NCBI RefSeq assembly: GCF_900143625.1
Contig: NZ_FRFF01000200.1
Location: 1 to 64,000, forward strand
DNA length: 64,000 nucleotides
Direction: 5' to 3'
From: Nocardiopsis sp. JB363
Lineage (GTDB): Bacteria > Actinomycetota > Actinomycetes > Streptosporangiales > Streptosporangiaceae
Below, in pieces: positions 1-64,000 of this stretch. Numbering within the stretch: the first letter of the stretch is position 1; every line of letters starts with the position of its first letter. The notes under the pieces were generated by a model, which did not search any database, was not told the DNA's origin, and saw only the letters and a program-made list of their open reading frames with translations. Position numbers and translations under genes: made by a program.

Positions 1-829
1 GGGCGGGGCGGTGTTCTCCGACGCCGATCTGGTGGCGGCGTTGTGGGAGTTGGTGTGGGCGGGGTGCGTCACCAACGACTCCTTGGCTCCGTTGCGGGCC
101 GTGTCGGGTTCCGGGGCGGCGCCGCGTCGGTCGCGGTCGCGGTCGCTGCGTCGTCCGGTATTGCCGACCCGCGCGGGGCCGCCGACGGCGTCGGGCCGGT
201 GGTGGTCGTTGCCGGAACCGGACCCGGATCCGACCCGGCGGACCCTGGCGCGGGTGGAGGCGCGGCTGGAACGCGGCGGGGTGTTGGTGCGCGGGCACCA
301 AGGGCGCGGGTTGTCGGCGGACGAGTACCGGGTGCTGCGATCGATGGAGGAGACCGGGCGGGTGCGTCGCGGCTACTTCGTGGAGGGGCTCGGTGGCGCG
401 CAGTTCGCGCTGCCGGGCGCGGTGGACCGGTTGCGGGCCCTGACCGGAGAGAAGCCGGGCGGTCCCTCGGACCCGGTGGTGTTGGCGGCCACGGATCCGG
501 CCAATCCGTACGGTGTCGAGTCGGCGTGGCCCGCGGGGGTCGAGGGTGCGCACCGACCGGGTCGCACGGCGGGGGCCCTGGTCGTCCTGGACGGGGGTCT
601 GCCGACGTTGTACCTGTCTCCGGGGCGGTCGGCGCTGACCTTCGGGTCGTCTCCGGCGTTGTTGGAGCGGGCGGCCCGTGCGGTGGCCGCGTCGGTGCGC
701 GAGGGCCGGATCGACTCCGTCCTGGTGGAGCGCGCCGACGGTGTGGAGGTGTTCGGTTCGTCGCTGGACTCGGCTCTGGTGTCGGCGGGTTTCCACGTCA
801 CCCCCAAGGGGCTGCGTCTGCGACGCTGA
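1..829 (+). CDS. lhr: ATP-dependent helicase Lhr, C-terminal part (5' end outside window)
   Basis: Partial gene, open in frame 2 from the window edge to the TGA at 827-829. The visible 275 or so residues match the C-terminal region of bacterial Lhr helicases: an RGYFVEGLGGAQFALPGAVDRL segment, then a segment on DPANPYG, then a RPGRTAGALVVLDGG stretch ending in a small mixed domain. The helicase core lies upstream of the window. Lhr is a large superfamily 2 helicase tied to DNA repair in actinobacteria. A GNAT gene starts 5 nt downstream, so the two are probably cotranscribed. The ATG-like starts inside this stretch are not real starts. Confidence 0.88.
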   Translation, partial: GGAVFSDADLVAALWELVWAGCVTNDSLAPLRAVSGSGAAPRRSRSRSLRRPVLPTRAGPPTASGRWWSLPEPDPDPTRRTLARVEARLERGGVLVRGHQGRGLSADEYRVLRSMEETGRVRRGYFVEGLGGAQFALPGAVDRLRALTGEKPGGPSDPVVLAATDPANPYGVESAWPAGVEGAHRPGRTAGALVVLDGGLPTLYLSPGRSALTFGSSPALLERAARAVAASVREGRIDSVLVERADGVEVFGSSLDSALVSAGFHVTPKGLRLRR

Positions 830-834
830 GGAGC

Positions 835-1329
835 ATGAGGGAACCGGTGATCCGCGAGATGCGGCGACATGACACGGACGCGGTGGTGGCGGCGTCGCTG
901 GCCGCGGACACGCTGTTCGAGCGGGCGGGGCTGGAACTACCGCCGGACGATCCGCGGGAGATGCTGGACCACGTCGAACACGTGCTGGTGGCCGAGGTCG
1001 ACGGGTCCGTGGTGGGGCTGGCGGCGACCATCGTGTTGGACGGCGCCACCCATGTGGAGCAGTTGGCCGTGGACCCGGCGCACGGGCGACGCGGGGTGGG
1101 CGGTGCCCTGTTGGAACGGGTGTGCGCCGAGGCCGCCGTTCGCGGCCACGACCGGGTCACCCTCACCACCTTCCGTGACCTGCCCTGGAACGGGCCCTGG
1201 TACGAGCGACGGGGCTTCGTCGCACTGCCCCGTGAGGCGTGGGGACCGGGTCTGGTTCGTCAGTGGGAGACCGAGGAGGAGGCGGGCATCATGGTCCGTC
1301 CCCGAGTGGCGATGTCCAGAGGAGTGTGA
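835..1329 (+). CDS. GNAT family N-acetyltransferase
   Basis: 164 residues from the ATG at 835, five bases after the lhr stop. The acetyl-CoA binding signature is clear: LAVDPAHGRRGVGGALLERV (motif A, R/Q-x-x-G-x-G/A), followed by a tyrosine-containing FYxxxGF-like segment (WYERRGFVAL). The substrate cannot be read from the sequence. The longer frame that opens upstream at 43 is only the antiphase shadow of lhr. Short spacing suggests expression with lhr. Confidence 0.88.
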   Translation: MREPVIREMRRHDTDAVVAASLAADTLFERAGLELPPDDPREMLDHVEHVLVAEVDGSVVGLAATIVLDGATHVEQLAVDPAHGRRGVGGALLERVCAEAAVRGHDRVTLTTFRDLPWNGPWYERRGFVALPREAWGPGLVRQWETEEEAGIMVRPRVAMSRGV

Positions 1330-1347
1330 ACCGGCACCCCGGTTTGA

Positions 1348-1353
1348 GATGAT
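1348..1353 (+). promoter_or_regulatory. Putative -10 element of a leaderless kinase transcript
   Basis: GATGAT lies 6 nt before the ATG at 1360, with TTGAG just upstream and no Shine-Dalgarno sequence in between. The spacing resembles four other genes here whose -10-like hexamer sits 7-8 nt before the start codon. Confidence 0.35.
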
Positions 1354-1359
1354 GTGCTC

Positions 1360-2937
1360 ATGGTCCCCATTGATCCCCCGGAGCCCCTCTCCCGGTCCTC
1401 CGCCCGTACCTCCGTCGGCCGTTACGAGCTCCGAGGCGAGCTCGGCAGCGGCGCCATGGGGACGGTCTGGCGTGCCCACGACACCCGCCTGAACCGCGAG
1501 GTGGCGATCAAGGAGGTCCTCCTCCCCCATGACATGCCTCCGCGCGAACGCGAGCGTGCCCGGGCTCGGATGATCCGTGAGGCGCAGGCGGCGGCGCGCG
1601 TGTCCCACCCATCGGTGGTGACCGTGCACGACGTCCTGGAGGTGGACGGGATCCCGTTCATCGTCATGGAGCTGTTGGACGGCGAGTCGCTGCGCGAACG
1701 CCTGCACCGCGCCGGGCCCCTGTCGGAGGCGGAGGTGGAGCGGATCGCGCGTCCGTTGCTGGAAGCGTTGTGGGCGGCGCACCGGGCGGGGGTGGTCCAC
1801 CGTGACGTCAAACCCGCCAACATCATGCTGACCTCGGGCGGCACCCGGCCGGTGCTGACCGACTTCGGTATCGCCAACCTGCCCGACCACGGAGGGACGG
1901 CGCTGACGGGGACCGGCGCGATCCTGGGCACCGCCGCCTACGCGGCGCCCGAGCGACTGGAGCACGACGACCACGGCGCGGTGTCGGATCTGTGGAGTCT
2001 GGGCGCCACCCTGTTCGCGGCCCTGGCCGGAGAGTCACCGTTCAAGCGCGACACCATCACCTCGACGCTCACCGCGGTGCTGACCCAGCCGATCCCCCCG
2101 GTGCCGGCCCGGGGCCGGTCGGCCTCGGTGATCGCCGGATTGTTGGAGCGGGATCCGCGGCGGCGGCTGGTGCCGGAGCGAGCGTTGTCCCTGTTGGACG
2201 CGCCCGCCGCACCGGTGGCGCCCTCGCCCGGCCGGTCACGCTCCCTGCTGTTCGTCGGCGGGGCCACCGTCCTTGCCGTGCTGGTGTTGGGCGCGTTCAC
2301 GGTGTGGTTCGTGTTCTCCTCGTCCAACGGTCAGGAGGTCGCCACCGGCCCTGGAACCCCCTCCACCGAGGCCGTCACGGAACCGTCACCGGAGCCCTCC
2401 GAACCGGTCGTGGAGGACGCGCCCGAGGGGTTCACCCGGTACGACGACGGGGTGGTCACGCTGATCGCCCCCGAGGACTGGGAGATGGTGGACAACGAGG
2501 AGGACCAGCCGGGGAACGGCGTCGACCGGTTGGCCTCCTACGAGTTCGAGACCGGCGTGGAGACCGGAGGCCTGCAGCTGCTCGTGACCAGGTACGACCT
2601 CATGGTCTACGACGCCGAGGGCGCCATGGAGCGGATGGACGAGCTGCTCAACGAGGACGAGGACTTCAGCGACGCGGAACAACTGATGCTGGAGCCGCGG
2701 CTGGAGGGCCCTGGTGTGCTGAGCGCGGTCTACGAGGCCGTGTACATCCACGGGGAGCGCGAGATCCCGGAACGGTGGATGTTCACGCGTGAGATCACCG
2801 ACGAGCACACCGCGATGTCCTACCGATTGAGCTTCAACTTCCCTCAGGACCTGCGCGAGGAACAGCGGGACGAGTTCGAGACGGTGCTCGATTCCCTCGC
2901 CCCGTCCCAGAGGACCGCGGAGAACGAGGAGGACTGA
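1360..2937 (+). CDS. Transmembrane serine/threonine protein kinase (PASTA-less)
   Basis: 525 residues from ATG 1360 (GTG 1354 is an in-frame alternative). The cytoplasmic kinase domain starts near residue 20. It has the glycine loop GELGSGAMG, the VAIKEV lysine, HRDVKPAN near residue 147 and DFG near 168, so it looks catalytically complete. A single membrane segment at about 294-318 leads to an acidic extracellular domain of about 200 residues. That domain has no PASTA repeats; it resembles the LpqN/DUF1795-like sensors found on some actinobacterial kinases, but this is only suggestive. No phosphatase gene is nearby. The signal sensed is unknown. Confidence 0.9.
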   Translation: MVPIDPPEPLSRSSARTSVGRYELRGELGSGAMGTVWRAHDTRLNREVAIKEVLLPHDMPPRERERARARMIREAQAAARVSHPSVVTVHDVLEVDGIPFIVMELLDGESLRERLHRAGPLSEAEVERIARPLLEALWAAHRAGVVHRDVKPANIMLTSGGTRPVLTDFGIANLPDHGGTALTGTGAILGTAAYAAPERLEHDDHGAVSDLWSLGATLFAALAGESPFKRDTITSTLTAVLTQPIPPVPARGRSASVIAGLLERDPRRRLVPERALSLLDAPAAPVAPSPGRSRSLLFVGGATVLAVLVLGAFTVWFVFSSSNGQEVATGPGTPSTEAVTEPSPEPSEPVVEDAPEGFTRYDDGVVTLIAPEDWEMVDNEEDQPGNGVDRLASYEFETGVETGGLQLLVTRYDLMVYDAEGAMERMDELLNEDEDFSDAEQLMLEPRLEGPGVLSAVYEAVYIHGEREIPERWMFTREITDEHTAMSYRLSFNFPQDLREEQRDEFETVLDSLAPSQRTAENEED

Positions 2938-2983
2938 CTCCCCCGCGCCCCGGTGAGCAGGATCGCCGGGACGCGGTCGGGGG

Positions 2984-4198
2984 TCAGACGGTGGCGGAGA
3001 ACACCTCGTCGCGAGCACGTTCCAGTCCGTGCAGGAGGGCTCCGCGCACGACCGGGCTGCCCTCCACCGTTCCCAGGGCCACCTCGGTGGCGTTGGGGGC
3101 GATCCGGGCGGTGGCGGCAGCGACCCGTTCGGCGAGCTTGGGGCCTCCGGCGCGGGCCACGTCGCCGCCCAGGACGACCAGACCGGGGTCGATCATCACG
3201 CTGACGGCGGCGATGCCCCGGGAGAGCCGTTCGGCGAAGACGTCGAGGAAGGCGTCGCCTTCGGGGGTGCTGGAGCCCGCGGCACGGGCGACCACCTCGG
3301 TGACGTCGTCTCCGGTGAATCCGTGTTCGCCGGCCAGGCGCAGTACCTGTTTGGCGTGCACCAACGCCTGAAAGCCGTGCGGTAGTTCCTGGTCACCGTC
3401 GGACTTCAGGGACTCGTAGCCACCGGAGAGGCCGACGTCGGTGGACAAGGGGGCTCCGGGCACCGGCAGGTAGCCGATCTCGCCCGCGCCGCCGGAACGG
3501 CCCCGGTGAACCCGTCCGCCGATCATGGTGGACATGCCCACGCCGCCGGCGGCGCTGAGCCAGATGAGCACGAACTCGTCGACGTCCGTGGCGGCCCCGT
3601 CGGCGTGTTCCGCCAGTGCCGCCAGGTTCACGTCGTTCTCCAACATGACCGAGCGTTCGAGGTCGGCGCGCAGTGCCTCCAGCACCCCTTCGTGCCAGGA
3701 CATGAGGTCGAAGGAGAAACGGATGTCGCCGGTGCGCGGATCAACGACACCGGGGGTGCCGATGACGCAGGCGCGGACCTTTTCGAGGGGGACCTCGGCG
3801 GTCTCCACCAGGCGCATCACGGCGGTGTGGACCAGGGCCACGGGGTCGTCGGAGGCGCTGGGGTCGACGCTGACGTCACTGATGATCCGACCGGTGATGT
3901 CGGCGATGGTGGCGGTGACGCGATTGGCGCTGACGTCGAGGGCGGCGACGTAGGCGCTCTCCGGGACGACCGCGTAGAGAGCGGCGTTGGGGCCGCGTCC
4001 CCCGGCCCGACTGCCGACGACGCGGACGAGATCCCGTTCCTCCAACCGAGCGAGGAGTTGGGACGCGGTCACCTTGGACAAGCCGGTCCTCGTGCCGAGT
4101 TGCGTCCTGGTCAACGGGCCGCCGGAGAGTAGAAGTTCGAGTGCCGCGCGATCGTTGAGTTGGCGCAGCAGCCGGGGAGTCCCCGGACGTTGAGACAT
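2984..4198 (-). CDS. ROK family transcriptional regulator
   Basis: 404 residues. An N-terminal winged-helix DNA-binding domain (TRTQLGTRTGLSKVTASQLL, about 30-55) is followed by a ROK sugar-kinase-like fold. ROK repressors sense sugars and control adjacent uptake genes; here the gene diverges from a sugar ABC operon with a palindromic operator between them. The usual ROK zinc motif (GEIGH followed by CxCGxxGC) is degraded: the histidine is Tyr (GEIGYLPV) and the cysteine cluster is absent. Sugar kinase activity is therefore unlikely and ligand binding may be unusual. Probably autoregulated. Confidence 0.92.
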   Translation of the reverse strand: MSQRPGTPRLLRQLNDRAALELLLSGGPLTRTQLGTRTGLSKVTASQLLARLEERDLVRVVGSRAGGRGPNAALYAVVPESAYVAALDVSANRVTATIADITGRIISDVSVDPSASDDPVALVHTAVMRLVETAEVPLEKVRACVIGTPGVVDPRTGDIRFSFDLMSWHEGVLEALRADLERSVMLENDVNLAALAEHADGAATDVDEFVLIWLSAAGGVGMSTMIGGRVHRGRSGGAGEIGYLPVPGAPLSTDVGLSGGYESLKSDGDQELPHGFQALVHAKQVLRLAGEHGFTGDDVTEVVARAAGSSTPEGDAFLDVFAERLSRGIAAVSVMIDPGLVVLGGDVARAGGPKLAERVAAATARIAPNATEVALGTVEGSPVVRGALLHGLERARDEVFSATV

Positions 4199-4221
4199 AA
4201 CCGTGACACCTCACCCTGTTT

Positions 4222-4244
4222 TTATTAGGAAAGTTTCCTGTTAA
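4222..4244. promoter_or_regulatory. Predicted ROK operator
   Basis: Perfect inverted repeat AGGAAA-G-TTTCCT at 4227-4239, flanked by matching TTA and TAA at 4222-4224 and 4242-4244. It lies 24 nt upstream of the ROK start and about 210 nt upstream of the binding-protein gene. A-rich AGGAAA/TTTCCT half sites are typical of actinobacterial ROK operators. Confidence 0.65.
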
Positions 4245-4452
4245 TTTAGCTCACAACCTCACAGGAGGCCACGTCCCGGCAGGTCCGCAGTGGTTTCGGA
4301 CCCCGGTACCCGCGCCGGAGGGGCGACCAAGACACCGCCGTCCCAGCACACCCCCATCAGACGTCGAGGCACACGGATCCGTTCATGATCCCAGGTTGCT
4401 TCGGGCACAGGCGCCGCGCCCCGGCGCGACGTGCGAAGGGAGATAGGCCCAC

Positions 4453-5739
4453 ATGAAGTTCCCCAAGATCGCACTGGTCTCGACCGTGGTCATGTTGGCA
4501 GCCGCCTGCGGTGGCGGATCCGACGACGGAGGCAACGCCTCCGGTGACGCCCCCGACACCCTGACCGTATGGCGCATGGGCGACGCCAACGAGGACCAGA
4601 ACGCCTTCATGGACTCGGTCACCGAGCAGTACCAGGAGCTCTACCCGGACACCGATGTGGACGTCCAGTGGGTCCCCTGGGGCGAGTTCAGCCAGCGCTT
4701 CCAGACCGCCCTGGTCTCCGGCGGGCCCGACGTCGTCGAGATCGGCAACGACCAGGTCGCCACCTGGGCCGAGGCCGAAGCCTTCTACGACGTGTCCGAG
4801 TACGTCGAGGGCTGGGACGACAGCGCCGATCTCCTCGAAGGAGCCTACGCCAACGGCACCTTCGGCGACGCGCAGTACAGCGTCCCCTGGTACAGCGGCG
4901 TGCGCGCCCTCTGGTACAACACCGACCAGCTGGAGGAGCTGGGCCACGAACCGCCCACCACCTGGGACGAACTGGTCGAGGTCGCCGAGGACATCGAGGA
5001 CGAGTACGACGTTCCCGGTTTCGCCGCTCCCACCGACTTCCTGAACGGCATCGCCAGCTTCGTCTGGGCCAACGACGGCGAATTCGCCGTCGAGGAGGGC
5101 GGCGAATGGGTCGGGCAGCTCGACTCCGCCGAGACCGGTGAGGCCCTGGAGTTCTACGCCGACCTGACCGTGGACGGCATCTCCCCGAGCGCCTGCGTCG
5201 GCCTCAACGAGGTCGACTGCGCCCACGCCGACTTCGTCAACCGCGAGGTCGGCATGTTCATCGACGGTCCCTGGGCCCAGGCCCAGTTGGAGGACCTCAA
5301 CGACGAGCACGCCGGCCACTGGGCCACCGCTCCCATCCCGGGCGTGGACGGCATGGCGCCCGCCTTCGGCGGCGGCTCCGACCTGGCCGTGTGGGGCACC
5401 TCCGAGTACCCCGACGCCGCCTTCGACTACATCACCACGTTGAACAGCAAGGACAACGCGCTGGCCTACACCGAGGTGTCGTCGATGTTCCCCACCTACA
5501 CCGACGTTCTGGAGGGCGACACCTTCCAGGAGGACCCGATCCTGTCCGGCGCCGCCACCCAGGCCACCGGAGACCTGCGTCTGTTCCCGGACACCGCCAA
5601 CTGGGGCCACGTCCAGTGGGAGCTGACCACCATCCAGACCGCCGTCCAGCGCCTGGCCGAGGGCGAGTCCGCCGACGACGTCCTTCCCGAGCTCAACGAG
5701 GAGCTCACCGAAGCCCTCAACCGTGAGGTCTCCGAGTAG
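4453..5739 (+). CDS. Sugar ABC transporter substrate-binding lipoprotein
   Basis: 428 residues, family 1 (MalE/UgpB-like) extracellular solute-binding protein. The N-terminus is a lipoprotein signal with lipobox LAAAC, Cys19, followed by a Gly/Ser/Asp linker. The body shows family features such as FNGIASFVWANDGE and EVGMFIDGPWAQAQ. With the downstream permeases and NagZ-type hydrolase, a hexosamine-containing oligosaccharide (chitobiose or muropeptide sugar) is a reasonable ligand, but this is inference. The start at 4453 has a GGGAG about 11 nt upstream. A strong hairpin follows the stop. Confidence 0.93.
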   Translation: MKFPKIALVSTVVMLAAACGGGSDDGGNASGDAPDTLTVWRMGDANEDQNAFMDSVTEQYQELYPDTDVDVQWVPWGEFSQRFQTALVSGGPDVVEIGNDQVATWAEAEAFYDVSEYVEGWDDSADLLEGAYANGTFGDAQYSVPWYSGVRALWYNTDQLEELGHEPPTTWDELVEVAEDIEDEYDVPGFAAPTDFLNGIASFVWANDGEFAVEEGGEWVGQLDSAETGEALEFYADLTVDGISPSACVGLNEVDCAHADFVNREVGMFIDGPWAQAQLEDLNDEHAGHWATAPIPGVDGMAPAFGGGSDLAVWGTSEYPDAAFDYITTLNSKDNALAYTEVSSMFPTYTDVLEGDTFQEDPILSGAATQATGDLRLFPDTANWGHVQWELTTIQTAVQRLAEGESADDVLPELNEELTEALNREVSE

Positions 5740-5769
5740 GGCGCGGAACCCGCCCCGACATCCTCGTCA

Positions 5770-5798
5770 GGGGCGGTCGCCCACCAGGCGACCGCCCC
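5770..5798 (+). terminator. Intercistronic hairpin between binding protein and permease
   Basis: Perfect 12-bp stem (5770-5781 pairing with 5787-5798) with a 5-nt loop and no T-tract, in the 81-nt gap. It probably gives partial termination or protects the upstream mRNA 3' end, so that the binding protein is made in excess over the permeases. Confidence 0.6.
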
Positions 5799-5820
5799 CT
5801 CGACCCGCCAGGAACGGCCC

Positions 5821-6801
5821 ATGACTCAAACGTTGGAACGCCCCACGGAACCCGAGGCGCCCTCGCCCGGACGGCGACGGAACGCGTCCCGCCGCACCCG
5901 CACCAGGCTCGTTCCCTACCTCCTGATCCTGCCCGCTTTGATCGTGCTCACCGTGGTCCTGCTCTGGCCCATCGGCCAGATGCTGTGGATCTCGCTGCAC
6001 GACTACGGTCTACAGCAGTTGCGGGGCCAGGACGCGCAGTGGAACAACTTCGGCCACTACCTCTACGTGCTCACCGACGACCGCTTCTGGTCGGTGTTCC
6101 GCAACACGATCATCGTCTGCCTGACCATGGTGGTCCTGACGATGACCCTCGGAACGCTCGTCGGCATCTTGATGCACAAGCTGCCCAAGTGGGCGTCGAC
6201 CACCCTGGGACTCGGCCTGATGCTGGCGTGGGCCACGCCCGTCATCAGCGCCGCCATCGTCTACCGCTGGTTGTTCGACACCAGGTACGGGCTGATCAAC
6301 ACCCTCCTGACCGCGCTACCGGACTGGTTGGTGGGATCGGGGTGGAACGAGTTCAACTGGTTCAACTCGCCGAGCACGCTCTTCCCCATCCTCATCGTCA
6401 CCGTGGTGTGGCAGTCGTTCCCGTTCGTGGCGATCAGCGTTCTGGCCGGGCTCAAGAGCATTCCGCACGAGCTCTACGAGGCCGTGCGCATCGACGGCGC
6501 CGGCGCCTGGAAGAGCTTCTGGAGCGTCACCTTCCCGATGCTGCGTCCGCTCTTCGCGCTGCTGCTGGTGTTGCAGGTGATCTGGGACTTCCGGATCTTC
6601 ACCCAGCTGTTCATCCTCGGCAACGGCGTCAGCAACCGTGACATCTCCCTGATCCCGACCTACATCTTCCAGCTGGGCTTCGCCTCGACCCCGCCCAACT
6701 ACGGCATGGGGTCGGCGATCGCCGTGATCATGACGGTCCTGGTCCTCGTGATCAGCGCGTACTACCTGCGCACCATGATCCGCCAGGAGGAGGCCCGATG
6801 A
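5821..6801 (+). CDS. Sugar ABC transporter permease (MalF-like)
   Basis: 326 residues with about six membrane segments, the first at about 37-57 after an Arg-rich cytoplasmic start. The coupling-loop EAA motif is visible in HELYEAVRIDGAGAWKSFW. It should pair with the next gene, whose ATG overlaps this stop (ATGA at 6798-6801). No ATP-binding subunit is encoded nearby, so a shared ATPase such as MsiK elsewhere is likely, as in Streptomyces sugar importers. Confidence 0.93.
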   Translation: MTQTLERPTEPEAPSPGRRRNASRRTRTRLVPYLLILPALIVLTVVLLWPIGQMLWISLHDYGLQQLRGQDAQWNNFGHYLYVLTDDRFWSVFRNTIIVCLTMVVLTMTLGTLVGILMHKLPKWASTTLGLGLMLAWATPVISAAIVYRWLFDTRYGLINTLLTALPDWLVGSGWNEFNWFNSPSTLFPILIVTVVWQSFPFVAISVLAGLKSIPHELYEAVRIDGAGAWKSFWSVTFPMLRPLFALLLVLQVIWDFRIFTQLFILGNGVSNRDISLIPTYIFQLGFASTPPNYGMGSAIAVIMTVLVLVISAYYLRTMIRQEEAR

Positions 6802-7679
6802 ACAACGTCCACCGGCTGCGCAGGTCCATCGGAAGGCTGGGCCTGTACCTCGCCGCCCTCGCGGTCTTCGTCTTCGCGGTCTTCCCCGTCTACTGGGTCC
6901 TGGCCACCGCGCTGCGACCCACCGGTGAGATCTTCACCCGTCAGCCCACCTTGTTCCCCCGTGAGATCACCCTGGAACACTTCGAGCGGGTCCTGTCGGG
7001 CGTCCTCATCCCCGGCACGTCGTTCTGGTCCTTCCTCGGCAACAGCCTGGTCGTGGCCGTCGGATCGGTGGCCGTCGCCGCGATGCTGGCGTTCCTCGCC
7101 GCCATCGCCGTGGCCCGCTTCCGGTTCAAGCTGCGCTCGGCCTTCATCATCATGCTGCTGGTGATCCAGATGGTCCCGGTCGAGGCGCTGATCATCTCCC
7201 TGTTCATCAACTTCTTCCACCTCGGCAACACCCTGGACCTCGAACTGATCGGCAACCTGTCCGGCGTGTTCGTGATCTACGTGGCGGTCGCGCTGCCGAT
7301 CACCATCCTCATGATCCGCAACTTCGTGTCCGCGGTACCCCGGGAGCTGGAGGAGGCCGCCGCCATCGACGGCGCGAGCGGCTGGACGATCTTCTGGCGG
7401 ATCCTCATGCCGCTGGTGGCGCCCGGTCTGGCCGCGGCGAGCATCTTCGCGTTCATCACCGCGTGGAACGAGTTCCTCGTCGCCTTCACGTTCCTGCAGA
7501 ACAACACCGGCGCCTACACCCTGCCGATCTCCCTGCAGTACTACTTCGGCGCCGTGTCCATCGAATGGGGATCGATCATGGCCGCCTCGACCCTGCTGAC
7601 CGTCCCCGTGATGATCTTCTTCCTCTTCGTCCAACGCCGCATGGTCTCCGGCCTGACCATGGGCGCGGTCAAGGGCTGA
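6798..7679 (+). CDS. Sugar ABC transporter permease (MalG-like)
   Basis: 293 residues, six predicted membrane segments, EAA loop PRELEEAAAIDGASGWTIFW. It forms the second half of the transmembrane channel with the preceding permease, to which it is translationally coupled by an ATGA overlap. The C-terminus RRMVSGLTMGAVKG is the standard MalG ending. The glycosidase gene begins 84 nt downstream. Confidence 0.93.
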   Translation: MNNVHRLRRSIGRLGLYLAALAVFVFAVFPVYWVLATALRPTGEIFTRQPTLFPREITLEHFERVLSGVLIPGTSFWSFLGNSLVVAVGSVAVAAMLAFLAAIAVARFRFKLRSAFIIMLLVIQMVPVEALIISLFINFFHLGNTLDLELIGNLSGVFVIYVAVALPITILMIRNFVSAVPRELEEAAAIDGASGWTIFWRILMPLVAPGLAAASIFAFITAWNEFLVAFTFLQNNTGAYTLPISLQYYFGAVSIEWGSIMAASTLLTVPVMIFFLFVQRRMVSGLTMGAVKG

Positions 7680-7763
7680 CCCGCACGTTCACACCCACAC
7701 CCCCCTTTCCACGCCACACGTCTGCCCTCGACCGGGCACCCATGTTCACGAACGGAGTCCGTC

Positions 7764-9233
7764 ATGCCACACGACCCGACCCTGGAGCGTCTGGCCAACG
7801 CCACGTTGCTGGTGCCCTTCGAGTCCTACCGGGCCCCCCGCTGGATCCTGGACGGTCTGGCGGATGGGATCTCGGGCGTCTGCCTGTTCCACAACAACCT
7901 ACGGAGCGCCGAGCAGGTGACCGCGCTCAACGCGAGCCTGCGCGAGGTCACCGACCTTCCGCCGCTGATCTCCCTGGACGAGGAGGGTGGCGACGTCACC
8001 CGCATCGGACAGGCGCACGGCAGCGACTACCCGGGCAACGCCGCGCTGGGCGCGGTCGACGACCCCGACCTGACCCGCGAGACCTTCCGGGCCCTGGGGC
8101 TGGAACTGGCCGACCTGGGGTTCAACCTGGACCTGGCGCCATCGGTGGACGTCAACGTCGCCGATGACAACCCGGTGATCGGAACCCGTTCCTTCGGATC
8201 GGACGCCGAACTGGTGGCCCGGCACGCGGCCGCCTCGGTCCGCGGGCTACAGGAGGCGGGCGTGGCCGCCTGCGCCAAGCACTTCCCCGGCCACGGCGCC
8301 ACCTCGCAGGACTCCCACCACACCCTGCCCTTGGTGGAGGCCGACGCGGACCTGCTGCGCCGCCGTGAGCTGGCTCCCTTCCGGGCCGCCGTCGACGCGG
8401 GCGTGCGGTCGATCCTGACCGCCCACATCGAACTGCCCGGCCTGGGCTCGCAGGGGCCCGCCACCCTCAACCACGCGCTGCTCAACGAACTCCTGCGCGA
8501 CGAGATGGGTTTCACCGGGGTCGTGGTGAGCGACGCCATGGACATGCGCGGGGTGAGCGGACACATCGGCATCCCCGAGGCCAGTGTGCTGGCCGTCGCG
8601 GCCGGTTGCGACCTGTTGTGCCTGGGCCGGTTCGTGTACGCCGACCAGGTCGCCGAGGTCCGGGCCGCCCTGGTGCGGGCGGTCCACGAGGGTCGGCTCC
8701 GTGGTGAGCGTCTGGAGGAGGCGGCCGAACGCAACGCGCGCCTGCGCGAGTGGGTGGGCCGATCGGCCGTCGAACGCGCCCACGACGACGCGTCCTCCGC
8801 CATCGGGCTGACGGGTGCCCGCCGGGCCGTGCGGGTGGACGGTGAGCTGCCGCCGTTGGCGGACCCGTTCGTGGTCGAGGTGGACGCCCCTCCCGGCATG
8901 GCGGTGGGCGACGTCCCCTGGGGCCTGGGCCCGTGGTTCCGCGACACCGTACGGGTCTCCCCCGACGGCGACGACCCCTCGGCGGTGCTCTCCGCGGTGG
9001 GCGATCGCGACCTGGTCGTGGTCGTGCGGGACGCGCACCGCTACCCCAGTGCGCGTGCGTTCGTCAGCGGCCTGCTGGCGGCCCATCCGAAGGCCGTGGT
9101 GGTGGAGATGGGCCTGCCCATCTGGCGGCCGGACTGCGGGGCCTACGTGAGCACGTACGGGGCCGCCCACGTCAACGGGCTGAGCGCCGCCGAACTCCTC
9201 GGCGCCGCCGGGGCCCTGGAAGTGACCGGCTGA
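7764..9233 (+). CDS. nagZ: GH3 beta-N-acetylhexosaminidase (NagZ-type), cytoplasmic
   Basis: 489 residues without a signal peptide. The GH3 barrel has the NagZ signature KHFPGHG followed by the Asp-Ser-His acid/base loop (about residues 174-190) and the nucleophile Asp in SDAMDM at about residue 256. NagZ is usually about 340 residues; here a further 150-residue GH3 C-domain is present, as in Nag3-type enzymes. Some GH3 enzymes with a histidine acid/base act as phosphorylases rather than hydrolases, so phosphorolysis is possible. It probably cleaves GlcNAc-containing oligosaccharides brought in by the upstream transporter. Confidence 0.9.
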   Translation: MPHDPTLERLANATLLVPFESYRAPRWILDGLADGISGVCLFHNNLRSAEQVTALNASLREVTDLPPLISLDEEGGDVTRIGQAHGSDYPGNAALGAVDDPDLTRETFRALGLELADLGFNLDLAPSVDVNVADDNPVIGTRSFGSDAELVARHAAASVRGLQEAGVAACAKHFPGHGATSQDSHHTLPLVEADADLLRRRELAPFRAAVDAGVRSILTAHIELPGLGSQGPATLNHALLNELLRDEMGFTGVVVSDAMDMRGVSGHIGIPEASVLAVAAGCDLLCLGRFVYADQVAEVRAALVRAVHEGRLRGERLEEAAERNARLREWVGRSAVERAHDDASSAIGLTGARRAVRVDGELPPLADPFVVEVDAPPGMAVGDVPWGLGPWFRDTVRVSPDGDDPSAVLSAVGDRDLVVVVRDAHRYPSARAFVSGLLAAHPKAVVVEMGLPIWRPDCGAYVSTYGAAHVNGLSAAELLGAAGALEVTG

Positions 9234-9314
9234 CCGGGGCACGGAGTCCGTCTCCGAATCATCACCCATGTCCCCCCTAACCCGGTAGGAGAAGTACCCT
9301 TGACCCGTAGCATC

Positions 9315-9345
9315 CCGGGCTCCGGCGACACCCGTCGGAGCCCGG
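9315..9345 (+). terminator. Terminator-like hairpin after nagZ
   Basis: 10-bp perfect stem (9315-9324 with 9336-9345) with an 11-nt loop, 82 nt after the nagZ stop and before the Rrf2 gene. No T-tract. Confidence 0.5.
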
Positions 9346-9371
9346 TGCCCCATTCGCCCTTCTAAACACGG

Positions 9372-9377
9372 CATAAT
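9372..9377 (+). promoter_or_regulatory. -10 element of the Rrf2 gene (leaderless)
   Basis: CATAAT, close to TANNNT, ends 6 nt before the ATG at 9384. The transcript would start at or next to the start codon. Confidence 0.5.
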
Positions 9378-9383
9378 CACAGC

Positions 9384-9848
9384 ATGCGCCTTTCAGCCCG
9401 GGTCGACTACGCGCTTCGCGCGGCCGCAGAGCTCGCTGTCGCCGGCGACGGTCCGGTGACGGCCGAGCAGCTCGCACGCGCGCAGGCCATCCCCGGAAAA
9501 TTCCTAGAGAACATCCTCACCCAGCTACGCAGAGCCGGCCTGGTTCGCAGTCAACGGGGTCCCGTTGGCGGCTACTGGCTCGCCCGACCCGCGGGGGAGA
9601 TCTCCCTCGCCGACATCATTCGAGCGGTCGACGGACCACTCGCCAACGTGCGCGGGGAACGCCCCGAACACGTGGATTACGACGGGGCCGCCCGCAGCCT
9701 GCAACAGGTGTGGATCGCCCTGCGCGCCAGTGAGCGCGCCATCCTGGAGGGAGTCAACCTCCAACACCTGGTCACCAACGAACTTCCCGATCAGGTGCGG
9801 GTCCTGGCCGAGGATCCCGAGTCCTGGGTCAACCACAGCCACCGCTGA
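9384..9848 (+). CDS. Rrf2 family transcriptional regulator
   Basis: 154 residues. The N-terminal winged helix (MRLSARVDYALRAAAELA, IPGKFLENILTQLRRAGLV, RGPVGGYWLARP) is the Rrf2 signature. No cysteine is present in the mature sequence, so the iron-sulfur cluster of IscR/NsrR/RsrR is absent and sensing must differ. It is a single-gene unit between hairpins with no evident target gene. It interrupts the position where recA commonly follows clgR in actinobacteria. Confidence 0.9.
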   Translation: MRLSARVDYALRAAAELAVAGDGPVTAEQLARAQAIPGKFLENILTQLRRAGLVRSQRGPVGGYWLARPAGEISLADIIRAVDGPLANVRGERPEHVDYDGAARSLQQVWIALRASERAILEGVNLQHLVTNELPDQVRVLAEDPESWVNHSHR

Positions 9849-9863
9849 ACCCCGAACACACGA

Positions 9864-9898
9864 AAAACCGGTCCTCCCCTCGGGGAAGGACCGGTTTT
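9864..9898. terminator. Bidirectional terminator between Rrf2 gene and clgR
   Basis: Long hairpin: AAAACCGGTCCT then CCCC pairs with GGGG, a bulged A, and AGGACCGGTTTT. The A-run and T-run on the two sides make it intrinsic-terminator-like in both directions between the convergent genes. Confidence 0.8.
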
Positions 9899-9924
9899 CT
9901 GCGTCTGTGCTCGTGCGGTGGGGG

Positions 9925-10281
9925 TCAGACACCCGCCATGTCGGCGACCTGGGGGACGCGATCGGGTACACGCGTGATACCGAGGTCCCGGGCCGGGTCG
10001 GGGTCGCCGGAGACAGCGTCCTCCAAAAGGGCGGCTTCCTGGAGTTCGGCCAGCGCCAACTGGTCGGAGACCTCTCTCAGCACCTGTGAGAGCGGGACCC
10101 CGAGGGCCCCACAGATCGACGACAGCAACTCGGAAGAGGCTTCCTTCTGCCCGCGCTCGACCTCGGACAGATAACCGAGGGAAACACGTGCGTCGGCCGA
10201 CACTTCACGGAGGGTGCGGCCCTGGCGCTGCCGTAGCCGCCTGAGCACGTCACCCAGTAGGTGACGAAGCAGGACCATCAT
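9925..10281 (-). CDS. clgR: ClgR/PopR-like XRE transcriptional regulator
   Basis: 118 residues. The helix-turn-helix [39 protein letters not shown] (about 23-62) is nearly diagnostic of ClgR, the activator of clp protease genes in actinobacteria. Its place downstream of rimO-pgsA-cinA fits. The C-terminus ends MAGV instead of the Ala-Ala tail that targets Streptomyces ClgR to ClpP. The start at 10281 gives [15 protein letters not shown]; the second Met is equally possible. Confidence 0.88.
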
Positions 10282-10364
10282 TCGCGCTCCCTCCCACCGG
10301 TAGCGACCTTCATATACAACACCGTACCCGCCTCACGCCCGATTCGGGCACCTCTCGCCGTCCT

Positions 10365-10382
10365 GTTCGCTGGAGGGGGAAC
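10365..10382. promoter_or_regulatory. Candidate ClgR-type operator (weak)
   Basis: GTTCGC and GGGAAC, an imperfect inverted pair separated by 6 nt, lie in the cinA-clgR gap about 85 nt upstream of clgR. Half sites of GTTCGC type are known for ClgR. One arm is mismatched, so this is tentative. Confidence 0.25.
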
Positions 10383-10438
10383 CTCTTACGGGGGTGTTTT
10401 TGTTCCCGCGCCCGGGCAGAGGGCACCGGCCGAAAGGG

Positions 10439-10966
10439 TCAATACCGGGTGCTGCCCGCCTCGCTCCCGCGAACGGCGGTCCTCAGGAGCCTCAACGCGC
10501 CCTCGACCGTGTGGTACCGGATACCCGCACGATCCCCGGTGAAACGGAACCGTTCGACCCGTGTGTGCGAATCGGGTCCCGCCACCGCCGCGAAGACGGT
10601 GCCGACGGGTTCCCCGTCCTGGGAGTCGGGGCCGGCGACCCCGGTGACGGCGACCGCGAAATCCGCGCGCAACGCCCGGCGGGCGCCCACAGCCATGTGG
10701 AAGGCCACGTCGGGGTGGACGGCACCGTGCTCGATGAGCAGCTCGGTGGGCACCCCCAGGAGGGAGACCTTGGCATCGGTGGCGTAGGTCACCAGGCCAC
10801 CCCGATAGGTGGCCGAGGTCCCCGGGACAGCGGTCAGGTGAGCGCCGATGAGACCGCCCGTGAGGGACTCCGCGGTGGCACAGGTGGCCCCGGCCTCGTA
10901 CAGGGCCCGGTGGACGTCTGTGGCGGCCTCCAGGGCCGCCGTCCCGATGGCCCCGGCCTCGTTCAC
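10439..10966 (-). CDS. cinA: CinA C-terminal domain protein (nicotinamide-nucleotide amidohydrolase, PncC-like)
   Basis: 175 residues from a GTG at 10964-10966 that overlaps the pgsA stop by 4 nt (GTGA). It contains only the CinA C-terminal (COG1546) domain: TCATAESLTGGLIGAHLT, YRGGLVTYATDAK, GVAGPDSQDGEPVGTVF. The N-terminal molybdopterin-binding-like half is missing, as in most actinobacteria. The enzyme deamidates NMN to nicotinic acid mononucleotide in NAD recycling. The open frame continues upstream to 11260 only as a shadow of pgsA. Confidence 0.92.
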   Translation of the reverse strand: MNEAGAIGTAALEAATDVHRALYEAGATCATAESLTGGLIGAHLTAVPGTSATYRGGLVTYATDAKVSLLGVPTELLIEHGAVHPDVAFHMAVGARRALRADFAVAVTGVAGPDSQDGEPVGTVFAAVAGPDSHTRVERFRFTGDRAGIRYHTVEGALRLLRTAVRGSEAGSTRY

Positions 10967-11565
10967 GTCCGGGCTCCCTTGGCGCGTACCAGGCGTACCG
11001 CGTCGACGATGTAGGTCAGACCGGTCCACAGGGTGATCGCCAGGGCCACCGCCATGACGGCGTGCGCGATCCAGGTGAACACCTCGGTGAACGGCAACAG
11101 GTTCAGCGGGAACAGGTAGATGCTGATCGCGACGATCTGCAGGACGGTCTTGAGCTTGCCTCCGCTGCTCGCGGGCATCACACCGAAACGCAGCACCGCG
11201 AAGCGCAGCAGTGTGATTCCCCACTCGCGCACCAGGATCGCGATGGTCACCCACCACCACAGGTCGCCCTGGATGGACAGCACGACGAGCGCCGCTCCGG
11301 TGAGCGCCTTGTCGGCGATCGGATCGGCGATCTTGCCGAAGTCGGTGACCAGATTGCGGCGACGGGCCAGCTCACCGTCGACGCGGTCGGTGATGGCGGC
11401 GACGACGAAGACAGCGAACGCCGCCAGCCGCCACCACGTGCCGTCGAAGAACATGAGCCAGACGAAGAGCGGCACCATGACCAGGCGACTCATCGTGAGG
11501 ATGTTCGCGATGTTCCACAGGGGAGCCTGGGGGGCCGGCGACGCCGCGGGGTCGTGGGTGCTCAT
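10963..11565 (-). CDS. pgsA: CDP-diacylglycerol--glycerol-3-phosphate 3-phosphatidyltransferase
   Basis: 200 residues, integral membrane CDP-alcohol phosphatidyltransferase. The catalytic motif D-G-x2-A-R-x8-G-x3-D-x3-D is present as [24 protein letters not shown]. It makes phosphatidylglycerophosphate for PG and cardiolipin. Coupled on both sides: its ATG overlaps the rimO stop (ATGA at 11562-11565) and its TGA overlaps the cinA GTG. Confidence 0.94.
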
Positions 11566-12995
11566 CTTTCTCCGGCTTCCCCGTCCTGTTCGGCGACGAG
11601 GTCGGCCCCGGACGCCTGGATGACGGTGGCGCGCACCAGGTCCCCCACGGCGAGGCCCTCGCCGTACAGGATGGTGCTGCCGTCCACCTCGGGCGCCTGG
11701 TGGCCGGACCGGCCCTCGAAGACGCCATCGTCCAGGACGGTCTCCACCAGCACGGTCACCTCGCTGCCGATCCGCTCCTCGGCCCGCTGGGACATGAGTT
11801 CCTCGGCCAGCCGGTTGAGCCGGTCGACCCGCTCCTGGACGAGGTCCTCGGGCACCTTGTTCGCGTGGCCCAAGGCCTCGGTACCGTCCTCGTCGGAGTA
11901 GCCGAAGACGCCGATGGCGTCCAGACGCGCCTCGCTGAGGAAGGCGACCAGCTCCTCGAACTCCTCCTCCGTCTCGCCGGGGAAACCGACGATGAAGTTG
12001 GAACGCGCGCCGGCCTCCGGTGCGGTCTTACGGGCGGTGGCCAGCAGTTCCAGGAAACGCTCGCGGTCACCGAAGCGGCGCATGCGGCGCAGCAGGGGGC
12101 CGCTGGCGTGCTGGAAGGACAGGTCGAAGTAGGGCACCACACCGGGGGTCGTGGTGAGCACCTCCACCAGTCCGGGGCGGACCTCGGCGGGCTGCAGGTA
12201 GCTGACCCGCACCCGCTCCAGGCCCTCGACGGCGGCCAGTCGCGGCAACAGCTTCTCCAGGGCGCGTACATCGCCCAGGTCCTTGCCGTAGGAGGTGGAG
12301 TTCTCGCTCACCAGGAAGACCTCGCGCACGCCCTCGCTCGCCAGCCACTCGGCCTCGCGGACGATCTCGTCGGCCTGACGCGAGATGTAGGCGCCGCGGA
12401 AGGCGGGGATGGCGCAGAAGGTGCATCGTCTGTCGCAGCCCGACGCGATCTTGAGGTTGGCCACGGGGCCGCCGGTGAGGCGGCGACGTGGCACGGTGGC
12501 GCGGTAGGGCAGATCGGTGCCCTCGGCCCCCTCCGCCTCGGCGAAGGCGGCGTGACCGGGCACGTGGACCTGGGAGGCGTCACGGTCGGCCGGGCTGATC
12601 GGCAACAGGGTGCGGCGGTCACGCGGGTCGTGCGGGATCAGCGGACGCCCGGAGACGACGTCGTCGAGACGGTCGGTGATGTTCGCGTAGTCGTCGAAGC
12701 CGATCACGTGGGCTTCGGGCAGGGAGTCGGCCAGTTCGGAACCGTACCGTTCGGCCATGCACCCGGCCGCGACGACCTTGCCACCGTTCTCGGCCGCTTC
12801 CAACAGGGTCTCGATGGAGTCCTGCTTGGCGGCGTCGATGAAACCACAGGTGTTGACGACGGTCACGTCCGCCTGGGTGTCGTCGTCGACGAGGTCCCAG
12901 CCACCGGCGGCGAACCGCCCGGCGAGCTCTTCGGAGTCGACCTCGTTACGCGCACACCCCAGGGTGACGAGTGAGACAGTACGGCGCGATGACAT
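11562..12995 (-). CDS. rimO: Ribosomal protein uS12 methylthiotransferase RimO
   Basis: 477 residues from ATG 12993-12995 ([24 protein letters not shown]). The N-terminal MTTase domain carries its three cysteines ([20 protein letters not shown]), the radical SAM domain has CDRRCTFC, and a C-terminal TRAM domain ends the protein. RimO methylthiolates the conserved Asp of S12. The frame is open 16 codons further, but MSSRR matches the usual family start. First gene of rimO-pgsA-cinA. Confidence 0.94.
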
Positions 12996-13169
12996 GGCTT
13001 CCAAGCGTGTGGGAGAGCTGTGAGTGGTGCGGGGACGCGGCACGGCGAAGGCCGGGGTACGGGCTGATCACTCGCGCGACGCGACGTCGATCGGCGTCGC
13101 CCGCAACATCCCACCCTACCGTGATCGACTCACCCGCACGTACCCCGGCCTTCGCATACTTCCACCTCG

Positions 13170-14252
13170 TCAGTCGACGTACCCGTCGGCACCGACGCTG
13201 AAGTCCTCGACTCCCCGGGACTTCCCCTCGGTTCCCAGGTCCTCTCCATCGACGGCGACACCGACCGACCCGGGCTCGCCGAGGCGGAAGGTCAAGGGAC
13301 CTTCGGTGACGTAGTCGAGGGTCTCCCCCTCCACGATGAAGCCGGTGAACAGGTCCGTGCCCTCATCGTCGGTGACCTCGACCCAGCTTCGCCCGGAGCC
13401 CGTGAGTCGGACGGTGAAATCGACGGGTTCGGCGGCCTCCTCGGGCACCTGTGCCTGGGCCTTCGCCTTCGCGGCGATCTCCTTCTCATCGGGCACGCTC
13501 CCCGAATCCACGGTCTCCTCCCCACCCGAGTCGTCGCGCGGGGACTCGAAGGCGGTCCGGGACGGGTCACCCTCTTCCCAGCCGTTCCAGGCCCGTACCC
13601 CGACGATGAGCGCGGTGATGAGGATGAGTCCGACCACGGCCCAGGGCCAGTGTCGACGCACTCCGCCCGCGGGGCGTGCCTCAGCGGCCGTGTTCCTGCT
13701 CCGCGGCGCCGGGGCCGTCGCCCCGTCGGTCGCCCCGTCCGTCGCCTCCTCGGTCTCGTCCCCCTCCGAGCTCCGAGGTGGTGGCACCTCGGCGTGTCCG
13801 CCGGGCCGGTCCGTCGGCCGGGTCACGCGCGCCAGTTTCTTGTTGCGTTCGAAATAGCCCCAGTTCTCGGCCCGCTGATTGGGGTCGAGGTCCTCGTCGC
13901 CGACGCGACGGGGGACGTCTTGGGACGCCTCCTGTTCGCCTCGGGCCGCCGCGACTCGTGCCGCCTTCGACTCCGTGGCCGGATGCCACTGTGGGGGAAC
14001 GAAGAGGGGCTTGTCGTCAGAGGCGTGTTCGCGGTCGTACTCCTCCAGCAGTGACCGCGGGTCGAGTCCGAGGAACTTGCAGATCCTGCGGATGTGACCA
14101 CGCGCGTAGAAGTCCCCTCCACAGGGGACGAAGTCCTCGTTCTCGATGCCCCTGAGGACCTGCATCCGGATGCGTGTACTTGTGCTCAGGTTCTCCAAGG
14201 AGCAACCCGCCGCGATCCGTGCGGCGGACAGGGTCTGGCCGATCGTCGCCAT
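13170..14252 (-). CDS. RodZ-like HTH membrane protein (HTH_25 / DUF4115)
   Basis: 360 residues from ATG 14250-14252, with GGGGGAG 5 nt upstream; GTG 14258 is an alternative. It has an N-terminal Cro-like helix-turn-helix (TIGQTLSAARIAAGCSLENLSTSTRIRMQVLRGIENEDF), a long charged linker, one membrane helix at about 204-223 and a periplasmic-side beta domain of DUF4115 type. RodZ links MreB to the elongation machinery. In actinobacteria this gene is regularly found between ftsK and rimO, and its role there is less clear. Confidence 0.87.
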   Translation of the reverse strand: MATIGQTLSAARIAAGCSLENLSTSTRIRMQVLRGIENEDFVPCGGDFYARGHIRRICKFLGLDPRSLLEEYDREHASDDKPLFVPPQWHPATESKAARVAAARGEQEASQDVPRRVGDEDLDPNQRAENWGYFERNKKLARVTRPTDRPGGHAEVPPPRSSEGDETEEATDGATDGATAPAPRSRNTAAEARPAGGVRRHWPWAVVGLILITALIVGVRAWNGWEEGDPSRTAFESPRDDSGGEETVDSGSVPDEKEIAAKAKAQAQVPEEAAEPVDFTVRLTGSGRSWVEVTDDEGTDLFTGFIVEGETLDYVTEGPLTFRLGEPGSVGVAVDGEDLGTEGKSRGVEDFSVGADGYVD

Positions 14253-14397
14253 GCGCACTCCCCCCGCGACTGTCCGTGCCTACGTCGACCCACTCTGCTA
14301 CTTCTGGGCACTCGACGCAGGTCACCACGCCCCATGCGGCGTCCAAGATCGCACCAAATCGGGCGACCCGGGCGTCGGGGCGTGTGTCGGGGGAGAG

Positions 14398-16866
14398 TCA
14401 GTGACCGCGGATGTCGGTGAGGACGGCGGCCAGATCGTCGGCCTGCACGAGGACGTCGCGGGCCTTGGAACCCTCGCTGGGGCCGACCACGTCGCGGCTC
14501 TCCATGAGGTCCATGAGCCGGCCCGCCTTGGCGAAACCGACCCGGAGCTTGCGCTGAAGCATCGACGTGGACCCGAACTGGGTGGTGACGACCAGCTCGA
14601 CGGCCTGGAGCAGCACGTCCATGTCGTCGCCGATGTCCTCGTCGATCTCCTTCTTCTTGACCGCCTCGACGGCGACGTCCTCGCGGTAGTTCGGTTCGGC
14701 CTGCTTCTTGCAGTGCTCGACGATCCCGCGGATCTCCTTCTCGGCGACCCAGGCGTTCTGCAGGCGGATGGGTTTGCCCGCGCCCATCGGCAGGAACAGC
14801 GCGTCACCCTTGCCGACGAGTTTCTCCGCGCCGGGCTGGTCGAGGATGACGCGGCTGTCGGAGAGGCTGGAGGTGGCGAACGCCAGCCGGGAGGGGACGT
14901 TGGCCTTGATCAGACCGGTGACGACGTCGACGCTGGGCCGCTGGGTGGCCAGGACCAGGTGGATACCGGCGGCACGGGCGAGCTGGGTGATGCGCACGAC
15001 CGAGTCCTCTACGTCGCGCGGGGCGACCATCATCAGGTCGGCGAGCTCGTCGACGATGACCAGCAGGTACGGGTAGGCCTCGTATTCGCGTTCGCTGCCC
15101 AGCGGCGCCTTGAGTTCGCCGTTGCGCACGGCCGCGTTGAAGTCGTCCACGTGCCGGTAACCGGACGCGGCCAGGTCGTCGTAGCGGCGGTCCATCTCCC
15201 CCACCACCCACTGGAGGGCCTCGGCGGCCTTCTTCGGGCTGGTGATGATGGGGGTGATCAGGTGCGGGATGCCCTCGTACATGGTGAGCTCGACCCGCTT
15301 GGGGTCGACCAGGATCATGCGCACCTCGTCGGGCGTGGCGCGCATCATCAGCGAGGTGATGAGCCCGTTGATACAGGTGGACTTACCGGCACCGGTGGCG
15401 CCCGCGACCAGTACGTGCGGCATCTTGGCCAGGTTGGCCACGACGTTGGAGCCCTCCACGTCCTTGCCGAGGCCGACCAGCATCGGGTGGTCGTCGGTGG
15501 TGGCCGCCGGGGAGCGGAGCACATCGCCCAGGCTGACTATGTCCTTGTCGGTGTTGGGGATCTCCACACCGATCGCGGACTTGCCGGGGATGGGCGACTG
15601 GATGCGCACGTCGGCGCTCTTCACCACCAGGGAGATGTTCTTGGACAGAGCGGTGACCTTCTCGACCTTCACCGCCGGACCGAGCTCGATCTCGTAGCGG
15701 GTGACCGTCGGTCCTCGGGTGAACCCGGTGACCTCGGCGTCGATCTTGAACTGCTCCATCACCCCGGACAGGGCGGCCACGACGTCGTCGTTGGCCTGGG
15801 TCCGCTGCTTGGGCGCGGAGCCGGGCTTGAGCATGGTGGTCACCGGCAGCTCGTAGTCGCCCTCGACCACGCGGGAGGGGATCGAGAGCTGCTCGGTGGT
15901 GGCGGGCACCGGTGTGGGGTCGGGGACCGCGGTCTTGGCCTTGGGCTTCCTCTTGGCGGGCTTCTTCTCCGCCTCGTCGGTGAGGGCCGGGACGACCGAC
16001 CCGGACTCTTCGGAGACCACGGGGGTGTCGTAGGGGCGCTCGTGGTCGCCGGCGACCGACTCGTGCTCGGCGGGCTTGGCCTTGCGCTTGCGCGGCTTGG
16101 CGGGTTTCTTCTCCGCCTCGGCACCCAGGATGCCGATGCCGGAGTCCGGCCCGGGGTCGCGTTCCATCAGGGCGCTGAACAGGATCTGGAGCCGGTCGGG
16201 GATGCGCCGGATGGGGGTGGCGGTCACCACCAGGATGCCGAAGATCAGGACCAGGGCCAGGAGCAGCCCGGTGAGCCAGGGGGTGACCACGGAGCTGAGC
16301 GGTCCCGAGGCCACGAACCCGATGATGCCGCCCGCGTTCTGCAGACCCTCCATGCCGTCGGCGGGTTGCGGGATGCCGTGGGCGATGTGGATGAGCCCGA
16401 GCAGGCCGAGCATGATCGCGGTGACCCCTATGAAGAGCCGGCCCCCATCGCCGTCCTTGGCGGTGCTGGGCGTGCGCATCAGCTTGATGGCCAGGGGCAG
16501 GAACAGCAGCGGCAGGATCGGGGAGAACACGCCGAAACCGCCGACGACCACCATGCGGGTGGCCTCCAACAGGGGTCCGTCACTCTGCCACCACACGGCC
16601 GCGGCCACGAGGATGCCCAGGGCGAGCAGGATCAGGCCGACACCGTCCCGGCGCAGGTCCGGGTCCAGGTCACGGGCGCTGCGTCCGACCGCGCGGGCCG
16701 CCCCGCCCACAGTGTGGGCGATGAGTTTCCACAGGACCAGCAGGAACTGGCCGAAGAGGGCGACCACGTAGGCGATGGGCCCGTCCGGCATGCGCTTCTT
16801 GGCCGCGGGCTTGCGCGTGGCGGGCTTCTTGCGCCCGGAACCACCAGAGGAGGCACGCGTGGCCAT
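14398..16866 (-). CDS. ftsK: DNA translocase FtsK/SpoIIIE
   Basis: 822 residues. A basic N-terminus and four predicted membrane helices (about 30-235) are followed by a Lys/Pro/Ala-rich linker. The motor has Walker A GATGAGKST near residue 488 and Walker B LLVIVDELADLM. The C-terminal winged-helix gamma domain (MLQRKLRVGFAKAGRLMDLMESRDVVGPSEGSKARDV) reads KOPS-like sequences. It pumps DNA at the septum. It stands alone between rnj and the RodZ-like gene, with gaps of 140-175 nt on either side. Confidence 0.95.
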   Translation of the reverse strand: MATRASSGGSGRKKPATRKPAAKKRMPDGPIAYVVALFGQFLLVLWKLIAHTVGGAARAVGRSARDLDPDLRRDGVGLILLALGILVAAAVWWQSDGPLLEATRMVVVGGFGVFSPILPLLFLPLAIKLMRTPSTAKDGDGGRLFIGVTAIMLGLLGLIHIAHGIPQPADGMEGLQNAGGIIGFVASGPLSSVVTPWLTGLLLALVLIFGILVVTATPIRRIPDRLQILFSALMERDPGPDSGIGILGAEAEKKPAKPRKRKAKPAEHESVAGDHERPYDTPVVSEESGSVVPALTDEAEKKPAKRKPKAKTAVPDPTPVPATTEQLSIPSRVVEGDYELPVTTMLKPGSAPKQRTQANDDVVAALSGVMEQFKIDAEVTGFTRGPTVTRYEIELGPAVKVEKVTALSKNISLVVKSADVRIQSPIPGKSAIGVEIPNTDKDIVSLGDVLRSPAATTDDHPMLVGLGKDVEGSNVVANLAKMPHVLVAGATGAGKSTCINGLITSLMMRATPDEVRMILVDPKRVELTMYEGIPHLITPIITSPKKAAEALQWVVGEMDRRYDDLAASGYRHVDDFNAAVRNGELKAPLGSEREYEAYPYLLVIVDELADLMMVAPRDVEDSVVRITQLARAAGIHLVLATQRPSVDVVTGLIKANVPSRLAFATSSLSDSRVILDQPGAEKLVGKGDALFLPMGAGKPIRLQNAWVAEKEIRGIVEHCKKQAEPNYREDVAVEAVKKKEIDEDIGDDMDVLLQAVELVVTTQFGSTSMLQRKLRVGFAKAGRLMDLMESRDVVGPSEGSKARDVLVQADDLAAVLTDIRGH

Positions 16867-16867
16867 C

Positions 16868-16880
16868 GGAGGTCACCTCC
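16868..16880 (-). promoter_or_regulatory. Palindromic ribosome binding site of ftsK
   Basis: The Shine-Dalgarno GGAGGTGA is the first half of a perfect palindrome (GGAGG-TGA-CCTCC read on the minus strand) ending 1 nt before the ATG. It could fold on itself and limit ribosome access. Confidence 0.45.
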
Positions 16881-16990
16881 ACGGGGACGGGGTCGAACTC
16901 AGAGGCCCGGACACAGCGTCCCGGCACGGCGGGAAGCCTACTAAGCCGTCCAGCCCGAGGCACGAACACGAACCGGCGTGTCGAAGGAAA

Positions 16991-17020
16991 CGGCCCGGAG
17001 CGTGTGTGCGCTCCGGGCCG
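16991..17020. terminator. Terminator-like hairpin downstream of rnj
   Basis: Perfect 12-bp stem CGGCCCGGAGCG / CGCTCCGGGCCG with a 6-nt loop, starting 21 nt after the rnj stop. No T-tract, as is common in high-GC actinobacteria. Confidence 0.65.
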
Positions 17021-17041
17021 TCGATCGGTGGTCCCCTACGG

Positions 17042-18727
17042 TCAGACCTCGACCAGGACCGGGATGATCATGGGACGACGGCGGTACGTCTCGTTCACCC
17101 AGCGGCCGGCGCTGCGGCGGATGAGCTGCCGCAGCTGGTGGGGGTCGTTGACCCCGTCCGAGGCCGCCCTGTCCAGGGCGGCCTGGAGCTTGTCGATGAC
17201 GTCGTCGTAGGCGTCCGCGCCGATGCCCGCGCCCCGGGTGTGGATCTCGGGCTCACCCAGGATCTTGCCCGTGTTGGAGTCCACGGCCAGGACGACGGAG
17301 ATGAAGCCCTCCTCGCCGAGGATGCGGCGGTCCTTGAGCGCGGCGTCGGTGACGTCGCCCACCGAGGAACCGTCGACGTAGACGTAGCCGGCCTGCACGG
17401 CGCCCACGATCTTCGCGCGGTTCTTGTACACGTCGACCACCACGCCGTCCTCGGCGATGACGACCCGGTCGTTCGGGACGCCCGTGAGCTTGGCCAGGTC
17501 GGCGTGGGCGCGCATGTGCCGCCATTCACCGTGCACCGGCATGAAGTTGCGCGGGCGCACCATGTTGAGCACGTACAGCAGCTCGCCGGCGGAGGCGTGG
17601 CCGGACACGTGCACCAGGGCGTTGCCCTTGTGCACGACCTTGGCGCCCCAGCGGGTCAGACCGTTGATCACCCGGTTGACCGAGTTCTCGTTGCCCGGGA
17701 TGAGCGAGGAGGCCAGCAGGATGGTGTCCCCCTCCTCGATCCGGATCTGGTGGTCCCGGTTGGCCATGCGGCTGAGCGCCGCCATGGGCTCGCCCTGGGA
17801 GCCGGTGCAGATCAGGACGACCTTGTCGGCCGGCATCTTGTCGAGTTGCTTGACGTCGACGATGGTGTCGCCGGGGATGCTGAGGTAGCCGAGGTCGCGC
17901 GCGATGTTCATGTTGCGGACCATCGAGCGGCCCACGAACGCGATCTTGCGGCCGTGCTCGGTCGCCGAGTCGATGACCTGCTGGACGCGGTGCACGTGCG
18001 AAGCGAAACACGCCACGACGATGCGCTTCTGCGCCTGGCGGAACACCTTGTCGATGGCCGCGGTCAGGTCGCGCTCGTTGACGACGAACCCGGGCTGCTC
18101 GGCGTTGGTGGAGTCCGACAGCAGGATGTCGACGCCCTCCTCACCGAACCGGGCGAACCCGGCCAGGTCGGTGAGGCGGTTGTCCATCGGCAGCTGGTCC
18201 ATCTTGAAGTCACCGGTGTGCAGCACCGAGCCGCCGGGGGTGCGGATGCCGATGGCCAGCGCGTCCGGGATGGAGTGGTTGACCGCGAAGAACTCCAGGT
18301 CGAAGGGGCCGAAGTCGCGCCGTTCCCCTTCCTCCACCAGGACCGTCTCCGGCTTGATGCGGTGCTCGCCCAGCTTGGCGCTGATCAGCGCCAAGGTGAG
18401 CTTGGAGCCGACGATCGGGATGTCCGCCCGCTCGCGCAGCAGGAACGGCACACCACCGATGTGGTCCTCGTGCCCGTGGGTGAGCACGATGGCCTCGATG
18501 TCGTCCAGGCGACCCCGGATGTAGTCGAAGTCCGGCAGGATCAGGTCGACACCGGGCTGCTCCTCCTCGGGGAAGAGCACGCCGCAGTCGACGATGAGCA
18601 GTCGGCCCGCGTACTCGAAGACCGTCATGTTGCGACCGATCTCACCGAGTCCACCCAGCGGGACGATTCTCAGAACACCCTCGCCTTGGGGCGGGGGCGG
18701 ACCGAGCTCGGGGTGCGGGTGACTCAT
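17042..18727 (-). CDS. rnj: Ribonuclease J
   Basis: 561 residues. Metallo-beta-lactamase/beta-CASP ribonuclease with the zinc motif LTHGHEDHIGG at about 84-92, GDFK and the beta-CASP segment FASHVHRVQQVID. Combines 5'-3' exo- and endonuclease activity in RNA maturation and decay. The N-terminal leader is Pro-rich. Its ATG overlaps the dapA stop by 4 nt (18724-18727), the usual actinobacterial dapA-rnj coupling. Confidence 0.95.
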   Translation of the reverse strand: MSHPHPELGPPPPQGEGVLRIVPLGGLGEIGRNMTVFEYAGRLLIVDCGVLFPEEEQPGVDLILPDFDYIRGRLDDIEAIVLTHGHEDHIGGVPFLLRERADIPIVGSKLTLALISAKLGEHRIKPETVLVEEGERRDFGPFDLEFFAVNHSIPDALAIGIRTPGGSVLHTGDFKMDQLPMDNRLTDLAGFARFGEEGVDILLSDSTNAEQPGFVVNERDLTAAIDKVFRQAQKRIVVACFASHVHRVQQVIDSATEHGRKIAFVGRSMVRNMNIARDLGYLSIPGDTIVDVKQLDKMPADKVVLICTGSQGEPMAALSRMANRDHQIRIEEGDTILLASSLIPGNENSVNRVINGLTRWGAKVVHKGNALVHVSGHASAGELLYVLNMVRPRNFMPVHGEWRHMRAHADLAKLTGVPNDRVVIAEDGVVVDVYKNRAKIVGAVQAGYVYVDGSSVGDVTDAALKDRRILGEEGFISVVLAVDSNTGKILGEPEIHTRGAGIGADAYDDVIDKLQAALDRAASDGVNDPHQLRQLIRRSAGRWVNETYRRRPMIIPVLVEV

Positions 18728-19695
18728 ACGGAACCCTCCGTGAGACGTTCGATGCGGACGGCGCTGGCCGGAACCGCCTGATGCGGGGCGAGCCCGATCG
18801 GGCCCTTGACCCCCGCTGCCGCCAGGTCCTCGCGCAGGAGGGTCTGGAGCTCGGCGGAGGCGTCGGCCAACGGTGTGCGGACCGGGCCCGAGGGAAGACC
18901 GAAGAGGTTGAGGACGGCCTTGGTGGTGATGACGCCCTGGGTGCGGAACATGCCGGTGTAGACCGGGGTGAGACGGCGGTGGATGGCCAGCGCCTGGCCG
19001 ACCTCGCCCTTCTCGAACGCGTCGATCATGTCCTTGAGGTCGGCGCCCACGATGTGGCCGACGACGCTGACGAAACCGGCGGCGCCCACCGACAGCAGCG
19101 GCAGGTTCAGGATGTCGGTGCCGCAGTAGTAGGCCAGGTCGGTGCGCTCCATGACCCAGGAGCTGGCGCCGACGTTGTCCTTGGCGTCCTTGTTCGCGAT
19201 GATGCGCGGGTGCTCGGCCAGTCGGACCAGGGTCTCGGAGGCGATCGGCGTCCCGGTGCGATGCGGGATGTCGTAGAGCATCACCGGTAGTTCGGTGGTG
19301 TCGGCGATCTCGGTGAAGTGCCGGATCAGCCCTTCCTGCGGAGGCTTGTTGTAGTAGGGCGTGACGGCCAGGAGGCCGTGCGCGCCCGCCTTCTCGGCGG
19401 CCTTGGCCAACCTGACGCTGTGGCGGGTGTCGTTGGTACCCACCCCCGCGATGACCTGGGCGCGGTCGCCGACCGCTTCGACGACGCTGCGGAGCAGGCG
19501 GTCCTTCTCCTCGTCGCTGGTCGTGGGCGACTCACCGGTGGTGCCGCTGATGATCAGGCCGTCGTTGTGCTGCTCGTCCACCAGGTAGGTGGCGAGTCTG
19601 GCGGCGCCGTCGTAGTCGAGCTCGCCGTCTTCGAGCATCGGGGTGACCATGGCGGTCAGCATCTTGCCGAACGGGCGGTACTTGGTGTCCATCAT
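18724..19695 (-). CDS. dapA: 4-hydroxy-tetrahydrodipicolinate synthase
   Basis: 323 residues, class I aldolase of lysine/diaminopimelate synthesis, condensing pyruvate with aspartate semialdehyde. Family marks: GTTGESPTTSDEEK, LYDIPHRTGTP (catalytic Tyr) and the Schiff-base Lys in IIANKDAKDN. The usual GIKDASG is altered to ANKDAKD, but the lysine remains. The start is the first of two tandem ATGs. dapB lies 3.7 kb away and no thyX lies between, unlike the common dapB-thyX-dapA order. Confidence 0.94.
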   Translation of the reverse strand: MMDTKYRPFGKMLTAMVTPMLEDGELDYDGAARLATYLVDEQHNDGLIISGTTGESPTTSDEEKDRLLRSVVEAVGDRAQVIAGVGTNDTRHSVRLAKAAEKAGAHGLLAVTPYYNKPPQEGLIRHFTEIADTTELPVMLYDIPHRTGTPIASETLVRLAEHPRIIANKDAKDNVGASSWVMERTDLAYYCGTDILNLPLLSVGAAGFVSVVGHIVGADLKDMIDAFEKGEVGQALAIHRRLTPVYTGMFRTQGVITTKAVLNLFGLPSGPVRTPLADASAELQTLLREDLAAAGVKGPIGLAPHQAVPASAVRIERLTEGSV

Positions 19696-19713
19696 CTTGT
19701 GTGAAAGGCCCTC

Positions 19714-19743
19714 GGGTCCGTCGCCGCGAGGCGGTCGGACCCT
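19714..19743 (-). promoter_or_regulatory. Leader hairpin upstream of dapA
   Basis: GGGTCCG pairs with CGGACCC and CGCC with GGCG around a GCGA tetraloop, 19 nt before the dapA ATG. It would form in the dapA 5' leader. It does not look like a lysine riboswitch, which is much longer. The remaining dapA-to-holin gap (about 370 nt in all, 19696-20064) shows no other convincing element. Confidence 0.4.
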
Positions 19744-20064
19744 CGTGTGCCCCTCCTCCTCTCCATGTCTTGGGAATCAGCTGATGCGTCCCGTGTCGAG
19801 TGCTTTCCTCCGTGCACGGGTGAGGCGGCGCTGTGCGTCCGCCACCGCGATCGGCCGTAGGGGGCCGGACGCGGGAAAGTCTGTGTCGCTCCTATGAGTA
19901 TCGGGAGCGCGGTTCGGTTCGGTCCCCGTCCTCGTCGGTCGAGGTGAGGGACCGTCACCGTTGTGTGGAGCCCGGATATGTGAACCTACCCGCCCCGGGC
20001 CCTCGCCACGCGGGCGGGACCCGGGGACCACCGCTTTCGGGAGGTGGCGAGGGTGTGTCCGAGG

Positions 20065-20445
20065 TCAGTCGTCCTTGCCGTCCGGAAGGAACATGCTGAG
20101 CAGCCAGCTCACGACGGTGACGACCAGGGCGCCCCAGAACGCGGGCCAGAAGCCGTCGATGTGGAAGGGGAGCTCGAAGAGTCCGGCGATCCACCCCGTG
20201 AGCATGAACAGCAGCGCGTTCACGACCAACCCGATCAGACCCAGGGTCAGGGCGTAGAACAGGCAGCCGACCGTTTTGACGATCGGTTTGATAACGGCGT
20301 TGATCACGCCGAAGATCGCACCGACGATCAGGTAGACGACGATCTGACCGACGGTGTCGTCGGTCTGGATCTCGATACCGTCGATCAGGAATACAGCCGC
20401 CCAAAGGGCCAGCGCGTTCACGATAACTCTGATAATGAGGCTCAC
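20065..20445 (-). CDS. Phage holin family (4-TM) membrane protein
   Basis: 126 residues from GTG 20443-20445. Four hydrophobic helices match the actinobacterial 4-TM phage holin superfamily IV (PF04020): LIIRVIVNALALWAAVFLIDGI, VVYLIVGAIFGVINAVIKPIVK, LGLIGLVVNALLFMLTGWIAG and the C-terminal pair. Despite the name, these are widespread chromosomal proteins of unknown function. Nothing phage-related surrounds it. The longer frame to 20580 lacks a plausible start. Confidence 0.85.
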   Translation of the reverse strand: MSLIIRVIVNALALWAAVFLIDGIEIQTDDTVGQIVVYLIVGAIFGVINAVIKPIVKTVGCLFYALTLGLIGLVVNALLFMLTGWIAGLFELPFHIDGFWPAFWGALVVTVVSWLLSMFLPDGKDD

Positions 20446-20530
20446 ATCGTAGATGTTCCCATGCTCGGGCAAGCTCCGGAAACTCCGGCATCCACTTGTT
20501 TCGGGCGGGGACCCCCAGAGGAGGCCCTTC

Positions 20531-21085
20531 ATGTCCAGTGCACAGTTCGTCCGTCCCGCCCGTGCCGCCGATGTGGACACGGTGGTGGACCTTCAGGTCG
20601 CTTCGTGGCGTGCGTTGTACGACGAGTTGTTGCCCGCCGAGGTGGCCGAGGAGATGTCCGGTGAGCAGGCACGGAAGAGTTTCCGGGAGCAGTGGACCAC
20701 GGCGCTGGAATCACCTCCCACGTCCAAGCACCGGTTGGTCGTGGCCACCGACGAGGTGGACGGGGCGCGCACCGTTGTGGGATTCGCCGCCTTCGGCCCG
20801 GCCGGCGACCCCGACCTGTGGCCGGCCAAGGACGCCGAGGTGTTCGCCCTGCACGTGGATCCCGAGCGTGCCCGTCAGGGGCACGGCAGTCGGCTGCTGA
20901 ACGCGTGCGTGGACCATCTGGTGGAGGGCGGGTTCGGCACGGTGCACGTGTGGACCCCCGAGGAGGACAACGCGCTGAGGTCGTTCGTGGAGGCGTCGGG
21001 GTGGCGAGCCGACGGTGCCCGTAGGGAGATCGACATGGGCCGCCTGGTGCCCATGGTGCGGCTGCACGCGGCCATCTCCGAGTAG
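20531..21085 (+). CDS. GNAT family N-acetyltransferase
   Basis: 184 residues from ATG 20531, with GAGGAGG about 8 nt upstream. Motif A is ALHVDPERARQGHGSRLLNACVDHLVEGGF, with the R-Q-G-H-G-S acetyl-CoA loop. The N-terminus FVRPARAADVDTVVDLQVASWRALYDELLPAEV is typical of the RimI-like acetyltransferases annotated in actinobacteria. Target unknown. Confidence 0.88.
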   Translation: MSSAQFVRPARAADVDTVVDLQVASWRALYDELLPAEVAEEMSGEQARKSFREQWTTALESPPTSKHRLVVATDEVDGARTVVGFAAFGPAGDPDLWPAKDAEVFALHVDPERARQGHGSRLLNACVDHLVEGGFGTVHVWTPEEDNALRSFVEASGWRADGARREIDMGRLVPMVRLHAAISE

Positions 21086-21175
21086 GGTTCGGGCCGACTT
21101 CGAGCAGGGACTACCGTGGGGTGGTCGTTGCGGCGTGCCTTGACGCGCCCTGGGTGGAAACTGGAGGACCGGCAC

Positions 21176-22057
21176 GTGGCCACGGTCAGTGAATGGGTCT
21201 CGGGGCTGCGCCCCCGCACACTTCCGAACTCGATCGTGCCCGTGGCGGTGGGGAGCGCGCTGGCCTTCGCCTTGGACGGGTTCGTCTGGTGGAAGGCCCT
21301 TCTGGCGTTGGTGGTGTCGATGGCCCTGCAGGTGGGGGTGAACTTCGCCAACGACTACAGCGACGGGGTGAAGGGCACCGACACCGAGGAACGGACCGGG
21401 CCCACCCGGTTGACCGCCTCCGGGCTGGCCGCGCCCGAGCGGGTGCTGGCTGCGGCTTTGGGAAGCTTCGCGTTCGCCGGGCTCGTCGGTCTGGTGCTGG
21501 TGGCGACCACCTCGTGGTGGCTGCTGCTGGTCGGCGTGGCCGCGATCGCCGCCGCTTGGTACTACACCGGTGGCCGCACCCCCTATGGGTATCGGGGCCT
21601 GGGCGAGGTCTCGGTGTTCGTGTTCTTCGGTGTGGTGGCCGTGGTGGGCACCGTGTTCGTGCAACTGGAGTCGGCGCCCTGGCAGGCGTGGGTGGCGTCG
21701 GTACCGGTCGGGTTGTTGTCCTGCTCGGTGCTGGTGATCAACAACCTGCGCGACATCCCCACCGACACGGAGGCCGGGAAGGTCACCCTGGCGGTGCGTC
21801 TGGGCGAGACCGGTACCCGCCGCGTGTTCGCGGGGATGATCGTCGCCTCGTTCGTGTTCGCGTTGGCCCTGCTGCCGCTGTCCTGGTGGGTGCCGCTGGT
21901 GCTGTTGTCGGCTCCCTTGGCGGTGCCGCCGCTGCGCCGGGTGCTGGGCGGCCAGGTCGGCCGTGACCTGGTGCTGGGCCTGGGCGAGACTGGCAAACTC
22001 CAGATGGCCTTCGGCGTGTTGTTCTCGCTCGCCCTGGCTCTGGGCTCCCTCGGATGA
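21176..22057 (+). CDS. menA: 1,4-dihydroxy-2-naphthoate polyprenyltransferase
   Basis: 293 residues from GTG 21176, which has GGAGG 8 nt upstream; the frame is open further but without a good site. UbiA-superfamily prenyltransferase with about eight membrane helices and the prenyl-diphosphate motif NFANDYSDGVKGTD, then GPTRLTASG. It attaches the polyprenyl chain to DHNA in menaquinone synthesis. It overlaps the Nudix gene by ATGA. The other men genes are not in the window. Confidence 0.92.
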   Translation: MATVSEWVSGLRPRTLPNSIVPVAVGSALAFALDGFVWWKALLALVVSMALQVGVNFANDYSDGVKGTDTEERTGPTRLTASGLAAPERVLAAALGSFAFAGLVGLVLVATTSWWLLLVGVAAIAAAWYYTGGRTPYGYRGLGEVSVFVFFGVVAVVGTVFVQLESAPWQAWVASVPVGLLSCSVLVINNLRDIPTDTEAGKVTLAVRLGETGTRRVFAGMIVASFVFALALLPLSWWVPLVLLSAPLAVPPLRRVLGGQVGRDLVLGLGETGKLQMAFGVLFSLALALGSLG

Positions 22058-22548
22058 GGGAACGGAGCGAAGAGGACTTCTTCGCGTCCCTGCCGGCCAC
22101 CCGGGGATCGGCGGGAGCGCTCATTCGTTCGGTCGAGGGCGACGTGCTGCTCGTGCGGCGGGTGTACATGCCCGATCGGCCCTGGGGCATCCCCGGGGGG
22201 ATCATGGAGGCCGAGGAGTCGCCCCTGACCGCGTGTCTGCGGGAGGTCACCGAGGAACTCGGGGTGTCGGCGTCGCCCCGGGCCCTGCTGGTGATGGACT
22301 GGGCGGCGCCCGCTCCGCCGCGCACCGCCGCCCTGCACTGGTTGTTCCGGGTGGAGGTGTCCTCGGAGGAGTTCGTCCTCCCCGAGGACGAACTGTCCGG
22401 GTGGGCCTGGGTACCGCCGCGGGAGCTGGACGAATACCTGGTCGGGGGTACGGCGCTCCGCATGATCGCCGGGGTCCACGTGGACGACCACACCGGAGTG
22501 CCCGTCTACCTGGAGAACGGACACTCCGTTCTGCCAGGAAGTATCTGA
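22054..22548 (+). CDS. Nudix hydrolase
   Basis: 164 residues with a complete Nudix box G-x5-E-x7-R-E-V-x-E-E-L-G-V (GGIMEAEESPLTACLREVTEELGV, about residues 48-71). Magnesium-dependent hydrolysis of a nucleoside diphosphate-linked compound is expected; the substrate is unknown. Translationally coupled to menA by a 4-nt overlap, which might hint at housekeeping of a prenyl- or NDP-linked metabolite, but this is speculative. Confidence 0.9.
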   Translation: MRERSEEDFFASLPATRGSAGALIRSVEGDVLLVRRVYMPDRPWGIPGGIMEAEESPLTACLREVTEELGVSASPRALLVMDWAAPAPPRTAALHWLFRVEVSSEEFVLPEDELSGWAWVPPRELDEYLVGGTALRMIAGVHVDDHTGVPVYLENGHSVLPGSI

Positions 22549-22561
22549 GCGTGCACCACAT

Positions 22562-22583
22562 CGGACACATGTCCGGCTAGGAT
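22562..22583 (+). promoter_or_regulatory. Promoter with operator-like palindrome before the methyltransferase gene
   Basis: Inverted repeat CGGACA-CA-TGTCCG (22562-22575) ends 2 nt upstream of a -10-like TAGGAT (22578-22583), about 40 nt before the GTG at 22623. A repressor bound there would block the promoter. Confidence 0.4.
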
Positions 22584-22622
22584 TCGCCTCCCAACCCGCA
22601 TCATCAGGGAGAGACCACCGCC

Positions 22623-23306
22623 GTGCCGAGTGACCACACAGACCAACGTGACCTCGCCCCGGACCCCGTAGCGTGGGCCGAACGCCGCGCCGAGCAGGCC
22701 GAGGCCTTCGACGCCATCGGGGAACGCTACGAAGAGGCGTTCCCGAACAAGGAGGGGCAGGAGGCCTGCGTCCGACGTCTGCTGGACTCCCTCCCCCAAG
22801 GAGCGCACGTCCTGGACCTGGGATCGGGGACCGGCCTGCCGACCGCCCTCCAACTGGTCAACGCCGGTGCCCGGGTGACCGGTTTCGAGATCTCCGAACG
22901 CATGTTGGAACTGGCCCGCGTCAACGTCCCGGGGGCGGAGTTCCGTCAGGCCGACATCATGGACCTGGACCCGGTCGAGACGTCCTACGACGCCATCGTG
23001 GCGTTCTTCTCGCTGCTGTGCCTGCCCAAGAACCGCATCGCCCTGGCCTTGGGCCGTGTGCGCGCCTCCCTGGCCCCGGGCGGCCTTTTGTGCCTGTCCA
23101 TGGTGGAGTCCGACCTCGACGACGAGCCGATCCCGTTCCTGGGTTCGGCGATCCGCGTGTCGGGCTACCCCCGGGACGAGCTGCGCGAGGTGGTCACCAA
23201 CGCCGGGCTGGTCATCGAGGACGAGCGTGTGGTCACCTTCGAGCCGACGGACCCCGACGCCCGACCCGAGGTACAGCTCTTCTTCACCTGCCGCCGCGGC
23301 GCCTGA
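22623..23306 (+). CDS. Class I SAM-dependent methyltransferase
   Basis: 227 residues from GTG 22623. The SAM-binding fold is clear: HVLDLGSGTGLPTALQLVNAGARVTGFEISERMLELAR, then FRQADIMDLDP and AFFSLLCLPKNRIALALGRVRASLAPGGLL. The substrate is unknown. It forms a single-gene unit with its own predicted promoter and ends at a strong hairpin facing dapB. Confidence 0.9.
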   Translation: MPSDHTDQRDLAPDPVAWAERRAEQAEAFDAIGERYEEAFPNKEGQEACVRRLLDSLPQGAHVLDLGSGTGLPTALQLVNAGARVTGFEISERMLELARVNVPGAEFRQADIMDLDPVETSYDAIVAFFSLLCLPKNRIALALGRVRASLAPGGLLCLSMVESDLDDEPIPFLGSAIRVSGYPRDELREVVTNAGLVIEDERVVTFEPTDPDARPEVQLFFTCRRGA

Positions 23307-23312
23307 ACACGT

Positions 23313-23343
23313 GAAGGGGGCCGCCCACCGGGCGGCCCCCTTC
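23313..23343. terminator. Bidirectional terminator between methyltransferase gene and dapB
   Basis: 14-bp perfect stem GAAGGGGGCCGCCC / GGGCGGCCCCCTTC with a 3-nt loop, in the 51-nt gap between convergent genes. Confidence 0.8.
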
Positions 23344-23357
23344 GAGAACGGGTGCGG

Positions 23358-25120
<1,763 letters not shown>

Positions 25121-25143
25121 GCTGTCTCCTGTTTCCCCGCTGG

Positions 25144-25914
25144 TCAGCCGATCGGCCGGACGTCGGTGTGTTCGCGGGTGGCGACCACCACCGATTCCTC
25201 GGGCACCTCCCGCCAGCCGCGCCCCTCGTCGAAGGGTTCGGAGGCCAGGAAGACCTCGTCGCCCTCCCCCGCCGCGCGTCCTGGTCGACGCAGGGTGAAC
25301 AGGGTGTCCCCGGCGGTCGTGCCGACGATCATCCCGCCGTCCCCGGCCAGCAGGTTGTAGCGGCCGCGGGAGTGTTCACGGGCGTGACGCACCACTGCGG
25401 CCAGGGCACCGGACAGGTCGCCGGAGGCCCGCCACAGGCGCAGTGTGCGTGCGAACAGTGGGGCCGAGTCCACCGGGGAACGGGCGTCCAGCGCCCCCGA
25501 GGGCATCGGGGAACCGAGCGCGGCGGCCACCGCCTCGTCGTCCTCGACGGCCCCGTTGTGGCTGAACAGCAGCCGGTCGGCGCGGAAGGGCTGGGCTCCG
25601 GACTCCTCCGAGCCGAAGCCGATGGTGGCGTCGCGCACGGCCGCGACCACGCACCCGGAGGTGATGGCGCGGGCCGCATCGGCGAAGGACGCGTCTCCCC
25701 AGATGGGCATGGCCCTGCGGTAGCGCAGGGGCTCCGCCGGCTCACCCGTCCCGGTTTCGGTCGGGTACCAGCCGACTCCGAACCCATCGGCGTTGACGGT
25801 GCCGTACCGCTGACGGCGGGGCGCCCAGGACTGGACGCACAGTGAGTGGGGCGCCGCGTACAGCAGCTCGTGCAGAGTGCGCGGCGGCCCCAGGTAGGCG
25901 AGATGACGGCACAT
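25144..25914 (-). CDS. egtC: Gamma-glutamyl-hercynylcysteine sulfoxide hydrolase EgtC
   Basis: 256 residues. Class II glutamine-amidotransferase fold with N-terminal nucleophile Cys2 (MCRHLAYLGPP), NADGFGVGWY and the LFSHNGAVEDDEAV loop. EgtC removes the gamma-glutamyl group from the EgtB product. Its ATG shares one base with the egtB stop (TGATG). Third gene of the ergothioneine operon. Confidence 0.94.
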   Translation of the reverse strand: MCRHLAYLGPPRTLHELLYAAPHSLCVQSWAPRRQRYGTVNADGFGVGWYPTETGTGEPAEPLRYRRAMPIWGDASFADAARAITSGCVVAAVRDATIGFGSEESGAQPFRADRLLFSHNGAVEDDEAVAAALGSPMPSGALDARSPVDSAPLFARTLRLWRASGDLSGALAAVVRHAREHSRGRYNLLAGDGGMIVGTTAGDTLFTLRRPGRAAGEGDEVFLASEPFDEGRGWREVPEESVVVATREHTDVRPIG

Positions 25915-27272
25915 CAGTCGCGGTCCGCGTCGCGTGCGCAGCGGAACCCGCTGAAGATCTGCCGTCGGATCGGGTGATCCCAGTTGCGGAAGGTGGAGCG
26001 CACGGCGGTGTGGTGGGTGGCCCAAGAGCCCCCGCGCAGCACTTTGTAGCCGTCGTCGAAGAAGACCTCCGAGTACTCGGGGTAGGGGAAGGCGTGAAAG
26101 CCCGGGTAGCCGTGGAAGGTGGTGGAGGTCCACTCCCAGACACCGCCGACGAGCTGACGCACCCCCAGCGGGGAGGCGCCGTCGGGGTGGGCGTCCACGG
26201 GCGCGGGACCGAGCCGGCGTCGGCCGAGGTCGGCGTGGCGCGGTTCGGGTTCGGCGTCGCCCCAGGGGAAACGGTGGGAGCGTCCGGTGGCGGGGTCGTA
26301 CCGGGCCGCCTTCTCCCACTCGGCCTCGGTGGGCAGTCGTTTGCCCGCCCAGCGGGCATAGGCCTCGGACTCGTGGAAGCTCACGTGCTGAACGGGCTCG
26401 TTCGGCGGTACGTCCTCGCGGCGACCGAAACGACGTCGGGTCCAGCGACCGTCCTCCAGGGCCCAGAAGGCCGGGGCCACGGCGTCCCTCGCGCAACGCC
26501 ACTCCCAACCGTCCCGGCTCCACCAGCGGGGATTCCGGTAACCGCCGTCGCCGATGAACTCCTGATAGGCGGCGTTGGTCACGGGGGTGGTGTCGATCCA
26601 GAAGGCGGCCAGGTCGACCGTACGCGCGGGGCGTTCGTTGTCGAAGGACCATGGGTCGTCGTCGGTGCCCAAGGTGAAGGGGCCTGCCGGAACCAGGACC
26701 TCCCGGGCCCGGGGCGGGCTGACCGGCGCGGAGACGGGCGCTTCCTCCAGCAGGACGGGAGCTCCGCGCCGCAGCTGGTGGGTGGCGAGCATGGTCTCCC
26801 CGTGCATGAACTCGTGTTGGACGACCATGTGGAAGACGAAGCCCGCCTCCAGCAGGGAGGACGGCCCCGAGGGGGCGGTCCGGTCGGGCGTCGTCGGCGA
26901 AGGCGCGGACAGGTCGGCGCTCTCCAGGGTGTCGAGGACCTCTCGCCGCACCCGCGCGTTGTACTCGCTCGCCTCGTCGGGGCGCAGCAGCGGCAGGGTG
27001 ACCCGGTCCGCGCGCGGGTTCTCGAAGGCGTCGTAGAGCCCGTCGATGTCCGGGCGCAGGGCCCGGCGTCGGCCGGCGGCCCGTAGCAGCCACTGTTCCT
27101 CGTAGTTGCCGATGTGCGCCAGATCCCAGACCAGGGGCGACATCAACGGTGAGTGCTGGGCGAGCAGTTCGGACTCGTCGAGCGCGTCGATGGTCAGCTC
27201 GTTGCTGTGCCGCCTGCTGTGGTCGAGTTCGGCGGCGATGCGTTCCTTGACTCGTTCCTGTTCGTGGCTCAC
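25914..27272 (-). CDS. egtB: Ergothioneine sulfoxide synthase EgtB
   Basis: 452 residues from GTG 27270-27272, which overlaps the egtA stop (GTGA). The N-terminal DinB-like domain carries iron ligands: WDLAHIGNYEEQW and H-x3-H-x-E in QHEFMHGE. The C-terminal half is a formylglycine-generating-enzyme-like lectin fold (GTDDDPWSFDNERPARTVDLAAFWIDTTPVTNAAY, GGVWEWTSTTFHGYPGF, RGGSWATH). EgtB joins hercynine to gamma-glutamylcysteine with oxygen. Confidence 0.95.
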   Translation of the reverse strand: MSHEQERVKERIAAELDHSRRHSNELTIDALDESELLAQHSPLMSPLVWDLAHIGNYEEQWLLRAAGRRRALRPDIDGLYDAFENPRADRVTLPLLRPDEASEYNARVRREVLDTLESADLSAPSPTTPDRTAPSGPSSLLEAGFVFHMVVQHEFMHGETMLATHQLRRGAPVLLEEAPVSAPVSPPRAREVLVPAGPFTLGTDDDPWSFDNERPARTVDLAAFWIDTTPVTNAAYQEFIGDGGYRNPRWWSRDGWEWRCARDAVAPAFWALEDGRWTRRRFGRREDVPPNEPVQHVSFHESEAYARWAGKRLPTEAEWEKAARYDPATGRSHRFPWGDAEPEPRHADLGRRRLGPAPVDAHPDGASPLGVRQLVGGVWEWTSTTFHGYPGFHAFPYPEYSEVFFDDGYKVLRGGSWATHHTAVRSTFRNWDHPIRRQIFSGFRCARDADRD

Positions 27273-28522
27273 GACGAACCTCCGGGATGGGCGAGGCGTG
27301 GTTCGGGCACCTGGACGGTGGTGTCGGCGGGGCACAGGCCGCGTCGAACGTAGTGGTCGGCGTACTCGTCGACGAGTGCGGCCAGGGCGGCCGCGCCCAT
27401 GCGGGGCAGGGCCTCCACGGCGGCGTCGAAGCAGGTCCGCGCGCACGCGGCGACCTCGGCGTCCTCCGGCCCCAGACGGGCGGAGCGCAGCCACAGCGTG
27501 GGTGTGGGCGCGGCGCCGCGGCACAGGCGTTCGGTGGCCTCCTCGGCGGTGGCCCTGGCCCGTGGGTCCTCGGTCAGGGCGGCGGCGAGCGCCACCGGGA
27601 CCGGCCACCAGCGCAGGGGCACGGTGTCGATCATGCGCAGTTCCCACCAGCCGCGCGGGCGGATGGGGGGAAACAGGGTGCTCAGATGGAATTCCAGGTC
27701 GTCGAGGGTCATCGAACGCGGCCCCCGTCCGTCGACCCAGTCGGCCAGGGTGATTCCCGGATCGGCGATCCACTCACCGCCCCCGCCGGAGATCTCCGAC
27801 AGGGCCATCACCCGCGCCCCCAGGGCGTACTCGGCCCAGGCGGTGGCCGGGTCGGTACCGGTGCCCGGTTCCAGGACGGGTCGGGTGCGGGTGGCGTCGG
27901 TGGCCGCCCAGATGGCCCACCTGGTGGACTTCCAGCCGGTGGGGCGTCCTCGCCAGACGGCCGAGTCGGCGAAGGCCGCGACCAGCACGGGGCCGAGGCG
28001 GTGCAGGAATTCCCAGCGTCCGCGGAGGTCGGCGGCGTCCGCACCGTTGTCCAGGCACACCTGGATGGACGCGGTACTGCACATCATGGTGCGGCCACTG
28101 GCGTGACGGTGCCCGTCGAAGAAACGCTCCATCGCCGTGTAACGGGGGGTTCGGAGCTGACGTGCGGGCGGTCGTACGGGGTCGAGAGCGGTCTCGGCCA
28201 GGTACAGTCCGGCGTCCGCGAGCGTCTTCTCGATATGCCGTAGGTCGACGGCGAGGGCCTCGTGGGCCCGGGCCGGCCCCGGCAGCGCCGGTGAGCTGAG
28301 CTCGATCTGGCCGCCCGGTTCGAAGGTGATCCGGCTTCCCGCGGGCGGGGGGCCACAGGCCTCCACGAGCTCCGCGAGACGGTCGATGGCGACGGGCGCG
28401 GTGGGTCTTTCAGGGTCGATGACGAGCCATTCGGTCTCGGCTCCGACCTTGCCCGGAGGGCCGGTCTTGAAGCAGATCCCGTTGATGTACTCGTGAACGT
28501 CTTCCGTGGTCATGCGGGACAT
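27269..28522 (-). CDS. egtA: Glutamate--cysteine ligase EgtA
   Basis: 417 residues from ATG 28520-28522 (GAGGGAG about 7 nt upstream; an inner ATG at 28513 is possible). GCS2-type ligase: GAETEWLVIDPERP, EPGGQIELSS, RTMMCSTASIQVCLDNG, SRWAIWAATD-like segment and WELRMIDTVPLRWW. It makes gamma-glutamylcysteine for EgtB. First gene of egtABCD, preceded by a CRP-like site. No egtE (PLP C-S lyase) gene lies in the window. Confidence 0.95.
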   Translation of the reverse strand: MSRMTTEDVHEYINGICFKTGPPGKVGAETEWLVIDPERPTAPVAIDRLAELVEACGPPPAGSRITFEPGGQIELSSPALPGPARAHEALAVDLRHIEKTLADAGLYLAETALDPVRPPARQLRTPRYTAMERFFDGHRHASGRTMMCSTASIQVCLDNGADAADLRGRWEFLHRLGPVLVAAFADSAVWRGRPTGWKSTRWAIWAATDATRTRPVLEPGTGTDPATAWAEYALGARVMALSEISGGGGEWIADPGITLADWVDGRGPRSMTLDDLEFHLSTLFPPIRPRGWWELRMIDTVPLRWWPVPVALAAALTEDPRARATAEEATERLCRGAAPTPTLWLRSARLGPEDAEVAACARTCFDAAVEALPRMGAAALAALVDEYADHYVRRGLCPADTTVQVPEPRLAHPGGSS

Positions 28523-28703
28523 GGGCTGACTCCCTCGGAGTGACACCTCCAAGGTCCTGCCCGGGGATCCGCGACGGTGAACATGTGCGATCACCCAACC
28601 GGGTCGAGGGCGGCCGGGCGGGCGTTTCGACCCGGACCCGGCACCCCCGCCGGCCACACGCTTCTCGTGCGGTCGGGATCCGAGCCGATTCCGACACCCG
28701 CAT

Positions 28704-28723
28704 AATGTGATGCCTGTCACATT
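28704..28723. promoter_or_regulatory. CRP/FNR-type binding site upstream of egtABCD
   Basis: Perfect palindrome AATGTGA-N6-TCACATT, the classic Crp consensus TGTGA-N6-TCACA extended by one base pair on each side. It lies about 180 nt upstream of egtA and overlaps the stop codon of the arylamine N-acetyltransferase gene. The rest of the 28523-28716 gap shows no clear promoter boxes. Confidence 0.65.
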
Positions 28724-29418
28724 CCGAGAAAGCCGCGCACCCGTTCCTCGACCACCTCTCGTTCCCGCTGGTCGAGGTGGATGCCGAAGACCTCGTGCAG
28801 CACCTTCCCCACCTCCTCCACCCGCAACTCGCGCACCTCCCGTTCCGGCCCGGCGCCGCCCGGGTCCTTCCGGTCCAGCCGCAGGTCCCAACCGTCCTGG
28901 GAGGTCTGGTGTCCGTCCACGAAGGGGAAGGGCTCCAACGGGCCGCCCCCACCGAAACCGACGTCCACCAGCCACGACGCACCCTCCAGGTCCACCCGCG
29001 ACAGGGCGTGCGTGGAAGGACGGGGGCGCCCGTCTCCGCCCATCAGCACCCGGGCGCTGAACGCGGTGAGCGTGAACCCGAGCCGGTCCAGGACCGCGGC
29101 CAGCAACAGGTTCTGCTCGTAGCAATAGCCGCCCCGGTGGTGGTGGACCATCTTGTCCGTCAGGGACGGCACGTCCAGCGGGACGGGACGGTCCAGCAGC
29201 AACTGGAGATTCTCGAAGGGGATCGCCGCGAGATGGGCGCGGTGCACCGCGGTGAGGGTGTCCAGGGTCGGCGGCAGATCGGCGGGCAGGCCCACCCTGT
29301 CCAGGTAGGCGTCCAGATCCAGGTCGGCGCCGTGCCAGAAGTCGCGGTCGGTGAACACGGGCCCGGGTGGTGGCGCGGGGTCCCGTGGTCCGAGCGTGGT
29401 CTTCTCGGTGGTCGACAT
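28717..29418 (-). CDS. nat: Arylamine N-acetyltransferase, internally shortened
   Basis: 233 residues. The catalytic triad is complete: Cys99 in RGGYCYEQN, His137 in STHALSRVDL and Asp152 in WLVDVGFGGGG. The N-terminal helical domain is normal, with an approximately 20-residue Pro-rich extension. Family members are about 270-280 residues. Here the part after LRLDRKDP jumps to a C-terminal ELRVEEVGKVLHEVFGIHLD, so roughly 60 residues of the second and third domains are missing without a frameshift. It may still transfer acetyl groups with altered specificity, or be decaying. Confidence 0.85.
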   Translation of the reverse strand: MSTTEKTTLGPRDPAPPPGPVFTDRDFWHGADLDLDAYLDRVGLPADLPPTLDTLTAVHRAHLAAIPFENLQLLLDRPVPLDVPSLTDKMVHHHRGGYCYEQNLLLAAVLDRLGFTLTAFSARVLMGGDGRPRPSTHALSRVDLEGASWLVDVGFGGGGPLEPFPFVDGHQTSQDGWDLRLDRKDPGGAGPEREVRELRVEEVGKVLHEVFGIHLDQREREVVEERVRGFLGM

Positions 29419-29535
29419 GCTCGTGCCAACGGCGCGGGCGGTTCCCCTGTTCCGCGTCGGTGGGGTCTCCCCCCGGCCGCAACCGGCCGGGGGGGGGAGG
29501 AGGTGTCGGATCGCGAAACCCGGAGACGTCCGCGG

Positions 29536-30579
29536 TCAGGTGGCCTGTTCGGGCAGGCGGCCGGACTCGTCGACGGCCGCCCAGTGACAGGCCACCCGAC
29601 GCTCGGCCCCTCCGCTCAGGATCGCGGGGTCCACGCTCGTGCACAGGTCGGCCACCCCGGCCCGTTCTGCCGCACCAGAGGACAGGACCGGGCAGCGCGG
29701 GTGGAAACGGCACCCCGAGGGCACCTGCTTGGGGTCCGGCGGCTCGCCGCTGAGCACCACCGGCCCCTCGTCCACCCCGGAGTCGGGCAACACCGACAAC
29801 AGGGCGCGCGTGTACGGGTGGGCGGGCGAGGCCAGCACCTCCTCCACCGTGCCCAGCTCCACCACCCGACCCAGGTACATCACTGCCACCCGGTCGGCGA
29901 TGTTCCAGGCCAGGCCGAGGTCGTGTGTGGCCACCAGGGCGGACAGCCCCAGTTCGTCGCGCAGTTCCAGCAGCAGGCGCAGGATCTCGCCGCGCACCGA
30001 GGCGTCCAGGGACGCCACCGGCTCGTCGGCCACCAGCACCTCGGGGTCCAGGACCAGGGCCCCGGCGATCACCACGCGCTGGCGCTGCCCTCCCGACAGC
30101 TCGTGCGGGTAGCGGGACAGGAAGCGTTCGGGTGGCCGCAGCCCGGCACGGGACAGCGCCCGTTCCACCCGCTCCAACTCGTCGACGGCGGTGCCCTCGT
30201 GGACGCGCAGCCCCTCGACCACCGACTCGTACACGGTGCGCCGCGGGTTGAGCGAACCCATCGGGTCCTGCTGCACCAACTGCACCCGACGCCGGTAGGC
30301 GCGCAGGTCACGAGACCGATAACGCAGCGGCTCACCCTCGAACAGCACCCGGCCGGCGGTGGGCCGTTCCAGCCCGAGGAGGGTGCGGGCCAGGGTGGTC
30401 TTGCCGCAGCCCGACTCCCCGACCAGGGCCACGATCTCCCCCGGCGCGACCTCCAAGTGGACGCCGTCCACGGCACGGGCGGTGCCACGGCCTCCGCCCG
30501 GAGCGAACCCGGCGGTGAAGGCCACCTCCACGGACTCGGCCCGTAGAACGGGCGGGCGGGGGGCGGTGTCGGCGCTCAA
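29536..30579 (-). CDS. Peptide/nickel-type ABC transporter ATPase (OppF-like)
   Basis: 347 residues from TTG 30577-30579, whose TTGA overlaps the stop of the upstream ATPase gene; GAGGAG sits about 8 nt before it. Walker [10 protein letters not shown], signature LSGGQRQRV, Walker [13 protein letters not shown], and the C-terminal oligopeptide domain [10 protein letters not shown] with its cysteines. Last gene of a five-gene importer operon. The longer frame to 31362 is a shadow of the neighbouring gene. Confidence 0.92.
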
Positions 30580-31598
30580 CGGCTCGTCTCCTCTGCGCTG
30601 GTCTCCTTCACGAGCGGCCCCGGGCCCACGTGCACGCACGCCGCGTACCGGTCGGCGTTTCCGTCGGCGCCGGAGTGGACCGGCCACAGGGGCGGATCGA
30701 CGCTGGCGCACACCGACTCGACCACGGCGCACCGAGGTCGGAACACACAACCCGACGGAGGGTCGGCCGGATCCGGCGGATCGCCCGGAAGCCCGCGTGG
30801 AGCCAACCGGGAGGCGGGGTCGCCGATCTTGGGGAAGGCGGCGCTGAGCGCGCTCGCGTACGGGTGGGCGGGCCGGTGCACCACGTCCCGCGCCGGCCCC
30901 TCCTCCACGATCCGACCGGCGTACATGACCGCGAGCCGGTCGCAGGTGGCGGCCAGCACGGACAGGTCGTGGCTGATCATCAGCATGCCGATGCCGGTCT
31001 CCTCGACCAATCCGCGCAGCAGCGCGAGGATCTGCGCCTGGATCATGACGTCCAGGGCGGTGGTGGCCTCGTCGGCGATGATCAGACGCGGTTCGCAGGC
31101 CAGGGCCATCGCGATCATCACCCGCTGGCGTTGTCCCCCGGACAGCTGGTGGGGATAGTCCCGGGTGCGGGAGACGGGCAGGCCCACCTGTTCCAGGAGT
31201 TCGGTGACCCGGGCATCGACCCGGTCCGGCTTCACGGTCCGGTGCAGCAGGAGGGGCTCGGCGATCTGGTCGCCGATCCGCTTGACCGGGTTGAGGGAGT
31301 GCATGGCCCCCTGGAAGACCACCGAGGCGCCGACCCAGCGCACGGCGCGCAGGCGCCCCCACTTCATCTCCAGGACGTTCTCGCCTTCGAGCAGGATGTC
31401 CCCGGTGACGCGGGCGGTGGCCGGCAGCAGGCGCAGCAGCGCCAGGGCCACGGTGGACTTGCCGCTGCCGGACTCCCCCGCCACACCGAGGGTGTCACCG
31501 GGGTCCAGGGACAGGTTCACGCCGCGTACCGCGGGGATCTCGCCCCCGCTGGTCGTGTAGGTGACGCGCAGGTCCCGGACGTCGAGAAGGCCGCTCAT
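30576..31598 (-). CDS. Peptide/nickel-type ABC transporter ATPase (OppD-like)
   Basis: 340 residues from ATG 31596-31598 ([20 protein letters not shown]). Walker [13 protein letters not shown]-like loop [13 protein letters not shown], signature LSGGQRQRV, Walker [14 protein letters not shown]-terminal SGCVFRPRC domain. Energises import together with the OppF-like partner. Its ATG overlaps the stop of the OppC-like gene by 4 nt. Confidence 0.93.
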
Positions 31599-32545
31599 CC
31601 GGCTCCTCCCCTCAGTCGTGGATTGATGACGGACTCGACCGCGCGCCCGCACAGGGTGAAGGACAGCGCGACCACGGCGATGGCCAGGCCGGGCGGGACG
31701 ATGTACCACCAGATCCCGGCGCTGATCGCCCCGGAGGTGCGGGCGGCCTGGAGGATGCCGCCCCAGGAGATGGTGGTGGGATCGCCCATGCCCAGGAAGG
31801 CGAGGGTGGACTCGGCGATGATGGAGGTGGCCACCAGCAGGGTGGTCTGGGCGAGCACCACCGGCATGACGTTCGGCAGCACGTGCCAGCCCATGACGTG
31901 GGCGTGACCGCCGCCGAGGGCGCGGGCGCGTTCCACGTAGGGTCGGGCTTCCACCGCCAGGGTCTGGGCGCGCACCAGTCGCGCCGTGGGCGGCCAGACG
32001 GTGAGCCCGATGGCGAGGATGATGGTGCCGGTGCCTCGCGGCAGGACCGCGGCCAGGGCCACCGCCAGGACCAGGGTGGGCAACACCAGGAACCAGTCGG
32101 TGACGCGCATGATCACCGAGGAGACGATGCGTCCGCCCACCCCGCCGGAGGACCCGAAGTGCCCGGCGGTGATGCCGGCCAGGGTGCCCAGGGTGACGGA
32201 GACGAACGTGGCCAGCAGACCGACCGTCAACGAGACGCGCGCGCCCCAGATGATCAGATCCAGGATCGAACGACCGAAGTTGTCGGTGCCCAGCGGGTAT
32301 TCGAAGCCGGGGGGCTGGTAACTGTCGCCCGGTGCGCCGGTGATGGTCAGGTGGGCCTGGTCGACGAACAGCGGCGCGGTCAGGGCGAGCACGCCGATCG
32401 TGAGCAGCGAGGCCAGACCGAACAGGCCGGCGCGGTTGCGCGCGTAGTCGCGGGCGAACCGGCCCAGGGCCTCACGGCGCCGTTTCCGGGCCAGGGCACG
32501 GGGCGAGAGCGCCGTGCCGAGACCGGGTTCGGTGGGGGCGCTCAT
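31595..32545 (-). CDS. ABC transporter permease (OppC/DppC-like)
   Basis: 316 residues from ATG 32543-32545, coupled to the preceding gene by an ATGA overlap. Basic N-terminus (RKRRREALGRFARDYARNRAGL), OppC_N segment, PLGTDNFGRSILDLIIWGARVSL and the EAA-type loop YVERARALGGGHAHVMGWHVLPN. Six membrane helices expected. The C-terminus NPRLRGG is standard. Confidence 0.93.
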   Translation of the reverse strand: MSAPTEPGLGTALSPRALARKRRREALGRFARDYARNRAGLFGLASLLTIGVLALTAPLFVDQAHLTITGAPGDSYQPPGFEYPLGTDNFGRSILDLIIWGARVSLTVGLLATFVSVTLGTLAGITAGHFGSSGGVGGRIVSSVIMRVTDWFLVLPTLVLAVALAAVLPRGTGTIILAIGLTVWPPTARLVRAQTLAVEARPYVERARALGGGHAHVMGWHVLPNVMPVVLAQTTLLVATSIIAESTLAFLGMGDPTTISWGGILQAARTSGAISAGIWWYIVPPGLAIAVVALSFTLCGRAVESVINPRLRGGAG

Positions 32546-33612
32546 GGGCGCACCCGGGGGTCGAGAAGCGGATACACCAGGTCGGCCAGGAGGTTCATGA
32601 GGATCACCGAGGCCGCGAAGACCACGAACAGCCCTTGGACGAGGCCGAGGTCGGGGACTTCCAGGCCGGAGTAGAAGAGTTGGCCCAGGCCGGGCCAGGA
32701 GAAGACCGTCTCGACCAGGATCACCCCGGACACGACCTGTCCGAGGTTGAGGAAGATGAGGGTGACGGTGGGCAGCAGGGCGTTGGGCACGGCGTGCCTG
32801 CGCCTGACGAGGACGTCGCGCAGCCCCTTGGCGCGGGCGGTGGTCAGGTAGTCCGCCCCCTTCTCGTCCATGAGGGAGGAACGCATGATCATCAGGTACT
32901 GGGCGTAGATGACGGCCACCATGGTGGTGACCGGCAGGACCATGTGCTGGACGGTGCTCAGCGCGCGTTCCACCGGCCCGGTCAGGCCCGGGTCGACCAT
33001 GCCGCCGGTCGGGAACAGGCCGGGCATGAAGCCGCGGCCGGAGGCCAGCAGGACGATGAGGAGCAGGCCGAGCCAGAACGTGGGCACCGACCAGAAGAAC
33101 AGCGCGACGGCGGTGTTGACCCGGTCGCCGCGCCCACCGGGATTCCAACCGGCTCGTGCCCCCAGGAACAGGCCGAGCAGGGCGGCGATGATCGTGCCGG
33201 TGCCGGCGAGCAGGAGTGTCGGCCCCAGGCGTTCCAGGATGAGGTCGACGACCGGTTCGCGGTACTGGAAGGACACGCCCAGATCGAGGTGGAGCAGCCC
33301 CTCGGCGTAGTCGAGGAACTGCCGCCACACGGGTTGGTCGAGGCCGAACTGGCGGCGCAGTTCCTCGCGCTGTTCGGCGGTGACCTCGCGTCCCTCCGTC
33401 ATGGCGCGGACGGGATCGCCGGGCAGGATCCGGAAGAGGAAGAACCCGGCGACGATCACGGCGAACAGGGAAACGGCCGCGGTCAGCAGGCGGCCGAACA
33501 CGTAGGCGATGACCCGTTGTGCCCGGCCCCCACCCCCGGGGGCCGCCGGGGCGGGGAGCTCGTCCGTCCCCGCCCCGTCCGGTCCGTCCGCCTCGGTGGG
33601 CGTGGTCGTCAC
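32542..33612 (-). CDS. ABC transporter permease (OppB/DppB-like)
   Basis: 356 residues from GTG 33610-33612, overlapping the binding-protein stop. An approximately 35-residue Pro/Gly-rich cytoplasmic N-terminus is followed by the OppB start VFGRLLTAAVSLFAVIVAGFFLFRILPGDPV, the REQLRRQFGLDQPVWRQFLDY helix and a YLTTARAKGLRDVLVRRRHAVPNALLPT coupling loop. Pairs with the OppC-like permease. Confidence 0.93.
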   Translation of the reverse strand: MTTTPTEADGPDGAGTDELPAPAAPGGGGRAQRVIAYVFGRLLTAAVSLFAVIVAGFFLFRILPGDPVRAMTEGREVTAEQREELRRQFGLDQPVWRQFLDYAEGLLHLDLGVSFQYREPVVDLILERLGPTLLLAGTGTIIAALLGLFLGARAGWNPGGRGDRVNTAVALFFWSVPTFWLGLLLIVLLASGRGFMPGLFPTGGMVDPGLTGPVERALSTVQHMVLPVTTMVAVIYAQYLMIMRSSLMDEKGADYLTTARAKGLRDVLVRRRHAVPNALLPTVTLIFLNLGQVVSGVILVETVFSWPGLGQLFYSGLEVPDLGLVQGLFVVFAASVILMNLLADLVYPLLDPRVRP

Positions 33613-35447
33613 TCGCGGTCCTCCACGGTGGAGCGGTTACGGAAGAACAGGAAGGCGCCACCGGCCAGCAGGACGAGGACCACGGCGCCGATGCCGATGC
33701 CCACCCCGGTGGAGATCCCACCGCTGTTCGCGGCGGAGCCGCCTTCCGCGGGCTGGGCGGACCACCAGGCCCAGTAGCCGTCCTGGCCCCAGATGTTGCC
33801 GCCCTCGGTCGGCTCCAGCTGGATGCTCTCGATCTGGTCGGTCCGGTAGGCCTCCATGATGTTCGGGTAGGCCAGGACGTTGACCACGGCCTCCCGGTAC
33901 AGGATCTCCTGCAACTGGTGGACGATCTCGGCGCGGGCCTCGTGGTCGTACTCGCTCAGCTGCGCCTCGTAGAGCTCGTCGTACTCCTCGTCGCAGAAGT
34001 AGGCGTCGCCCTGCATGGTGCCCGGTTCGGTGGGCAGCCCGTCGCAGGTGTGGATGCTGAACACGTAGTCGGGGTCGGGGTTGACCGTCCACCCGGTGAA
34101 GATGAGGTCGTACTCGGCGTCGTAGAGGGCGTCGCTCAGGATGCCCGGGTCGACGGTCTGGTTGTCGATCTCGATGCCGATGTCGGCGAGGCGCTCGGTG
34201 ATGACCTGTCCGGCCTGGACGTTGTCCGGGCGGTCGGAGTGGACGTGCATGCGCAGTTCGAGGCGGTCGCCGTCGGGCGAGACGCGCACGCCGTCGTCGC
34301 CCCTGTCGTAGCCGGCCTCGTCGAGCATCTCGTTGGCGGCGTCCGGGTCGAAGTCGAGGATGGCCTCCTCGCCCTCGGGCGACCAGTGGAAGTCGGTGTA
34401 GCGCGGCGGGATGTAGCCGCCGGCCGCGACGGCCTGTCCGTTGGCGCCCTGTTGGACGATCTCCTCGTTGTCGATGCCCATGACGATGGCCTGGCGCAGG
34501 GTCAGGTCCTGGAGTGCGGGGTGTCCGTCACCGAACGCCTCGCCGTCCTGGGTCTCGGCGCCCGGGTTGATGGTGAAGGCCTGGAACCGCTTGCCGTCGG
34601 CGATGTTGACGGCGATGTCGTCGGTCGACTCCAGGGAGGTGGCCTGGGCGTCGGTCAGTTCGTAGACGAAGGAGACCTCTCCGCTGCGCAGCGCCTCGAC
34701 GGCGGCGTCCTTCTCGGAGTAGTAGCGGAAGTACAGCTCGTCGAAGCCGGGGGCGCCGCGCCAGTGCTCGGGGTTGGCCTCCAGCCGGATGTGCTCGCCG
34801 CGGGCGTGCTCGGTGAGGACGAAGGGTCCACTGCCGACGGTGGGGAAGTCGTCGCCGGCGTAGTCGGAGAAGTCCTCGCCCTCCTCCTCCACGATCGGTT
34901 CCCAGACGTGCCGGGGCACGATCGGGACGTTGAGCGCGGTCATGGTGGCCTGGGGTTCGCTCAGTTCGATGACGACGGTCTGGTCGTCCTCGGCGGTGAC
35001 CTCCTCGAACCCGGCGACGTAGTTGCCGGAGGCGATGGAGGCGGCGTCGTTCTCCATGATGGTGGTGAACGTCCACACGACGTCGTCGGCGGTGAGCTGC
35101 TCGCCGTCGGTGAAGTAGGCGTCGTCACGGAGGTTGAAGGTCCAGGTCAGACCGTCGTCGGAGGAGTCCCAGCTCTCCGCGAGGGAGGGCGCGGGCTCGT
35201 TGGTCTCCGGGTCGACCGTCACGATGCTGTCGTAGACGTGTCGGAGGATGTTGGTGGTGACGGCCAACTGCGCCGTGAAGGGGTTGAACGAGTCCACCTG
35301 CTGGGCGATGGCCACGGTGAGGGTGTTCGCGTCGGTTTCCTCGGCCGCCGCGGGTACCGCGGACAGGCCCCCGACCAGGATCAGCGCGCCTGTGGAGGCC
35401 ACTGTCCGTCGAAGAAGGGTGCCTGAGGGAGGTCGGTGCTGTGTCAT
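33609..35447 (-). CDS. Peptide/nickel-type ABC substrate-binding protein with C-terminal membrane anchor
   Basis: 612 residues from ATG 35445-35447. Family 5 binding protein: SFNPFTAQLAVTTNILRHVYDSIV, LAESWDSSDDGLTWTFNLRDDAYFTDGEQLTADDVVW. The N-terminus is a Sec signal (about residues 12-36, ending PAAAEE) without a lipobox cysteine. After a Gly/Ser-rich linker the C-terminus has a membrane helix (about 585-603, IGIGAVVLVLLAGGAFLFF) and a basic tail. Most Gram-positive binding proteins are lipid-anchored, so anchoring at the other end is unusual. The ligand is probably a peptide. First gene of the operon. Confidence 0.92.
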   Translation of the reverse strand: MTQHRPPSGTLLRRTVASTGALILVGGLSAVPAAAEETDANTLTVAIAQQVDSFNPFTAQLAVTTNILRHVYDSIVTVDPETNEPAPSLAESWDSSDDGLTWTFNLRDDAYFTDGEQLTADDVVWTFTTIMENDAASIASGNYVAGFEEVTAEDDQTVVIELSEPQATMTALNVPIVPRHVWEPIVEEEGEDFSDYAGDDFPTVGSGPFVLTEHARGEHIRLEANPEHWRGAPGFDELYFRYYSEKDAAVEALRSGEVSFVYELTDAQATSLESTDDIAVNIADGKRFQAFTINPGAETQDGEAFGDGHPALQDLTLRQAIVMGIDNEEIVQQGANGQAVAAGGYIPPRYTDFHWSPEGEEAILDFDPDAANEMLDEAGYDRGDDGVRVSPDGDRLELRMHVHSDRPDNVQAGQVITERLADIGIEIDNQTVDPGILSDALYDAEYDLIFTGWTVNPDPDYVFSIHTCDGLPTEPGTMQGDAYFCDEEYDELYEAQLSEYDHEARAEIVHQLQEILYREAVVNVLAYPNIMEAYRTDQIESIQLEPTEGGNIWGQDGYWAWWSAQPAEGGSAANSGGISTGVGIGIGAVVLVLLAGGAFLFFRNRSTVEDRE

Positions 35448-35498
35448 GACGGCCCCTGTCGGTTCATCGTGGGGTGGTGGCCAGGCCACCTGGGGGTG

Positions 35499-35515
35499 GT
35501 TGGTTGTCTACCAAC
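35499..35515. promoter_or_regulatory. Inverted repeat upstream of the Opp-type operon
   Basis: GTTGGT-N5-ACCAAC, perfect 6-bp arms, about 52 nt upstream of the binding-protein start in the divergent 35448-35694 gap. It could be an operator for the transporter. The rest of the gap shows only the -10-like element of the divergent gene. Confidence 0.35.
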
Positions 35516-35681
35516 AGGTTGTGAGGAGCGTCAATCATCTCCGAGGTGAGGCGGGATATCGCAACACATTCGACTCCTACCCCGGGAATCAGGGACGTTT
35601 CGCGGGGCCCGAGTGACGAAAGTGCCCCCAACGGTCGACCGAAAACCAAACTCCGATTCGCGGCGAATAGTCGACTTCCGC

Positions 35682-35687
35682 TACGGT
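35682..35687 (+). promoter_or_regulatory. -10 element of the YdjM-like gene (leaderless)
   Basis: TACGGT, matching TANNNT, is followed by exactly 7 nt and then ATG 35695. No Shine-Dalgarno sequence. Confidence 0.45.
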
Positions 35688-35694
35688 TCCCGCC

Positions 35695-36408
35695 ATGATG
35701 GGGCACTCTCACGCACTGAGCGGCGTGGTCGGTTGGATGGCGGTCGTTCCGCTCGTCCAAGGCAAGGAATTCCTCGGGCTCAGTTTCGAGCTGGGGCCGG
35801 GCGAGATCGTCGCCGGATCTCTGGTGTGCGCGGGGGCGGCTCTCCTGCCCGACGTGGACCACAAGAGCGCGACGGTGACCAAGACCTACGGAAAGGTCAC
35901 CGAGATCCTCAGTGACATTCTGAACTGGGCCTTCGGCGGTCACCGGATGGGAACACACTCGTTCTTCTTCGCCGCGTTGATGGGTGCCCTGGTCACGTTC
36001 CTGGCCCTGTGGTCGGAGTTGGCCGTTCAGGTGTTCGTGTTCCTGCTCATCGGTATCGCGCTCCAAGGGCTGGGTTTCGGTCTGGACAAGAACCGGGCCG
36101 CTTCGGGGATCATCAACGCCCTGGGCACGGCGGCGATCACCCTGGGCCTGTACGCGGCCGGGCTGAACTACACCTGGCTGGGACTCGCGGTCGCCTTCGG
36201 CGTCATCCTGCACTTCTTCGGCGACATGATCACCAAGATGGGCGTCCCGATCTTCTGGCCGTTCTGGAAGAAGCGCATCGGCCAGGGCCGAGGTTTCGTC
36301 ACCGACGGCCCCGTGGAGAAGAAGGTCGTCACCCCGCTGCTCACCATCGGCGTCATCGTCGGATCGATCTACCTCTTCGACTGGCCGACCCTGCTTCCCC
36401 AGCACTGA
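35695..36408 (+). CDS. YdjM-family membrane-bound metal-dependent hydrolase
   Basis: 237 residues. Family pattern of histidines and aspartates near membrane helices: MGHSHALSG, LLPDVDHKSAT, GGHRMGTHSFFF and HFFGDMITKMGVPIFWPFW. Five or six membrane segments. YdjM/LexA-regulated inner-membrane proteins of this group are of unclear function; metal-dependent hydrolysis is predicted from the family only. A second in-frame ATG follows directly at 35698. Confidence 0.85.
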   Translation: MMGHSHALSGVVGWMAVVPLVQGKEFLGLSFELGPGEIVAGSLVCAGAALLPDVDHKSATVTKTYGKVTEILSDILNWAFGGHRMGTHSFFFAALMGALVTFLALWSELAVQVFVFLLIGIALQGLGFGLDKNRAASGIINALGTAAITLGLYAAGLNYTWLGLAVAFGVILHFFGDMITKMGVPIFWPFWKKRIGQGRGFVTDGPVEKKVVTPLLTIGVIVGSIYLFDWPTLLPQH

Positions 36409-36460
36409 TCCTCTCCTCCCCGCCCACGGCGCGGTCCTGGCCTGGGCAGGGTCGGAGTCC

Positions 36461-36466
36461 TAGGGT
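36461..36466 (+). promoter_or_regulatory. -10 element of the O-methyltransferase gene (leaderless)
   Basis: TAGGGT followed by exactly 7 nt and the GTG start at 36474. No ribosome binding site fits in that space. Confidence 0.5.
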
Positions 36467-36473
36467 TGCGGAC

Positions 36474-37133
36474 GTGACTCGAACCTCAGAAGGCCTCACC
36501 CCGGAACTGCACGCCTACATCGTCGCCCACAGCGAACCGGTCGACCCCGTCCTCGCCGACCTCTCCGAGGAGACCGCTCGGCTCTTCCCCCAACAGCGGG
36601 GCATGCAGATCGGTCCCGAGCAGGGAGCGTTCACCACCCTTCTCACGCAGCTGTCCGGGGCCCGGAACGCGGTGGAGATCGGTACCTTCACCGGGTACTC
36701 CTCCATCTGCTTCGCCCGCGGCCTTCCCGAGGACGGCACCCTCCTGGCGTTGGACATCAGCGAGGAGTGGACGGCGGTGGCCCGCCGCTATTGGGAGCGC
36801 GCCGGGGTCGCCGACAAGATCGAGCTGCGGGTCGGTCCGGCCCTGGAATCACTGCGCGCCCTGCCCGACGACACCCGGTTCGACCTCGCGTTCCTGGACG
36901 CCGACAAGACCGGTTACCTCGACTACTGGGAGGAACTGGTCCCGCGGATCCGTCCCGGTGGGCTGCTTCTGGCCGACAACACCCTCTCCCACGGGCGGGT
37001 GATCGACCCCGAGCAGACCGCGCCCCACGTGCAGGGCATCCGCGACTTCAACGACCGGGTCGTGTCCGACGACCGGGTCTCCCAGGTCCTGCTGCCGATC
37101 GGCGACGGGCTCACCCTGGCCCGAAAGCTGTAG
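36474..37133 (+). CDS. Class I SAM-dependent O-methyltransferase (CCoAOMT-like)
   Basis: 219 residues from GTG 36474. Caffeoyl-CoA-type methyltransferase: QRGMQIGPEQGAFTTLLTQLSGARNAVEIGTFTGYSS, LALDISEEW, and the metal/substrate loop FDLAFLDADKTGYLDYWEEL with LLLADNTLSHGRV. The DxDK and DN residues that hold the divalent metal are present. The acceptor is probably a catechol-like small molecule. The frame is open further upstream but has no start that fits. Confidence 0.9.
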   Translation: MTRTSEGLTPELHAYIVAHSEPVDPVLADLSEETARLFPQQRGMQIGPEQGAFTTLLTQLSGARNAVEIGTFTGYSSICFARGLPEDGTLLALDISEEWTAVARRYWERAGVADKIELRVGPALESLRALPDDTRFDLAFLDADKTGYLDYWEELVPRIRPGGLLLADNTLSHGRVIDPEQTAPHVQGIRDFNDRVVSDDRVSQVLLPIGDGLTLARKL

Positions 37134-37172
37134 GATCCCCGGTTCTCCCGACGGGAACACCCGCGACTTGGG

Positions 37173-37178
37173 TAATGT
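37173..37178 (+). promoter_or_regulatory. -10 element of sbcD (leaderless)
   Basis: TAATGT followed by 8 nt and the ATG at 37187. This favours ATG 37187 over ATG 37175, which would lie inside the promoter element. Confidence 0.45.
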
Positions 37179-37186
37179 CCAGTTCC

Positions 37187-38332
37187 ATGCGCCTGCTGCA
37201 CACATCGGACTGGCACCTGGGTCGCTCCTTCCACCGGGAGAACCTCATCGACGCCCAGGCCGCGTTCCTGGACCACCTCGTCGCCACCATCCACGCCGAA
37301 CGGATCGACGTGGTGGTGGTCGCCGGGGACCTCTACGATCGTGCCCTGCCACCGGTGGACGCCGTGCGCCTGTTCGACCGGGCGCTGGGCCGGATCCGGG
37401 CGACCGGGGCGCGGGCGGTGTTGATCAGCGGTAACCACGACTCCCTGACCCGCATGGCCTTCGCCACCGACCTCATCGACGCCTCCGGGGTCCACCTGCG
37501 CAGCTCCCTGGAAGGGGTGGGCGAGCCGGTGATCATCGACGACGAGCACGGACCGGTCGCCTTCTACGGCATCCCCTACCTGGAACCGGAGATCGCCCGC
37601 CACCACTGGGACCTGACCGAGCGCGGGCACCCCGCGGCGATCGGACACGCCATGGACCTGGTCCGAGCCGACCTGGCCGAGCGACCCGGCACCCGTTCGG
37701 TGGTGCTCTCGCACGCCTTCGTCACCGGCGGCGAGGGCTCGGACAGCGAACGCGACATCTCCGTGGGCGGCGCCTCGTACGTGCCCGCCTCGATCTACGA
37801 CGGCGTCGACTACGTCGCCCTGGGCCACCTGCACGGCCGACAGACCATCGCCCCCACGGTGCGTTACCCGGGCAGCCCGCTGGCCTACTCCTTCTCCGAG
37901 GAGCACCACCGCAAGGGCTGCTGGGTGGTGGAACTGGACGCCGACGGGTTCGCCGGGGCCGAGTTCGTGGACGCCCCGGTGCCCCGTCCCCTGGCCCGGA
38001 TCCGCGGCAGGCTCGACGACCTGCTCACCGGTACCGAGTGGGAGCGCTACACCGGCCACTGGTTGCAGGTCACCCTCACCGACCCGCGCAGGCCGGCCCG
38101 ACCCATGGAACGGCTGCGCGAACGTTTCCCGCACGCCCTGCTGCTGGAGTTCGCCCCCGAGGGCGGTGCCCCCGACCGACGGCCCGTCACCGGCTCGATC
38201 GCCGAACGGCCCGAACGCGACGTGGTCGCCGACTTCGTCGAGTGGGCGCGCGGCGCGCCCGCCACCCCGGACGAGCGCGCGCTCGTGGACCGGGCCGTCG
38301 AAGAGGTCCGGCTCCAGGAAGGGATCCGCTGA
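37187..38332 (+). CDS. sbcD: Exonuclease subunit SbcD (Mre11-like)
   Basis: 381 residues from ATG 37187 (MRLLHTSDWHLGR). All five metallophosphoesterase motifs are visible: DWHLGR, AGDLYDR, SGNHDS, SHAFVTGG and LGHLHG. With SbcC it cuts hairpins and protein-blocked DNA ends. The stop codon shares one base with the sbcC start. C-terminal capping domain present. Confidence 0.95.
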   Translation: MRLLHTSDWHLGRSFHRENLIDAQAAFLDHLVATIHAERIDVVVVAGDLYDRALPPVDAVRLFDRALGRIRATGARAVLISGNHDSLTRMAFATDLIDASGVHLRSSLEGVGEPVIIDDEHGPVAFYGIPYLEPEIARHHWDLTERGHPAAIGHAMDLVRADLAERPGTRSVVLSHAFVTGGEGSDSERDISVGGASYVPASIYDGVDYVALGHLHGRQTIAPTVRYPGSPLAYSFSEEHHRKGCWVVELDADGFAGAEFVDAPVPRPLARIRGRLDDLLTGTEWERYTGHWLQVTLTDPRRPARPMERLRERFPHALLLEFAPEGGAPDRRPVTGSIAERPERDVVADFVEWARGAPATPDERALVDRAVEEVRLQEGIR

Positions 38333-41319
38333 TGCGCCTGCACACCCTCACCATGACCGCGTTCGGCCCCTTCGCCGGTACCGAACGGGTGGACTTCGAC
38401 CGGCTCGGCCAGGGCGGGCTCTTCCTCGTCCACGGGCCGACCGGGGCGGGCAAGACCTCCGTGCTGGACGCGGTCTGCTTCGCGCTGTACGGCAGCGTGC
38501 CCGGGGCCCGCAGCAAGGACCGCTCCCCCAAGAGCGACCACGCCCCACCGGACCTGGAGCCGGAGGTGACCCTGGAGTTCACCGTCCGGGGCCGACGGAT
38601 CCACATCATCCGCAAGCCGAGGTGGGAACGGCCCAAGAAGCGAGGCAGCGGCACCGTCACCCAGAACCAGAAGGTGGTGGTCCAAGAGCTGCTGGAGGGC
38701 ACTTGGCAACCGGTCACCACCCGCCCGGACGAGGCCGGACAGTTCGTCGGGGACCGGGTGGGGCTCACCCTCACCCAGTTCTGCCAGATCGTCATGCTGC
38801 CCCAGGGCGACTTCGCCCAGTTCCTGCGGGCCAAGTCGGACGACCGCCGCAAGTCCCTGGAGCGGATCTTCAACACCCGGGTGTTCCGGGACGTGGAGGA
38901 ATGGCTGGGCGGGCACACCCGCGGGCTCGAACACGAGGTGCGTTCGGCCGAGGAACGGGTGCGCGAGGTCGCCGGGCGGATCGCCGAGGTGGGACGGTCC
39001 GACGCACCCCGGGAGACGGACCCGGCGGAGTTGAGCGCCTGGGCCACCGAACTGGCCATGGTCACCGCCGCGACCGCCCGCGACGCCGAACCGCTCACCG
39101 GTGAGTTCACGCTCGCCCGGGACCGGTCCCGGCAGGCGCTGGCCGACGGACGCGCGCTACGGGAGCGACGCGCTCGGCTCGACGAGGCCCGGGAGCGAAG
39201 CGCGCTGTTGGAGGAGCACCGGGCCTGGCGGTCCCGGTCCGAGGAACGCCTGACCGCCGCGGAACGCACCGACGCCGTGCTGCCGTTCCTGCGCGCCCGC
39301 GACCACCGGCGCACCGAACTGGACAAGGCGGAGCTGGCCGTGACCGACCGGCTGTCGCTGGCGGGAGGCCTGCCCGACCTGGACGTGACCGCGTCGACGG
39401 ACGCGCGGACGTTGCGCGCCGCCGAGCGGGAGCGCCGCGACGAGCAGGCCCGGTTGGAACTGCTGCGCGGTGACGCCGAACGCCGACGCTCCCTGCGCGG
39501 GGAGCTGACCGATCTGGACCGGCGGCTCGCCGGGGTCCGCGCCGAGTCCGCGCGGGCCGGGGAGCGTACGGAGACACTGCCGGTCCGGGTGACCGCGGTC
39601 GAGCGGGAACTGGAACGGGTGCGCGAACACGCCGGGCTGGTGGAGACCGCCCAGGACGCGTTGACGTTGGCGGAGAAGCGGCGCTCGGCCGCCGTGGAGC
39701 ACGAGCGGCTCACCGTGGAACTGGAGCGGGCGGAGGAGACCCGGCGAACGGTCGTGGACACCGCCCAGCGGTCCCGGGACCACGCACAGGACCTGCGAGA
39801 GCGGCGCATCGGACAGATGGCGGCCGAGCTCGCCGCCGACCTGGCCGATGGGTCGGCGTGCGCGGTGTGCGGATCGGTCGAACACCCCTCCCCCGCGATG
39901 CCGAGCGAAGGAGGCCTGGTCTCGGCCGACGGGGAGAAGGAGGCCCAGACCGCCGCGGAGCGGGCCGCCACGGACCGGTCGACGGCCGAGAGCACGGTGG
40001 TGCGGTTGCGGGGTCGGTTGGAGACCGAGGCCAGGGTCGCCGAGGACCGCACCGCCGCTCGCGCGCAGGAGGAGGTCGGGGCCGAGCGTGCCCGGTTGGC
40101 CGAGGCCCGCGCCGCCGCCGGTGAGCGTAAGAGCCTGGAACAGGAGCTGGGCCGGCTCCGCGAGGAACTACGGCACGCCGAGGAACGTGTGGGCGCGCTG
40201 GGCCGCCAGGAGGGTGAGTTCCTGGCCCGTCGGGAGAGCGCACTGGCCGAATACGAACGGCTCACGGCGCTGCTGGACGAGGCCCGTGGTACCGACGCCG
40301 GCCTGCCCGAACGCATCGCGCGTCTGGTGGGCGAGGCCGACCTGCTGCGCGGGACCGCCGAGGCGATGGACCAGCGCGCACGGGCCACCGAGGAGCTGCG
40401 CGCCGCCACGGTCGAGGCCGAGGGCGCGCGAGCGGAAGCCGGGTTCGCCGACGAGGCGGAGGTCCTGACGGCGACGCTGGACGATCACGCCCGCCGCGAC
40501 CTGCGCCGCCGTGCCCGGGACTTCGACGACCAGTGGGCGGCGGTCCGGGCACGCCTGACCGACCCCGAACTCGTGGCCGCCGGGGAACAGGAGCCACCGG
40601 ACCTGGTCGCGTTGGAGACCGTCGCCGCCGCCGCGGAGCGCGCCGCCGACCGCGCGATGACCTGGCAGGGCATGTTCGCGGATCGGGCACGCCGGTTGGG
40701 CGACCTGCGCGCCGAGTTGACCGACCGGATGACGGGTTCGGAGCCGGTGCTGCGCAGGTACGCGATCGCGCAGGGGCTGAGCACCCTGGCCGCGGGCACC
40801 TCCCCGGACAACACCGACAGCGTGCGGTTGTCCGCCTACGTCCTGGCGGCCCGGCTGGAGCAGGTGGTGGCCGCCGCCAACGACCGGTTGCTGACCATGT
40901 CGGACGGCCGTTACGAACTGCGGTACACCGTCGACAAGGCCGCCGGGGACGGGCGGGCCCGCTCCGCCGGTGGTCTGGGAATGCGTGTGGTGGACTCCTG
41001 GACCGGGGTCGAACGCGACCCGGCGACGTTGTCGGGCGGCGAGACCTTCTTCAGTTCCTTGGCGCTGGCCCTGGGACTCGGCGACGTGGCCACCGCGGAG
41101 GCCGGCGGCGCCGAGATCGACACCCTGTTCGTGGACGAGGGGTTCGGCACACTGGACGAGGACACCCTGGAAGAGGTCTTGGACGTGCTGGACCGGCTGC
41201 GCGACGGTGGCCGGGCCGTGGGCGTGGTGAGCCACGTGGCGGACCTGCGCCAGCGGGTGACCACGCGGTTGACCGTGCGCAAGAGCTCCGCGGGTTCGCA
41301 CGTGGAACACCACGGCTGA
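38332..41319 (+). CDS. sbcC: Exonuclease subunit SbcC (Rad50-like)
   Basis: 995 residues from ATG 38332 (MRLHTLTMTAFGPFAGTERVDF). SMC-like ATPase with Walker A GPTGAGKTS, long Arg/Glu-rich coiled-coil arms, zinc hook CAVCG near residue 508, ABC signature LSGGETFFSSLALALGL near 900 and Walker B DTLFVDEGFGTLDED near 932. The gene is complete. It overlaps sbcD by 1 nt (TGATG). Confidence 0.95.
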   Translation: MRLHTLTMTAFGPFAGTERVDFDRLGQGGLFLVHGPTGAGKTSVLDAVCFALYGSVPGARSKDRSPKSDHAPPDLEPEVTLEFTVRGRRIHIIRKPRWERPKKRGSGTVTQNQKVVVQELLEGTWQPVTTRPDEAGQFVGDRVGLTLTQFCQIVMLPQGDFAQFLRAKSDDRRKSLERIFNTRVFRDVEEWLGGHTRGLEHEVRSAEERVREVAGRIAEVGRSDAPRETDPAELSAWATELAMVTAATARDAEPLTGEFTLARDRSRQALADGRALRERRARLDEARERSALLEEHRAWRSRSEERLTAAERTDAVLPFLRARDHRRTELDKAELAVTDRLSLAGGLPDLDVTASTDARTLRAAERERRDEQARLELLRGDAERRRSLRGELTDLDRRLAGVRAESARAGERTETLPVRVTAVERELERVREHAGLVETAQDALTLAEKRRSAAVEHERLTVELERAEETRRTVVDTAQRSRDHAQDLRERRIGQMAAELAADLADGSACAVCGSVEHPSPAMPSEGGLVSADGEKEAQTAAERAATDRSTAESTVVRLRGRLETEARVAEDRTAARAQEEVGAERARLAEARAAAGERKSLEQELGRLREELRHAEERVGALGRQEGEFLARRESALAEYERLTALLDEARGTDAGLPERIARLVGEADLLRGTAEAMDQRARATEELRAATVEAEGARAEAGFADEAEVLTATLDDHARRDLRRRARDFDDQWAAVRARLTDPELVAAGEQEPPDLVALETVAAAAERAADRAMTWQGMFADRARRLGDLRAELTDRMTGSEPVLRRYAIAQGLSTLAAGTSPDNTDSVRLSAYVLAARLEQVVAAANDRLLTMSDGRYELRYTVDKAAGDGRARSAGGLGMRVVDSWTGVERDPATLSGGETFFSSLALALGLGDVATAEAGGAEIDTLFVDEGFGTLDEDTLEEVLDVLDRLRDGGRAVGVVSHVADLRQRVTTRLTVRKSSAGSHVEHHG

Positions 41320-41376
41320 CGCGCCCCGCCCCCGGTCGGGCACCCCGGGTCCGAAGGCCCGGCCGACGGTGGGACA

Positions 41377-41805
41377 ATGACCATCGTGAATTCGCTGGTC
41401 AACATCGCCGTGTTCGGAATCGGGGGCGCCATCATGGTGGCGGCCCTGCTCGGTCTGCTGCTCGTCTTGTCGGGAAGCTCTCGTGGGATCCCTCCCCGGT
41501 TGCTCACCGCCTTCGGAGCCGCCTCGATCGTGTTGTGGGTGGTGCTGCCGGCCTTGACCGCCCTGAACGAGATGTCCGCGGGCACCGGCTTCTGGGTGGG
41601 GTTCGCCGGCGCGAGCGTCGTGGCGGTCGTGATGTACGCGGTCAACGCGGCCATGCTGCCGATGGTGGCCCGCCGTCAGGCCCTGGTGAACGGCCAGGCA
41701 GGGCTGGCGGGGATCAAACCCACCCCCTCGGTGCTGGTGGGCGGCCTGGTGATCTGTCTGGCCATGGCGCTCCTGGTGACCGGTGTGATGGCTTTCATCT
41801 CCTGA
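41377..41805 (+). CDS. Small integral membrane protein of unknown function
   Basis: 142 residues with four membrane helices (about 8-31, 43-61, 72-94 and 120-140) and a short Gly/Arg-containing loop (SGSSRGIPPR). I recognise no family. It follows sbcC by 57 nt, with a GACGGT 6 nt before the ATG that could be a -10 element. Codon use matches its neighbours. Confidence 0.75.
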   Translation: MTIVNSLVNIAVFGIGGAIMVAALLGLLLVLSGSSRGIPPRLLTAFGAASIVLWVVLPALTALNEMSAGTGFWVGFAGASVVAVVMYAVNAAMLPMVARRQALVNGQAGLAGIKPTPSVLVGGLVICLAMALLVTGVMAFIS

Positions 41806-41875
41806 GCACGGTGTCCATACCCGTGACCGTTTCCGGCCACAAAGGCTCCAGGGGCGGCGACGCTCTGTAACTTCG

Positions 41876-41906
41876 TGCCGGGGTTCCCCGACGGGGAGCC
41901 CCGGCA
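41876..41906. terminator. Hairpin between membrane protein and lipoprotein genes
   Basis: TGCCGGGG and CCCCGGCA pair, with a further inner TCCCC/GGGGA stem, 70 nt after the membrane-protein stop and 27 nt before the lipoprotein start. Either a terminator or a leader hairpin. Confidence 0.5.
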
Positions 41907-41933
41907 TCGTCGTGCGGAGTGGACGGAGGCGGG

Positions 41934-42461
41934 ATGCGCGGGTGGAGATGGGCGGCCGTGGGCGTGGCGGCCGTGCTGGTCGGCGGCTGTGGTGGTGAGG
42001 TCGATCTGGCCGAGCGCGACTCCATCGACCAGTTCGACGTGCCCCCGTTGGACCCCACCGCGCGGCACCCCTGCGACCTGCTGCCCGACGAAACCGCGAT
42101 CGACCTCGGTCTGCTCGGCGAGGGTGACAGCGGCGTCCCGCAGTCGGACGACAACTGCTTCTTCACCGACGCGATCGACTCCAGCGTGGACGTGCGAGTG
42201 GAGACCCACGACCCCGACGCCGAGGAGGACGAGCCACCGGTCCCCCACACCCTCTCGGCGGCGTTCGAGGGCGGAGAGGCGCACGAATACGTGGCGGTGG
42301 AGGGCTACCCCGGCTACACCGAGACCTTCCCCGACTCCTGCAACCTGGGGGTGGCCACCTCCGACGAGCACAGTCTGTTCGTTCAGGTCAGTGCGGAGGA
42401 CGCCTGTGAGACGGCGATCCGGACCGCCCGGAGCGTCATCGCCGGCTCCCCGGAGCTGTGA
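41934..42461 (+). CDS. Secreted lipoprotein, DUF3558-like
   Basis: 175 residues from ATG 41934, with GGAGG 5 nt upstream (the GTG at 41919 is in frame but has no such site). Lipoprotein signal with lipobox LVGGC. The mature part has a conserved-looking pattern of cysteines (HPCDLLP, DNCFF, SCNLGV, DACETAIRTA) and a DUF3558/DUF3558-like layout common among actinobacterial lipoproteins. Function unknown; cell-envelope location is confident. Confidence 0.8.
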   Translation: MRGWRWAAVGVAAVLVGGCGGEVDLAERDSIDQFDVPPLDPTARHPCDLLPDETAIDLGLLGEGDSGVPQSDDNCFFTDAIDSSVDVRVETHDPDAEEDEPPVPHTLSAAFEGGEAHEYVAVEGYPGYTETFPDSCNLGVATSDEHSLFVQVSAEDACETAIRTARSVIAGSPEL

Positions 42462-42474
42462 CGGCGCCCATGAC

Positions 42475-42512
42475 GACGGGCCCCTTCCACATTCGATGGG
42501 AAAGGGCCCGTC
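42475..42512. terminator. Bidirectional terminator between lipoprotein gene and copD-ctaG
   Basis: GACGGGCCC pairs with GGGCCCGTC, continued after one mismatch by TTCC/GGAA, between convergent genes. Confidence 0.75.
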
Positions 42513-42534
42513 GGGGATCGACCACGGATCGGGG

Positions 42535-44619
42535 TCAGTTCGGCTGTTGGCGGGAACGACGGTCGAGTTCGGCGAGGTACTCGTTGTAGGCGTCCATGTC
42601 GGAGTCGTCGGAGTCACCACGGCTGCTGTGCCGCTGCCGGCGACGTTCCTGGCGCTCGTCGTCGCGCGACCACTGCACCACCAGCGCCAGCATCACCAGG
42701 AGTGTGGGGATCTCGCCCAGGGCCCAGGCGAAGCCACCGCCCTGGTACTGGTCCGCCATCGGGTCCTGCATCCACGGGATGTCGAACTGGCCGTAGAACT
42801 CCGCGGCGATGGGCGTGGTCTGCTCCATGATGGCGATGCCGAAGAAGGCGTGGAACCCCATCACCACCAGCAGCAACAGCAGGCGCAGTAGGAACGGGAC
42901 CTTCCGCGGGGCCGGGTCGACACCGATGATCACCCAGTAGAAGAGGAAGCCCGAGACGAGGAAGTGCACACCCATGAACAGGTGACCGAGGTGGTCGTTC
43001 ATGAGCATGCCGAACAGCGGCGTGAAGTAGAGGGCGTACAGGCTGAGCACGAAGACCGGTGCGGCCACCGCGGGATGGGTGACGAACTTGGAGAAGCGGC
43101 TGTTGAGGAAGGCGTTGAGCCACTCGCGCGGCCCTCGGTCGCCCCGCTGCTCGGCCGGCTTCAGGGCGCGCAAGGCCAGGGTGGCCGGCGCACCCAGCAC
43201 CAACAGGATCGGGGTGACCATGGCCAGCACCATGTGCTGGATCATGTGGGCCGAGAACATGATCATCGCGTAGGTCGCGAAACCGGTGAGCTGGACCAGG
43301 ACGATGGTCAGCAGCCCCGCGAAGAAGGCCACGACGCGCCCGATCGGCCACTTGTCGCCCCGCTTGGACAGCCGGTACACGCCGCCCAGGTACAGGCCCG
43401 CGGCGATCACCACGAACATGATGAAGAACAGGTCGGGGCGCCACAGGGTGAGCAGGTTCTCCAGGCTCATCGCGGACGGGATGGTGAAGCCCAGGATGGC
43501 GGCGGCCGGGTCGACGGTGCTCTCCAACGGCGGGGGCGGCGCGGTGCGCCCCAGCCCCGCGGAGATCCCCATGACCGCGGCCATGACGACGACCTCGACC
43601 CCGGACAGGCGGATGAAGTTCCAGCGGCGGAAGGCGTGGCCGGCCTTGCCTTCGGGTGCCTGGGCGATCCGGTCCACCGTCCACTTGCGGTGCGCGTAGC
43701 CGAACACTCCGAGAACGCCGAACAGCACGATCTTGGCGACGATGATGAGCCCGTACTCGGTGCCGAACAGGTGATCGATGGATTCGAGGCGGGCCAGGGC
43801 GCTGGCGGCCCCGCTGACGGCGACACCGACGTAGGCCCACAGCGCCACGCGGCTGAACCGGTGTGCGGCGGTGGCCGGCGCCTCGCCGTCGGTTCGTACG
43901 GCGTGGTAGGTGACCGCGGCCAGGCCGCCTACCCACACGGAGATGGAGATCAGGTGCAGGGCCAGTCCGGTGACGGCGAGTTCGTGGGAACCGGAGGAGG
44001 CGGAGTGGCCCGTCAGGGCCGGAGGGGTGACCGCGACCAAGGCGGCGACCAGCAGCCACAGGCCGGAGGTGGCACCGGTGGTGGTGCGACCGAACAGCGC
44101 GATGCCGGTCGTGATCAGGATGACGAACATCAGGGCGATGCCGCCGGAGACCGACCCCGCGAAGGCGGTGACCTCGTCGATCGAGACCTGTCCCATGGGT
44201 TTGGCGAGGAACTCGGAGGCCTGGAAGTAGAGGGTCGCCACGGCGGCCAGGGTCCAGGCCAAGGAAGCCCAGGTGGCGGCGCGTACGTAGCCGATGGCCT
44301 GGTCGGACAGGCGTCCCTTGAAGGAGGGCAGCAGCAGGGTCGCCATGACCAGCAGCCCGATCGTCAGGACGGCTCCGACGTTCATGGCGTTCTTGGCGAT
44401 CGGCATGCCCCACCGCACGGCCTCACCGGCGTCGGGGAGGCCCGGGATGACCCTGGCGAAGACCGAACCGCCCAGGACCAGGGTGGCGCCCAGGAACAAG
44501 GCGCACACCAGGGCGGCGATCAGGGCGAAGATCGGTACGATCCCGGTGCCCGGAGGCAGGTCGGCGTTGTCGGGGTGCGCTTTGATCGGGGAATTGTCGT
44601 TCTGGGTGGGAGAAGCCAC
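42535..44619 (-). CDS. CopD-CtaG fusion: copper resistance and cytochrome c oxidase assembly membrane protein
   Basis: 694 residues from GTG 44617-44619, with some fifteen membrane helices. The first half is CopD-like (helices around HSASSGSHELAVTGLALHLISISVWVGGLAAVTYHAV, with histidines). The second is the caa3-type CtaG domain (YAMIMFSAHMIQHMVLAMVTPILLVLGAPATLALRAL; HLGHLFMGVHFLVSGFLFYW). It probably handles copper for oxidase assembly at the membrane. The C-terminal tail is Arg/Gln-rich. Such fusions are usual in actinobacteria. Confidence 0.92.
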   Translation of the reverse strand: MASPTQNDNSPIKAHPDNADLPPGTGIVPIFALIAALVCALFLGATLVLGGSVFARVIPGLPDAGEAVRWGMPIAKNAMNVGAVLTIGLLVMATLLLPSFKGRLSDQAIGYVRAATWASLAWTLAAVATLYFQASEFLAKPMGQVSIDEVTAFAGSVSGGIALMFVILITTGIALFGRTTTGATSGLWLLVAALVAVTPPALTGHSASSGSHELAVTGLALHLISISVWVGGLAAVTYHAVRTDGEAPATAAHRFSRVALWAYVGVAVSGAASALARLESIDHLFGTEYGLIIVAKIVLFGVLGVFGYAHRKWTVDRIAQAPEGKAGHAFRRWNFIRLSGVEVVVMAAVMGISAGLGRTAPPPPLESTVDPAAAILGFTIPSAMSLENLLTLWRPDLFFIMFVVIAAGLYLGGVYRLSKRGDKWPIGRVVAFFAGLLTIVLVQLTGFATYAMIMFSAHMIQHMVLAMVTPILLVLGAPATLALRALKPAEQRGDRGPREWLNAFLNSRFSKFVTHPAVAAPVFVLSLYALYFTPLFGMLMNDHLGHLFMGVHFLVSGFLFYWVIIGVDPAPRKVPFLLRLLLLLVVMGFHAFFGIAIMEQTTPIAAEFYGQFDIPWMQDPMADQYQGGGFAWALGEIPTLLVMLALVVQWSRDDERQERRRQRHSSRGDSDDSDMDAYNEYLAELDRRSRQQPN

Positions 44620-44835
44620 GTGCCACTCCGTCGTCGAGTGCGGTCAACAGCAGGTCAGGGCTCTCGGCCGTGAGGGCCACCGCTGTGCTGTTCGGATCGG
44701 GGTCCGGCAGGGGCCGTGCACGGAGGAACACCTCGACCAAGGTTAGTCCGTTTACTACGCGGTGTCGGACTTGGTCCCCGATCGACCGCCTTTCGGCGCG
44801 GCCGGCAAGCGAAAGCCGCCACCGTTGGTGATGTT

Positions 44836-44853
44836 TCCCCTATATGAAGGGGA
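44836..44853. promoter_or_regulatory. Inverted repeat upstream of the amidohydrolase-like gene
   Basis: TCCCCT-N6-AGGGGA, perfect arms, about 98 nt upstream of ATG 44951. The spacer and arm together contain a TATATG that could be a -10 box, so the repeat could be an operator placed over the promoter. The rest of the 44620-44950 gap shows nothing else clear. Confidence 0.4.
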
Positions 44854-44950
44854 TCCACGCGATACGCTCGACGCTCCGACGAGTCCCCGCTCCGTCCCCC
44901 TCCTCGACACCTCTCACCCTGACCTGAGCCCAGCGCACGAAGGGGGAGCG

Positions 44951-46165
44951 ATGCCCGATTTCGACACCGTCATCCGCTCGACACGAGTGGTGGTCCCCGA
45001 AGGGATCGAAGCAGCGGACGTGACCGTTCGCGAAGGACGTATCGAGGCGGTGCTGCCGTACCGTTCGATCACCGAAGGGCCCGGCCCACGGATCATCGAC
45101 CTGGGAGACCGGGCCCTGTTGCCCGGGGCGGTCGACCTGGGCACCGGGGTGCACGCACCCGGCGAGGAGTTGGCCGACTCCTATCACCGGGCCGGTTCCG
45201 CGGCCCTGCGCGGCGGGGTCACCTGTCTGGTGGTCTCCCCCGCGCCCGCCCGACCCGCCATCACCTGCGCGGACTCCCTCCAGGTCCACCAACGCGCCGC
45301 CGCCGGTTCCCCGGTCGCCATCGCCTTCCTGGGCGGTGTCAATCAGGGCGCCGGCCCCTTGGAACTCGCCGACCTCCAAGCGGGCGGCGTGGTGGCCTTC
45401 CAGGCCTCCCTGTCGGACGGGGGCGCCCCCGACATGGCGGCGTTGAGCGACTCCGGTCTGCGCAAGGCCATGGTGCAGATCGCCACCCTCGACTCGCTGT
45501 TGATCGTGCACGCCGAGGACTCCGCCGAGCTCGGCACCCCTGCGGTGAGCGCCGAACAACGTCCGCCCCGGGCCGAACGTCGTGGACTGGAACGGGTGTT
45601 CTCCGCCGCCAGGGTGGTGGGGGCGCGTACCCACATCGCCCCGTTCACCGCCGCCGAGTGCGCGGCGCTGCTGTCGGCCGCGGAGGCGGCCGGGGTGGAA
45701 CTGGGCGCGCACACCTGCCCGCACTACCTGTGCCTGCCCTCGGAGTTCCCCGGGCCGGACTCACCGGTGCACGGCTGCCGTCCGCCCCTGCGTTCGGACG
45801 CCAACCGCAAGGCCCTGTGGAGCGCGCTCCTCGAACCCGGTTCGGCGCTGGCCACCATCGGTTCGGGACACCTGCCGGCGATCGGGTTGTACACACTGCG
45901 GTGGAGTCTTTCGGCACTGTGGACCGCCGCGCGTCGCCGCAACCTCACCTTGAGTCACTTGGCGCGATGGACCGCCCAAAGCCCCGCCGACCTCTTGGGG
46001 CTGGCCCGTGGCCGGATCCAGCCCGGATTCGAGGCGGACCTGGTCGCCTTCGACGACGAGGCGACCACACTGGTGCCCGAGAACGACCCGGGTCCCTACG
46101 CGGGGATGCGCCTGACCGGTCGGGTCACGAGGGTGTGGGTGGCGGGTCGGGAAACACATTCGTAG
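44951..46165 (+). CDS. Allantoinase/dihydroorotase-like protein, predicted pseudoenzyme
   Basis: 404 residues from ATG 44951, with AGGGGGAG upstream; the open frame from 44762 lacks a good site. The fold follows AllB-type cyclic amidohydrolases (STRVVVPEGIEAADVTVREGRIEAVLP, LLIVHAED, HTCPHYLCL, ARGRIQPGFEADLVAFD). Metal ligands are mostly gone. The HxH pair is Gly64/Gly66 (DLGTG), the carbamylated Lys is Gln151, the fourth ligand His is Pro231 and the Asp is Gly306; only His187 remains. Hydrolase activity is therefore unlikely. It may be a regulatory or structural relative. About 45 residues shorter than AllB. Confidence 0.85.
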   Translation: MPDFDTVIRSTRVVVPEGIEAADVTVREGRIEAVLPYRSITEGPGPRIIDLGDRALLPGAVDLGTGVHAPGEELADSYHRAGSAALRGGVTCLVVSPAPARPAITCADSLQVHQRAAAGSPVAIAFLGGVNQGAGPLELADLQAGGVVAFQASLSDGGAPDMAALSDSGLRKAMVQIATLDSLLIVHAEDSAELGTPAVSAEQRPPRAERRGLERVFSAARVVGARTHIAPFTAAECAALLSAAEAAGVELGAHTCPHYLCLPSEFPGPDSPVHGCRPPLRSDANRKALWSALLEPGSALATIGSGHLPAIGLYTLRWSLSALWTAARRRNLTLSHLARWTAQSPADLLGLARGRIQPGFEADLVAFDDEATTLVPENDPGPYAGMRLTGRVTRVWVAGRETHS

Positions 46166-46302
46166 ACCTGTGTCACACACCACACGGAGTCCTTACACCC
46201 TGTCAACATGGCCCTACAGGGTCATGCACATTGGCGATGGCGTCCAGGCGCCTTCACCGGTCACAGTGGTAGGTGTCCAGGGCGATACCAGTTGGAGGAA
46301 CC

Positions 46303-47421
46303 GTGCTCATCGGCGTGCCCCGTGAGATCAAGAACCACGAGTACCGAGTGGCCATCACCCCGGCCGGGGTCCACGAACTGACCCGTCGGGGGCACGAGGT
46401 CTTCGTCGAACGCGACGCGGGTCTGGGTTCCTCCATCAGCGACGACGAGTACCGGGAGGTGGGCGCCACCATCCTGGACACCGCCGACGAGGTGTGGGCC
46501 ACCGGTGACCTCATCCTGAAGGTGAAGGAGCCCGTCCCCGCCGAGCACCACCGCATGCGCGAGGGGCAGACCCTCTTCACCTTCCTGCACCTGGCCGCCT
46601 CCCGCGAGTGCACCGACGCCCTGGTCGAACACGGGGTCACCGGTATCGCCTATGAGACCGTCCAACTGTCCGACGGTTCACTGCCCTTGCTCGCCCCCAT
46701 GTCGGAGGTGGCGGGCCGGCTGGCGACGCAGGTCGGGTCGGTGACCCTACAGCGTTCCGCCGGCGGCCGCGGGGTCCTCATGGGCGGGGTTCCGGGGGTG
46801 CGGCCGGCCCGTGTCACCGTGGTCGGCGCCGGTGTGTCCGGACTGAACGCCACCCAGATCGCCGTGGGGATGGGCGCCGAGGTCACGGTGCTGGATCTGA
46901 ACGTCGACAAGCTGCGGCACATGGACTCCCTGTACCGGGGCCGGGTCAAGACGGTGGCGTCCAACGCCTTCGAGGTGGAGTCGGCCGCCTTGGAGTCCGA
47001 CATGATGATCGGCGCGGTGCTGGTTCCCGGCGCCAGGGCACCCAAGTTGGTCTCCAACGAGTTGGTCTCCCGAATGCGCCCGGGAGCGGTCCTGGTGGAC
47101 ATCGCGATCGACCAGGGAGGCTGCTTCGAGGACTCCCGGCCCACCACGCACGGCGACCCCACGTTCACCGTGCACGACACGGTGTTCTACTGCGTCGCGA
47201 ACATGCCCGGCGCGGTCCCCAACACCTCCACGCACGCACTCACCAAGGACACACTGCACTACGTCGTGGCGCTCGCCGACAAGGGCTGGAAGCAGGCCCT
47301 GCGCGACGACGCGTCCCTGGCGGCCGGCCTGAACACCTTCGACGGGGACGTGGTCTACGCTCCGGTGGCGGAGGCCCACGGCCTCAAGCACCGTGAGCTC
47401 GACGAGGTCCTCGCGCGCTGA
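46303..47421 (+). CDS. ald: Alanine dehydrogenase
   Basis: 372 residues from GTG 46303, with GGAGGA 4 nt upstream. NAD-dependent oxidative deamination of L-alanine. Marks: VPREIKNHEYRVAITPAGV, LKVKEPVPAEH (catalytic Lys), FTFLHLAAS (His), the Rossmann loop VTVVGAGVSGLNATQIAVGMGAEVTVLDL, and VDIAIDQGGCFEDSRPTTH. The 138-nt upstream gap has a short palindrome GTGTCACAC but no consensus Crp site. It ends in a strong terminator. Confidence 0.95.
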   Translation: MLIGVPREIKNHEYRVAITPAGVHELTRRGHEVFVERDAGLGSSISDDEYREVGATILDTADEVWATGDLILKVKEPVPAEHHRMREGQTLFTFLHLAASRECTDALVEHGVTGIAYETVQLSDGSLPLLAPMSEVAGRLATQVGSVTLQRSAGGRGVLMGGVPGVRPARVTVVGAGVSGLNATQIAVGMGAEVTVLDLNVDKLRHMDSLYRGRVKTVASNAFEVESAALESDMMIGAVLVPGARAPKLVSNELVSRMRPGAVLVDIAIDQGGCFEDSRPTTHGDPTFTVHDTVFYCVANMPGAVPNTSTHALTKDTLHYVVALADKGWKQALRDDASLAAGLNTFDGDVVYAPVAEAHGLKHRELDEVLAR

Positions 47422-47431
47422 CGCCGCACCC

Positions 47432-47462
47432 GAGGGGGCCGCCCGACCCGGGCGGCCCCCTC
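47432..47462 (+). terminator. Terminator after ald
   Basis: 14-bp perfect stem GAGGGGGCCGCCCG / CGGGCGGCCCCCTC with a 3-nt loop, 10 nt after the ald stop. The following gap (to 47698) shows nothing else I can name. Confidence 0.8.
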
Positions 47463-47698
47463 CTCGTTCCCATGGTGAGACACATATCGCGGACCCGTAC
47501 CCGGATGGACGAACCCGCTCCGACCCGCACAAAGCCCGCACCACCAGGGAAACCTTCGTCCACAGGGTGAGCCGTACGGGGTGGTCGGGCGGGACCGGCG
47601 GGGGTACCGTCGAAAGTGGGTCCTTCCCCGTGGCGGGCCCGTTGCCCGTGGCCCGAACAGAGGTGGGGACTGTAGTGACGCACGCCGGAGCGGTGACC

Positions 47699-48796
47699 AT
47701 GACCCGCATCGTCGAACTCGAACTGGTGCGGCTACGACCGTCGCTGGCCGGGCGAGGCGCAGGCGGTACGGCCCCCGTCCTGGTCCGGGTGTCCGACGGC
47801 GAGGTGAGCGGTTGGGGCGAGATCCCCCGTGCCACCCCGCGGCAGTGGGACGCGCTGGCGCAGGTCTTCGCACCCGTACTGCTCGACCACTCCTGGCGCA
47901 GGCCGACCGAGGTGGTGGAGGCCTTCGCCGACCTGCCCTGGGATCCCGCGCTGGTGGGCGCGTTGGACACCGCCTGTTGGGATCTGTGGAGTCGACAACG
48001 CTCGACCCCGTTGGCGCACGCCCTGGCCGGGTCGCGCACCGCGCTCACCGCGGGGGTGACCCTGGCCCGGCAGGTGACGTTGGAGTCCGTGGTCACCGAG
48101 GTGAACCGGCAGGTGGGATCGGGTTTCCGGCGGATCAGGCTGGAGGTCCAGCCGGGGTGGGACATCGACGTGGTCCGCGCGGTGCAGACCAGCTTCCCGT
48201 TCCTGGTGCTCCAGGTGGACGCGGGCGGTCGGTACACCGAGTCCTCCGAGCACCTGGACGCGTTGCGGTCCCTGGACACCCTGGGACTGGTGACCATCGA
48301 GGACCCCTTCGCCCCCGACGACCTCGCCGCGCACGCCCGACTGGCCTCCGAACTGCGCACGCCGGTGGCTCTGCACCGTTCGTTGTCCTCACTGGACGAC
48401 CTGGGTGAGGCGATCCGGGCCGAGGCGGGCCGGGCGATCAACGTGGACCCGACCCGGTTGGGCGGGCTGACCGCGGCCCGTCGGGCGGTGGACATGGCGG
48501 TGGACGCCGGTTGGCAGGCGTGGTGCGGTTCCTCGGCGCGGACCGGGGTGGGCCGCGCCGCGACGGTCGCGTTGGCGTCGCTGGCCGGGGCGACCCTTCC
48601 GGTGGAGATGCCCGGCGCGGGTTCACGAGGGCGCGACCTGGTCGTGCCGCCGGTGCGCGCGCACGACGGCGTGGTTCCGGTGCCGTTGACCGTGAGCGGC
48701 CTGGGACACGAACCCGACCCGGCGACCCTTCCCTCCTTCACCGCCAGGACGTTGCTGCTGGGTTCTCCACGGGCCTCGGATCCGGATGCGGCCTGA
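47699..48796 (+). CDS. Enolase-superfamily (OSBS/NSAR-like) protein, predicted pseudoenzyme
   Basis: 365 residues from ATG 47699, with GGAG 8 nt upstream; GTGs at 47675 and 47693 are in frame. It is plainly related to o-succinylbenzoate synthase/N-succinylamino acid racemase (GFRRIRLEVQPGWD, LQVDAGGRYT, VTIEDPF, GGLTAARR, AWCGSSARTGVGRAATVALASL). Catalytic residues are replaced: KxK is Arg147/Glu149, the opposite catalytic Lys is Asp250, and the third metal ligand Asp is His226. Asp174 and Glu201 remain. Normal racemase or OSBS chemistry is not expected. Function unknown. Confidence 0.85.
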   Translation: MTRIVELELVRLRPSLAGRGAGGTAPVLVRVSDGEVSGWGEIPRATPRQWDALAQVFAPVLLDHSWRRPTEVVEAFADLPWDPALVGALDTACWDLWSRQRSTPLAHALAGSRTALTAGVTLARQVTLESVVTEVNRQVGSGFRRIRLEVQPGWDIDVVRAVQTSFPFLVLQVDAGGRYTESSEHLDALRSLDTLGLVTIEDPFAPDDLAAHARLASELRTPVALHRSLSSLDDLGEAIRAEAGRAINVDPTRLGGLTAARRAVDMAVDAGWQAWCGSSARTGVGRAATVALASLAGATLPVEMPGAGSRGRDLVVPPVRAHDGVVPVPLTVSGLGHEPDPATLPSFTARTLLLGSPRASDPDAA

Positions 48797-48906
48797 TGTC
48801 GGTCCGGCCCCGCCCACGCTTAACCGAACACTGTTAGGTAGAGTGGCGCGCACCACACGGGGTCCCGGCAAACAGGCCCGCCCCCCAACCCGAACGTGGA
48901 GGCGTG

Positions 48907-49362
48907 GTGCGCGTTTTCGCCGACATCAACGAGGTCATCACCGCTCAGGGTGAGCCCCTGGGCCTCACCGACTGGGTCACCATCGACCAGAGTCGCATCG
49001 ACAGGTTCGCCGACGCGACCGAGGACCAGCAGTGGATCCACCTCGACGCCGACCGCGCCGCGGAGGGCCCCTTCGGCGCCACCATCGCGCACGGCTTCCT
49101 GTCGCTGTCCCTCCTGGCGCACTTCTCCCAGCAGATCTTCGAGATCACCGAGAAGCCCCGGATGTCCATCAACTACGGGCTCAACAAGGTGCGCTTCCTT
49201 CAACCCGTCGTCGTGGGCTCACGCGTACGCGACGCCGTGGAGCTCATCGAGGTCAAGGAGACCCCCAAGGGCTACCTCGTCTCCACCCGGCACACCGTGG
49301 AGATCGAGGGCCAGGAGCGTCCCGCCCTGGTCGCCGAGAGCCTGGGGCTCTGGGTGCCCTGA
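48907..49362 (+). CDS. MaoC-like (R)-specific enoyl-CoA hydratase
   Basis: 151 residues from GTG 48907 (MRVFADINEV), 4-5 nt after GTGGAGG; GTG 48904 directly precedes it. Single hot-dog domain with hydratase-2 motif: ATEDQQWIHLDADRAAEGPFGATIAHGFLSLSLLAHF, containing the catalytic Asp/His pair. Hydrates trans-2-enoyl-CoA. TTAGGT about 70 nt upstream is a candidate -10 box. It converges on the glycosyltransferase locus. Confidence 0.92.
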   Translation: MRVFADINEVITAQGEPLGLTDWVTIDQSRIDRFADATEDQQWIHLDADRAAEGPFGATIAHGFLSLSLLAHFSQQIFEITEKPRMSINYGLNKVRFLQPVVVGSRVRDAVELIEVKETPKGYLVSTRHTVEIEGQERPALVAESLGLWVP

Positions 49363-49367
49363 ACCGT

Positions 49368-51056
49368 TCAGCGGGCGAAGCGACGTAGGACTCGACGGAA
49401 CAGGCTCGGGGTGAACCAGCGCAGCTTGCGTTCGGCGCGTTCGGCCCGTCGACGCATCCGATCACCCCGGTCGGTGGCCTGGCGCAGTTCGGCCTTCAGT
49501 CGCTCCGTCGACGCCTCCTTGCGGCCGGTGGGGGCCTTCTCCTCCAGTTCGGCCTCCTCCGGCCCCAGGGACGCCACGATGCCGGTCGCCGGCGCCCAGT
49601 GGATCCCGAACACCTCCTCCACCAGGTGGTCCAGGTCCTTGCCCGCGGCCAGCGGATCCAGGTGCCGGGCACGCTCGAAGGCGGCCACCCGCTCCAGTCG
49701 CAGGACCCCCTCGCCGGCCCGTAGCGCCCCTGGTAGCGGGGCGCACAGCAGACCGGCCCCGGACCGGTCACAGGTCTTGACGAGTTCGACCAGGGCGTCC
49801 GGGGTCGGCGGCGGCCCGGCCTCCAGGTACAGGCGGTACGGCACGCGCGGGTCGGTCTCCGGCGGTGACTCCACGAAGCGCACCCTCGGGTCCCCCCGGA
49901 AGGCCTCGTGCGCCAGGCGCAGGTCGAGGAACTCCTCGTCCAGCGGCGTGCGGCGGTCATCGTGCAGCCGCGACCACGGCCCCACCATCCACAGACGCAG
50001 GTCGGGGGTGGAGCCGCACAGCAGCGCCCCGGTGGTCTCGTCGACTTCCTCCAGGGTGCGTTCGGCCACGTCCAGGACCACGTCCACCAGCGGCACCTCC
50101 CACTGGCGTTCCGGCCGTTTGCGGCGCAGGTGGAAGTCGGGCACCCGGTTGGACACGAAGGGCATCCGATAGCGGGTGCCGGCGTCACGTTGCTCCTGCA
50201 TCTGGGATCGGCCCAGGTGCCAGCTACTGCTGTCCAAATCGGGCACGAACACCGCACCGCGCTGGGCCAGGCGGTGCCCGAACTCGCTGTCACCGCCCAG
50301 CACCATCTCGGGGTCCATGCCCCCGGACGTGACGTACAGGGCGCGGTGCAGCGACCCGGTGGCGCCGACGTAGACCTTGAACCCCTCGTGGCCCGCCGAA
50401 CGCAGCCGGTCGGTGCGGTCGATGAACCGTTCCACCCAGTGCGGGTCGGCGTTCTCCCTGTCGAAGAGCGTGTCGCCGCGGCCGGCCGCCACCTCCTCGT
50501 ACACGTACTCCGGGACCATCGCCGAGGGGTCGAAGTCGACGAACAGCTTGTGGCCCAGCACCACCGCGTAGTCGACCTCGTGGTGCCAGCGCAGCTGCGA
50601 CTCCACGTGCTCGCGGTGGACCAGCATGTCCGCGTCCAACCGCAGGATCACCTGGCCCGACGCGGCGGCGACGCCGGTGTTGACGGCGTGCGCCGATCCC
50701 CACCCGCCTTCGGCGGACCGGATGATCCGGGTGTTCTCGGGTCGCACCCGTGGCGGGGTGAGCGGTTCGGGGCTGCCGTCGTCCACCACGATCACCTCCG
50801 TGAGGTGCGCCGGGTAGCTCTGCGCGGCCAACGACGCCAGCACCAGGGAGAGCTTGTCCGCCCCACCATGCGCCGGAATCACCACGCTCACCGACAACGT
50901 CGGCGTCCACTCCCCCAGGTCGGGGACGTCCAGCACGGCGTAGTCGTTGCGGTGGATCCGAGGCTGTGCGGGCGGCCCGTCCTGGGGTGGGGCGGCCTCG
51001 ACCAGCGGTGACGGTCCGGTCGCGTCGTACGCGGAGGTGTTGTCTGCGGTGGTCAA
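49368..51056 (-). CDS. Family 2 glycosyltransferase, copy 1 of duplicated B gene
   Basis: 562 residues from TTG 51054-51056, whose TTGA overlaps the stop of the upstream partner; GGGAGG lies 6 nt before it. GT-A fold near residues 53-300: SVSVVIPAHGGADKLSLVLASLAAQSYP, VIVVDDGS, LRLDADML (DxD-like) and LGGDSEFGHRLAQRG. A C-terminal half of unknown nature ends in a basic helix RRAERAERKLRWFTPSLFRRVLRRFAR that probably sits on the membrane. No membrane helices. Nucleotide-sugar donor unknown. Paralogous to the gene at 53307-54983. Confidence 0.9.
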   Translation of the reverse strand: MTTADNTSAYDATGPSPLVEAAPPQDGPPAQPRIHRNDYAVLDVPDLGEWTPTLSVSVVIPAHGGADKLSLVLASLAAQSYPAHLTEVIVVDDGSPEPLTPPRVRPENTRIIRSAEGGWGSAHAVNTGVAAASGQVILRLDADMLVHREHVESQLRWHHEVDYAVVLGHKLFVDFDPSAMVPEYVYEEVAAGRGDTLFDRENADPHWVERFIDRTDRLRSAGHEGFKVYVGATGSLHRALYVTSGGMDPEMVLGGDSEFGHRLAQRGAVFVPDLDSSSWHLGRSQMQEQRDAGTRYRMPFVSNRVPDFHLRRKRPERQWEVPLVDVVLDVAERTLEEVDETTGALLCGSTPDLRLWMVGPWSRLHDDRRTPLDEEFLDLRLAHEAFRGDPRVRFVESPPETDPRVPYRLYLEAGPPPTPDALVELVKTCDRSGAGLLCAPLPGALRAGEGVLRLERVAAFERARHLDPLAAGKDLDHLVEEVFGIHWAPATGIVASLGPEEAELEEKAPTGRKEASTERLKAELRQATDRGDRMRRRAERAERKLRWFTPSLFRRVLRRFAR

Positions 51057-53164
51057 CGGTGGCCTCCCATAGTGGTCGGTGACGTCGTCGTGCCCGGCGT
51101 CCCGGGCACGCCCGGTCGCACGGAACCCTCGATGCGGGTTCGGACCGGCGTCGGTGTCGCGAGCAGGGGATCGTGTCCGCCGCCCATCGGCTCGGGTGCG
51201 CCCTCCAGCAGGGCGCTGGGCCGCCACCCGGACCACTGCTTACTGTTGCGGCGCAGGAAGTAGCCCATGTCGGCGCCCCAGGTGTGCCCTTCCCCCGCCC
51301 GACGCAGCAGGTAGCCCAGGCCGTGGGTGCGGAAGATACGACCCCCATTGCGGCGTACGGCCAGCAGCAGTTGGCTGTCGATCGCGCGGGGCAGCGGCCG
51401 GAACCCACCGACGGCGTCCAGCACGGACCGGTCGATGACGATCGTGCTGCCCACCACGTCCGGCGAGGGTTTCTCGGTCTGGTAGCTGCGCCACACCGTG
51501 ACGTCCAGTTCCTGTAGGTAGACCAGGTCCTGGGTGACGCCGACCAGGTCGGCGCTCGAATAGTGGCGGGCCATGAGCATGTCGGCGAGGTGGTCGGGGC
51601 CGTACCAGTCGTCGTCGTCCCACTTGGCGATGACCGTTCCCGAGGCACGGTCGGCGGCGTCGTTGAGGACGGCGCCGAACACCTGGTCCGAGGGGGCCTC
51701 GTGGACGGTGAGCGGGATGCCGGTGGCGGCGAACTCCCGCAACGCCGATCGCACCTGGGGCAGGTCGGCGGTGAACCCGTGCATGGCCAGCACCAGCTCG
51801 AAGCGGGCGCCTCGTTGGCGGGCGATCTGGGCGAGCGCGAAGCCCACCAGTTCCGGCCGGCGGGTGCAGAGCATGACCGTGACCAGGGGTTCGGATGGGA
51901 GCGGGACCCCGGCCCGGGTGGCCAGGGCACGCCAGCGGACCGACTGTGAGTGGGTGCCCAGGGCGGCGCGACGCAGCCGGACGCTGTGCTCCTCGCGGGT
52001 GAGGGGGTCGGCGAGCTCCCACTCCTCCACCGATGCGAGCAGCTCGACGAGCGGATCTCCGAGATCGGCCGCCCACGGGGGGACGGGCCGACCGATCAGG
52101 GGCACGCCCCCGGCGGCCAGGGAGGCCACCGCGCGTACCGCGGCGAGCGGACCGGAGTGTCCGGTCCAATCGATCCGGACGCCGCGCAGGTACCGGAGCC
52201 GGCCGATGTCGAGGTCGGTGACCGTGCCGTCCTCGGGCAGGACGCACAGCACCCTCTTGCCCTCCATGACGACGGCGCGGTCGCCGTGGGCGGTGAGGTC
52301 GCCCATGGGTCCGCCGGTCTTCTTGGTGAAGCCGATGGGGTTGACGAGGTACTCGTCCACGGGTGGGACCCGGTGCGGGTCGACCTCCCCGGCCCTGGGC
52401 GGAACGGTCCTCGTGAGGGAGGACCAGGTGCGGCCCGTGGTCGCCGAGGTGTCCAGGTGGGGGACGGCGGGGTCCTCCCAGACGGGAAGACCCACCTCGT
52501 CGGTGCGCAGGACCAGGTCGGACTTGGGTGAGACCCGGCGCAACGGGACCGGTCCGGTGGCGCTGACCCCGGTGGTGGCGATGTCGCCGGGCCGCCACAG
52601 GGCCCCCTCGTTTCCGTGGAGACCCACCAAGGGAACGGGGCGTCGGCTGCGGCGTCCCCCTCGGACTCCGTGCAGGACGCAGTCCATGGCCAGGGCGGTC
52701 TCGACGGAGTTGGGGAAGAAGAGTTCGCACACCCAGCCGCGCTTGCCCGTCCGACGCACGCGGGCTTCGAGGAGGTCGTTCCACTCGTCGATGCCGGGGG
52801 GCGAGGGCAGAAGCGGCCCTTGGTGGCCGGGGGTGTCGACGACGGCGACGACCAGGTGCACGGTACGCGGCAGCGCGGTCGCCGTGGTCAGGACACGTCG
52901 CAGGTCGGTGAGGCTGGCGGCCAGCACGACGACCAGTCCCGCGGTCCCGGTGCCCTCTTCGGGGCCGCCGCTCTCGTTCTCGACGTCCGCGACCGATACC
53001 AGGTCGCCCATCCGGTGGGCGTCCAGGTCGATCAGCCGGTCGCCGGGCCGAAGCCTGAACCCCGCCAGTTCGCGCCTGGTCGTCGTCGGATCACCGGTGT
53101 GACAGAGGACGGCGGGTTCTTCACCGCGGATACGTAGGGCCTGACGGACGACAGAGGTGATCAT
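51053..53164 (-). CDS. Two-part protein with C-terminal GT2 domain, copy 1 of duplicated A gene
   Basis: 703 residues. The first 410 or so form a domain I do not recognise, with segments such as KRGWVCELFFPNSVETA and RWRALATRAGVPLP. The rest is a family 2 glycosyltransferase: LVTVMLCTRRPELVGFALAQIARQRG, the acidic metal site IAKWDDDDWYGPDHLADM, and the acceptor part VDAVGGFRPLPRAIDSQLLLAV. The C-terminal 50 residues are Pro/Thr/Gly-rich. Coupled to the B1 gene by TTGA. Paralogous to the gene at 54980-57046. Confidence 0.87.
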   Translation of the reverse strand: MITSVVRQALRIRGEEPAVLCHTGDPTTTRRELAGFRLRPGDRLIDLDAHRMGDLVSVADVENESGGPEEGTGTAGLVVVLAASLTDLRRVLTTATALPRTVHLVVAVVDTPGHQGPLLPSPPGIDEWNDLLEARVRRTGKRGWVCELFFPNSVETALAMDCVLHGVRGGRRSRRPVPLVGLHGNEGALWRPGDIATTGVSATGPVPLRRVSPKSDLVLRTDEVGLPVWEDPAVPHLDTSATTGRTWSSLTRTVPPRAGEVDPHRVPPVDEYLVNPIGFTKKTGGPMGDLTAHGDRAVVMEGKRVLCVLPEDGTVTDLDIGRLRYLRGVRIDWTGHSGPLAAVRAVASLAAGGVPLIGRPVPPWAADLGDPLVELLASVEEWELADPLTREEHSVRLRRAALGTHSQSVRWRALATRAGVPLPSEPLVTVMLCTRRPELVGFALAQIARQRGARFELVLAMHGFTADLPQVRSALREFAATGIPLTVHEAPSDQVFGAVLNDAADRASGTVIAKWDDDDWYGPDHLADMLMARHYSSADLVGVTQDLVYLQELDVTVWRSYQTEKPSPDVVGSTIVIDRSVLDAVGGFRPLPRAIDSQLLLAVRRNGGRIFRTHGLGYLLRRAGEGHTWGADMGYFLRRNSKQWSGWRPSALLEGAPEPMGGGHDPLLATPTPVRTRIEGSVRPGVPGTPGTTTSPTTMGGHR

Positions 53165-53306
53165 CGGGCAACCTTGAACGTGGCGGGCGTGTGAGACCCG
53201 TGACGACGGGTCGAACCCAGAGTGCCATATTGATTACCCTATGTGATCTCCGCGAGCGGTGTGTCGCCGGGGCGGGCACGACCCACGCGCCCGCCCCGTC
53301 CCGGTC

Positions 53307-54983
53307 TCAGCGAGCGATACGGCGCAGCAACCGCTGCCCCAGGCCCGGGGTGAACCAGCGCAGCTTGCGTTCGGCCCGCTTGGCGCGCGCCCGCTGCCGG
53401 TCGGCATCGACCAACGCCTTGTCCAGACGCTGTTGAAGGACCTCCGCGCTCGGCTGCGAAGTCTCCTCGACTTCCTCCTCCACCGCGATGAACCGCTCCC
53501 CCGGCATCCAGTGGGTGCCATGGGTCTGCTCGATCACCTGGTCCAGCTCCTTGCCGGCCACCTCGGGTTCCAGGTGGAGGGCGCGGGCGAAGGCGGAGGC
53601 GCGCTCCAGACGCAGCACCCCGTCGGCCGCCCGGGTGGCGCCGGGCAGGGGCGCGCTCAGCAGTCCACAGCCCAACTTGTCGATCTCCTTGATCAGATCG
53701 GCCACGGCCGTGTCGGTCAGGGTGGGCCCGGCCGCCAGGTACAGGCGGTACGGCACCTTCGAGTCGGACCGCGGCGGCGACTCCACGAACCTCACCCGGG
53801 GATCGCCGCGGAAGGTCTCGTGGACGAGACGGGCGTCGAGGAGCTCGTCGTCCAGCGGGGCACGGCGATCACCGTGCAGCCGCGTCCACGGTCCCAGCAG
53901 CCACAGGCGCAGGTCCGGGGTGGAACCCGACAGCAACGAGGAGACGGTCGTGTCGACCTCCTCCAGGGTGTGGTCGGTGGTGTCCACGACCACGTCCGCG
54001 AGCGGCACCTCCCACTGAAGGTCCGGGCGCTTGCGGCGCAGGTGGAAGTCGGGCACCCGGTTGGACACGTACGGCATCCGGTAGCGGGTGCCGGCGTCGC
54101 GGCGGGTCTGCATCTGGGTACGCCCCAGGTGCCAGCTGCTGGTGTCCAGGTCGGGCACGAACACCGCGCCGCGCTGGGCGAGACGGTAGGCGAACTCGGT
54201 GTCGCCGCCCAGGATGAGCTCGGCGTCGAGCCCTCCGGCGGCGTCGAACAGGTCGCGGTGCAGCGACCCGGAGGCGCCGATGAACACCTTGTAGGCGAGG
54301 CGCCCCGCGGTGCGCAACCGGTCGTGCTGGTTGATCAGGCGCTCGATCCAGTGCGGGTCGGCGGTCTCCCTGTCGAAGAGCGTGTCGGCACGGCCGGCCT
54401 CGACCTCCCCTCGCACGTGCTCGGGGGTCAGGGCGGTGGGGTCGAAGTCGACGAACAGCTTGTGTCCGAGGACGGCGCCGTAGTCGATCAGGTGGTGCCA
54501 CCGCATCTGCGACTCCACGTGCTCGCGGTAGACGAGCATGTCCGAGTCCAGCCGCAGGATCACCTGGCCCGACGCGGCGGCGACGCCGGTGTTGACACCG
54601 TGCGCCGATCCCCACCCACCGGGAGCCGAGGGGATGACGCGGGTGTTCTCCGGGTGGACGGTCGGCAGGGCGAGCGGTTCGGGGCTGCCGTCGTCCACCA
54701 CGATCACCTCCATGAGGTGCGCCGGGTAACTCTGCGCCGCCAACGACGCCAGCACCAGGGAGAGCTTGTCCGCCCCACCATGCGCCGGGATCACCACGCT
54801 CACCGACAACGTCGGCGTCCACTCCCCCAGCGGCGGCGGGGTGAGCACCGAGTAGTCGTTGCGGTGGAGTCGAGGCTGCTCGGACAGGTCCACCGCCCCG
54901 CGCGGCAGTACGGGCACGGTCTCCGCCGGCGTCACGGTCGGCTCGGTGATCGAGGCGACGGTGCGCTCTTCGGTACTGGTCAA
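53307..54983 (-). CDS. Family 2 glycosyltransferase, copy 2 of duplicated B gene
   Basis: 558 residues from TTG 54981-54983 in a TTGA overlap with the A2 stop, preceded by GGGGGA. Same layout as the B1 protein: EWTPTLSVSVVIPAHGGADKL, VIVVDDGS, LRLDSDML, LGGDTEFAYRLAQRG and the basic end RAERKLRWFTPGLGQRLLRRIAR. The N-terminal 35 residues and the tail differ most from B1. Part of the gene is nearly identical in DNA to B1. The gap to the next gene (53165-53306) shows no clear promoter. Confidence 0.9.
   Translation of the reverse strand: MTSTEERTVASITEPTVTPAETVPVLPRGAVDLSEQPRLHRNDYSVLTPPPLGEWTPTLSVSVVIPAHGGADKLSLVLASLAAQSYPAHLMEVIVVDDGSPEPLALPTVHPENTRVIPSAPGGWGSAHGVNTGVAAASGQVILRLDSDMLVYREHVESQMRWHHLIDYGAVLGHKLFVDFDPTALTPEHVRGEVEAGRADTLFDRETADPHWIERLINQHDRLRTAGRLAYKVFIGASGSLHRDLFDAAGGLDAELILGGDTEFAYRLAQRGAVFVPDLDTSSWHLGRTQMQTRRDAGTRYRMPYVSNRVPDFHLRRKRPDLQWEVPLADVVVDTTDHTLEEVDTTVSSLLSGSTPDLRLWLLGPWTRLHGDRRAPLDDELLDARLVHETFRGDPRVRFVESPPRSDSKVPYRLYLAAGPTLTDTAVADLIKEIDKLGCGLLSAPLPGATRAADGVLRLERASAFARALHLEPEVAGKELDQVIEQTHGTHWMPGERFIAVEEEVEETSQPSAEVLQQRLDKALVDADRQRARAKRAERKLRWFTPGLGQRLLRRIAR
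54673..54830. repeat. Nearly identical block shared by the two B genes (partner 50761-50918)
   Basis: By hand alignment, 158 bases here match 50761-50918 with 4 mismatches. It codes for the VVIPAHGG to VVDDGSPEPL start of the GT2 fold. Sequence 3' of it on the plus strand (N-terminal coding part) diverges at once. Confidence 0.7.
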
Positions 54984-57046
54984 GATTGTCCCCCGGGGTG
55001 CGTCGTGGCCATGACCGGCTCCTCGTGGACCTCGGTCGGTCCACCCAACGGGTGAGGTTCGCCTTCGAGCAGGACGCTCGGTCGCCAGCCGGACCACTGT
55101 CGTGCGTAGTTGTGCAGGAAATAGGCCATGTCCTCGGACCAGGTGTGTCCGCCGCCGGTGCGGCGCAGCACGTACCCGAGCCCGTGGGTGCGGTGGATAC
55201 GCCCCCCACCCCGGGACACGGCGATGAGCAGTTGGGTGTCGATGGCGCGCGGCAGCGGGCGGAAACCGCCGGTCTCCTCCAGCACCACGCGGTCGGTGAG
55301 GATCGTGCCTCCGGCGATGAACCGGGTGGCGGTCTCGGACTCGCGACTGCGCCACACCATGAGGTCCACCTCCTGGAGGTAGACGAAGTCCTGTCCGGTG
55401 CCGACCAGCTCGGCCCCGGAGTAGGTCCGGGCGAGCACGAGGTCGGCCAGGTGTTCGGGCCCGTACCAGTCGTCGTCGTCCCACTTGGCGATGAGGTCAC
55501 CGGAGGTGCGGGCGACGGAGTCGTTGAGCACCGACCCGAAGATCTGGTCGGCGGGGGCCTCGTGCACGGTGATCGACAGCCCGGTGTCGCGGTAGGCGTC
55601 GATCGCCGAAGCCACCTCGGGTCGGTCGGCGGTGAACCCGTGCAGGGTCAGCACGGTCTCCAGCTCCACCCCGCGCTGACGGGCGATCTGGGCCAGCGCG
55701 AAGCCGACCATCTCGAGACGTCGGGTGCACAGGATGACCGAGACCCGGGGGGCCGGCGGCAGCGGAACCCCGGCCTGCTCGCCGAGGGCCCGCCAGCGTG
55801 AACGCAGACCGTGCGTGTACAGGGCGGCGCGGCGCATCCGAATACTGAGTTCCTCACGGGCCAGCCGGTCGGTGAGGTCGGCGTCGGTGGCCCCGGCCAG
55901 GAGTTCGCTCAGCGGTGCGCCGAGCCCGGAGGCCCAGGAGGGCACGGGGCCGGCGACCAGGGGCACGCCCCCGGCGGCCAGGGACGCCACCGCGCGCACG
56001 GCCGCCGTGGGGCCGGTGTGCCCGGACCAGTCGACGCTCACCCCGCGCAGGTGGCGCAGCCGGGTCAGGTCGACGTCGGTGACGGTGCCGTCGGCCGCCA
56101 CCGCGACCAGGTCCTTGTTCCCCTCGCGGACGACGGCGCGGTCCCCGTGCACGGTGAGATGGCCCAGGGGCCCCTTCTCGGCCTTGGAGAACCCGGTGGG
56201 GTTGACGGTGGTCTCGTCGATCGGCGCCACCAGGTCGGTGGGGGCGGCCGTGACCCGCGCCGCCGAGCGCCCCGCGGCGACGACGTGCGCGGCGCGGTCT
56301 CGGCCGTCGGGTCCGGTGAGCTCTTCCCAGGCGTCGGCCTTGGTGGGCGCGCGGTCCAGCACCGGAACGGTCTCCTCGTTCCATACCGGGTCCGCGCCGT
56401 CGTGCACGCGCAGGGACAGGTCGGCCACGGGGGTGACCCGGCGCAGCGGGACCGGACCGGTCGCGTCGACACCGTGCGCGCCGGTGTCACCGGGCCGCCA
56501 CAGCGAGGACTCGGGGCCGTTGAGGGCGGTCAGGGGCGCCACGACCGGGCCGCGGCGGCGGCCCCGGGTTCCGTGCAGGACGGCGTCGAGAACCTGGGCG
56601 GTCTCGACCGCGTTGGGGAAGAAGAGCTCGCACACCCACCCGCGCTTGCCCATCCTCCGCACCCGCAGTTCCTGCAGGTCGCGCCATTGGCCCATGCCCG
56701 GTCCGGCCGGGACCGGTGGGTCCTGGTGGCCGGGGGTGTCCAGGAGGGCGACCACCACCTGCACGGCCCGGGGCAGGTGCACGGCGGCGGTCAGGGCCCG
56801 GTTCAGGTCGGTGGGGGTGGCGGCGACCAGCGCCACCAGCCCGGCGACGGGTTCCTCCTCGTCGCCCTCGCCGGAGCCGATCCGAAGCGGCTCGCCCAGA
56901 GGGTGGACTCCCAGGTCCACGAGCAGGTCCCCGGGCCGCCGAGGCTGTTCGGACACCTCCCGGAGGGTGTCGGCCCCGCTGTGGCAGAGCACGGCGGGCT
57001 CGTCGCCACGTGCGCGCAGGGCCTGCCGGAGGACAGTGGTGATCAT
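54980..57046 (-). CDS. Two-part protein with C-terminal GT2 domain, copy 2 of duplicated A gene
   Basis: 688 residues from ATG 57044-57046 (MITTVLRQALRARGDEPAVLCHSG). Same design as the A1 protein: an unknown N-terminal domain of about 400 residues (KRGWVCELFFPNAVETA, RWRALGEQAGVPLP) and a C-terminal GT2 domain (VSVILCTRRLEMVGFALAQIARQRG, IAKWDDDDWYGPEHLADL). The open frame to 57199 has no better start. It lies 71 nt downstream of the methyltransferase gene, likely one transcript. Confidence 0.87.
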   Translation of the reverse strand: MITTVLRQALRARGDEPAVLCHSGADTLREVSEQPRRPGDLLVDLGVHPLGEPLRIGSGEGDEEEPVAGLVALVAATPTDLNRALTAAVHLPRAVQVVVALLDTPGHQDPPVPAGPGMGQWRDLQELRVRRMGKRGWVCELFFPNAVETAQVLDAVLHGTRGRRRGPVVAPLTALNGPESSLWRPGDTGAHGVDATGPVPLRRVTPVADLSLRVHDGADPVWNEETVPVLDRAPTKADAWEELTGPDGRDRAAHVVAAGRSAARVTAAPTDLVAPIDETTVNPTGFSKAEKGPLGHLTVHGDRAVVREGNKDLVAVAADGTVTDVDLTRLRHLRGVSVDWSGHTGPTAAVRAVASLAAGGVPLVAGPVPSWASGLGAPLSELLAGATDADLTDRLAREELSIRMRRAALYTHGLRSRWRALGEQAGVPLPPAPRVSVILCTRRLEMVGFALAQIARQRGVELETVLTLHGFTADRPEVASAIDAYRDTGLSITVHEAPADQIFGSVLNDSVARTSGDLIAKWDDDDWYGPEHLADLVLARTYSGAELVGTGQDFVYLQEVDLMVWRSRESETATRFIAGGTILTDRVVLEETGGFRPLPRAIDTQLLIAVSRGGGRIHRTHGLGYVLRRTGGGHTWSEDMAYFLHNYARQWSGWRPSVLLEGEPHPLGGPTEVHEEPVMATTHPGGQS

Positions 57047-57117
57047 CGGTGACCTTCTCGGTTCTGCTGCGGATCGGGGTGAGTGGGGGACGCGGGGAAT
57101 GCTCGGGGACGTTCGGG

Positions 57118-58137
57118 TCAGGGTGTGCGGGTGAAGACGTGCGCTCCCTTCTCGGTGGCCTCCTCGACGCGGGTCAGCTCGGGGTGGGCCGCCAGCCAAC
57201 GGTCGCCCAGGGCTCGTTCGTCGAGGCGGTCGGCGTCGTCGAGGACGAACACGGCGCCCTCGGCGCAGGAGGACAGGAGCGCCGGGACGGCCGGGTAGCG
57301 GGCCTCCGGACCGGTGGCCGCGGGAGGGCCGTCGATGAAGACCAGCCCCACGCCCTTGAGGTCGGTCAGGGCTTCGGTGTCGTACCAGGGCACCTCGGCG
57401 GATACCCCGTCGGCCAGCTCGGCGGGCACCGGTGTGAGCGGCGCGTGCCGGACCTCGACGATGTCCGCCAGGGAGTGGGCGGCGACGAGGGCGCGGCTGA
57501 GCTCGGCGTAGCGGGCGTCGTGTTCGATCGCGACCAGACGGCCGGCCCCCGCCTTACGCAGCGCGTAGCCGATCCACACGCTGGAGGCGCCGCTGCCGCA
57601 CTCCACCACGAGTTCGGGGCGGTCCCGGTCGATGATCCGGACAAGAATCCGCAGCACGTCCGGCGACGCGGCCCACCCGCGCAGCGGCGGCATGAACGGG
57701 GCCACGTCCAGGTACTCCCGCAGCTCGGTCCAGGCGACCTGCTGCTCGTAGTCCTCGCGTCCGCTCCGCACACCCGAGCGGGTGATGTTGTGGACCGCTC
57801 GGGGCAGGGCGGTGTCCCGCAGTTCCTTGACCTCGGCGCGCACCCCGTCGAGGGAGCGGGCCAGTTCCAACCGGTCCTGCCCGAAGAGTTCGGTGACCTG
57901 GCCGGTCTGGGTCCGGACCGACGTGGACAGTTCCAGCACCGATAGGCGGAGTCGCCGCAGGCCCATGCCCAATCCGCACACCGCGACGCCCAGGAGCAGG
58001 ACCGTGATGGCCAGAACGGCCTCGGCCCAGGTCACCAGCCCGAAGACTCCGAGGACGACCGGGGTCGCGACAGCCGCCAGGCCGAAGAGCCCGACTATGG
58101 GCAACAATCGGCGGATTCTGTTCTTGAGGGAGCTCAT
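57118..58137 (-). CDS. Membrane-anchored class I methyltransferase with coiled-coil linker
   Basis: 339 residues from ATG 58135-58137, with GGAGGTAA upstream. Two membrane helices (about 12-32 and 34-56) are followed by a helical, heptad-like stretch (about 60-115) and then a methyltransferase: LVVECGSGASSVWIGYALRKAGAGRLVAIEHDARYAELSRAL, LVFIDGPPAATGPEARYPA and FVLDDADRLDE. Likely first gene of the A2-B2 unit. It could methylate the growing glycan; the anchor-coiled coil-methyltransferase layout recalls chain-terminating enzymes such as WbdD, but there is no direct evidence. Confidence 0.85.
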   Translation of the reverse strand: MSSLKNRIRRLLPIVGLFGLAAVATPVVLGVFGLVTWAEAVLAITVLLLGVAVCGLGMGLRRLRLSVLELSTSVRTQTGQVTELFGQDRLELARSLDGVRAEVKELRDTALPRAVHNITRSGVRSGREDYEQQVAWTELREYLDVAPFMPPLRGWAASPDVLRILVRIIDRDRPELVVECGSGASSVWIGYALRKAGAGRLVAIEHDARYAELSRALVAAHSLADIVEVRHAPLTPVPAELADGVSAEVPWYDTEALTDLKGVGLVFIDGPPAATGPEARYPAVPALLSSCAEGAVFVLDDADRLDERALGDRWLAAHPELTRVEEATEKGAHVFTRTP

Positions 58138-58465
58138 GGGGGTTACCTCCGCGGAAGGGGTGCGGCGCTCGACGCACGGATCAGTACGCGGAACCGTTCG
58201 GAACAGCGTCGACGGGAAAAGCACCGTGCGGCTTCGACATTAACGCCTTGAAAGAGTCCGGAGCATCGGGTATGCGCATCCGAAACCCAAGAGACCGTCA
58301 ATTACCTCGCCGTTCACCGGGCGATCACCCGAAGATCATCGAAGCGTGTCCGGAATTTCGGGAAAGGGATTCCGAAGTGCCAAGGAAAACCATCGGAACG
58401 GCACGAACCCCACCCGGAACACCCTGGGGCGTCATCCGGGCGAGGTCGTCGCGACGGGGCTCGGG

Positions 58466-60541
58466 TCACCAACCCGTGGCCTCCGACAGGGCGCTCTCCA
58501 CCGCCGGGGCGAGGGTGGCCGCGTAGGTGGCGGTGATGTGCGAGTGGTCCCAGTACACCAGCACGTTGCCCACGACCGCGTCGCAGTCGCCGCCCGGGCA
58601 CACGTGTTCGGTCAGGTCCATCAGCGTGACGTTGGGCGGCAACTCCTCCAACCGCGCGGCCGGGTCGACCTCCTGAAGACTCAGTGCGGCCGGGCTGGTG
58701 CACTCCACCTCCTCCGTGGACTCCAGGCACTCCGCGCCACGGTAGGGCAGCCGGGGCAGGTCACGGAGGCCGATCACCTCGATGCCCAGGGCGTTCAGGT
58801 GCCACCACATCTCCGGGTAGCCCTCGGGAACCGTTTCACGGGTGGGGGTGGCCCGGGTGGAGGACACCAGCACCGCGTCGGGGTTCAGCTCCTCCAGCTC
58901 GGCCAACGCCTCGGCCTTCCACGCCTCGCACTCCTGGAACACCGCGTCCTCCCGAGTGGACGTGGCCAGGCTGAACTGGCAGCCGCTCTTGGTGAACGAC
59001 ACCAGCCGCCAACCGTGCTCGGCCGCGGCCTTCTCCACCGCCGGATACCAGTGGGCCATGCGTGAGGCTCCCACCAGCGCCAACGTGTACTCCGCGTCGG
59101 CGGGACCCCGCTCGCAGACCACCAGTTCCGCCACGGAGAGGTTGACGTGGCAGCCCTCCTGGTGGTGGGAGGACAGATCCTGCCGGGCGTCCGCCGGGTC
59201 CGGGCGTACCGGCAGATCGGGCAGCACCGACAACAGGTCGGGCTCGGCGACCACCTGCGCGCCCGGATACCTCTCCGGTGCGATGACCTCCTGTACCCGC
59301 TGCGCGCGTTCCTCCTCCAACCGCTGCGACCACAGCTGCGAGGCGAGCAGGACCGGGACCAGGAAGAGCGCGGCGATCACGACCGACCAGCCGGGCGTGC
59401 GGCGGGCCTCCGCCCGGGTGAACCGATCGACGCCGCCCTCCACCACCCTGTGGGTGATCCAGGCCAGCGCGAACGACGCGCCCAGGACCAGCGCCCCGCC
59501 GAGCGGGGTGGCCGTCTGCCGCCCGGTCACCTCCAGGTAGCCGACCAGGACCGGCCAATGCCACAGGTACAGCCCGTAGGAGAGGCGGCCCACCGACATC
59601 AACGGCCGCCACGTGAGAAGCCGGTCGGCCCCGTACCGGCTGCCGGTGTTCCCGGCCACGATGACCATCAGGGCCGCGAGGGTCGGCCACAGCGCGATGT
59701 ACCCGGGAAAGAGCGTGGAGACTTGGAGGAGCAACCCGCAGGAGACCAGCGCCACCAGCCCGAACCAGCCGAGGAAGACCCTGATCCGGGCGGGGAGGCG
59801 CAGTTCCGTGATGATCAGGGCGAGGATCGCGCCCAGGGAGAGCTCCCACAGGCGGGCGCCCGTGTCGAAGTACGCCCAGGCCTGGTCGTGGGCGGTGATG
59901 TACACCGAGTAGCTCAGGGAGAGGGCGAACAACGCCGTGACCAGCACGAGGAGACTCCGACGCAGGGACAGTCCCGCGCGGGTGGCCATGAACGCGGCGA
60001 CGGTGATCAGCAGCGGCCACAGCAGGTAGAACTGCCCCTGGATGGAGAGCGACCAGAAGTGCTGAAGGGGGCTGGTGGCCGCCTCGCGGGCCAGGTAGTC
60101 GACCGCGTTGTCGGCCAGGGTCCAGTTCTCGTGGTAGAGCGCGGCGGCGCGCACCTCGGCCAAGAGGTCCGCCCAGCGTGAGCGGGGCAGCCACATGTAC
60201 ATGCCGGCCATGATGGCGACCAGGACCACCGCGACCGGGGGCACCAGGCGCTTGGCCAATCGGGCCCAGAAGGCACCGAACCGGACCCGGCCGTCGCGTT
60301 CGACGGCGCGCACCAGCGAACCCGTGATGAGGAAGCCGGTGAGCAGTAGGAACACGTCCACACCGCCGGAGACCCGTCCGAGCCAGATGTGGTAAACGGC
60401 GACCAGGACCACGGCGACGGCGCGCAGTCCCTCGATTTCGGGGCGGAAACCGCCTCCGGTCCGGACGGTCCCCCGGGTATCGGTGGCCGAGGGGATACGG
60501 GGAGTACTGGGGGCGGGGACCCCAGTGGTGGTTTCGCTCAT
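58466..60541 (-). CDS. OafA/YrhL-type membrane acyltransferase with SGNH domain
   Basis: 691 residues. The N-terminal acyltransferase-3 domain has about ten helices (FRPEIEGLRAVAVVLVAVYHIWL, GGVDVFLLLTGFLITG, HFWSLSIQGQFYLLWPLL). After a helix at about 385-405 comes an extracytoplasmic SGNH hydrolase-like domain. Its block I is VGASRMAHW rather than GDSH, so Ser remains but Asp is Ala. The closing motif DHSHITATYA keeps Asp/His. It O-acylates surface glycans. The 58138-58465 gap separating it from the methyltransferase has a TTGACG on the minus strand (58296-58301) as a possible -35. Confidence 0.92.
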   Translation of the reverse strand: MSETTTGVPAPSTPRIPSATDTRGTVRTGGGFRPEIEGLRAVAVVLVAVYHIWLGRVSGGVDVFLLLTGFLITGSLVRAVERDGRVRFGAFWARLAKRLVPPVAVVLVAIMAGMYMWLPRSRWADLLAEVRAAALYHENWTLADNAVDYLAREAATSPLQHFWSLSIQGQFYLLWPLLITVAAFMATRAGLSLRRSLLVLVTALFALSLSYSVYITAHDQAWAYFDTGARLWELSLGAILALIITELRLPARIRVFLGWFGLVALVSCGLLLQVSTLFPGYIALWPTLAALMVIVAGNTGSRYGADRLLTWRPLMSVGRLSYGLYLWHWPVLVGYLEVTGRQTATPLGGALVLGASFALAWITHRVVEGGVDRFTRAEARRTPGWSVVIAALFLVPVLLASQLWSQRLEEERAQRVQEVIAPERYPGAQVVAEPDLLSVLPDLPVRPDPADARQDLSSHHQEGCHVNLSVAELVVCERGPADAEYTLALVGASRMAHWYPAVEKAAAEHGWRLVSFTKSGCQFSLATSTREDAVFQECEAWKAEALAELEELNPDAVLVSSTRATPTRETVPEGYPEMWWHLNALGIEVIGLRDLPRLPYRGAECLESTEEVECTSPAALSLQEVDPAARLEELPPNVTLMDLTEHVCPGGDCDAVVGNVLVYWDHSHITATYAATLAPAVESALSEATGW

Positions 60542-61035
60542 ATGCGCAGACGGCCTCGGAAGTCTAGGAAGCGTGTTTCACCGAACGAGGCTTCGCGGGT
60601 ACGGCCAATTCGAATTCAGCGCTGAATTCTCCCCTGGACCGATGCCACCACGGTGAATGTCGAACGAACACGCGGTCAACGTTCACTCGCGATTCTGAGA
60701 CACGCGGGTCAGGGTAGCAGCACCGAATCGCACCACCCGGGAACGGAATCCCGGAGGGTCCCGGACAAAGGGAGCGACCCCGGCGGATCACGCGGGAGGA
60801 TTCATCGCACTCACGGGGTTCACGGGCCCCCTGTGGCGGGCAGGGAGGATGAGGAGCGTGGGATCGCCTTCCGGACCGGCGTTTCAACGAGGGTCCGGCC
60901 CGGTTTTATTCCCGGTCGGCCGTGTCCGCAGGCTGACATCAGGGACCCGCTTCCGCTGCTGATAGCTTGCTGGTGAGCGATCCCATCGCTGGTAAGAACA
61001 CGACGAATATCGTCACTGGAAAGGTGCGTCAGAGT
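60542..61035. other. 494-nt divergent intergenic region
   Basis: Separates the acyltransferase gene from sodA. I see no gene in it. The right end holds the sodA leader with a small inverted repeat GACGA-N3-TCGTC at 61002-61014 and a GGAAAGG ribosome site. No -10/-35 pair stands out. Confidence 0.5.
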
Positions 61036-61650
61036 ATGTCTGCGCCGTACACGCTTCCCGAACTGCCCTACGACTACGCGGCCCTTGAGCCGTGGATCTC
61101 CGGCCAGATCATGGAGCTGCACCACGACAAGCACCACGCCACCTACGTCGCGGGCGCCAACACCACCCTGGAGAAGATGGCCGAGGCCCGCGAGGGCGGC
61201 GACTTCGGGACCGTGAACCAGCTCCAGAAGAACCTCGCGTTCAACCTGGGCGGCCACGTCAACCACTCCGTGTTCTGGAAGAACCTGTCCCCGGACGGTG
61301 GCGACAAGCCCGAGGGTGAGCTGGGTGCGGCCATCGACGACCAGTTCGGTTCGTTCGATGCCTTCCGTGGGCACTTCAACGCCGCGGCTCTGGGCATCCA
61401 GGGTTCGGGTTGGGCGATCCTGGCCTGGGACGCCCTGGGTCAGCGCCTGATCATCGAGCAGCTGTTCGACCAGCAGGCCAACATCGCCATCGGCACGCAG
61501 CCGCTGCTCATGCTGGACATGTGGGAGCACGCCTTCTACCTCCAGTACAAGAACGTGAAGGCGGACTACGTCAAGGCGTTCTGGAACGTCGTCAACTGGG
61601 CCGACGTCCAGCAGCGTTTCACCGAGGCTCGCAAGACCCAGCTGGGCTAG
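61036..61650 (+). CDS. sodA: Superoxide dismutase (Fe/Mn type)
   Basis: 204 residues from ATG 61036 ([23 protein letters not shown]). The metal ligands are in place: His in [13 protein letters not shown], His in [14 protein letters not shown], and Asp/His in [24 protein letters not shown] fits the family. No export signal, so cytoplasmic. Mn or Fe cannot be told with confidence. It is followed by two hairpins. Confidence 0.95.
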
Positions 61651-61659
61651 CGTCTCGCA

Positions 61660-61679
61660 CGAACGTTCGAGAACGTTCG
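61660..61679. repeat. Nested palindrome downstream of sodA
   Basis: CGAACGTTC and its complement GAACGTTCG, separated by GA; each arm contains the self-palindrome GAACGTTC. It lies 9 nt after the sodA stop and before the main terminator. Confidence 0.6.
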
Positions 61680-61682
61680 GAC

Positions 61683-61718
61683 GGGGGAGGATGGCACCGA
61701 CCGGTGCCATCCTCCCCC
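61683..61718. terminator. Terminator between sodA and the MocR gene
   Basis: 16-bp perfect stem (GGGGGAGGATGGCACC with GGTGCCATCCTCCCCC) and a 4-nt loop, between convergent genes. Confidence 0.85.
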
Positions 61719-61737
61719 TTGTTCGGGGCCCTCCCTC

Positions 61738-63213
61738 TCAGACCACCAAGGTGTCCGGGTGACCGACCATCGGACCGTGCCGGTCCAGTTCACGCCAGGC
61801 GCGGGCCAGCCGCCACACCATCTCCTCCCGGGTCGCGTGGTCGAAGGACACCGGAAGCCGGAAGTACTCCTCGTGGCCCTCACCGCCCGACGCCGACATG
61901 ACCGGACCGGGCACCAGTTCGACCTCGTGTGAGAGCGCCACCCGGGCGAAGGTCCGGGCCGCGACACCGGGCAGCCGCACCCATAGCGCCGCCCCACCGT
62001 CGGGGGTACGCCACGCCCAGTCGGGCAGGTCCCGCCGGAGCATCCCCTCCATGTGGGCCATGGCCTCCTGCAGGAGCTCCGAACGCTCGCGGGCGAGCGC
62101 TTCGTAGTCGTCCATCAGGCGCACCCCGACCGCCTGGTCCAACAGCGGGCCCGCCAGGTCGGCCAGGACCTTGCGGCGGCTCAACCGCAGCGCCATCTCG
62201 GCCGGCGCCCGCAGCCACCCCACCCGCAGTCCGGCCCACGCCACCTTGGACAGCGAGTCGACGGTGATGATCTCCGCTCCCCGCGGTGCGAAGGCGGCCA
62301 ACGGAGCGGGTTCGTCCTCGGCGCGGATTCCCGTGTAGGCGCTGTCCTCCAGGATCGGCACCCCCGAGCTCGCGGACAACTCCCCCAGTTCCCGGCGACG
62401 GGCCGCGGACATCATCACCCCGGTCGGGTTGTGGTACGAGGGCATGAGGTACATCAGGTGCGGGCGATGCTCGGCGACGGCGCGGCGCGTCCCGATCGGG
62501 TCGATGCCCTGGTCGTCGAGCGGGACGGGGATGATCTCGGCCTCGCGATCACGCATGAGGTCCAGGCATCCGGCGAAGCCCGGGTCCTCGGCCACCACCG
62601 TGGAGCCCCGCCGCAGGTAGAGCTGGGCGACCAAGGACACCGCCTGGTGGGCGCCGGTGGTGACGACGATCTGGTCGGGGTGGGTGGGCAGCCCTTGACG
62701 TTCGTAGTACCGACAGATCGCCTCGCGCAGGGCGGGCAGGCCGCGCGGGTGGTAAGTGCTCTCCGCCATGAGCGAGGGCAGGTCCTGGGCCACCACCTCG
62801 CGGACGGCGCGTTCGACCCCGCCCAGAGCGGGGGTACGCAGGCAGGAGGCGGAGATGAGCGAGTCGTCTGTTCGCAGCAGCGTCCCGTAGATGGGGTTGC
62901 CGTTACCGCTGGAGGTCCACCCGTCCGAACGCACCGGGGGCAGGGCGCTGTTGATCCGGGTTCCGCTGCCCTGCCGGCTCTCCAGGGTCCCTTCCTCGCG
63001 CAAGTGGTCGTAGGCGGCCACCACTGTGGTGCGACTCACTCGGAGCGCGGTGGCCAACGCCCGTTCGGAGGGCAGGCGTTCCCCCGGGGCCAGCGAACCC
63101 TGTCCGACCAGGTCCTTCAGGGCGTCGGACAAGCGTTTGTAGAGGGCACCGGACCCGCTCGTCCAGGATCCGAGAAGACCCACGAGCTCATCGGTCCGCC
63201 GAACAAGGTCCAT
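61738..63213 (-). CDS. MocR-family regulator (GntR HTH plus aminotransferase domain)
   Basis: 491 residues from ATG 63211-63213, with GGAG 6 nt upstream; ATG 63225 is an in-frame alternative. N-terminal GntR winged helix (LAPGERLPSERALATALRVSRTTVVAAYDHLREEGTLESRQGSGT) joined to a class I aminotransferase-like domain with the PLP lysine in TVDSLSKVAWAGLRVGW and TTGAHQAVSLVAQLYL. MocR proteins sense PLP or an amino compound and often control a divergent gene; here that is the DUF3291-like gene. Confidence 0.92.
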   Translation of the reverse strand: MDLVRRTDELVGLLGSWTSGSGALYKRLSDALKDLVGQGSLAPGERLPSERALATALRVSRTTVVAAYDHLREEGTLESRQGSGTRINSALPPVRSDGWTSSGNGNPIYGTLLRTDDSLISASCLRTPALGGVERAVREVVAQDLPSLMAESTYHPRGLPALREAICRYYERQGLPTHPDQIVVTTGAHQAVSLVAQLYLRRGSTVVAEDPGFAGCLDLMRDREAEIIPVPLDDQGIDPIGTRRAVAEHRPHLMYLMPSYHNPTGVMMSAARRRELGELSASSGVPILEDSAYTGIRAEDEPAPLAAFAPRGAEIITVDSLSKVAWAGLRVGWLRAPAEMALRLSRRKVLADLAGPLLDQAVGVRLMDDYEALARERSELLQEAMAHMEGMLRRDLPDWAWRTPDGGAALWVRLPGVAARTFARVALSHEVELVPGPVMSASGGEGHEEYFRLPVSFDHATREEMVWRLARAWRELDRHGPMVGHPDTLVV

Positions 63214-63236
63214 TTTCCGCTCCATTGGATCTCGCG

Positions 63237-63294
63237 ACTTTGGCCTGCCCTTCCGATAATGGCATCAAGTTCGCGGATCCACCAGAGCCAAAGT
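63237..63294. promoter_or_regulatory. Divergent MocR control region with inverted half sites
   Basis: ACTTTGGC (63237-63244) and GCCAAAGT (63287-63294) are exact inverted copies with centres 50 nt apart, about five helix turns. GATAAT at 63255-63260 between them is a -10-like box for the plus-strand gene. Widely spaced half sites are usual for MocR dimers. Confidence 0.5.
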
Positions 63295-63329
63295 GGCCCC
63301 GATCACAGGGTCCATTTGAAGGAGACCCC

Positions 63330-63800
63330 ATGAGTACCCTGCTTCGTCGCCGATCCTCCTCCGACCACTCCCGCCCCGCCCAGAACCGCTTCCGGGCCGA
63401 GCGACCGAGCCGTGCCGCCGGGCCGGTCCTGGTCGAGTACCGGGTGATCACCGGCGAGCCCGCACACCTGAAGGTTCTGGCGCGAGCCCTCCGCGAACGG
63501 ATCGAGGACCACATGGGCCACCTGGGAGAGGTCCACTTCCGCCACGAAGAAGACCGCATCCGATGGGTACACCTGTGGCACGACGCCACCGACCTGCGGT
63601 CCTTCGTCGAACGGACCCACGACGACCTGCTCGCCTACCGCCGGGAAAGTGGAACCTTCCCCACCGTGGAGCGCACCCTGTGGTGGTCCACCGCGGGAAC
63701 GGAGACCACCCTGGATGAGGCGGCCGGTCGGGCCGTCCACCTGCGCGAGCACGGCCCCCGCCCGCACGCGTTCACGCTGGCGTCCCCGGTGCCGGCCTGA
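63330..63800 (+). CDS. DUF3291-like protein
   Basis: 156 residues from ATG 63330, with AAGGAG 5 nt upstream. The second half resembles DUF3291: WHDATDLRSFVERTHDDLLAYRRESG, then VERTLWWSTAGTETTLDEAAGRAVHLREHGPRPHAFTL, matching the LWW-x-AG-x-PTLEEA-x-RLEHLR-x-HGP-x-AFTF ending. These are small ferredoxin-like alpha/beta proteins of unknown function, loosely like antibiotic monooxygenases. An approximately 35-residue basic N-terminus is extra. Probably regulated by the divergent MocR. Confidence 0.75.
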   Translation: MSTLLRRRSSSDHSRPAQNRFRAERPSRAAGPVLVEYRVITGEPAHLKVLARALRERIEDHMGHLGEVHFRHEEDRIRWVHLWHDATDLRSFVERTHDDLLAYRRESGTFPTVERTLWWSTAGTETTLDEAAGRAVHLREHGPRPHAFTLASPVPA

Positions 63801-64000
63801 GCCCGGCAGTTTCCTCCAGGGAGGAGATCCACCCGTCCACGAAGCCCTCGTGCGCCGACGTCTCCGCCCTCCGCCGCTCCCGCTCACCCTCGACCGGGCA
63901 GCGCTCGGCCCTCACCCGATCCAGCGTGAGGGCCGGAAGCCGTACCGCCAGGGCCCACTCCGTTTCGGTCACCCACCTCAGGTCGCGGCCCTGATCCAGG
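63772..64000 (-). CDS. 3' end of an unknown gene (5' end outside window)
   Basis: The minus-strand frame ending at the TGA at 63772-63774 stays open to the window edge (about 75 codons), with strongly G/C third positions. A GTG at 63972 could be an internal start. The residues (WVTETEWALAVRLPALTLDRVRAERCPVEG, HEGFVDGWISSLEETAGL) are helix-like and match nothing I know. It overlaps the end of the convergent gene by 29 nt. Confidence 0.45.
   Translation of the reverse strand, partial: LDQGRDLRWVTETEWALAVRLPALTLDRVRAERCPVEGERERRRAETSAHEGFVDGWISSLEETAGLRPAPGTPA

Follow-up and report, generated by a model that had tools for sequence, protein, structure and literature searches.

The window analyzed here, a 64,000-bp stretch of DNA from Nocardiopsis sp. 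JB363, contains two tandem copies of a glycosyltransferase gene pair, A-B. Comparison with related genomes shows that the pair is an old unit, that it was tandemly duplicated at the base of Nocardiopsis, A and B being duplicated and lost together, and that the two copies of B have recurrently exchanged sequence by gene conversion confined to residues ~44–165. We tentatively propose, as the most likely reading but with confidence a little short of even, that A and B are the two enzymes of a membrane-tethered glycosyltransferase module by which a single cell-envelope glycan is built or extended, the donor of B being shared between the pairs.

Organization of the locus

The two A and two B genes all have open reading frames on the minus strand, in the positions where the initial annotation had reported a tandemly duplicated pair. 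The genes it called A2, B2, A1 and B1 are referred to here, in transcription order, as A-up (57046–54980, 688 aa), B-up (54983–53307, 558 aa), A-dn (53164–51053, 703 aa) and B-dn (51056–49368, 562 aa). The A copies are 58% identical (691 aligned columns), and the B copies, 70% (532 aligned columns); duplication of the pair is far beyond chance. No likeness between A and B was detectable by BLASTP. Two further genes on the same strand, AT (60541–58466, 691 aa) and MT (58137–57118, 339 aa counted from ATG), precede the pairs, giving the transcription order AT, MT, A-up, B-up, A-dn, B-dn. The genome comprises 7.07 Mb in 210 contigs. By the sequences of A and B, the closest relatives of the window are Nocardiopsis species, and the A-up counterpart in N. 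listeri is 91% identical to A-up of the window.

The pairs are separated by a strong GC-rich hairpin 3' of the B-up stop codon (53251–53300, minus strand; −36.4 kcal/mol). It is terminator- or attenuator-like and has no T run. Hairpins follow B-up in most relatives as well as in the window; such hairpins are not rare in GC-rich DNA. The hairpin suggests that the two pairs may be unequally expressed.

Coupling and distribution of the A-B pair

Both A-B junctions (54980–54983 and 51053–51056, minus strand) read TTGA, exactly as annotated, four bases being common to the stop codon of A and the start codon of B. One such overlap is ordinary in the window, since 11 of the 40 co-directional neighbor pairs overlap by 4 nt, with TTGA at these two only. 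The recurrence of the overlap across genera is not ordinary. A 4-nt overlap (ATGA, GTGA or TTGA) was found at all 25 up or single junctions examined and at 13 of the 16 examined down junctions. In Streptosporangiaceae, A terminates in ATGA or GTGA at 15 loci, and its frame continues into B in at least 12 of them. Of the TTGA overlap whose persistence was in question, the 4-nt overlap recurs across genera as NTGA, but its first base may be A, G or T. With the first base varying and 4-nt overlaps common in the window, TTGA itself was ruled out as a signal.

Of the 121 Streptosporangiales genomes sampled, 93 contained relatives of A. The presence of B was checked in 23 A-bearing genomes outside Nocardiopsis, picked for diversity and strong A matches. 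B lies directly downstream of A on the same strand in 22 of these, and in the remaining one (G094, locus L127) it is truncated to ~152 residues. Adjacency with the 4-nt overlap extends over Nocardiopsis, Streptomonospora and Streptosporangiaceae. The pair thus stays together as the initial annotation had supposed, and the opposite outcome that it named, homologues of A and B lying mostly apart, was not what the comparison across genera returned. B-like genes are also present without A, and the genome of the window encodes a third, single-copy B paralogue (37% identical). A strict one-to-one partnership of A and B is not general, because A-A-B-B, A-B-B and B-A-B arrangements exist at some loci and the numbers of A and B vary accordingly. 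Given these arrangements and the strong hairpin between the pairs, strict stoichiometry of the partners was not supported. No described homologue or cluster of this unit was found in the open-licence literature.

Duplication history and gene conversion in B

Trees of A and B proteins, proposed in the initial annotation, were built as quick trees with SH-aLRT support only, and both split into up and down copies at the base of Nocardiopsis. In the A tree, A-up and A-dn form separate genus-wide groups, with single-pair Streptomonospora outside. The B tree is nearly the same; N. coralli is misplaced in it on a long branch. A single pair is present in N. alborubida and in a record labelled Glycomyces fuscus; since both are nested within the up group of each tree, they have lost the whole second pair. 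A recent duplication was ruled out by the position of the split in both trees, the high local DNA identity of the B copies being a result of conversion.

Identical DNA runs shared by B-up and B-dn of one genome reach 341 nt in N. alba, 250 nt in Nocardiopsis sp. TSRI0078 and 240 nt in Nocardiopsis sp. ATB16-24. For the window the maximum is 50 nt, with 97% identity over one stretch. The runs fall mostly at B codons ~44–165, the donor-binding half of the GT-A domain, which includes the DxD motif. In the window this region of recurrent exchange across the genus corresponds to 54489–54854 in B-up and, as residues ~39–160, to 50577–50942 in B-dn (both minus strand). The DNA tree of the converted stretch mostly follows the species: the up/down label changes 10 times, at least as often as when labels are shuffled, and a single all-down clade is rejected (p = 8.5e-7). 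The tree of B residues 180–495 is grouped by copy, with 2 label changes (p = 0.14 for a single all-down clade). A group of three species (L080, L082 and L091) shows little or no conversion. No conversion tracts were seen in A.

The conversion may reflect selection for a shared donor. Part of the effect could come from a mechanical bias of conversion to the stretch of greatest similarity. In a genome-wide survey of prokaryotes, concerted evolution was reported as recurrent for only 26 genes, glycosyltransferases being unmentioned in the main text (PMC6053082). The domain-restricted conversion is a new detail of an ancient, conserved feature.

Fixed differences between the up and down copies are few (14 in A, 2 in B), and the copies may do the same thing. 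The second pair could then be a dosage copy, both pairs making the same product and the duplication having no separate function. The absence of the second pair from several species, the conversion that keeps the donor half of B alike and the small number of fixed differences would all fit. However, the copies fall into clades that have been distinct from the base of the genus onward, the A proteins share only 58% identity, and the acceptor half of A is ~65–86% alike in DNA between copies vs 85–97% between species. We therefore consider a pure dosage effect distinctly unlikely.

Domain structure of B and A

The GT2 family (PF00535) is matched strongly by B (56–69 bits against a cut-off of 23.3) and weakly by A, where A-dn (27 bits) exceeds the cut-off and A-up (18 bits) does not. 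The GT2 assignment of the initial annotation thus holds for B and A-dn, but A-up stays below 23.3 bits.

In the predicted model of B (mean pLDDT 88), residues 34–500 align to the chondroitin polymerase KfoC/K4CP of E. coli K4 (2Z86, 2Z87) over both GT-A domains with Z of 29, compared to 22 for the next family, and a profile search with B retrieves K4CP chains at E of 1e-30. The two proteins share the layout of two GT-A domains, 417–422 residues being aligned at ~20% identity. In domain 1 of B the DxD motif (residues 146–148) is intact and invariant, and the D261/E263 region, that of the catalytic base, is conserved. Domain 2 differs: K4CP has DSD at 519–521 (PMC7826918), whereas none of 50 B homologues has DxD at this position. 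The lack of this motif ruled out the reading of B as a full bifunctional K4CP, and any second working site would lie in A. B is a chondroitin-polymerase-like protein with one GT-A domain that carries DxD and a second, degenerate one. The C-terminus of B is a basic helix, possibly membrane-associating.

A has no close relative among solved structures. Its predicted model (mean pLDDT 86.9) has a C-terminal GT-A domain at residues 432–655, and K521, D523–D525 (DDD) and H634–W636 are invariant. In distant homologues of A a CgeB-like glycosyl transferase domain (PF13524) directly precedes GT2. No match to PF13524 was found in A itself up to E = 10; profile alignment puts residues 339–428 on the PF13524 region with a probability of only 34%. 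The domain order proposed for A matches that of CgeB-like glycosyltransferases (PF13524, DUF3880) fused to GT2; unlike them, A has no PF13524 match of its own and its first 270 residues have no family assignment. A consists of an active-looking GT2 domain preceded by a probably degenerate CgeB-like region. The CgeB-like reading depends on distant relatives and covers only part of the region before GT2, leaving out the first 270 residues. The large unknown domain that had been ascribed to A is therefore retained for these 270 residues, while the remainder is partly explained as the CgeB-like remnant.

The better fold matches of A, and likewise of B, include TarS, TarP and RmlT, the GT-A domains superposing with Z of 17–20. 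By this criterion A and B could be decorators of wall teichoic acid side chains, each adding one sugar to a polyol-phosphate chain produced by other enzymes at another site, with two pairs for two decorations. The teichoic acids of Nocardiopsis species are varied and include ones in which glycerol phosphate is glycosylated (PMC6801904), which suits such a role, as do a TagF-type polymerase gene elsewhere in the genome and the lack of recognized polymerization or export genes near A-B. However, B fits the two-domain K4CP clearly better (Z of 29 vs 20), and Z values of this size are typical of the whole GT2/GT-A superfamily. The domain architecture differs from that of TarS, TarP and RmlT, and A-B is not tied to a teichoic-acid locus, the sole TagF-type gene found being on another contig (C200) and not linked to A-B. 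An obligate coupled pair with an anchor also exceeds the needs of a single decoration. We regard teichoic acid decoration as unlikely, though it deserves attention.

MT and AT

MT matches Methyltransf_24 (PF13578) with 48.8 bits (cut-off 26.3). Its residues 10–62 are hydrophobic and are followed by a charged linker with coiled coil and by the Methyltransf_24 domain; we propose that it serves as an anchor and an O-methyltransferase. MT is single-copy in the genome of the window and present at every one of the 21 Nocardiopsis loci for which the two flanks could be seen. Where A-B occurs without MT, a small transmembrane protein of 105–147 residues takes its place. A profile of the small proteins, run against all called locus proteins, yielded above the inclusion threshold only small proteins, which are the profile's own members, and MT proteins, some rows of the match list being the same protein twice. 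E-values for MT were 4e-21 (L124), 7e-11 (L128) and 1e-4 (window). The profile-profile match falls in the coiled-coil part, and shared membrane and coiled-coil composition may supply part of this signal. The constant part seems to be the anchor segment rather than the methyltransferase domain, because the small proteins at MT-less loci are homologous to the N-terminus of MT. Replacement of MT by a small homologue points to a membrane-tethered module of anchor, A and B. A defense system was rejected, since PADLOC returned nothing beyond a weak hit between the methyltransferase domain of MT and mad2.

AT is an AT3-SGNH acyltransferase (PF01757, Acyl_transf_3, 86 bits; PF19040, SGNH, 89 bits) with no close solved structure. 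It aligns end to end to the NCBIfam model of SucT with 457 bits, below the equivalog cut-off of 1275. Mycobacterial SucT (Rv1565c) is a succinyltransferase of arabinogalactan and lipoarabinomannan and so acts on envelope polysaccharides (PMC10503756). AT is far under the cut-off and, in contrast to SucT, adjoins A-B in a genus where no mycobacterial wall genes lie close by. AT is missing from 6 of the 21 Nocardiopsis loci with both flanks visible (L074, L079, L083, L086, L089 and L093); it was thus ruled out as a core member and is treated as accessory. Of the methyltransferase and acyltransferase that had been counted as parts of the system, the former stands in all 21 loci, and the latter, SucT-like, belongs to it only sometimes.

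The isolation of the unit, together with a methyltransferase of its own, would be compatible with a methylated oligosaccharide, and B weakly matches the mycofactocin glycosyltransferase MftF model (58–61 bits in the GT-A domain, far below the cut-off of 280). A and B might accordingly glycosylate a small lipid or metabolite, such as a glycolipid or a mycofactocin-like oligosaccharide, and not a wall polymer. However, the MftF match is limited to the core shared by GT2 proteins in general, the vicinity lacks enzymes that would complete a metabolite pathway, and AT is closest to an enzyme of envelope polysaccharides, so that the probability of a small acceptor seems low.

Genomic neighborhoods

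A-B resides in housekeeping loci. The Nocardiopsis order is sodA, AT-MT-A-B-A-B, maoC. Some Nocardiopsis genomes have a second locus between serA and leuB, with a small transmembrane protein followed by A-A-B-B (L115 and L119, the flanks being named by reading of the sequences). In Streptosporangiaceae the pair, usually with an additional B, adjoins hom (confirmed by Pfam) and thrC (read from sequence), and several of these loci adjoin unrelated Methyltransf_11 methyltransferases. Homologues of AT and MT lie beside A-B in Planotetraspora (L101 and L107). In another genus (L128), MT-A-B stands alone between different housekeeping genes, MT being directly before A-B. In L117 an AT homologue is flanked on either side by an A-like gene, within a glycan cluster that also encodes UDP-glucose dehydrogenase and GT4. 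The settings in L128 and L117 favor the module proposed below. Beside the A-B unit, nothing was recognized as a flippase, polymerase, ABC exporter or ligase; this result, the housekeeping surroundings and the varying numbers of A and B count against the proposal.

Proposed mechanism

In the two-enzyme module proposed above, the transmembrane and coiled-coil N-terminus of MT, or the small homologue without the methyltransferase domain, would anchor A and B at the inner membrane face. A and B would have one working GT-A site each, with a different donor or linkage, and the glycan would grow by two types of addition, in the manner of KfiA with KfiC or of the paired domains of K4CP. A non-catalytic role, as a surface for an acceptor or a partner, would fall to the second GT-A-like domain of B. 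The product would probably be O-methylated by MT and, where AT is present, O-acylated.

The closest working analogy for A, B and the anchor is the heparosan synthase of E. coli K5, in which KfiA and KfiC alternate on one chain and the accessory KfiB stabilizes the complex (PMC12834895); the pairing of A and B is a genetic one. In distinction from K5, no capsule export genes were recognized beside A-B, and the anchor is fused to a methyltransferase. By this analogy a repeating two-sugar polymer, as suggested in the initial annotation, is plausible.

The unit was duplicated in the ancestor of Nocardiopsis. Conversion has since kept the two donor halves of B similar, and divergence has affected A and the other parts of B. 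Because of this pattern the two pairs probably share the donor of B and differ subtly in the acceptor or in the step performed by A. A more specific version, possible but doubtful in our opinion, is a membrane-tethered split polymerase of a kind not yet described, where the catalytic site missing from the K4CP-like B is supplied by a separate protein, the CgeB-remnant/GT2 protein A, and the duplicated complexes share one donor specificity via the domain-restricted conversion.

A-B defines an uncharacterized glycosyltransferase module present in most sampled Streptosporangiales. Its product is likely a methylated and sometimes acylated surface glycan, and the architecture of anchor, A and B is testable. 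The conversion limited to the donor half of one partner provides a natural experiment that asks which portion of a duplicated glycosyltransferase has to be kept the same.

Additional loci and quality of the records

A strong GC hairpin without a T run (window positions 53251–53300) lies between the two A-B pairs, immediately 3' of the stop codon of the upstream B gene, and comparable hairpins separate the pairs in most relatives. Some Nocardiopsis contain a second A/B locus (L115:6185–13443 and L119:7538–14838), flanked by serA-like and leuB-like genes, in which the gene order is small TM protein-A-A-B-B and a GTGA overlap joins A to A. Further, a divergent third B-type protein (37% identical; L114:9108–10784, G000:C165:140398–141774 in the genome of the window) is present as one copy per genome in nearly all Nocardiopsis. 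No A gene was found near it at L114, where the neighboring genes resemble those of maltooligosyl-trehalose synthesis.

The record labelled Glycomyces fuscus TRM 49117 (L075) groups tightly with Nocardiopsis alborubida and shows complete Nocardiopsis synteny; its genome is probably mislabelled. Apparent frameshifts fragment the acyltransferase, A and other genes in N. eucommiae CP074402 (L090), and these are probably sequencing errors within the record.

Loss of B and a cluster in another family

In G094, a truncated B of approximately 152 residues (L127:7342–7800) adjoins intact-looking methyltransferase and A genes, a natural B loss with A retained. A glycan cluster from another family (L117:4199–12451, G047) comprises A-like, SucT-like acyltransferase, A-like, GT4 and UDP-glucose dehydrogenase genes, and may show to which pathway the A family belongs.
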